Below, one piece after another: positions 1 to 20,583 of a DNA stretch of 20,583 bases. The position numbers and the translations under genes are program-made. Under the pieces are notes generated by a model, which was not told the origin of the DNA, did not search any database, and saw nothing but the letters and a program-made list of their open reading frames with translations. How positions within the stretch are numbered: position 1 is the stretch's first letter; each line of letters opens with the position of its first letter. The stretch comes from a virus. The stretch is from IMG/VR virus record IMGVR_UViG_3300028384_001194, positions 1-20,583 of that record. One strand, written 5' to 3'.

Positions 1-615
1 GCCTCAGGCCTTGCTTCTAAGGCTGGTTCACTTTTGAAGAGCGACGGAGCTAAGAAGGCGCTTGATATCGCAAAGAAGGTTCAGGGATCCAATCTCCCAG
101 CAAACTTTGGCAAAACTCAGGCTCAGGGCATGCAGTCTTTGGGGGCTACTCAGTTCCAAATGCCACAGGCAGGCGGCCTTATGGCCCCTGGAGCAAACGT
201 GGGGCAAGGAGTCCTTCCTATCCAGGAATTTGATCAGCCCGAAGAGAATTTTGATTACGAGAGCGAGGCTGTCGATCAGGGTGTTCAGGACTTTGACCAG
301 GGAGAGGAGAACTTCGATGATGGTTCTGGATTTGATTTGATGGGCGCTCTTCAACAGTTCGGCAACTTCTACACTGGAGATAAGGGTGTAAAGATCACCA
401 AGAAGAAAGAGCCAAACATGAAAACCGAAGATCTCCTTAGAGCTCTTCAGTCTTACGAGGCAGTAAAGAAGGCCCAGTCTAGACGTCAGGGCCTCACCGC
501 AAAAGACGAAAAGGAGTTGCTCAATAGACTCCTCAAGGCTCAGGGTGAACGCCGTCGCGCTCTTAGCGAGGGTGGATACCCGTCAAACTCCATCATGCAC
601 GGACTTAAGAGATAA
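1..615 (+). CDS. Hypothetical virion-associated protein, 5' truncated by window edge
   Basis: The frame is open from base 1 to the TAA at 613-615, so the start lies upstream of the window; the TTG at 34 is only an internal codon. I do not recognise the family. The visible part has a Gln/Gly/Met-rich low-complexity stretch (about residues 38-70), then an acidic region with a duplicated motif (FDQPEENFD and FDQGEENFD, about 23 residues apart), and a helical, charged C-terminal third rich in Lys/Arg/Glu that ends in MHGLKR. Low-complexity N-terminal regions of this sort occur in phage internal or scaffold-like virion proteins, but function is not established. Its stop overlaps the next start (TAATG), so it belongs to the left-arm structural operon. 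Confidence 0.75.
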   Translation, partial: ASGLASKAGSLLKSDGAKKALDIAKKVQGSNLPANFGKTQAQGMQSLGATQFQMPQAGGLMAPGANVGQGVLPIQEFDQPEENFDYESEAVDQGVQDFDQGEENFDDGSGFDLMGALQQFGNFYTGDKGVKITKKKEPNMKTEDLLRALQSYEAVKKAQSRRQGLTAKDEKELLNRLLKAQGERRRALSEGGYPSNSIMHGLKR

Positions 616-1043
616 TGGCAACACTTACAGTAACCATACAAGAGAGCATTACTCTCAACGGATCTGAAAGAGGATCTACGAACACGATTGATATGACTGG
701 CATCACCCAGTTGGATCAACGTATCGTAAAGGTGGGGACTACAGAGCAGTCTCTGGTCCTTTTCGATACGGCGGAGGCTGCAGGTCAGTTCGCTGACTCC
801 AGCGTAGACTACGTTCGTATCACGAACTTGGACCTCACGAATTTTATCACACTGCGTATGACCTCTGGGAACGACGAATATTTCGTTAAGCTCTCAGCGG
901 GTGACACCTTTGTGTTGTTTGAAACTGTCATGGATACCGATGATGACGCTGGCGCAGCCGTAGCATCATTGGCAAACATCGACTCTATTAAAGCAGTGGC
1001 CAATACTGCGTCCTGCAACGTTGAACTATTTGTAGCAGCATAA
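615..1043 (+). CDS. Decoration-like beta-rich structural protein (paralogue of the 18289 and 18684 products)
   Basis: This 142-residue protein has alternating hydrophobic and polar residues throughout, as expected for a beta-sandwich. It has no signal peptide or membrane segment. A central block, YVRITNLDLTNFITLRM, then a loop, then KLSAGDTFVLFE, then DSIKAV near the C-terminus, matches in order and spacing the products encoded at 18289 and 18684 (IYIRVASNN..YVTLTV, YGGDFAFLPW, DIKL). The three are probably paralogous small virion surface proteins, such as head or tail decoration proteins. That role is inferred from the fold-like pattern and from two of them sitting beside the scaffold and capsid genes. 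The start is fixed by the TAATG overlap with the upstream stop, and the stop overlaps the next ATG in the same way. Confidence 0.8.
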   Translation: MATLTVTIQESITLNGSERGSTNTIDMTGITQLDQRIVKVGTTEQSLVLFDTAEAAGQFADSSVDYVRITNLDLTNFITLRMTSGNDEYFVKLSAGDTFVLFETVMDTDDDAGAAVASLANIDSIKAVANTASCNVELFVAA

Positions 1044-1642
1044 TGCCTAAAACACTAAAAAAGCCAGGACCCGATCAAGCGGGTTTGAAAAAACTACCCG
1101 AGAACGTTAGAAACAAGATGGGGTACATGAACAATGGAGGAAAGCTCAGAAAGAAGCTTGACAAAATTGCTGCCAGAGCTCAGAAGAAAGCTGAAAAGGC
1201 TCACGCCAAGGGAGAGAAGAAAGGAGGTAAGGTCGTAGGAACCAAGAGAGTTACTACTGCCGCCGAACCAAGAGGTCTCACCTCAAGAAGAGAGACAGTA
1301 AAGGTTTACGAGAAGGAGCAAAAGGCACTCGATAAGGGCGTTCGAAAGCAGAGTAAGGCGATTGACAAAGACTACTTCAAGGGCCAAAGAAAGAAGAAGC
1401 GTAAGGCTAAGAGAGCTGGAGCAAACTTTATTCAAAGAGCCGCAGCTAAGTCCAAGAGAAGATCAACTGGAAGTGGATCTAGGTCTAGAACGGGAGGTCC
1501 TTTGAGCAGAGCCATTGGTAGGGTCTCTGAGAGAATCGCCAATAAGGGCACTGCTGGATCTAAGGCCAGAAAGAGAAGCCGAGGCTGCGGTAAAGACTGC
1601 CAGAGAAAAATTAGAGCTGGTCAAGCTGGGTTCAATAAGTGA
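1043..1642 (+). CDS. Very basic Lys/Arg-rich protein, possible DNA-condensing virion protein
   Basis: By my count 63 of 199 residues are Lys or Arg, spread along the whole chain and concentrated in clusters such as GQRKKKRKAKR (about residues 114-124). Ala- and Lys-rich heptad-like stretches (about residues 35-60) resemble histone H1-like or HU-tail sequence. A small Cys pair (GCGKDC, about residues 181-186) lies near the C-terminus. The segment NNGGKLRKK near residue 31 recalls NKGGKLK in the small basic protein encoded at 17682. No catalytic motif is visible. Nucleic-acid binding, for example condensing packaged DNA, is inferred from composition alone. The start is fixed by TAATG overlap with the upstream gene. 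Confidence 0.8.
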   Translation: MPKTLKKPGPDQAGLKKLPENVRNKMGYMNNGGKLRKKLDKIAARAQKKAEKAHAKGEKKGGKVVGTKRVTTAAEPRGLTSRRETVKVYEKEQKALDKGVRKQSKAIDKDYFKGQRKKKRKAKRAGANFIQRAAAKSKRRSTGSGSRSRTGGPLSRAIGRVSERIANKGTAGSKARKRSRGCGKDCQRKIRAGQAGFNK

Positions 1643-1770
1643 ACAAGAACTACTTCAATCCTATCAGGAAACGAAAGGATCCTGGAGTAGAAAACGAAAA
1701 AAGACGCTTAAATAATGAAGCTGTCAAAAAATCTGTCGCTCGCCGAGGTGACAAAAAGCAACACGGCTAA
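1639..1770 (+). CDS. Possible small basic ORF bridging to the endolysin gene
   Basis: A GTG start overlaps the upstream stop in the GTGA arrangement and gives 43 residues beginning MNKNYFNPIRKRKDPG and ending GDKKQHG, highly charged and basic. It would fill the 72-base space before the endolysin start at 1715 and overlap that gene by 56 bases. No family is recognised. The GTG start and long overlap keep this uncertain; the alternative is an untranslated spacer. Confidence 0.25.
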   Translation: MNKNYFNPIRKRKDPGVENEKRRLNNEAVKKSVARRGDKKQHG

Positions 1771-2185
1771 AAGACTTGGAATAGATAATACACCTGATGA
1801 CTGGGCTACAGAAAATTTACGAAAGGTTGCAGAGCACGTATTTCAACCTCTTAGGGACGCTTTCGGGTGCCCTATATATGTGTCGAGCGGCTATCGTTCG
1901 CCTGAGCTCAACACTGCTATCGGCGGTGCGAAGCGCAGTCAACATGTGGAGGGAAGAGCACTTGATCTGGACGCAGACGTATTCGGACGCTGTACAAACG
2001 GTGAGATCTTCCGCTGGATACTCAACAACGTTACGTTTGATCAACTCATTTGGGAGTTTGGTGATCAAGACAATCCTGATTGGGTTCACGTCTCTTTCGT
2101 TTATGATGGGCTTAATCGTGGTAGGTGTCTCAAGGCTTGTCGCGACGATAAGGGAAAGGTTTACTACGAAGCTATCTTGAAATGA
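1715..2185 (+). CDS. Endolysin-type D-Ala-D-Ala carboxypeptidase, peptidase M15 family
   Basis: This 156-residue single-domain zinc peptidase should cleave peptidoglycan peptide cross-links, either at lysis or at entry. The M15 (Peptidase_M15_3-like) signature is complete: the N-terminal SKNLSLAEVTKSNTA segment, SSGYRS at residues 58-62, SQHVEGRALDLD at 75-86 with probable zinc ligands His77 and Asp84, Glu114 in the LIWEF strand as candidate catalytic base, and WVHVS with His125 as third ligand. There is no signal peptide, as usual for phage endolysins that need a holin; no holin is evident nearby. The ATG at 1715 is chosen because it gives the family's usual N-terminus. The stop overlaps the LamG gene start (ATGA). 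Confidence 0.93.
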   Translation: MKLSKNLSLAEVTKSNTAKRLGIDNTPDDWATENLRKVAEHVFQPLRDAFGCPIYVSSGYRSPELNTAIGGAKRSQHVEGRALDLDADVFGRCTNGEIFRWILNNVTFDQLIWEFGDQDNPDWVHVSFVYDGLNRGRCLKACRDDKGKVYYEAILK

Positions 2186-2994
2186 GACTAGGACTGGTAT
2201 TATCACAAGGAGGTCAGGCTGGGGAGTCTTCAGCAGCAGCTCAAAAGAACCTACCCCCCTCTTTCACAAACACGAAGTCATTAAGCTTCGACGGGACAAA
2301 CGACAGGGCCAGCTTTTCTAGCAACTCTGTCTTCCCTTCGCTTATCGGCTCAGGAGACTTTAGTATCTCTTGGTGGAGCAAATCTCCAAATTTCAGCCCA
2401 GCAGGTAGCGGCTATGAAAGCACTCTTTTCTACTCGCTTTATTTCGCAGGTGGGTTTAGGACATTCGTTCTCGGAGCTATTGGAGATGCAGGCAATTCAT
2501 CTTATCCAGGGAAATTCTATACTCAAGTTTCACTCGGCTCTACAACCTACGCTAGTTTTGTTAGCACAAATACGGTTACGTCGAACCTAACAAACGATGA
2601 CTGGAATCACTTTGTGTTTACTTCAGACGCAGGTGCATCCTCTAGGACCCAAAAGTTGTATATAAACAACACTGAAATTGCAGGCTCAAGCAACAGTAAT
2701 GCGGTTGATTTTAGCAATATAAATTTTGGGGATATCGCGCTCGGTGCAGTGACATTCAACATGGGCAGCGACACTTACGAAGACGTAGAGACTGATGAGC
2801 TTGTTGTGACAAATACCGTTTTGTCATCTAGCGATGTTTCTGACATATACAACAGTGGCGTACCTAAAGACGAGTCTGAAAGATCTGGACTTATTGGGTA
2901 CTGGAGATTTGAGGACGACGGATCAGACTCTAGCAGCAACTCAAATGACCTTACAATTAGCGGAGCAACCTTTACAGACGACGTAGCATCATGA
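2182..2994 (+). CDS. LamG/concanavalin A-like lectin domain protein, probable fibre or receptor-binding protein
   Basis: The 270-residue product matches the phage type of laminin-G-like domain. LSFDGTNDRASFSS comes near residue 35, then FSISWWSKS (a strand with paired Trp), DDWNHFVFTSDAG, KLYINNTEI, then ETDELVVTNTVLSSSDVSDIYNSG and finally GLIGYWRFEDDGSDSSSNSNDLT close to the C-terminus. LamG domains of this arrangement occur in phage tail-fibre or head-surface proteins and bind glycans. The surface location and the ligand are inferred. The first 34 residues are Gly/Ser/Ala-rich and may be the attachment segment. It starts inside the endolysin stop (ATGA) and ends inside the next start (ATGA), so the three genes are translationally coupled. 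Confidence 0.85.
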   Translation: MRLGLVLSQGGQAGESSAAAQKNLPPSFTNTKSLSFDGTNDRASFSSNSVFPSLIGSGDFSISWWSKSPNFSPAGSGYESTLFYSLYFAGGFRTFVLGAIGDAGNSSYPGKFYTQVSLGSTTYASFVSTNTVTSNLTNDDWNHFVFTSDAGASSRTQKLYINNTEIAGSSNSNAVDFSNINFGDIALGAVTFNMGSDTYEDVETDELVVTNTVLSSSDVSDIYNSGVPKDESERSGLIGYWRFEDDGSDSSSNSNDLTISGATFTDDVAS

Positions 2995-3245
2995 GGAAGT
3001 ATGCAATCATAAATACATCTGACCTTCTTACTAGGACAGCAAACGAAAGCGTTGACGGATCTGTAGAAGCTCTAAGGAAAACAGTTAGGAACACACAAAA
3101 GTCTTTGCTTAGATGGGATGGTCCCACCCCATACGGAGCATCTTCCTTAACTACTTACACTCACTCAGAGATTATGGCCATCCTTGAGGATCCCGACGGA
3201 GACTGGTGGGTTGATTTTGAATCTTACAAAGACTACACGGAATAA
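2991..3245 (+). CDS. Small hypothetical protein downstream of the LamG protein
   Basis: This 84-residue soluble protein is of unrecognised family. The N-terminal strand (RKYAIINTSDL) is followed by a helix-prone segment and a C-terminal half rich in Tyr, Trp and acidic residues (DPDGDWWVDFESYKDY). The layout, with an N-terminal strand reading the current state and a later IMAILEDPDG segment, recalls the short accessory genes that often follow phage fibre genes, such as fibre chaperones, but no motif proves this. It overlaps the LamG gene by four bases (ATGA) and is separated from the next ATG by a single base. Confidence 0.7.
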   Translation: MRKYAIINTSDLLTRTANESVDGSVEALRKTVRNTQKSLLRWDGPTPYGASSLTTYTHSEIMAILEDPDGDWWVDFESYKDYTE

Positions 3246-3246
3246 C

Positions 3247-4371
3247 ATGGCATATAGAAGAACAAGACAGTCTGGTCAAAAAAGGAAGTCTAACAAGATA
3301 TCAAAGCAGATGTCTAGAAAGACCCCCCTTAGAATACCTGTTCTCGAAAACAAGGTAGATAATCAAGTCAAGCAGCTCAACGTTCAGGTCCCTTCATCAA
3401 GCTCAAACTTAAATCTTGATGACTGCGCTCTAATGGCTTGGGGGCAGTCTATAACTGCTGCACCTAATGCAGGTGGTCAGGGAGGTCTTCCTTATGGTCC
3501 TGACATTCAGCTCAATGTTGCCCCCCCGCTTCCCCCGAATCCTTTTTCTGACATAAGCCCCGTAGAGTTCCTTAACTACTGGGGCGTTCAGGCTCCAAAT
3601 GGATCATACCCTCTTGGTGCAAGCGGAAACCTAAACATCTCCTATACTGTGCGTATTTGGACGGGATCTGTTAATAATCTCGACGAGTTTGCTTTGATGA
3701 CTCTTCAGCCTGGCATGTTTATGCACTGTGTTCGTCTGACGGGTAAGGCCAGATTGGTAAAAGCTAATGGTCAAGAAATTCAGCTTCACTTCGAGCACAA
3801 GAACAGTATACCAGTAATCGCCTATTCAAGCATAGACTTTAATAGCGGTGGCGGTGGATTTGGCATCGGAGGCGGAGGAACAGGATCTGGGGGCTCATAT
3901 CCTGTTTATCAGCCAGACCCTAATGGCATAAAGTATATTGAGTTTCACTGTCACGACGTACAAGTCCCTATTGATAAGTGTTTTTGGAAGTTAAGCAACT
4001 TGACCTATCACGCTCCAGGTCAAAGCCCTGGTTTTGTTCTGCCTAACCCGAACTGGCCATTTTCTTATGGAATTGACGCCAACTTTGGACTTAATATGAA
4101 CAACTCTTTCCCAGTCTCGAACCACTTTGAGTATGGTGATAGATTGATCATAGAGAACATTACCGCTCACGCAAATCCCTTCTGGGGGCTCAAGAACTGC
4201 AGCTACTCAATAGCTGTAGACGAGGACGGAGATGGACAAGCAGATGACTTCTTCGGGAATATTGTTAATGTGAATGGATCGGGCCCCGCGCCAGTATCAG
4301 GGGGCAACGCTGGTGGTAATCTGATGACCATGCTCCCATCAGAGACTAAGGTCCTTGAATTTATTGCCTAA
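3247..4371 (+). CDS. Glycine-rich fibre-like or surface structural protein with a Ca-binding-like loop
   Basis: The 374-residue product has a strongly basic N-terminus (first 35 residues, RRTRQSGQKRKSNK) followed by beta-rich sequence with many aromatic, Asn and Pro residues. There is a poly-Gly hinge (SGGGGFGIGGGGTGSGGS) near residues 200-217. Near the C-terminus DEDGDGQAD (from residue 325) has the DxDxDGxxD pattern of EF-hand or thrombospondin type 3 calcium-binding loops. I do not recognise the family. A basic arm plus beta domains and a Gly hinge would suit an exposed virion protein. The ATG at 3247 follows the upstream stop by one base; an upstream extension to 3184 exists but would overlap the preceding gene by 62 bases. 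Confidence 0.75.
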   Translation: MAYRRTRQSGQKRKSNKISKQMSRKTPLRIPVLENKVDNQVKQLNVQVPSSSSNLNLDDCALMAWGQSITAAPNAGGQGGLPYGPDIQLNVAPPLPPNPFSDISPVEFLNYWGVQAPNGSYPLGASGNLNISYTVRIWTGSVNNLDEFALMTLQPGMFMHCVRLTGKARLVKANGQEIQLHFEHKNSIPVIAYSSIDFNSGGGGFGIGGGGTGSGGSYPVYQPDPNGIKYIEFHCHDVQVPIDKCFWKLSNLTYHAPGQSPGFVLPNPNWPFSYGIDANFGLNMNNSFPVSNHFEYGDRLIIENITAHANPFWGLKNCSYSIAVDEDGDGQADDFFGNIVNVNGSGPAPVSGGNAGGNLMTMLPSETKVLEFIA

Positions 4372-4793
4372 GAGTTTTCAAGCCTATTGTAAAAAGCCTG
4401 CACTAACAAGCGGGCTTTTTGCGTTATGGCATATCTGACTCTGTAGTTGTATTTCGTCTCTTCTCTGAATAGATGATCTTCAAGCGTTTGAGACGGAGTC
4501 ATCTTGTCAAAGTGTTTGTAGATGTAACCCTGCTTAACTAACTCATACACAAGTCTTTCGCCCAGCTTCTTTTCTGAGTAGTCGTAATCCTCTGCAGCAT
4601 ACTTAAGTGTCCAGAACTCCAGGTCGTATGCCCACAGCAAAAACATGAGTTCTTTCTCGAAGATATCCTTGTCTCTGCAGAAGCTTTTGACCGTGGTTCT
4701 CAGCCTCTTGAGGTAGTTGTTTTTTACGTACCTTTGATTTAATCTAGAAAACTCTCTGAAAAGCTTCTTCTTTGAGACTACGCTTTTTGGCAT
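4368..4793 (-). CDS. Winged helix-turn-helix DNA-binding protein (MarR-like), only reverse-strand gene
   Basis: This 141-residue protein is basic at its N-terminus (first 40 residues). Its middle looks like a MarR-type winged helix: a helix around ELMFLLWAYDLEFWTLKYAAED (49-70), a probable recognition helix around YSEKKLGERLVYELVKQGY (72-90), and a charged wing (FREETKYNYRVRYAITQ, 109-125). A final helix, KARLLVQAFYNRL, follows the ITxKxRxLV pattern common after the wing. I infer a transcriptional regulator or nucleoid-type binder; the target is unknown. It is the only gene on the minus strand and its stop overlaps the end of the convergent forward gene by four bases. No clear promoter is visible upstream on its strand. 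Confidence 0.72.
   Translation of the reverse strand: MPKSVVSKKKLFREFSRLNQRYVKNNYLKRLRTTVKSFCRDKDIFEKELMFLLWAYDLEFWTLKYAAEDYDYSEKKLGERLVYELVKQGYIYKHFDKMTPSQTLEDHLFREETKYNYRVRYAITQKARLLVQAFYNRLENS
4391..4420. terminator. Bidirectional intrinsic terminator hairpin
   Basis: An 11-pair stem (AAAAAGCCTGC with GCGGGCTTTTT, one G-T wobble) closes an 8-base loop. It has A5 on the left arm and T5 on the right, so it can terminate in either direction. It lies 20 bases past the stop of the forward gene ending at 4371 and inside the last codons of the convergent reverse gene. Confidence 0.7.
4708..4736 (+). promoter_or_regulatory. Candidate Bacteroidota-type promoter for the 4805-6433 genes
   Basis: TACCTTTG at 4729-4736 fits TAnnTTTG, with a TTG at 4708-4710 spaced 18 bases upstream as a possible -33 element. 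The forward genes from 4805 are cut off from the left arm by the hairpin at 4391-4420, so a promoter is expected here, inside the 5' part of the reverse gene. The match is shorter than the nine-base element seen elsewhere. Confidence 0.35.
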
Positions 4794-4804
4794 TAAATAA
4801 AGTG

Positions 4805-5110
4805 ATGATGGATAACGAAGATACAGAAGACTATCAGTTCCTAATAGAGATGCAGCAGCTCCACAGCCAGATGGAGGTTTTGATCGAGCGCTACAATATG
4901 AGGGATAGAGTCATGTCTGTAATCGTCACTGGTCTTCTCGAACCCATTGATGAAGACACCAGCCAGATGAAAGCCTTGTTTAGCTACAACCTTGGTTCTA
5001 AAGAGGAGATGGAGGAGATGGTGAAGTTTATATCAAGCACTTACGAGGATCAGAACAGTGGGCCAGATCTAGAGGACCTTCTTGGTGACCTCGGCATTTC
5101 ATTGAACTAA
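4805..5110 (+). CDS. Acidic hypothetical protein
   Basis: The product is 101 residues from ATG 4805 (100 from the adjacent ATG 4808), acidic and mainly helical by composition. A helix LIEMQQLHSQMEVLIERY (about 13-30) is followed by VMSVIVTGLLEPIDEDTSQMKALFSYNL and a Glu/Met-rich helix; it ends DLEDLLGDLGISLN. The family is not recognised. An in-frame upstream start at 4772 would overlap the divergent gene start and is less likely. The stop overlaps the next start (TAATG), beginning a chain of small genes that leads to the co-chaperonin. Confidence 0.75.
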   Translation: MMDNEDTEDYQFLIEMQQLHSQMEVLIERYNMRDRVMSVIVTGLLEPIDEDTSQMKALFSYNLGSKEEMEEMVKFISSTYEDQNSGPDLEDLLGDLGISLN

Positions 5111-5346
5111 TGGACGGACTTATACGGAAGATCATCATCGGGAGAGACCCGAAGGATGCCATGGCTTATTACGTTGGCATGAGAGCTGGCGGAGGAGAGG
5201 TGTCAACCATCATCATGGACGATAAACACCTTTTCAAGTACAACAAGAAGAGATACCTTGTATATTTGCAAAGAGACGACTCACAGGTTTTGTGGAAGTG
5301 TGTCGACGACATGCCTTGCATTATAGAATATGACTGCAACTTCTAA
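5110..5346 (+). CDS. Small hypothetical protein
   Basis: This 78-residue protein of unrecognised family opens with DGLIRKIIIGRDPKDAMAYYVG, contains a Gly-rich turn (RAGGGEV) and continues with alternating beta-strand-like segments (VSTIIMDD, RYLVYLQRDD, QVLWKCVDD, CIIEYDC). The pattern suggests a small all-beta fold of the SH3 or OB size class, but no binding residues can be named. It starts in the upstream stop (TAATG) and its last 17 bases overlap the next small gene at 5330. Confidence 0.75.
   Translation: MDGLIRKIIIGRDPKDAMAYYVGMRAGGGEVSTIIMDDKHLFKYNKKRYLVYLQRDDSQVLWKCVDDMPCIIEYDCNF
5261..5269 (+). promoter_or_regulatory. Internal TATATTTGC element, possible promoter
   Basis: This is an exact copy of the nine-base promoter-like element, lying within the 5110-5346 gene and 60 bases before the ATG at 5330. 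It encodes VYLQ in that gene, so coincidence is possible. If active it would drive the 5330 and GroES-like genes with a leader of roughly 55 bases. Confidence 0.25.
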
Positions 5347-5497
5347 TAGTAAAGGACTGGGTGATACCGTAGAGAAGATCACCAAGGCTACAGGAATTAA
5401 AAAGCTCGTTGAGAAGTATGGCCCCTCAGACTGTGGCTGTGCCCAACGACGCGACAAATTGAACGAAATGTTTCCCTACAAAAATGAAGACTCTTGA
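5330..5497 (+). CDS. Small phage protein with central CGC motif
   Basis: The 55-residue product reads MTATSNSKGLGDTVEKITKA at its start and continues TGIKKLVEKYG, then SDCGCAQRRDKLNEMFPY. This GLGDxxEKxTKATGIK...CGCxxRRDKLNxxFPY pattern is one I recognise as a recurrent small protein of phages and related elements of Bacteroidota; its function is unknown. The adjacent Cys35 and Cys37 followed by basic residues could bind metal or form a redox or dimer contact, which is inference. It overlaps the upstream gene by 17 bases and the downstream GroES-like gene by 14. Without it, 137 bases between those genes would be empty. Confidence 0.8.
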   Translation: MTATSNSKGLGDTVEKITKATGIKKLVEKYGPSDCGCAQRRDKLNEMFPYKNEDS

Positions 5498-6089
5498 CCT
5501 ATTCGTTGTCGAGCTGGACAAGCAGATCAAAGACACGATAACTACCGATGGGGGCTTGGAGCTTTACGTAGACTCCAAGTGGAACGAATTTAAGCACCGA
5601 GTGACCGAGGGTCCTGTGGTGTGCGCCCCACTCAAGCATGATACTGGCGTAGAGCCAGGCGATACCTTGTACTTTCACCACCTAGTCGTACTTAATGAGG
5701 GTCAAGTACTGACTGGCCACGAGAAGCACTTCTTGGTTCGCTATGATGCTGAACACACAATCAATAACCAAGCAATCGCATACAAGAGTGCAAAAAGTGG
5801 ACACATATATACTCTCGGCGGTTGGGCTCTTCTCACGCCTGTTGAAGAGGGTCCTGATCCTGGAGAGCAAAGCGACCTCATCGAAGTGGTCAAGCTTACC
5901 GAGTCTCCTGTTCGCAAAGCTCGCGTTGCTTTTGACGCTCCTTGGCTTGAAGAGCTTGGGATCGGTACTGGCGATGTTGTGGGCATTAAAAAGAACCGAG
6001 ACTACGAGATAACTATCGACGAGGTTAAGTACTTTAGAGTTCGAGCAGAAGATATTCTTTATGTCGAGGAAGAAGTTCACAACGATTGA
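5484..6089 (+). CDS. GroES-like co-chaperonin with two GroES-type domains
   Basis: This 201-residue protein is about twice the usual GroES length of about 97 residues. Domain 1 (about 1-105) has the start LDLFVVEL, a GG-L-E-L sequence at 23-27 in the place of the GroES mobile-loop GGIVL, VTEGPVVCAP, and the hallmark VEPGDTLYF (56-64). Domain 2 (about 113-197) starts GWALLTPVEE and ends with TGDVVGI...YEITIDEVKYFRVRAEDILYV, which closely follows the GroES C-terminal pattern (VDGKEYLLVREEDILAV). By analogy with T4 gp31 it should replace or supplement host GroES so that the chaperonin folds a phage protein, perhaps the capsid subunit. It is encoded upstream of the terminase and portal. The start overlaps the small CGC-motif gene. 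Confidence 0.82.
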   Translation: MKTLDLFVVELDKQIKDTITTDGGLELYVDSKWNEFKHRVTEGPVVCAPLKHDTGVEPGDTLYFHHLVVLNEGQVLTGHEKHFLVRYDAEHTINNQAIAYKSAKSGHIYTLGGWALLTPVEEGPDPGEQSDLIEVVKLTESPVRKARVAFDAPWLEELGIGTGDVVGIKKNRDYEITIDEVKYFRVRAEDILYVEEEVHND

Positions 6090-6351
6090 TGCTGCAGAGC
6101 GACTGATGAAGTCGATGGAAGTGGCTATCAACAATATGATTGATGAAGTCAAGAAACCTGTTGATCCTGAGATCAACGGGAGCGCAAGAAAAGCAGAGCT
6201 TCAGTCCATCAAACAAACAGCTACAGACTGTAAGGAGCTAATCGTTGAAAGACAGCGATTGGAGCAAATGATCAAAGATCTACAGACAAATGGGGGAATC
6301 GAAGAAGCCAAAGACTACAGCGGAGGTTTCGCTGAGAGATACTCTAAATGA
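6061..6351 (+). CDS. Small helical hypothetical protein, possible coiled coil
   Basis: The 96-residue product is mainly charged helix: FTTIDAAERLMKSMEVAINN, then a break with DPEINGSARKAELQSIKQ, then a heptad-like segment CKELIVERQRLEQMIKDLQ (about 58-76). It ends with GGFAERYSK. I do not recognise a named family. Size, helicity and position a little upstream of the large terminase would be compatible with a small terminase subunit, but no helix-turn-helix can be assigned, so this is only a possibility. It overlaps the GroES-like gene by 29 bases. Confidence 0.7.
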   Translation: MSRKKFTTIDAAERLMKSMEVAINNMIDEVKKPVDPEINGSARKAELQSIKQTATDCKELIVERQRLEQMIKDLQTNGGIEEAKDYSGGFAERYSK

Positions 6352-6433
6352 TTGGAAAGAAATCGTGTATCAAAAAAACAAGATAGATTTTAAGTTCTGG
6401 GATGAATCCTGGAACGAGGAGTTTGAAGATTAA
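6290..6433 (+). CDS. Overlapping small gene, 47-residue hypothetical protein
   Basis: ATG 6290 opens a frame different from the upstream gene and overlaps its last 62 bases. The product begins MGESKKPKTTAEVSLRDTLN, continues with DWKEIVYQKNKIDFKFW and ends DESWNEEFED. A Lys-rich head, a helix and an acidic, Trp-rich tail look like a real protein, and the second half lies in otherwise empty sequence. The stop touches the tRNA-like element starting at 6434. No family is recognised. The main uncertainty is the long overlap. Confidence 0.55.
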   Translation: MGESKKPKTTAEVSLRDTLNDWKEIVYQKNKIDFKFWDESWNEEFED

Positions 6434-6510
6434 CCGCGAGTATCTCCTCAAGCTTATACCTTGTAGAAAGAGTAATTGGTCACATGTGGGTTCAAGCCCC
6501 ACCTCGCGGA
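6434..6510 (+). tRNA. tRNA-like element with non-canonical lower half (isotype not assignable)
   Basis: The acceptor arms CCGCGAG (6434-6440) and CTCGCGG (6503-6509) are perfectly complementary over 7 pairs and are followed by A at 6510. The T arm GTGGG-TTCAAGC-CCCAC (6486-6502) is canonical and abuts the acceptor as in a true tRNA. The total of 77 bases is tRNA-sized. The 45 bases between (6441-6485) do not give me a convincing D arm or a 5-pair anticodon stem. TTGTAGA at 6461-6467 resembles a Tyr-type anticodon loop, but its flanks do not pair. No CCA is encoded. It may be a degenerate tRNA, an odd functional one, or a tRNA mimic. Confidence 0.45.
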
Positions 6511-6518
6511 CTTTTCGC

Positions 6519-6527
6519 TATATTTGC
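6519..6527 (+). promoter_or_regulatory. TATATTTGC promoter element, probable leaderless start
   Basis: This nine-base element fits the Bacteroidota -7 consensus TAnnTTTG and ends exactly three bases before the ATG at 6531, so transcription would begin at or next to the start codon. No clear -33 TTG is visible. The predicted transcript covers the 6531 gene, tRNA-Arg, the Cys-motif protein and the terminase. Confidence 0.65.
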
Positions 6528-6530
6528 GTC

Positions 6531-6788
6531 ATGGCTACTGTAAAAAAGACAGCACAGTATTACAAGGACAATCCTGAAGCAGCTAAGAAAAAGTCTGAAT
6601 ACGACACTGCCTTTAATGCCACTCCAAAGCAGAAAAAGATAAGAGCCCTGAGAAACAAGCTTAGGAGATTTTTCAAAAGGCGTGGCGAGGTTAAAGAGGG
6701 TGACGGAAAGGATGTCCATCACACAGGAGGAACCTCTGTAGGAACCGCCACCGTGATGCCTGCCTCTAGAAACAGAGCGATAAAATAA
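6531..6788 (+). CDS. Small basic phage protein of unknown function
   Basis: The 85-residue product starts MATVKKTAQYYKDNPEAAKK, continues KKSEYDTAFNATPKQKKIRALRN, and ends with GKDVHHTGGTSVGTATVMPASRNRAIK. The order Y-x-NPEA-KK, YDTxFN, KDxxHT and then an SRNRA ending is one I associate with a small protein seen in marine phages and large DNA viruses. The HH plus terminal N-R residues faintly recall an HNH nuclease end, but no complete HNH motif is present, so no activity is assigned. The ATG at 6531 is preferred over an in-frame start at 6402, because that extension would be read through the tRNA-like element and the promoter. Confidence 0.75.
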   Translation: MATVKKTAQYYKDNPEAAKKKSEYDTAFNATPKQKKIRALRNKLRRFFKRRGEVKEGDGKDVHHTGGTSVGTATVMPASRNRAIK

Positions 6789-6794
6789 AAATCT

Positions 6795-6868
6795 GCGCTC
6801 GTAGCTCAGCTGGATAGAGCATCTGCCTTCTAAGCAGACGGTCCCAGGTTCGAATCCTGGCGGGCGTA
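6795..6868 (+). tRNA. tRNA-Arg (anticodon TCT)
   Basis: A full cloverleaf can be drawn. The acceptor is GCGCTCG/CGGGCGT with two G-T wobbles including 1-72; the D arm is GCTC-AGCTGGATA-GAGC; the anticodon arm is TCTGC-CTTCTAA-GCAGA; the variable loop is CGGTC; the T arm is CCAGG-TTCGAAT-CCTGG; the discriminator base is A. Anticodon TCT reads AGA/AGG arginine codons, which are frequent in the basic proteins of this window. CCA is not encoded and must be added. It lies 6 bases after the 6531 gene stop and 14 bases before the next ATG, so it is processed from a longer mRNA. Confidence 0.95.
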
Positions 6869-6882
6869 CTAAATTTAATAAA

Positions 6883-7068
6883 ATGGCTGATTACATTTGT
6901 TCCTGCGAGAAGAACCACGAAGAATCTAAGAGTGGTGTCTCCATCAAGTTTGGCCCTGACGGGGCCTACCACGACATCAAGTGTCCTTGTGGTAAGTACA
7001 TGGAATTGAAGAACCCTAAGTCTGGAGCCCCTAGCTTCCGAAGTAACAGGTATGGACAAGTATTCTGA
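6883..7068 (+). CDS. Small Cys-motif (zinc-ribbon-like) protein
   Basis: The 61-residue product carries two CxC pairs, Cys6/Cys8 (ICSCEKNHEE) and Cys34/Cys36 (IKCPCGKYMELKNP), separated by 25 residues with a strand IKFGPDGAYHDIK. The arrangement is that of a zinc ribbon with knuckles shortened from the usual CxxC to CxC. Phages often carry short ribbon proteins near the terminase; the role may be nucleic-acid or protein binding and is not known. The start is 14 bases after the tRNA gene. The end overlaps the terminase by 17 bases. Confidence 0.75.
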   Translation: MADYICSCEKNHEESKSGVSIKFGPDGAYHDIKCPCGKYMELKNPKSGAPSFRSNRYGQVF

Positions 7069-9124
7069 TGATCAGGATATTATCGCAATTTGCCCCCACG
7101 GTACGAAAGGAGAAGTTATTCGGATCGGTGGGTTGGACATTGCACTTCCCGCTCAGCCTCCCAAAAAAGAAATTGCAGGACATGGAAGTCCAGACGACCT
7201 GCAGCTGTGGGAGAGGGTCCCTATGCCTAAGGAGCTGTCTAGGATTAAGAGTATGGATGAGTGGGCCGAGATGCCTAGGGAGTTCAGGCAGAAGTTTTCT
7301 CCGTATATCGAGGAGGAATTTCGCCGTAGGCGTGAAGGCTTTTGGTTTTACAATGGGGGCGTCCCTACATATATTACGGGTAGGCACTACATGATGCTCC
7401 AATGGACTCGGATGGATATAGGTTATCCGAGCTTCCTGTCGTTCCAAAGAGAAATTTTCTTACATTTAGCTGCGTGTGAGGCGGACCCCCGATGTATCGG
7501 GCAGTTATATACCAAGTGCAGGCGGAGCGGATACACTAACATCTGCTCTGCCGTTCTGCTTGATGAAGCCACGCAAGTAAAAGACAAGCTCCTGGGGATA
7601 CAGTCGAAGACTGGTAAGGACGCCCAGGAGAACATATTCATGAAGAAGGTCGTGCAGATGTTCAGGCACTACCCCTTCTTCTTCAAACCTATTCAGGATG
7701 GAACGACCAATCCGCGCATGGAGCTGGCTTTTCGCGAGCCGAGTAAGAGAATCACGAAGAACAATAAGACTACGCAGAAGGGCGAGGCTCTTAATACGGT
7801 CATAAACTGGAAGAACACTACCAACAACGCTTATGACGGTGAGAAGCTTCACCTCCTGTATCTTGATGAGGCAGGAAAATGGGAAAAACCTACAGACATA
7901 AGAGACGCCTGGAGGATTCAACGGACGTGTTTGATCGTCGGGCGAAGAATCGTCGGAAAAGCAATGGTGGGAAGCACCGTAAATCCGATGGACAAGGGAG
8001 GAAAAGAGTACAAGAATGGGAGGACCAGGAGTGGCCTATATAGACTCTTTATACCCGCATTTGAATCCCTAGAAGGATTCTTTGATAAGTTCGGTAACCC
8101 AGTTGTCAATGACCCAGACAGGGTTATAGAAGGCCTCGATGGTGAAGACATCATATTCGGTGCCAAGACCTACCTCAAGAACGAAAGGGAGAGCCTTAAG
8201 GGTGATCCCTCAGAACTCAATGAGGTTACGAGGCAGTTCCCGTTCACAACGGACGAAGCCTTTCGCGACAGCATTGACGGGAGCCTGTTCAATATTGGTA
8301 AGATCTACGAGCAGATCCAGTATAATGATGATCTCTATCCCAACCCTGTAGTTAGAGGAAACTTCGTGTGGAAGGACGGTGTCCAGGACACACAGGTTGT
8401 GTTTAAGCCAGACGCCAAAGGGAGGTTCAAGATTGCTTGGATGCCCCCTGAAGAGCTGAGGAACATCAAGAGGGAAGAGAGAGGTAAACGTATTGCACCT
8501 AATGCAGAGCTGGGGGTAGGCGGGGTTGACTCCTACGACCTTGACGCCACCGTCGATGGACGGGGGTCGAAGGGAGCGCTACACCTCTACAACAAGTTTC
8601 ACATGGAGCATCCATCGAACATGTTTGTAGTGGAGTATGCGTCCCGTCCGCCTTTGGCCAAGATCTTCTATGAGGACTGCCTGATGGCCGCTGTATTCTA
8701 TGGTTACCCCTTGTTGATTGAGAACAACAAGTACGGTATCGCAAGATACTTTGAATCAAGAGGTTACGATGGGTACCTAATGTCAAGACCTTCTCACTTG
8801 AGGGCTGCAAACTCAAAGGTGAACGTCAAGACCAAGGGTATCCCATCAAACTCACAGGACGTAATTCAAGCTCATGCACACGCCATTGAAGCATACGTAC
8901 ATGACCACATTGGCATGCACAGAGAAACGGGGGAGTACGGCAAGATGTATTTTAACGATACTCTTGAGGATTGGATTGGCTTCAAGATCAACGATCGTAC
9001 TAAGTTTGACCTTACGATTAGTTCGGGGCTTGCTCTTCTTGGCGCCCAAAAATCGAAGCCTAAAAAGGAGGCGGTGAACTTTGATGAGAAGAAGTTCTTT
9101 AGGAGATACAAGCCAATCGGCTAA
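7052..9124 (+). CDS. terL: Terminase large subunit (packaging ATPase and nuclease)
   Basis: This 690-residue motor protein translocates DNA into the prohead and cuts the concatemer. The ATPase domain shows YITGRHYMMLQW (107-118), an unusual Walker A-like loop KCRRSGYTN (155-163) with Tyr where a Lys normally precedes the Thr, LGIQSKTGKDA (181-191), Walker B LLYLDEAGKW (268-277; Asp272, Glu273) and the coupling motif MVGSTVNPMDKGG (305-317). The nuclease domain has GGVDSYD (490-496; Asp493), LLIENNKYG (554-562), SNSQDVIQAHAHAIE (599-613) and KFDLTIS (651-657; Asp653), consistent with an RNase H-like fold using acidic residues for metals. The ATG at 7052 is inside the previous gene's end. A promoter separates it from the portal gene. 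Confidence 0.93.
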   Translation: MDKYSDDQDIIAICPHGTKGEVIRIGGLDIALPAQPPKKEIAGHGSPDDLQLWERVPMPKELSRIKSMDEWAEMPREFRQKFSPYIEEEFRRRREGFWFYNGGVPTYITGRHYMMLQWTRMDIGYPSFLSFQREIFLHLAACEADPRCIGQLYTKCRRSGYTNICSAVLLDEATQVKDKLLGIQSKTGKDAQENIFMKKVVQMFRHYPFFFKPIQDGTTNPRMELAFREPSKRITKNNKTTQKGEALNTVINWKNTTNNAYDGEKLHLLYLDEAGKWEKPTDIRDAWRIQRTCLIVGRRIVGKAMVGSTVNPMDKGGKEYKNGRTRSGLYRLFIPAFESLEGFFDKFGNPVVNDPDRVIEGLDGEDIIFGAKTYLKNERESLKGDPSELNEVTRQFPFTTDEAFRDSIDGSLFNIGKIYEQIQYNDDLYPNPVVRGNFVWKDGVQDTQVVFKPDAKGRFKIAWMPPEELRNIKREERGKRIAPNAELGVGGVDSYDLDATVDGRGSKGALHLYNKFHMEHPSNMFVVEYASRPPLAKIFYEDCLMAAVFYGYPLLIENNKYGIARYFESRGYDGYLMSRPSHLRAANSKVNVKTKGIPSNSQDVIQAHAHAIEAYVHDHIGMHRETGEYGKMYFNDTLEDWIGFKINDRTKFDLTISSGLALLGAQKSKPKKEAVNFDEKKFFRRYKPIG

Positions 9125-9139
9125 CAATCAGATTATTTC

Positions 9140-9148
9140 TATATTTGC
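9140..9148 (+). promoter_or_regulatory. TATATTTGC promoter element upstream of portal
   Basis: An exact nine-base element sits in the 42-base gap between terminase and portal. It ends four bases before an ATG at 9153 that opens a four-codon mini-ORF, and 18 bases before the portal ATG. No clear -33 TTG is visible. It probably starts the long structural transcript from portal onwards. Confidence 0.65.
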
Positions 9149-9152
9149 AAAA

Positions 9153-9167
9153 ATGCAGAATCTCTGA
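9153..9167 (+). other. Four-codon leader mini-ORF coupled to the portal start
   Basis: ATG-CAG-AAT-CTC-TGA encodes MQNL and its TGA overlaps the portal ATG as TGATG. The ATG lies at the predicted transcription start. A ribosome loading on a leaderless 5' end would terminate exactly on the portal start codon and could reinitiate there. This may be a translational coupling device or a chance ATG. Confidence 0.35.
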
Positions 9168-11623
9168 TGTACGGTAATAACAAAAGGCAGAGTAAGAACT
9201 TTCCAGACCCACTAGCCCCTCAGGATGTAAAGCAGGGGAAGAAGTATGGTCTGAAGTATGCTAAAGCCATAGAGGGTCAGTGGGGCAAGATGCAGGATAC
9301 TGAGTCCCTGTACAGAAAGAGAAACAAGACCTGGGAGAGAAACCGTGATTACGCAAACGGAACCCAGGACACCAATATATACAAGAGGATCCTTACTTCT
9401 ATGGATCCCAACTCTGCTGATGGTAGTCTCGTAAACCTTGACTACACTCCAGTCCCCATACTCCCTAAGTTCTCAAGAATTGTAGGGAACAAGATTTTGT
9501 CTAGAAACCCCTACCCTAACTTAGAGGCTATAGACCCTATCTCCTCTTCTGAGAAGAATAAGGAGAAGCAGAGAATCAAGACGCAAGTACAGATCAAGCC
9601 AGAGCTTGAGGCCCTGAAAGCAGAGACTGGAGGTCTCGTTCTCGATAAGGACCCAGCTGAACTTCCAGACACATTGGAGGAGGCTGAGATCTTTTTGGAA
9701 ACCAACCTCAAGACCGACGCCGAGATTGCTGCTCAGATAGGCACTAACCTCACGCTCTCTTGGAACAACTTCAACGACAATATCTACAGAAGGTGCGTCA
9801 ATGATCTTGTTGCCTTGGGCATGGCAGTTGTCAAGAGGTCAAACGATCCTAACTATGGAATCAAGACAGAGTACGTCGACCCCTGTACTTTCATCCACAG
9901 CTATACTGAAGACCCTGGCCTCAACGACCTTACGTATGCTGGGCACATTAAGAAGATCTCAATTCAAGAGCTGAAGAGACTCGCTGGGGATCAGTTTGCG
10001 GAGGAGGACTATGCTAAGATGGCTCAGGGGGCCGCTGGCATGAATGGCAATGATTCCAGCAAGCTGAATCAAAGCTACTTTGATGATTACTTGAAGAGAA
10101 ACGTCTTCGGGTATGACGAATACATGATTGATGTTCTTGACTTTGAGTTCATGTCAGTTGACTGCATGCACTTTGAGGACAAGGAAAACAGATACGGAAA
10201 CAGACTTTTCTTCTACGAGGGATTCGAGTACAGGGAGAAGCCTGGCAGCGTCTTTGAGCGTGAGCCAAGAAAGATGCACATTGCCACTGTGTATGGTGGA
10301 AGCTACATTGTTGGCACCGACTTTATGTACGACTATGGGATGAAGGCCAATATGCCTAGAAACATCCACGATATTTCCAAGTGCCGTATGTCGTACTCAG
10401 CTGTCTCCACCAATCTTCGGAGAATGATACCGAAGTCCATGGTGGACAGCTGTGTCGGTTTTGCAGATATGCTCCAGATTACACACCTCAAGATTCAGCA
10501 AGCCATTGCCAAGGCAAAGCCTGATGGTTTGATCATTGATATTGAGGGGTTGGAGAATGTTCAGCTCGGTAAGGGTGGAGAGCTTCAGCCTTTGGAGCTG
10601 CACGACATCTACGAGCAAACTGGTGTATTCTACTACAGAAGTAAAGACCCAGAGGGCGGTTTCCAAAACCCACCTATCCGTGAGATTGGAAACAGCATCA
10701 GAAACATAAACGAACTCATTGGTATTTACAACCACTACCTGCGACTCATCAGAGACGCTACGGGTGTTAATGAGGCGATGGATGCGAGCTCTCCGAAGGG
10801 GGATGCTTTGGTTGGTGTTCGTGAGCAAGCTATTGCTGCAGGAAACAATGCCATCTACGACATCACTAACGCATCTATGGTACTGTTCAAGAAGGTTTGT
10901 GAAGACATTGTCAAGTGTCTTCAAATCATTCCTTCGGGGTCTGTATTGATGAAGGCTTACGAGAACGCCATTGGCGAAGAGAACATGAGGGTTCTCTCCA
11001 GCTTCTCCGACCTCCCAATGTACAATTTTGGGGTAAGCGTTCAGAAGGAGATGGAGGACATGGAGCGGCAGTTCCTTGAGCAAAACATCCAGGCTTCATT
11101 GGCTCAAAAAGAGCTGGACCTTGAAGATGCAATCGCTATCAGGCAGCTGAAGGATATCAATCAGGCTGAACGTCTTTTGATTGTTCGACGTCAAAAGCGT
11201 ATGAAAAAGGCTCAGGAGCAAGCTCAGCAAAATTCAAAGATGCAGGCTCAGCAACAAGCTCAAGCTACTCAAGCGGCTTCTCAGGCTAGACAGCAAGAGA
11301 TGCAGATGGAGGCTCAGATTGAGGCTCAGAAGATGCAGATGAAGAATCAACTTGAGATTCAGCTAGAAACTGCTAAGCACGAGTTCCGCAAGGAGATCGA
11401 GATGATTAAGGCTCAAGCTACTCTCGGGTTCAGAACTGAAGACCAGGAGTTCAAGGAGAAGCTGGAGGTTCTCAAGGAGGACAGAAAGGACGACCGTATC
11501 AAGAAGGAGTCCACGGAGCAAAGCAAACTCATCTCTCAGAGACAAGGTAAGCGTGGAGAAATGACTGAACCTATTGAGGGCTCAGAAGGATCACAAGACA
11601 TTGACGAAATACTCGGACTGTAA
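9167..11623 (+). CDS. Portal protein
   Basis: The 818-residue product is placed directly after the large terminase, has the size of a large podovirus or crAss-like-type portal, and should form the dodecameric vertex channel for DNA packaging. Visible landmarks are LVNLDYTPVPILPKFSRIVGN (about 86-106), a central IREIGNSIRNINELIGIYNHYLRLIRDATGVNEAMDAS (about 504-541) and the helical SPKGDALVGVREQ segment that precedes long helices. From about 680 to 780 the chain is an extended Gln/Ala/Met/Lys-rich coiled coil, and it ends in an acidic tail (GSQDIDEILGL). Family assignment rests on context and on portal-like central motifs rather than an exact signature. The stop overlaps the next start (TAATG). 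Confidence 0.82.
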   Translation: MYGNNKRQSKNFPDPLAPQDVKQGKKYGLKYAKAIEGQWGKMQDTESLYRKRNKTWERNRDYANGTQDTNIYKRILTSMDPNSADGSLVNLDYTPVPILPKFSRIVGNKILSRNPYPNLEAIDPISSSEKNKEKQRIKTQVQIKPELEALKAETGGLVLDKDPAELPDTLEEAEIFLETNLKTDAEIAAQIGTNLTLSWNNFNDNIYRRCVNDLVALGMAVVKRSNDPNYGIKTEYVDPCTFIHSYTEDPGLNDLTYAGHIKKISIQELKRLAGDQFAEEDYAKMAQGAAGMNGNDSSKLNQSYFDDYLKRNVFGYDEYMIDVLDFEFMSVDCMHFEDKENRYGNRLFFYEGFEYREKPGSVFEREPRKMHIATVYGGSYIVGTDFMYDYGMKANMPRNIHDISKCRMSYSAVSTNLRRMIPKSMVDSCVGFADMLQITHLKIQQAIAKAKPDGLIIDIEGLENVQLGKGGELQPLELHDIYEQTGVFYYRSKDPEGGFQNPPIREIGNSIRNINELIGIYNHYLRLIRDATGVNEAMDASSPKGDALVGVREQAIAAGNNAIYDITNASMVLFKKVCEDIVKCLQIIPSGSVLMKAYENAIGEENMRVLSSFSDLPMYNFGVSVQKEMEDMERQFLEQNIQASLAQKELDLEDAIAIRQLKDINQAERLLIVRRQKRMKKAQEQAQQNSKMQAQQQAQATQAASQARQQEMQMEAQIEAQKMQMKNQLEIQLETAKHEFRKEIEMIKAQATLGFRTEDQEFKEKLEVLKEDRKDDRIKKESTEQSKLISQRQGKRGEMTEPIEGSEGSQDIDEILGL

Positions 11624-12153
11624 TGGCTAAGAAGGTAAATCTAGACGTAGCACAAACGCTTAATATCACTTGCCGTCGCGGTGATACGTTTCAGCTTAAC
11701 ATGACGCTCAAGGATTCTGAGGGAGTGCCTCTTATTCTTGATGGGTCTGTTGGAGACAACGGCGCTTACAAGTTCGCGATGCAGGTCAGAGAGTCTGCTT
11801 TTCAGGATGACGGCACTGGCTTGATAGCATCAACTACAGAGGGTTTGCCCGCTGATGCGGCTAACGGCTCATACATTCAAATAAACGAGATCAAGGGTAG
11901 CGCAAGCGGAGCTATATCTGTCTTTATCCCTGCGAGCGAGATGGTTAAGATTCCCTCTGGAAGATACGTTTATGACTTGCAGTACATCAACCCAGCTTCT
12001 GCTGGCGCTGACTTCAGCGATGTCGATGTTGTGAAGACAATTCTTAAAGGGTCGTTTGTGGTTAATGAAGATGTAACGGATACATCCAACCCTTCTACAG
12101 CAAACGAAGAGTCTAGGCTTGCTCGTCAGATTAGAGAGAATAGAAACTACTAA
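11623..12153 (+). CDS. Beta-sandwich structural protein (baseplate or fibre-adaptor-like)
   Basis: The 176-residue product opens with LNITCRRGDTFQLNMTLKDS, then an acidic loop, KFAMQVRESA, and later FIPASEMVKIPSGRYVYDLQYI followed by KTILKGSFVVNEDVT. The order RGDTF...DSxGxP...MQVR...PxGxYxYDLQ...GxFxVxxDVT is common in phage structural proteins of many families and resembles the N-terminal domain of upper-baseplate (BppU-like) proteins. A link between the portal or neck and the fibres is inferred from its place between portal and fibre genes. The C-terminal tail (SRLARQIRENRNY) is basic and probably exposed. It starts in the portal stop. Confidence 0.75.
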   Translation: MAKKVNLDVAQTLNITCRRGDTFQLNMTLKDSEGVPLILDGSVGDNGAYKFAMQVRESAFQDDGTGLIASTTEGLPADAANGSYIQINEIKGSASGAISVFIPASEMVKIPSGRYVYDLQYINPASAGADFSDVDVVKTILKGSFVVNEDVTDTSNPSTANEESRLARQIRENRNY

Positions 12154-12164
12154 TATCACTCTGC

Positions 12165-13406
12165 TTGTCTAATCCTGCAGAAATAATTGTAGGGGGATCT
12201 GGTTCTACTTCGATCTCCGTTGATTCCACAGGAGGACAATCTATAGTTGTTAGCCCTGTTGGAAGCACCTCTGTTTCTGTAGGTTCTATTGATTCTCAAT
12301 CAATATCCATAACCTCTTCATCCACTGAGGTTACCGTATCCTCTCCAGATGCCCAGTCGGTCTCTGTGACGAACAGCCCCATAACGGTAGAGGTATACAC
12401 TGGAAATAGCCCAGACATTGGTATAAAGAGGCTGAGAGATCTTGAGGATGTCATAGGTGACCCCACTAGTGGTCAAGTCCTTGTCTACAACGAAGGGGAG
12501 AACAACTTTCAGTTTGAAGACCAACAGGCTGGCGGCGGAGGTGGTGGCGGTGATGACGAAGAGCTTACTGACTACGCTATTACGGTTACCAACACAGATG
12601 GTGCGTTTAGCACGATTAAGGACTTTACTTATGAGAAGTTTACGAGTATGACGGACATACTCAACGATATCCTAAATCCATACACTAAGGCTAGTGTTTC
12701 TCTCACAAACCTAAGCGGAACCCTTGGGGGCAACTCCTACAGCAAGGGAGGCGGGTCTCATGATATAGAAGTTGGAAGAAACCTCATACTCAACTCTGTT
12801 AGCTACTCTGTTTCCGACCCAGATAAGATTAAGGACGACACACTTCGTCTTACAAAGGATGCGGGTCAGCAGCAAAATCTTGATGAGACAAACACAACCA
12901 ATGTGTCTCTGGATCCAATAATAAGTGCTCAGCACAACACCCCTCACTCGGATCTTTATCAGATCACGTGCGTTGATAATGGAAATCCAAACGGGCAGGA
13001 ATACACCACAAATTCTAATGCCATCATATTTAGATGGAAATACAGAGTGTCTCTTAAGGCTACAAACAGCATACCTTCAAGCAATGCTGAGGCCTCTGCA
13101 TTGTGGGCCACTCCGTCTTCAGACACCCTGCTTCTTAATGATCCAGGAAGTAATTCTTTTGATTTGGAGTGTGACGAAGACAACGCTGCGAATGGGTTTT
13201 ACACTATGATCATGTATCCCAGCTCTTATGGGACTCTCAAAAGCGTTTTGCAGAACAACTCGACAGATACTACCGCAGACTTTGTTCTTGTGGGTCAGTT
13301 CACCGTTACGACAAATTTCGGTGTAAGTGCTGATTATTATATTTACAGAACGAATGACACTGGTGCCTACAACGACGGTATCACCCTAACAATAACACTG
13401 AACTGA
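12165..13406 (+). CDS. Fibre-like protein with short N-terminal beta repeats, TTG start
   Basis: The 413-residue product starts at TTG 12165; no ATG, GTG or other TTG lies between it and the upstream stop. Residues about 10-75 hold six imperfect Ser/Val/Ile-rich repeats of 9-10 residues (STSISVDS, QSIVVSP, STSVSVGS, QSISITS, TEVTVSS, QSVSVTNS), as expected for a trimeric fibrous beta structure. These are followed by LRDLEDVIGDPTSGQVLVYN, a motif found in many phage fibre proteins, then a poly-Gly hinge (GGGGGGG) and acidic residues near 126. The remaining 280 residues look like globular beta domains. The role in receptor binding or as a head or tail fibre is inferred from these features and its fibre-gene neighbours. 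Confidence 0.78.
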   Translation: MSNPAEIIVGGSGSTSISVDSTGGQSIVVSPVGSTSVSVGSIDSQSISITSSSTEVTVSSPDAQSVSVTNSPITVEVYTGNSPDIGIKRLRDLEDVIGDPTSGQVLVYNEGENNFQFEDQQAGGGGGGGDDEELTDYAITVTNTDGAFSTIKDFTYEKFTSMTDILNDILNPYTKASVSLTNLSGTLGGNSYSKGGGSHDIEVGRNLILNSVSYSVSDPDKIKDDTLRLTKDAGQQQNLDETNTTNVSLDPIISAQHNTPHSDLYQITCVDNGNPNGQEYTTNSNAIIFRWKYRVSLKATNSIPSSNAEASALWATPSSDTLLLNDPGSNSFDLECDEDNAANGFYTMIMYPSSYGTLKSVLQNNSTDTTADFVLVGQFTVTTNFGVSADYYIYRTNDTGAYNDGITLTITLN

Positions 13407-13407
13407 T

Positions 13408-14145
13408 ATGCCAGAATTTGCAGGACAAGTAAGACACTCAAATGCTTCTTTCCCAATTCTGGATCTGACTGACGGTGCTGGCCAATTCAACCAAACGGGG
13501 AAGAGTCCAGTAAAGGGCATTGGTGTTTTTACAAATATTTCGAGCAGGTCTGCTGTAACGTCTAACTACAGGACCAAGGGATATCTTGCTGTAGTTGGAA
13601 CAACTCCATACGTTTACACAAGCTCCTCCTCCACAGATGCTGCCTGGGAGACCGAGGGTAACTGGGCTGGGCTTTCTTCTACGAATGGAATACCTAGCGG
13701 AGGCTTGGAGCACAATGCACTCGTAAAGCTCTCTGATGACGATTATGATGCTGGATGGACTGGGGACCCAGAGTTTTCTACCCTGAGTCTCAAGAAGCAG
13801 AACCACCCAGCCCTTAACTTCTTGCCCAATCAGACCGCAGCTACAGCTGATGGCACCGTTCTTGGGCGCATAGAGACAAAGGGCATTAGTTCTTTTGGTG
13901 GGGCCCTTGAGGTTCCAGGCCCTAAAATAGACTTTGTTCAAAAGAATGCTGCAGGGACCACGCAGGTAGGAGGGGCCATTGAGTTTTACACGAGCGGCAA
14001 CACCTCGGGGGTAGAAAAGGCCTTCACATTGAACGAAGAAAAAACAGCTATATTTGCACCAAACTCATCTACTCCTACGCCAGAGCTAGGTGGTTTCTAT
14101 TATAACTCTTCAGAAAATCATTTCTTTGTCGGCGTGACAGAATAA
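13408..14145 (+). CDS. Fibre-associated structural protein
   Basis: This 245-residue beta-rich protein begins PEFAGQVRHSNASFPILDLTDG, contains KGYLAVVGTTPYVYTSSS (about 56-73) and HNALVKLSDDDYDAGWTGDPEF (about 103-124), the latter pattern being typical of the hinge before a fibre shaft, then FSTLSLKK...LNFLPNQTAATADGT. The final GGFYYNSSENHFFVGVTE resembles the short GAxYYxxxxNxFxxGV ending seen in fibre proteins that carry a C-terminal display segment. It starts one base after the preceding stop. A copy of the TATATTTGC element lies in its 3' end. It is probably a fibre shaft or tip component; the ligand is unknown. Confidence 0.72.
   Translation: MPEFAGQVRHSNASFPILDLTDGAGQFNQTGKSPVKGIGVFTNISSRSAVTSNYRTKGYLAVVGTTPYVYTSSSSTDAAWETEGNWAGLSSTNGIPSGGLEHNALVKLSDDDYDAGWTGDPEFSTLSLKKQNHPALNFLPNQTAATADGTVLGRIETKGISSFGGALEVPGPKIDFVQKNAAGTTQVGGAIEFYTSGNTSGVEKAFTLNEEKTAIFAPNSSTPTPELGGFYYNSSENHFFVGVTE
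14049..14057 (+). promoter_or_regulatory. Internal TATATTTGC element, weak promoter candidate
   Basis: This is an exact copy of the nine-base element within the 3' end of the 13408-14145 gene (it encodes part of AIFAP), 98 bases before the ATG at 14156. It could drive the downstream fibre gene, but the long leader and coding constraint make coincidence possible. Confidence 0.25.
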
Positions 14146-14155
14146 AATATACAAC

Positions 14156-15574
14156 ATGGCAACAGTGTGGAAAAGAGTCCTCATGGAGGGCTCTGCTATA
14201 AATGTAAACGACGTAGTCGGTGTAACAGACCTGCAGAAGGGTCAAATCCTTAGAGGTAGCGCCGCCAATGAAATCGAAGAGATAGACGTCACTTCGAACA
14301 ACATGATCTTTGGTGGGTCATCAGGTGATGCCCTACTCTGCTCCTTTGGCACTTCAGCCGATGGTGCTGGTGAGGTTCTGCCCGCACTTAGTGGTGAGGA
14401 CGCCTCCAGCCTTACAGGTACAGTTACGTTTACTGTAAGTGATAACGCCATTGGTACCGCTAAGATTGACAACGACGCCGTAACGCTGGCTAAAGTTGCT
14501 CATGGGTCCAACGCAGGTGTTATGATTTACGACGGCGTAAGTGGTATTCCAACCTTCTTGAGCGCAGCAGACAGTGCAAACAAGGTCCTTAAAGTTAATG
14601 GTGCTGGAACTACTTTGACGTTTGAGGATGCTGCCTCAGCAACCTCTGTGTCTATCACCGACTCGGATTCTGGACCAGACACAACCAGAAGAAGAATCAT
14701 GCACGGCGGAACCACCTCCGCTGGTGATGAGGCCACTCAAACTGTTTTTGGTGACACTGAGTTTACCTACAAGAATCAGGAGACCATCAACACTGCTGAT
14801 TTTACCGACTGGGCTGGAACTTATGTCTCAAACAACATCACTCTTCCTTACGAAGGTTCCGATACTGATTCTGCGTTGCAGCTGCCAGCAACCGCTGGTA
14901 TCTCAGGTACTCTTGTTGGTACAGCTAGGGCAGCTATGTACGTAAAGGCTAGTGGCGTTGCAGCCACAGGCACTAACGACGACTTCTATGACGTTCCGTT
15001 CATGAAGGATACTGGTATCACAGGATTCTCTCATGTTGGTTATGCGTCCTCTGGTTCTGGATTTAAGTACAACCCTAAGGAAAAAACTCTCAGAGTTCAA
15101 AACCTCATTGTTGATGGCGATCAAACAACGATCAACTCTACAAACCTTGCTGTTGAGGACAAGACAATCAGACTTGGCATTGGCGCTACGGAGACCACAG
15201 ACGTCACAAGCGCCGCCGCAGACGGAGCTGGATTTGTTGTAAACATTGGTCGTTACGGTGTTGATGTTGGCGATGAAGACGGTGTTACGAATCAAAACAA
15301 CGAAAACGCCCTTCCAAGAATTGTATGGGAGAATGGTCAGGACTCTACAAAGTCTGTTCTTGGATGGAAGATGGCATTCAAGGGGTCGGGAGCTGATTCA
15401 TCGCTCGCTGCATCCTCTACCTACGGTATTGGTGTAATGCACACTGACAACGGTCTTGTTGGATCTGTCCTTGGAGACGATTTGGACGATGCTTCTTTGA
15501 GCATTGGTGTCGGCGCCATGGCTCTCGTTGATTACGACGGCGAACCTGCCCTTTACATTCAAACATCTGCTTGA
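14156..15574 (+). CDS. Tail or head fibre protein with WKRVL-type N-terminal anchor
   Basis: The 472-residue product begins MATVWKRVLMEGSAINVNDV, sharing MATxWKRVL with the 15938 gene product; such an N-terminus is probably the virion attachment segment. The middle is Thr/Ala/Gly-rich with repeated short strands (LQKGQILRGSAANEIEEI, VSDNAIGTAKIDNDAVTLAKV), a known style for fibre shafts. Near residue 318 it carries VQNLIVDGDQTTINSTNL followed by AVEDKTIRLGIG, a motif widely found in phage fibres ahead of the tip domain. The last 100 residues would be the tip. There is no S74 autoprotease signature. Receptor contact is inferred. Confidence 0.82.
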   Translation: MATVWKRVLMEGSAINVNDVVGVTDLQKGQILRGSAANEIEEIDVTSNNMIFGGSSGDALLCSFGTSADGAGEVLPALSGEDASSLTGTVTFTVSDNAIGTAKIDNDAVTLAKVAHGSNAGVMIYDGVSGIPTFLSAADSANKVLKVNGAGTTLTFEDAASATSVSITDSDSGPDTTRRRIMHGGTTSAGDEATQTVFGDTEFTYKNQETINTADFTDWAGTYVSNNITLPYEGSDTDSALQLPATAGISGTLVGTARAAMYVKASGVAATGTNDDFYDVPFMKDTGITGFSHVGYASSGSGFKYNPKEKTLRVQNLIVDGDQTTINSTNLAVEDKTIRLGIGATETTDVTSAAADGAGFVVNIGRYGVDVGDEDGVTNQNNENALPRIVWENGQDSTKSVLGWKMAFKGSGADSSLAASSTYGIGVMHTDNGLVGSVLGDDLDDASLSIGVGAMALVDYDGEPALYIQTSA

Positions 15575-15576
15575 TA

Positions 15577-15756
15577 ATGGGGCTTCTAGATAGATCATCA
15601 AAAAAAGACTCACCCCCTCCAGTTACAGATACATTGACTGCTGAGGAGCTGGAGCACCTTTTATGGGCGATTAGTGAGTCTACTTTCAGGGGAAAAGACG
15701 TACATTTGCTATCAAGCATTGTAAACAAGCTTTCAAATCAATTAAATTCTAAGTAA
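15577..15756 (+). CDS. Small helical protein, tandem paralogue of the 15758 product
   Basis: The 59-residue product begins MGLLDRSSKKDSPPPVTDTL and continues with a helical core, TAEELEHLLWAISESTFRGK followed by DVHLLSSIVNKLSNQLNSK. Core positions E-[LV]-x-x-L-x-x-A-x-x-S-x-[FI]-[RK]-[GA]-x-D-[VA] and a final KL match the next protein, indicating duplication. Proteins of this type occur as small genes among phage structural modules; I know no function. It starts two bases past the preceding fibre stop, and its own stop is one base from the next ATG. Confidence 0.75.
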   Translation: MGLLDRSSKKDSPPPVTDTLTAEELEHLLWAISESTFRGKDVHLLSSIVNKLSNQLNSK

Positions 15757-15757
15757 G

Positions 15758-15928
15758 ATGAAGTTGGATATTAATGAAGTTCACTTTTTGAAGCAAGCAT
15801 CAGCCTCCGTAAACATTAAGGCTAGTGATGCTAAGTTTGCCACTGTACTTCTCGAAAAGCTCGATAAGGAGTTTGAGAGACTTCAGAAAATTGAGATCAA
15901 GAAGAGTCAAGAGTCTGTATCTGCATAA
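15758..15928 (+). CDS. Small helical protein, tandem paralogue of the 15577 product
   Basis: The 56-residue product begins MKLDINEVHFLKQASASVNI and continues KASDAKFATVLLEKLDKEFERLQK, ending KSQESVSA. It is a two-helix design (EVHFLKQASAS, then DAKFATVLLEKLDKEFERLQ) with the same spacing of E, L, A, S, K-x-S-D and KL as its upstream neighbour. It lies between two fibre genes that share an N-terminal anchor, so a chaperone or adaptor role for fibre assembly is conceivable but unproven. The start follows the previous stop by one base; the downstream fibre starts nine bases after its stop. Confidence 0.75.
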   Translation: MKLDINEVHFLKQASASVNIKASDAKFATVLLEKLDKEFERLQKIEIKKSQESVSA

Positions 15929-15937
15929 TAACAACCC

Positions 15938-17347
15938 ATGGCTACTTCATGGAAGCGCGTACTTACTGATGCGGATCTGGGTAGTCTTAGCGGAGACAAC
16001 TTAGGTAGCGCAGACCTCACTCAGGATGATGCCACAAGGGTGTACGACATGGGGGCAAACTCATCCCTTGAGTTTCAGCACTTATATGGCAGTGGCGTAA
16101 ATCTTACAGCGCTTGAGATATATCAGAATGGGGCAAGTCCCTACTCTAATCACCTGCTATACCTAGGTGATTCTGGAGGCGCTGGCGGAGTTTTTATAGG
16201 GATGAAGGATGCTGGCAGCAGATATAAGCTGCCTCTGTCAAACACCTGCGCAAGCGGGAAAATAATGTCTGGTGACAGTTCATCTGTATCTGCATTCAAC
16301 ACCATAGAGACACTTCTCAACCCTACAAACGGCACAGCTTATTCTCACGGCTCCTACAACACCTTTTCTGTTGTACCAAGCGCAGATAAGCTTCTTGTCT
16401 ATGACAACAGTCAAAACAAGTTTGGGATACGAACTATAGATGATGTTGTCGGGGGTGTTGATGACAACCTTGCCACTAGTGACCTCACCCAGGCCGACAA
16501 TGATAGATCTTATTTTCTTCCAGCGAACACTGGTGGTTCTGCATTGAGATTTGCAGGCACCGTAGATGGCGACGTTGAGAATATGATTCAGGTGGAGTGT
16601 GACTCCAACTCTGCCAGCAACCTCGACAGCTATGTTCACCTAAAGAACCCTCGGATTGGCACCCTTGGAAATAGCGGTAACCCAGGCGCTAGTGGCTACG
16701 GACTTCCTCCGCAGTCTAACTCTGTGGGGGCTGGTGAAATCCTTGTCACCAACAATTTTTCTAGTGATGAAGGGGAGATGACTTTCCAGACTTTTGGAGA
16801 GGTTCTAGACCCCGCTACTGGATCAGGTCTTTACTCAACTTCATACCTCACGGCTGGCTCTGTTAGCTACGGCAGTGATTCGTACCTTATTTATGATCAG
16901 ACGGGATCGGGAGGACTTAGGCACATAAGGCCTTATGAACTTCGGGCCCCTCAGCTGTTTCATTTTGGGAGCACTGCTTCGGGTCAGACGGTAACCATGA
17001 GGGGCGTAAATGGTGTTCAACACAACGTGACGTCAAACGGAGTGACCATACCCAAGGCCATGGCCCTGGCCTCTCTTTCATTCTCCCTCAAGAAAACGGA
17101 TAACGGCACGGGAACTGCCAAATTTGAGATCTGGAGAAATGGAAATAAGTATATGGAAACTAGTTCCGTGGTTAATGGTGTTGAGGCGACTCAGAACGAA
17201 TGGGTTCATGGGAACACCCACTTTACTGCTAGTAGTGGTTATCAGTCCCCCAAGATTTTTGCAGAGGGCGATTGGTTTGCTGTAAGAATAGTCAAATCGG
17301 GCACCTGCGGAACGGGAGCCCACCAAGTGACCTTGCGATTTGTCTAA
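15938..17347 (+). CDS. Fibre protein with WKRVL-type N-terminal anchor and duplicated shaft motif
   Basis: The 469-residue product begins MATSWKRVLTDADLGSLSGD, like the 14156 product. A motif is duplicated about 160 residues apart: DNLGSADLTQDDATRVYDMG (about 20-39) and DNLATSDLTQADNDRSYFLP (about 175-194), each followed by a short strand ending in LEF or LRF. The D-L-T-Q-x-x-x-x-R-x-Y/F pattern recurs in phage fibre shafts. The C-terminal 110 residues (from about VTMRGVNGVQHNV) read like a compact beta-sandwich with KFEIWRNGNKYMETSS and WFAVRIVKSG, plausibly a receptor-binding tip. It is closed by a strong terminator that overlaps its stop codon. Confidence 0.8.
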   Translation: MATSWKRVLTDADLGSLSGDNLGSADLTQDDATRVYDMGANSSLEFQHLYGSGVNLTALEIYQNGASPYSNHLLYLGDSGGAGGVFIGMKDAGSRYKLPLSNTCASGKIMSGDSSSVSAFNTIETLLNPTNGTAYSHGSYNTFSVVPSADKLLVYDNSQNKFGIRTIDDVVGGVDDNLATSDLTQADNDRSYFLPANTGGSALRFAGTVDGDVENMIQVECDSNSASNLDSYVHLKNPRIGTLGNSGNPGASGYGLPPQSNSVGAGEILVTNNFSSDEGEMTFQTFGEVLDPATGSGLYSTSYLTAGSVSYGSDSYLIYDQTGSGGLRHIRPYELRAPQLFHFGSTASGQTVTMRGVNGVQHNVTSNGVTIPKAMALASLSFSLKKTDNGTGTAKFEIWRNGNKYMETSSVVNGVEATQNEWVHGNTHFTASSGYQSPKIFAEGDWFAVRIVKSGTCGTGAHQVTLRFV

Positions 17348-17370
17348 AAAGAGGCTTCGGCCTCTTTTTT
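17346..17370 (+). terminator. Strong intrinsic terminator with TTCG tetraloop
   Basis: The stem AAAAAGAGGC/GCCTCTTTTT closes the stable tetraloop TTCG and ends in a T run that continues directly into the promoter at 17371. Its left arm begins inside the TAA of the fibre gene. It should end the fibre transcript; the A/T arms could let it work on the other strand too. Confidence 0.9.
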
Positions 17371-17379
17371 TATATTTGC
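17371..17379 (+). promoter_or_regulatory. TATATTTGC promoter element, probable leaderless start
   Basis: An exact nine-base element abuts the terminator T run and ends three bases before the ATG at 17383, the same spacing as at 6519-6531. It should drive the four small basic genes. A -33 TTG at the expected distance is not visible because that position is occupied by the terminator stem. Confidence 0.7.
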
Positions 17380-17382
17380 ATT

Positions 17383-17682
17383 ATGCCTAGAGTCAAGAAG
17401 AAGCGTAAGGCCGTAATGCCCAAAATGAAGATGGGGGTTCACAAGAGTAGATCTGGTGGACTCACGGCCAAGGGTGTTGCTGCGTATCGCAGAGCCAACC
17501 CTGGAAGCAAGCTTAAGACTGCTGTCACAGAATCAAATCCCAAGGGTAAAAGAGCTGGCAGAAGAAAGTCCTTCTGTTCTCGCATGTGCGGAATGAAGAA
17601 AAGGCTTACTAGCGCCAAGACCCGTAGAGACCCTAACTCAAGAATCAACAAAGCTCTGCGTAAGTGGAGATGCCGCTGCTGA
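17383..17682 (+). CDS. Small Cys-containing basic protein (DUF6321-like)
   Basis: The 99-residue product has 34 Lys/Arg by my count. The signature SGGLTAKGVAAYRRANPGSKL followed by K-x-A-V-T-E-x-N-PKGKRAGRRKSFCSRMCGMKK and ending ALRKWRCRC matches a small family in phages and large DNA viruses that I recall as DUF6321; the name is from memory. Cys65 and Cys69 (CSRMC) and Cys97 and Cys99 (CRC) could bind metal. Function is unknown; nucleic-acid binding is inferred from composition. The ATG at 17383 is chosen because the promoter lies directly before it; upstream in-frame codons overlap the fibre gene and terminator. The stop overlaps the next ATG (TGATG). Confidence 0.82.
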   Translation: MPRVKKKRKAVMPKMKMGVHKSRSGGLTAKGVAAYRRANPGSKLKTAVTESNPKGKRAGRRKSFCSRMCGMKKRLTSAKTRRDPNSRINKALRKWRCRC

Positions 17683-17867
17683 TGAAGTCTGTAAAGTACA
17701 ATAAGGGAGGTAAACTCAAGGTATCACAGAAGACTGTTTCTGTTGATCCCCCTCAGGGCTATCACTGGATGGAAGAGCGTGGTCGCTACTTCCTGATGAA
17801 GGGTGAATACAAGCCTCACCCAGGCGCTGTTGCCAAAGCAAAATTCAAAACCGTGAATCATGGCTAA
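17682..17867 (+). CDS. Small basic phage protein with GYHWM motif
   Basis: The 61-residue product begins MKSVKYNKGGKLKVSQKTVS, then has PPQGYHWMEERGRYFLMKGEYKPHPGA and ends KAKFKTVNHG. The order PxGYHWM...Y.LMKGxYKPHxGAxxxAxF is one I recognise from small proteins of marine phages, without known function. The start codon is fixed by the TGATG overlap with the preceding gene; an in-frame ATG at 17664 lies further inside that gene. It overlaps the next small gene by eight bases. Confidence 0.78.
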   Translation: MKSVKYNKGGKLKVSQKTVSVDPPQGYHWMEERGRYFLMKGEYKPHPGAVAKAKFKTVNHG

Positions 17868-18000
17868 AGTATTGAAAGACGCATGCTACCATAAGGTAAA
17901 GGCTCGCTACAAAGTATGGCCATCAGCCTATGCTTCTGGGGCTTTGGCCAAGTGTCGCAAGGTTGGCGCATCCAACTGGGGAAACAAGAGCAAGAAGTAA
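17860..18000 (+). CDS. Very small basic phage protein (YKVWPSAYASGA type)
   Basis: The 46-residue product begins MAKVLKDACYHKVKARYKVW, then PSAYASGALAKCRKVGASNW and ends GNKSKK. This K-x-RYKVWPSAYASGA-x-x-KCRKxGAxNWG block is a very conserved small protein that I recall from cyanophages, other marine phages and giant DNA viruses; its function is unknown. Two Cys (9 and 32) and about one-quarter Lys/Arg suggest nucleic-acid or metal binding as an inference. It starts within the preceding gene and its TAA shares a base with the next ATG. Confidence 0.85.
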   Translation: MAKVLKDACYHKVKARYKVWPSAYASGALAKCRKVGASNWGNKSKK

Positions 18001-18248
18001 TGGGCAGGGTCAGAAAGACACAGGCTGGCCTTAACCTTAAGAGATGGTTCAAAGAGGACTGGAGGACGTTATCTGGAGACAAGGACTATTCAAAGGGGGA
18101 TAGGACGTTCCGTCCCACGAAAAGGATTTCAAGTAAAACTCCAGTCACCGCATCAGAACTTACTGAGGGAGAGAAACGTAGGGCCAAAAGAGAAAAAAGA
18201 GAGAAGGGCAGGGTGTCCAGGTACAGAGTTCTTAAGAGAAATAGATAA
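18000..18248 (+). CDS. Small basic phage protein (LKRWFKEDW type, DUF5872-like)
   Basis: The 82-residue product begins MGRVRKTQAGLNLKRWFKED, continues WRTLSGDKDY, then FRPTKRISSKTPVTASELTE and a Lys/Arg-rich tail (GEKRRAKREKREKGRVSRYR). The combination LKRWFKExW...RPTKRxSxKTPxTxxEL resembles a family I recall as DUF5872, found in phages and large DNA viruses; function is unknown. The start at 18000 (TAATG) is chosen over an in-frame codon at 17916 that would run through the preceding small gene. It is the last gene of the basic cassette; no terminator is seen after it. Confidence 0.82.
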   Translation: MGRVRKTQAGLNLKRWFKEDWRTLSGDKDYSKGDRTFRPTKRISSKTPVTASELTEGEKRRAKREKREKGRVSRYRVLKRNR

Positions 18249-18252
18249 TCCC

Positions 18253-18261
18253 TATATTTGC
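18253..18261 (+). promoter_or_regulatory. TATATTTGC promoter element for the head-protein genes
   Basis: An exact nine-base element lies 5 bases after the stop of the basic cassette and 27 bases before the ATG at 18289. It would give an A-rich leader of about 20 bases, unlike the leaderless arrangement at 6519 and 17371. An A/T-rich untranslated leader is typical of well-translated genes in Bacteroidota. Confidence 0.65.
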
Positions 18262-18288
18262 GGAAAACAAACACAATCTTTTTCTAAA

Positions 18289-18684
18289 ATGGCTACAACA
18301 ACCGCAAGTCTCTCTATCAACAGCCCAGACATCTCTGGTGACGTTATAGCGATCAGCAAAAACACACAGCTCAAGAAGGCTGGTGTATCTACGGGCCTTG
18401 ATCAGACGACTGGAGTCGGCAAGAAGATCACTACGGCTACCACTCAATACACCCTCTTTGCTCAGGGTGATTACACAGACGACAAGGCTCACAAGATCTA
18501 CATCAGAGTTGCCTCTAACAACGTGACGGAGTACGTTACCTTGACTGTTGGCTCTCAAAGCGTTGGTAGAATTTACGGAGGCGATTTCGCTTTCTTGCCT
18601 TGGGATGGTACCGCTGACATCAAGCTGACGCCAAGCGTTTCTACTTCTTTGGCTGTAGAGTACTTCCTCGCATTTGAAGTCTGA
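18289..18684 (+). CDS. Decoration-like structural protein, paralogue of 615 and 18684 products
   Basis: The 131-residue all-beta protein begins MATTTASLSINSPDISGDVI, with central KIYIRVASNNVTEYVTLTVG, then IYGGDFAFLPWDG, DIKLTPS and a final VEYFLAFEV. The same strand order and the GGxFAFxP turn occur in the next gene and, more divergently, in the gene at 615. It is probably a small, abundant virion protein such as a capsid decoration or head-tail component, inferred from its own promoter, the A-rich leader and the adjacent scaffold and capsid genes. It has no signal peptide. The stop overlaps the next start. Confidence 0.8.
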   Translation: MATTTASLSINSPDISGDVIAISKNTQLKKAGVSTGLDQTTGVGKKITTATTQYTLFAQGDYTDDKAHKIYIRVASNNVTEYVTLTVGSQSVGRIYGGDFAFLPWDGTADIKLTPSVSTSLAVEYFLAFEV

Positions 18685-19079
18685 TGGCTAGAGTTAAAGC
18701 AGGACTAACGTTCAGTACTGCAGACGCTCTCTCCTACCCTATCAACCTTAACAAGTCCTTTACGGGTCCCGTTGATTCTGGACACGTGATTAAGACTAAG
18801 GTTTTGGGTACGGCTCAGGGTTCTGACGCTGTTACTATTGCCAAGGCTAACGACAAGACGGATGTAGCCTACGTCTATCTGTGCAACTTGGCGACGATAA
18901 GAGAAGAATACATTTACGTCTACACGGGAAGTACCGATATCCTCAAGCTTGCTGGAGGTGAGTTTGCATTTGTCCCCGCCATGCCAGACATCGACCTGAA
19001 GGTCTATGGTACGGCGGTTGGTCAGATGATTGAGTACGGTGCATTCGGTGTTGACGACACACAAGCTAAACTCTCGTAA
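18684..19079 (+). CDS. Decoration-like structural protein, paralogue of 18289 product
   Basis: This 131-residue protein, the same length as its upstream neighbour, begins MARVKAGLTFSTADALSYPI and has VAYVYLCNLATIREEYIYVYTG, LKLAGGEFAFVPAMPDIDLKVYG and a final MIEYGAFGVDDTQAKLS. The order of strands, the AGGEFAFVP turn, the D-I-x-L-K strand and the E-Y-x-x-F-x-V ending align with the 18289 product, so the two probably arose by tandem duplication and could form a mixed structure or occupy separate sites. It starts in the upstream stop (TAATG) and is followed two bases later by the next ATG. Confidence 0.8.
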   Translation: MARVKAGLTFSTADALSYPINLNKSFTGPVDSGHVIKTKVLGTAQGSDAVTIAKANDKTDVAYVYLCNLATIREEYIYVYTGSTDILKLAGGEFAFVPAMPDIDLKVYGTAVGQMIEYGAFGVDDTQAKLS

Positions 19080-19081
19080 TC

Positions 19082-19402
19082 ATGGCTCATCCAAATGAAT
19101 ACCTGCAGAAGCAGGCCCCAACTAAGATCGTGCTTGTTGACGAAGCTCAGTCTTACAATGGAGAATTCTATGCGTACACCCCCGTCATACTCGCCAGCGG
19201 GATAACTTCCTTTGTTGTTCAGACACCTGACAAAGGAAACGTCACCGAGTACGATACTACAGATACTGAATTCAAGGAGACTGCAGCTAAGACAGACATC
19301 ACCATGCCAGCTGCAGTTGGTGTAACCGTCTTTGGAAGATTCAGCAAGTTCACTGGAGTGGCAAACTGCTCTGTGATTTTGTACCTGGAAGAACAGGACT
19401 GA
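19082..19402 (+). CDS. Small structural protein of unknown family
   Basis: The 106-residue protein begins MAHPNEYLQKQAPTKIVLVD and is beta-rich afterwards: FYAYTPVILASGITSFVVQT, then a polar loop with five Thr around YDTTDTEF, and FGRFSKFTGVANCSVILYLEEQD. The Gly-x-Phe-x-x-Phe turn near residue 85 and the strand at the end look like a compact beta domain, but it does not clearly align with the two preceding paralogues. It is in the head operon and is presumably virion-associated. A short A/T-rich stretch, not a terminator, separates it from the scaffold-like gene. Confidence 0.72.
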   Translation: MAHPNEYLQKQAPTKIVLVDEAQSYNGEFYAYTPVILASGITSFVVQTPDKGNVTEYDTTDTEFKETAAKTDITMPAAVGVTVFGRFSKFTGVANCSVILYLEEQD

Positions 19403-19428
19403 TAATACAATCAATAATTTAATTTATC

Positions 19429-20520
19429 ATGGAAGAAAATAACATCACCAACTTTGAGATTGCCTCCTCTCCAGAAGAGCTGCAGGCAAGTATGGATCGC
19501 GAGGCTCAGCAGGAGCCTCAGAACCCAGTACAAGAAGCGGCTCAAGAGCAGGCCCCAGAGCCTGCCCAAGAGACGCCTTATGTAGACCCAGACGCTGCTC
19601 CATCAGAACCTCAGCAAGAGGTTCAGACTGAGCAACCACAACAAGAACAACAAGAGGAATATGCCGATGAGGATATCGAAGGTGCTGTTCTCAACTACCT
19701 GAGCGAGAGGCTCGGAAGAGAGATTAGCGATTTTGATGCCTTGGCTGAGCCTCAACAAAATGCTCTTGATGAGAGGATAGAAGCGATTTCTCGCTTTGTA
19801 GATGAGACTGGAAGGGCTCCAGAAGATTGGTTTGCATACCAGCGGCTTGACCCGTCCGAGATGGACGACTTTACCGCTATTCGTGTGGACCTTGCTACTG
19901 AGTACCCCAACTTGACTACCGACGAAATCAATACTCTCGTCAATAGCAAGTACAAAGTTGATCCCGACCTCCACTCTGAGGAGGAGGTTCAGCTGTCAAA
20001 GCTTCAGATGAAGATTGACGCTCAGAAGGCCAAGGCTAACATCGAGACGATGAGAAACGAGTACATGGCACCTGAGGTTGATTCTTCTGTTGATGTCGAT
20101 GACGTTTTCGACGAGACTTGGGTCAGAAACATGGTCGCGGAAGTTGATGCCATGACAGGGTTGGAATTTGACCTTGGCAATGACAACACCTTCACGTTTG
20201 GCCTTGATGACGACTACAAAGCTCAGCTCATTGATTCTAACGCTAGACTTGATGAGTACTTTGATCCTTACGTCCGAGAGGATGGTAGCTGGGATTACGA
20301 TATGCTTTCTTCACACAGAGCTGTGATTGACAACATCGACAAGATTGTTTCTGCTGCTTATCGGCAGGGCATGGGCGATGGTCAGCGCGGCATTGTAGAC
20401 AAGGCGGCTAACGTACAAGCTCAGACACCGCAGGTCGGACAACAAACTGATGGTGACCCCGTCATTTCCCAGCTAAAACAAATAATGGGAGACGGAGGTC
20501 GCATGACTTTCAAAATCTAA
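19429..20520 (+). CDS. Scaffold-like capsid assembly protein
   Basis: The 363-residue acidic protein has an N-terminal low-complexity segment (about 25-75) rich in Gln, Glu, Pro and Ala. A helical region follows (AVLNYLSERLGREISDFDAL, about 87-106; LSKLQMKIDAQKAKANIETMRNEYM, about 188-212), and then a second acidic domain. The last 30 residues are Gln- and Gly-rich and end in a short basic and hydrophobic tail (GDGGRMTFKI), the usual coat-binding position in scaffolds. Composition, helicity and position immediately before the capsid gene all support a scaffolding protein that directs procapsid assembly and then leaves. No protease motif is seen. Confidence 0.75.
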   Translation: MEENNITNFEIASSPEELQASMDREAQQEPQNPVQEAAQEQAPEPAQETPYVDPDAAPSEPQQEVQTEQPQQEQQEEYADEDIEGAVLNYLSERLGREISDFDALAEPQQNALDERIEAISRFVDETGRAPEDWFAYQRLDPSEMDDFTAIRVDLATEYPNLTTDEINTLVNSKYKVDPDLHSEEEVQLSKLQMKIDAQKAKANIETMRNEYMAPEVDSSVDVDDVFDETWVRNMVAEVDAMTGLEFDLGNDNTFTFGLDDDYKAQLIDSNARLDEYFDPYVREDGSWDYDMLSSHRAVIDNIDKIVSAAYRQGMGDGQRGIVDKAANVQAQTPQVGQQTDGDPVISQLKQIMGDGGRMTFKI

Positions 20521-20533
20521 AAACTAAGAAACT

Positions 20534-20583
20534 ATGGCAACAGGACCAAGTTCATTGTCTAATGTGGCAGAACTGAGATATCA
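20534..20583 (+). CDS. Probable major capsid protein, N-terminus only (3' truncated by window edge)
   Basis: An ATG 13 bases after the scaffold-like gene stop opens a frame that remains open to the window end, giving MATGPSSLSNVAELRY. With only 16 full residues the family cannot be judged from sequence. The assignment rests on position directly after a scaffold-like gene, the usual order in tailed phages, and on an A-rich leader (AAAACTAAGAAACT) before the start. Confidence 0.55.
   Translation, partial: MATGPSSLSNVAELRY

Follow-up and report, generated by a model that had tools for sequence, protein, structure and literature searches.

A 77-base element in the window, the 20,583-base virus record analyzed here (terminase and portal genes downstream), has the two ends of a tRNA and an interior that does not fold as one, which raises the question of what it is. 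A first-pass annotation had described perfect acceptor and T arms with unrecognizable D and anticodon arms and had put forward a decaying tRNA, a marker of RNA processing, or a regulatory decoy. Its account of the upper half held: all seven acceptor pairs, the T arm of 5 bp with its TTCAAGC loop, the closing A at position 6510, and the 77-base length were confirmed. Its view that such a structure is not chance was borne out by the Rfam tRNA model (RF00005; 28.2 bits, E 0.0004 in a 251-base search), by the family covariance model R1 (94 bits, E 3.3e-23, with the window sequence in the R1 training set), and by relatives in which the whole element is kept while the flanks differ.

The lower half indeed forms no standard cloverleaf. 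The sole tRNA that ARAGORN reported in the window was the neighboring tRNA-Arg(UCU), and no tmRNA was called. The Rfam score lies below the gathering cut-off of 29, and the Rfam alignment skipped the D arm and opened an insertion after the anticodon arm. RNAfold (z-score, -2.0) predicted the acceptor stem, the T arm, and a further hairpin whose stem is CAAG/CUUG and whose loop is CUUAUAC. By ARAGORN, Rfam, and RNAfold alike, this copy has no canonical cloverleaf; a clean one found by software would, for the first-pass annotation, have marked an ordinary tRNA.

Because RNAfold gives this hairpin, the anticodon arm is recognizable after all, and its 7-base loop carries the anticodon UAU. A D-loop equivalent is also present, 3' of the anticodon arm. 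The 45-base interior between the acceptor and T arm consists of tRNA parts in a different order, the chain running from the acceptor 5' strand through UAU, helix a, the anticodon arm, helix a', the D-loop segment, and the T arm to the acceptor 3' strand (Table 1). Helix a is a 3-bp helix around the 4-bp anticodon arm.

Table 1. Parts of the element and its tRNA neighbor in the window
Feature	Position	Strand	Basis
Whole element, tRNA-Ile(UAU) of the displaced-D-loop class (very probable)	6434..6510	+	R1 model and family alignment
Acceptor stem 5' strand, partner 6503-6509	6434..6440	+	7/7 pairs in window copy
UAU linker, U8 and A9 equivalents	6441..6443	+	Column position; invariance partly imposed by search patterns
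Helix a 5' strand CUC, partner 6470-6472, enclosing the anticodon arm	6444..6446	+	
Anticodon arm, 4-bp stem CAAG/CUUG and loop CUUAUAC	6449..6463	+	Stem 100% paired and covarying, n=123
Anticodon UAU (Ile, AUA codon)	6455..6457	+	Loop register with U33 and A37; family anticodons Ile/Arg
Helix a 3' strand GAG	6470..6472	+	Pairing of helix a
Displaced D-loop UAAUUGGU	6473..6480	+	Base 20 tracks isotype; R15-Y48 covariation
D-loop positions A15; G18 G19; base 20 (U)	6475; 6478-6479; 6480		
U48 equivalent, tertiary partner of A15	6485..6485	+	15-48 counts
T arm, 5 bp, loop UUCAAGC	6486..6502	+	98.4% of cells paired, n=123
Acceptor stem 3' strand and discriminator A73	6503..6510	+	A73 in 200/200 Ile-type elements with base present
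Ordinary tRNA-Arg(UCU), neighbor	6795..6869	+	ARAGORN; Rfam 69.5 bits

The element begins directly after a stop codon (6431-6433), and the next start codon is at 6531, as might suit a cis-acting processing or regulatory element of an mRNA lying between two genes. We regard this explanation as very improbable: the flanking genes vary among relatives, copies are often found in tRNA arrays, and the anticodon and base 20 stay coupled, as described below. Upstream of the element, positions 5484-6089 match a Co-chaperonin GroES-like protein (phrog_13932, E 6e-45). Just upstream of the ATG at 6531 lies TATATTTG (6519-6531), which we take to be similar to the Bacteroidota -7 box and which presumably hints at a Bacteroidota host.

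A family of phage elements with one layout

Relatives were collected by several searches. An exact search with the T-arm half found six viral contigs in which the whole element, including the interior, is kept; a gapped pattern matched 117 stretches in IMG/VR; and three broad pattern scans gave at least 120 matches each, so that their totals are lower bounds. BLAST against annotated phages revealed copies, mostly without annotation, in Streptomyces Samistivirus phages and in the crAss-like Kehishuvirus 'tikkala' and bajarodcaudo virus 1, and a copy is also found in the Microbacterium phage Magritte. The host range of the carrier phages covers Streptomyces, Microbacterium, and Bacteroides. Ten of 285 pattern sites were discarded as having an unconvincing acceptor or T arm, and a later collection discarded 4 of 398. 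At least 250 distinct phage elements have a full acceptor and T arm in the strict layout.

Conservation at UAU, CCU, C32 U33, A37, GAAAG, UAR, and GG is not evidence, because these columns were fixed by the search patterns. The pairs and couplings that we claim are at positions open in the broad scans, one of which was open over the whole 5' half.

Searches with R1 covered 98 loci and then the next 28 plus the window, leaving out L001-L118 and loci beyond L320. R1 drew a sharp line between members and background: among 73 terminase-neighbor loci, 24 had a match above 91 bits and the next best match scored 26.3. In 15 whole records (G001-G012 and three named phages), 18 matches had an E value of 1e-6 or better. 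Ten divergent members detected by covariance model at 29-71 bits follow the Ile/Arg rules, as judged by eye (L215 8849-8924, L225 3297-3371, L243 14212-14288, L205 2864-2942, L211 872-950, L232 2956-3032, L232 5066-5139, L291 257-333, L260 2702-2781, and L259 2248-2324). Some members of this divergent subclass, which is Ile or Arg only, apparently have a 5-bp anticodon stem and no GAAA segment. One sequence, found at L249 5159-5229 and identically in L257, has an intact core, a shortened linker, and broken acceptor pairing; it adjoins two intact copies and is likely a pseudogene.

The plasmid search returned one weak partial match only. The one match in genome_contigs, on contig JACNFT010000052.1 of a Cryomorphaceae MAG (L196), is probably phage DNA binned into the MAG, because, of six proteins tested on the contig, two have matches in phage families (polynucleotide kinase and phosphoesterase). 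Among 395 genomes of this phylum, the only one with the element was that seed itself. On these results, a chromosomal origin was rejected.

Alignment A1 comprises 123 of 151 distinct elements, with the window-type subgroup thinned. In these 123 sequences, 98.6% of the cells in the proposed fold are paired, and the covariation score is 0.931 (n=123), versus 0.225 for shuffles and at most 0.179 for slid controls. RNAalifold returned exactly the same fold without a supplied structure. The acceptor stem is paired in 97.4% of cells (n=123), and all seven of its pairs vary on both sides. Among the 250 elements listed, the first pair of helix a is formed in every one (CG 177, AU 58, GC 8, UA 7), the second in 248 with four pair types, and the third is CG throughout. 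The helices gave the strongest mutual-information signals; across all column pairs no further helix emerged, a signal at column 49 (gaps in all but two rows) being spurious, and a local D-stem around the displaced GG showed no covariation.

A decaying ordinary tRNA might likewise lack an ARAGORN cloverleaf and score below the Rfam cut-off. Yet one layout recurs in the 250 distinct elements listed, in Streptomyces, Microbacterium, and Bacteroides phages, with compensatory changes in every variable pair, and no part is better conserved in the window's own subgroup than the lower half. This covariation refutes decay, the first suggestion of the first-pass annotation, to which we now assign a negligible chance. 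The window element is real and intact, and it is not a relic, a chance structure, or an ordinary tRNA.

By its Rfam score and the place of its D arm, the element falls outside the canonical cloverleaf family. It is a member of a large, overlooked family of Ile/Arg phage tRNAs that standard finders mostly miss: ARAGORN calls overlap 4 of 275 copies, and the Rfam tRNA model accepts 3 of the 18 copies in 13 loci, the 18 being the strong R1 matches there. Phage tRNA inventories are thus incomplete, with displaced copies unannotated or misnamed. The Streptomyces phage Mildred21 carries at 91367-91442 (L469 295-370) a divergent displaced element with loop CUUCGAA (Arg UCG) and GGA that is annotated tRNA-Phe(gaa), apparently through a shifted reading of the loop, and the Ile(GAU) copy of EGole is annotated tRNA-Leu.

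Isotypes, base 20, and the 15-48 pair

The anticodons of the 250 distinct elements listed are Ile (201) or Arg (49), with no other. Those for Ile are UAU (138), GAU (51), and CAU (12, counted if of the Ile2 type), and those for Arg are ACG (30), UCU (10), CCU (5), UCG (3), and CCG (1). When the pattern placed no constraint on the 5' half, 195 of 195 distinct elements among the matches listed were again Ile or Arg. Patterns for other anticodons gave three matches, which we attribute to chance because none has a T arm, and a wider isotype range was rejected. The discriminator in the elements listed is A in 200 of 200 of the Ile type (one more element is cut off) and G (28), A (15), or U (6) in the Arg type. 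It is directly followed by C in at least 244 of the 250 elements, even where CCA is not encoded.

The segment after helix a' reads UAAYUGG. Read as a D-loop, its third base is position 15 and the base after GG is position 20. With a nearly all-gap column set aside, the top nonhelical coupling by mutual information joins anticodon base 35 with base 20. Among the elements listed, base 20 is A in 49 of 49 of the Arg type, and in the 201 of the Ile type it is U in 197, C in 4, and A in 0. In ordinary tRNAs of the same loci (ARAGORN calls, simple motif reading of fitting D-loops), A20 occurs in 211 of 217 for Arg and in 8 of 71 for Ile. PMC9976931 gives A20 in the D loop as the main arginine determinant. 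The association of isotype with base 20 is overwhelming in counts and weakly resolved in history, because independent pairs number 14 on the best tree and just 2 when only supported branches are counted.

Position 15 covaries with position 48. Among the elements listed, A15 occurs with U48 in 148 of 155 (C in 5, A in 2) and G15 with C48 in 76 of 95 (G in 15, U in 4); the G15 scan was run because two members found by covariance model (L291 and L259) had G15 with C48. A tree built without those columns gave 16 independent pairs on supported branches, of which, on average, 10.0 went in the predicted direction, 0.3 went in the opposite direction, and 5.8 showed no difference (median p, 0.002). This covariation is as in ordinary tRNAs, suggesting that tertiary contacts are kept despite the altered chain order.

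The features of functional tRNAs found in the family are a 7-bp acceptor, a 5-bp T arm with a UUCRA loop, a 7-base anticodon loop with U33, a coherent isotype, identity elements beyond the anticodon (A20 for Arg and A73 for Ile), and the tertiary 15-48 pair. A mere processing marker or decoy, as the first-pass annotation had also proposed, is not supported, since such a role predicts neither anticodons for Ile and Arg only, nor the switch between A20 and U20, nor the 15-48 covariation. So far as its sequence tells, the element is a tRNA by function.

Genomic setting, codon use, and function

Copies of the element lie inside tRNA arrays, in loci with up to 33 ARAGORN tRNAs. In Samistivirus phages it is directly 3' of a gene annotated as a nucleotidyltransferase (L193 2460-2981, L197 959-1480), and the same upstream gene in Mildred21 is annotated 'tRNA nucleotidyltransferase'. 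One array with the element also contains a GOLLD RNA (L209 6036-6505, minus strand, 159.5 bits).

Redundancy was assessed in 68 loci with at least six canonical anticodons, excluding CAU, which ARAGORN reports as Met. The displaced anticodon was also present on an ordinary tRNA of the locus in 4 of 69 cases, versus a shuffled mean of 9.4 (P 0.011). An ordinary ACG copy occurred in 0 of 25 loci with displaced ACG versus 13 of 43 without it. This complementarity with ordinary tRNAs is local. Three complete genomes differ in this respect: bajarodcaudo virus 1 carries no ordinary tRNA-Ile; in Kehishuvirus the displaced Ile(GAU) is accompanied by Ile(UAU) and by an Ile(AAU) of odd appearance; and in Targaryen tRNA-Ile(GAU) occurs in both forms, ordinary and displaced. 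In 25 chosen ORFs of the window, AUA accounts for 82 of 341 Ile codons and AGA for 126 of 279 Arg codons, a usage that fits the displaced Ile(UAU) and the ordinary Arg(UCU).

Taken as a whole, the element is very probably a functional phage elongator tRNA-Ile(UAU) of a distinct structural class. Helix a and the anticodon arm would form one lower limb replacing the stacked D and anticodon stems. This limb (3 bp, internal loop, 4 bp, loop) would have about the layer count of a D stem plus anticodon stem, which would place the anticodon at its normal distance. The D-loop, situated between the lower limb and the T arm, would dock on the T loop at the elbow through G18/G19, the 15-48 pair, and base 20, giving an L shape. 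The RNA would be released by RNase P and 3' processing and receive CCA, be charged by the host IleRS via UAU and A73 (Arg-type members by ArgRS), and be delivered by EF-Tu to decode AUA.

Several points count against a tRNA: the 95 elements with G15 include 15 with G48 and 4 with U48, Targaryen has redundant copies, the anticodon stem has 4 bp, and IleRS is said to require D-arm features for editing. An alternative is a charged or bound tRNA mimic acting outside translation, either as a decoy that draws off toxins or tRNA-cleaving nucleases of the host or as a synthetase competitor. It would accommodate the redundancy with ordinary tRNA-Ile(GAU) in Targaryen, and enzymes might be evaded or trapped by a displaced core; countering host anticodon nucleases has been proposed as a role of phage tRNAs (PMC10264068). 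Such a mimic is nevertheless unlikely, given that the loops keep C32, U33, and A37 with eight sense anticodons for two amino acids among the elements listed and that decoding agrees with both the match to codon use and the way in which displaced and ordinary tRNAs complement each other locally.

A functional tRNA-Ile is compatible with another idea, namely, that the selected advantage of this working translational tRNA is resistance to host tRNA-targeting defense and not codon supply. The restriction to two isotypes and the occasional redundancy suggest more than codon supply, in line with the general proposal in PMC10264068. Codon supply alone, however, explains the complementarity with the ordinary set, and we hold the defense explanation only tentatively, as a possibility somewhat on the doubtful side.

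Significance and comparison with known systems

To our knowledge, the cloverleaf arm order has been treated as universal. Our searches of the open-access PMC literature yielded no description of the displaced-D-loop topology; print elsewhere may differ. The family probably represents a second tRNA topology in nature: a viral Ile/Arg lineage with the D-loop 3' of the anticodon arm that adopts the same L shape, is charged by host IleRS or ArgRS via ordinary identity elements, and takes part in translation. Its members would be spread over phages of Bacteroidota and Actinomycetota as well as hundreds of phage contigs from the environment, and annotation would mostly have missed or misnamed them. 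If this is true, translation reads the L shape and identity points and not the cloverleaf. With these elements one could test directly which features of the tRNA core IleRS, ArgRS, EF-Tu, and the ribosome require, and they might also serve as a scaffold for orthogonal tRNAs.

With canonical bacterial and phage tRNA-Ile and tRNA-Arg, the element shares the 7-bp acceptor, the 5-bp T arm with a UUCRANY loop, the 7-base anticodon loop with U33 and A37, G18G19, R15-Y48, A20 in Arg, and A73 in Ile. Unlike them, it has no D arm between the acceptor and anticodon arm, a D-loop 3' of the anticodon arm, a 3-bp helix around that arm, and an anticodon stem of 4 bp instead of 5. In tmRNA, too, the normal D stem is missing where a lower limb joins the acceptor and T arm, and the D-loop is on the opposite side of the limb from that in the phage element. 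The phage element differs from tmRNA in having an anticodon and no tag reading frame; with an interior of just 45 bases and no ARAGORN tmRNA call, tmRNA was rejected.

Like D-armless metazoan mitochondrial tRNAs, such as tRNA-Ser(AGY), the element leaves the usual place of the D arm empty. Those tRNAs lack the D-stem or the entire D arm, according to PMC7609411, whereas the phage element keeps the D-loop motif elsewhere, coupled to position 48 and the anticodon; with that motif 3' of the anticodon arm, the mitochondrial type was rejected. An unusual order of parts is also seen in the circularly permuted tRNA genes of algae and an archaeon, in which, as PMC3978253 describes, the gene carries its 5' and 3' halves in exchanged positions and yields a mature RNA with the normal cloverleaf. 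The acceptor strands of the phage element instead sit at both gene ends, which rules out a permuted gene, and it is the order of the mature chain itself that differs. Finally, tRNA-Sec, tRNA-Pyl, and allo-tRNAs are natural tRNAs with a nonstandard secondary structure (PMC7609411). An allo-tRNA or tRNA-Sec was rejected, the acceptor branch being 7/5 and not 12-13 bp as 8/4, 9/3, or 8/5. These tRNAs alter stem and loop lengths and keep the order of the arms, whereas the phage element keeps 7/5 and alters the order.

Follow-up and report, generated by a model that had tools for sequence, protein, structure and literature searches.

Four small basic proteins encoded beside the head genes of a marine Pervagoviridae-like phage: candidate nucleic-acid-binding proteins of the phage head

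Phage T4 packages the small, basic internal head proteins IPI–IPIII together with its DNA; they are encoded at an exchangeable locus and carry a capsid-targeting sequence that is cleaved. Basic, DNA-associated proteins are also present in the virions of PBCV-1 (A278L, A282L and A523R), and ascovirus P64, in which two-Cys adaptor repeats are combined with basic repeats, condenses DNA (PMC3281028, PMC6163548). For phage heads, by contrast, basic proteins are considered to play a small part in neutralising charge (PMC3281028). Here we describe four genes, g1–g4, in a 20,583-nucleotide stretch of viral DNA (IMG/VR record IMGVR_UViG_3300028384_001194; hereafter the window). Whereas association with DNA has been demonstrated for the PBCV-1 proteins and P64, g1–g4 are known from sequence, and they have no Pfam family in common with those proteins. 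No homology to T4 IPI–IPIII was found either, and by eye no cleaved capsid-targeting sequence of the T4 type is apparent on any of the four.

Two described groups of proteins resemble the cassette in sequence. In cyanomyoviruses, the T4-GC119 proteins (phrog_727; SSM1_115 of S-SM1, PSSM2_123 of P-SSM2 and also ORF29 of S-SCSM1) unite a g3 module and DUF6321, the family of g1, in one late-region protein encoded near terminase and neck genes. These are large fused proteins with extra domains, whereas the window has separate tiny genes in the order g1-g2-g3-g4, transcribed from a promoter of the leaderless kind. That T4-GC119 has a g4-like module is suggested solely by eye and through weak transitive matches; homology of g4 to its two-Cys 'LRDWF' module received no support from hhalign and was rejected. 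The second group is DUF5872 of the algal giant viruses CeV-01B and CpV-BQ1, in which g3-like and g4-like halves make up a single 116-position Pfam profile, in contrast to the two genes found here. g4 matches this family in sequence, and the predicted-fold match is to CeV-01B; for CpV-BQ1, a DUF5872 protein is listed in one report (PMC12085832). The literature on DUF5872, DUF6321 and DUF5824 amounted to one bare mention, with no function described for the domains of g1 and g3.

The cassette, its promoter and its surroundings

TerL (40–48% identity) and portal (24–31%) of the window match those of Flavobacterium elemoviruses, Cellulophaga phages (phi38:1, Pervagoviridae) and Maribacter and Tenacibaculum phages. 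Judged by homologous TerL, portal, scaffold and capsid genes in the family order, this is a marine, Pervagoviridae-like phage, the capsid part of the assignment coming from a relative (L091; loci of the comparison set are numbered in this way). We regard flavobacteria as its hosts. The features discussed below are as follows.

1043-1642, plus strand: 199-aa basic protein, net +49, with no family
6519-6788, plus strand: leaderless promoter (TATATTTGCGTCATG) and, from 6531, the gene for an 85-aa basic protein of phrog_6437, net +14
17346-17369, plus strand: terminator-like hairpin with a 10-bp stem and a T tract, which ends the preceding gene and adjoins the T-rich upstream part of the promoter
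17371-17378, plus strand: promoter element TATATTTG, of the Bacteroidota -7 type, 4 nt before the g1 ATG; probable leaderless start
17383-17682, plus strand: g1, 99 aa, pI 12.0, net +32, 4 Cys; DUF6321
17682-17867, plus strand: g2, 61 aa, pI 10.1, net +9, no Cys; without a Pfam or PHROG family
17860-18000, plus strand: g3, 46 aa, pI 10.2, net +11, 2 Cys; N-terminal half of DUF5872
18000-18248, plus strand: g4, 82 aa, pI 11.4, net +18, no Cys; C-terminal half of DUF5872
18253-18260, plus strand: second TATATTTG promoter element, ahead of the head-side genes
18289-19402, plus strand: h1–h3, three small genes that separate the cassette from the scaffold-like gene; h1 and h2 are conserved in synteny
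19429-20520, plus strand: h4, acidic scaffold-like protein, net -55; homologue of phi38:1 gp92

A sequence-only reading of this DNA had described four overlapping, strongly basic genes of 99, 61, 46 and 82 residues; coordinates and lengths are exact, and with pI values of 10.1–12.0 and net charges of +9 to +32, summing to +70 per set, all four products are indeed basic. Its description of them as partly Cys-bearing, with conserved cysteines, holds for g1 and g3, each with two Cys residues that are invariant or nearly so, but not for g2 and g4, which have none here. The overlaps are 1 nt for g1/g2 (TGATG), 8 nt for g2/g3 (ATGGCTAA) and 1 nt for g3/g4 (TAATG). Predicted tryptic peptides are TAVTESNPK (g1), TVSVDPPQGYHWMEER (g2), VWPSAYASGALAK (g3) and TPVTASELTEGEK (g4). 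The similar basic proteins reported at 1043 and 6531 also exist, the latter with the same leaderless promoter as g1. Basic genes are clustered within the window beyond chance (post-hoc permutation, p ~0.017); the decisive evidence for this clustering is conservation across loci rather than the permutation. Proteins like the product of 1043-1642 are located between g2 and h4 in L122 and L127. The gene at 6531 is followed by a tRNA-Arg(tct) at 6795-6869 and directly preceded by a tRNA-like sequence (6434-6510) that lacks a normal D-arm and scores 28.2 bits, just below the Rfam cut-off of 29. A 141-aa ORF at 4368-4793 is apparently the sole minus-strand gene of the window.

The cassette was also said to stand between a terminator and a promoter and to have a leaderless promoter of its own, and both claims are borne out. 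TATATTTGC occurs six times in the window against 0.10 expected, at 17371 and 18253 among other places, and the arrangement TATATTTG-N4-ATG recurs with the same 4-nt spacing before g1 in many loci despite unrelated DNA upstream. Because this spacing recurs across syntenic loci, a leaderless g1 start is well supported by the comparison. At the 308 TATATTTG sites of 86 syntenic loci, the distance to the first ATG is 4 nt in 99 cases and 5 nt in 25, other short distances mostly accounting for 0 to 10 cases each. The motif generalises to TAnnTTTG, which we take to be the Bacteroidota -7 element, in line with the nearest phages, whose hosts are flavobacteria. Of 63 non-redundant sites that have the ATG at 4 nt, nearly all show TA at the two free positions of the motif and 59 continue with C or T; upstream of them is a T-rich stretch. 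A canonical -33 TTG element is not enriched (4 of the 63 promoters, against 10 in a control stretch); promoters with the T-rich stretch and without an enriched -33 TTG are perhaps a late phage type. TAnnTTTG-N4-ATG also precedes several structural genes (for example L091:16975, L109:17604 and L116:15433). The hairpin before g1 is present in some relatives and missing from others.

The placement just before the head genes stands in part: the cassette adjoins h1–h3 and the scaffold-like h4, but the capsid gene itself lies past the end of the window. h4 matches gp92 of Cellulophaga phage phi38:1 (phmmer E=1.1e-25), which directly precedes the capsid gene there, and in L091 a capsid-family gene (phrog_13704) comes next after the h4 homologue. 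phi38:1 and the Flavobacterium elemoviruses share with this phage the GroES-TerL-portal-scaffold-capsid backbone; unlike it, they have no cassette between portal and scaffold. Four genomes (phi38:1, one elemovirus, Manatee Spring and Panino) have the scaffold-like and capsid genes immediately behind the portal, and the g1 and g4 profiles match nothing in them. Since these cultured relatives have none, the cassette is an accessory of a marine lineage, outside the core head module.

Families and predicted folds

g1 is a member of DUF6321 (PF19846), matching the full profile (positions 1-72) at 72.5 bits against a cut-off of 28.5; its residues C65 and C97 are invariant. g2 has a conserved motif, GYHWM...GRYFLMKGxYKPHPGA. 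g3 is 80–90% identical to segments of cyanomyovirus proteins and matches positions 6-42 of DUF5872 (PF19197) at 14.9 bits, under the cut-off, so that g3 alone is not counted as a member. g4 is a member, with 48.5 bits against a cut-off of 27.5 over positions 49-111; the Cys pair of its family is present in part of the members only. As g3 aligns to the first and g4 to the second of these segments, we treat the two genes as a putative DUF5872 split in two, noting that no single protein here holds both halves. The four families of the sequence-only reading thus do not all stand apart, g3 and g4 being the two parts of a single Pfam family.

g1 and g4 were folded separately with AF2. The g1 model is mostly helical (pLDDT 78.7, pTM 0.48); it has no fold match in the PDB, whether to known DNA-binding folds or otherwise, at the moderate confidence of these models, and its significant named matches are phage proteins, with no giant-virus DUF6321 among them. 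Fold comparison pairs the g4 model (pLDDT 79.8, pTM 0.58) with the DUF5872 protein of Chrysochromulina ericina virus CeV-01B (E=1.6e-5). The idea that these families are common to marine phages and giant viruses is therefore confirmed for DUF5872 alone. Histone, MC1 or HU-like homologues of g1–g4 were sought in Pfam, which gave no match, and by PDB sequence search, which gave no significant one.

All four genes are under purifying selection, with median pairwise dN/dS of 0.135 (g1), 0.105 (g2), 0.084 (g3) and 0.078 (g4). K/R and non-K/R positions are about equally conserved, and this high conservation beyond the basic residues is suggestive of a specific fold or partner and not of bulk charge.

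Linkage, fusion and replacement

Gene order in other genomes had been proposed as a check, and it shows the families to be linked rather than randomly placed. Across 166 loci and the window, some of them overlapping or near-duplicates and most retrieved through g4 or g2, so that counts are conditional on these two and neighbours are unselected, all four families are present in 42 loci (two more were set aside), and the exact order g1-g2-g3-g4 is found in 40. The arrangements g1-g3-g4 and g3-g4-g1 are common in other clades. The synteny TerL-portal-...-cassette slot-head gene is found in 86 loci. Natural fusions join g1, g2 and g3 in one 218-aa protein (L031), g4 and g1 (L026, L046 and L052) and, in the T4-GC119 proteins among neck and terminase genes, g3 and g1. 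Elsewhere, clades of other phages carry the cluster beside other genes, sometimes fused to unrelated domains. Pelagibacter phage HTVC027P encodes a DUF6321 protein and, two genes away from it, a protein resembling DUF5872 (21.0 bits, under the cut-off); the pair is located upstream of GroES and the capsid gene. Among cultured phages, podovirus P-SCSP1 bears such domains too. Phage records matching the domains in one collection number 546 for g1 and 366 for g3, nearly all marine. Among 84,980 cellular genomes DUF6321 gave 19 matches, on short contigs that are mostly metagenome-assembled or from uncultured organisms and may be viral in origin.

Many syntenic loci with g2 have no g1, g3 or g4. 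In those, the first gene behind the same leaderless promoter encodes an unrelated basic protein of phrog_7595 (net +21 to +29); g2 comes next, then two further genes for small basic proteins. One replacing protein belongs to DUF5824 (Pfam, 35.0 bits against a cut-off of 25), and some of these loci hold a divergent g4 (hhalign probability 98.6%), apart from which the replacing families have no detectable homology to g1, g3 or g4. phrog_7595 was rejected as a g1 homologue (1.8% probability; only a KRKSFxAR-like motif in common); it also matches part of phrog_220, 'minor head protein and DNA pilot'. In 40 non-redundant slots, delimited from promoter to head gene, there are about four small genes, and 94% of slot genes have a net charge of at least +5. 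Slots that hold both g1 and g4 (n=21) and slots in which HMM search found neither (n=17) have the same median total, +72; these medians are approximate because mechanical gene calling missed or misjoined some genes (the script gave the window three genes and +59 instead of four and +70). Individual totals range from -6, the value of a single locus into which a large gene is inserted, to +88. A tentative extension, which we consider rather less probable than its opposite, is that the families are swapped while selection maintains four proteins and a total of about +70 in the head-side slot, as a virion chromatin toolkit of small polycationic modules shared by tailed phages and giant viruses.

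Virion homologues and the role of the cassette

In CsCl-purified particles of cyanophage S-CREM2, ORF137 was detected by 4 unique peptides (4.1% coverage) and ORF160 by 7 (13.1% coverage), together with other non-structural cargo (PMC10665884). Both are annotated as hypothetical; we assign ORF137 the g1 domain and ORF160 the g3 domain. ORF29 of S-SCSM1, which bears both domains, is annotated 'virion protein', and the study of that virion identified 45 proteins by mass spectrometry (PMC9602691). The DUF6321 protein of S-SZBM1 (SSZBM1_192) is not among the detected virion proteins legible in a table of 30. The virion-detected homologues are fusion proteins, larger than g1–g4, and both virion papers themselves allow for co-purification (PMC10665884, PMC9602691).

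The N-terminus of ORF160 (AAGATGFTGAAAPEGPVAGYDPLM) is identical in 18 of 24 residues to residues 61-84 of the S-CREM2 major capsid protein. In the capsid protein this stretch comes shortly after an LTE/A sequence, which we take to resemble a T4-type prohead cleavage site. The same arm is present in S-SCSM1_97, annotated as a virion protein, and in SSM1_197 of S-SM1, and basic sequence follows the arm in all three proteins (L008:3239-4132 for ORF160, L203:1622-1807 for S-SCSM1_97 and L204:1806-2354 for SSM1_197). In cyanomyoviruses the copy looks like a signal for capsid docking or targeting.

We put at about an even chance the reading that g1–g4 are late, head-associated nucleic-acid-binding proteins, forming one unit and acting together. 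The sequence comparisons suggest, short of proof, that they bind viral DNA inside the head, and DNA condensation, the 'phage chromatin' of the sequence-only reading, is plausible. g1–g4 would be one transcription unit from the leaderless promoter, presumably expressed late, and the stop/start overlaps probably couple their translation. The products would be small folded polycationic modules (DUF6321, the nameless family of g2 and a split DUF5872), made with the capsid proteins, that would enter or line the head, where they may bind and perhaps condense packaged DNA, possibly to be ejected with it. Linkage, order, head-side place, promoter, DUF5872 in giant viruses and virion-detected homologues support the sequence-only reading in part; DUF6321 in giant viruses was not confirmed. 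Against binding in the head stand the undetected S-SZBM1 protein, the cultured relatives that do without the cassette, and the lack of a match to known DNA-binding proteins, by sequence for all four and by fold for g1. A role purely in charge neutralisation is disfavoured both by the equal conservation of non-K/R positions and by the DUF6321 protein missing from one of three virion proteomes. On an assumed ~400 copies each and a 60-kb genome, g1–g4 would offset the charge of roughly one DNA phosphate in four; with copy numbers in the tens, the same estimate leaves very little DNA charge neutralised.

The strong conservation of the non-basic residues leaves some probability to two other explanations. 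The proteins might be effectors, packaged in few copies and ejected, as with T4 IPI*, to shield phage DNA or gain control of the cell rather than to organise DNA. The exchangeable cassettes, the conserved non-basic residues, the capsid arm on the g3-domain protein ORF160 and the other cargo of S-CREM2 virions (PMC10665884) would all fit, but specific effectors would not be expected to be replaced by non-homologous proteins of the same total charge, and g1–g4 match no counter-defence family in Pfam or PHROGs; we consider this unlikely. Slightly more doubtful still is that they are assembly factors absent from the final virion, serving as basic partners of acidic h4 or as terminase or packaging helpers. 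The cassette does lie directly upstream of h1–h3 and the scaffold-capsid pair, h4 is strongly acidic, the cyanophage domain is encoded between neck, terminase small and terminase large genes, and the S-SZBM1 protein went undetected in the legible part of its table. Yet the domains were detected in S-CREM2 virions and annotated as virion protein in S-SCSM1, and other clades have the clusters in different gene neighbourhoods, in some cases with fusions to unrelated domains. It is improbable that the proteins act late inside the cell, on the ribosomes, RNA polymerase or nucleoid of the host: small size, basic charge and strong conservation across phages of unrelated hosts would suit such a role, but the structural-gene neighbourhood and the virion detections speak against it, and hosts as different as cyanobacteria, SAR11, Bacteroidota and (for DUF5872) eukaryotic algae are unlikely to offer one conserved, host-specific target.

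Their linkage and fusions, their replacement at equal charge and the virion detections make of these small basic proteins a hypothesis, open to experiment, about the companions of DNA in phage heads, and DUF5872 ties a phage family to one found in algal giant viruses.
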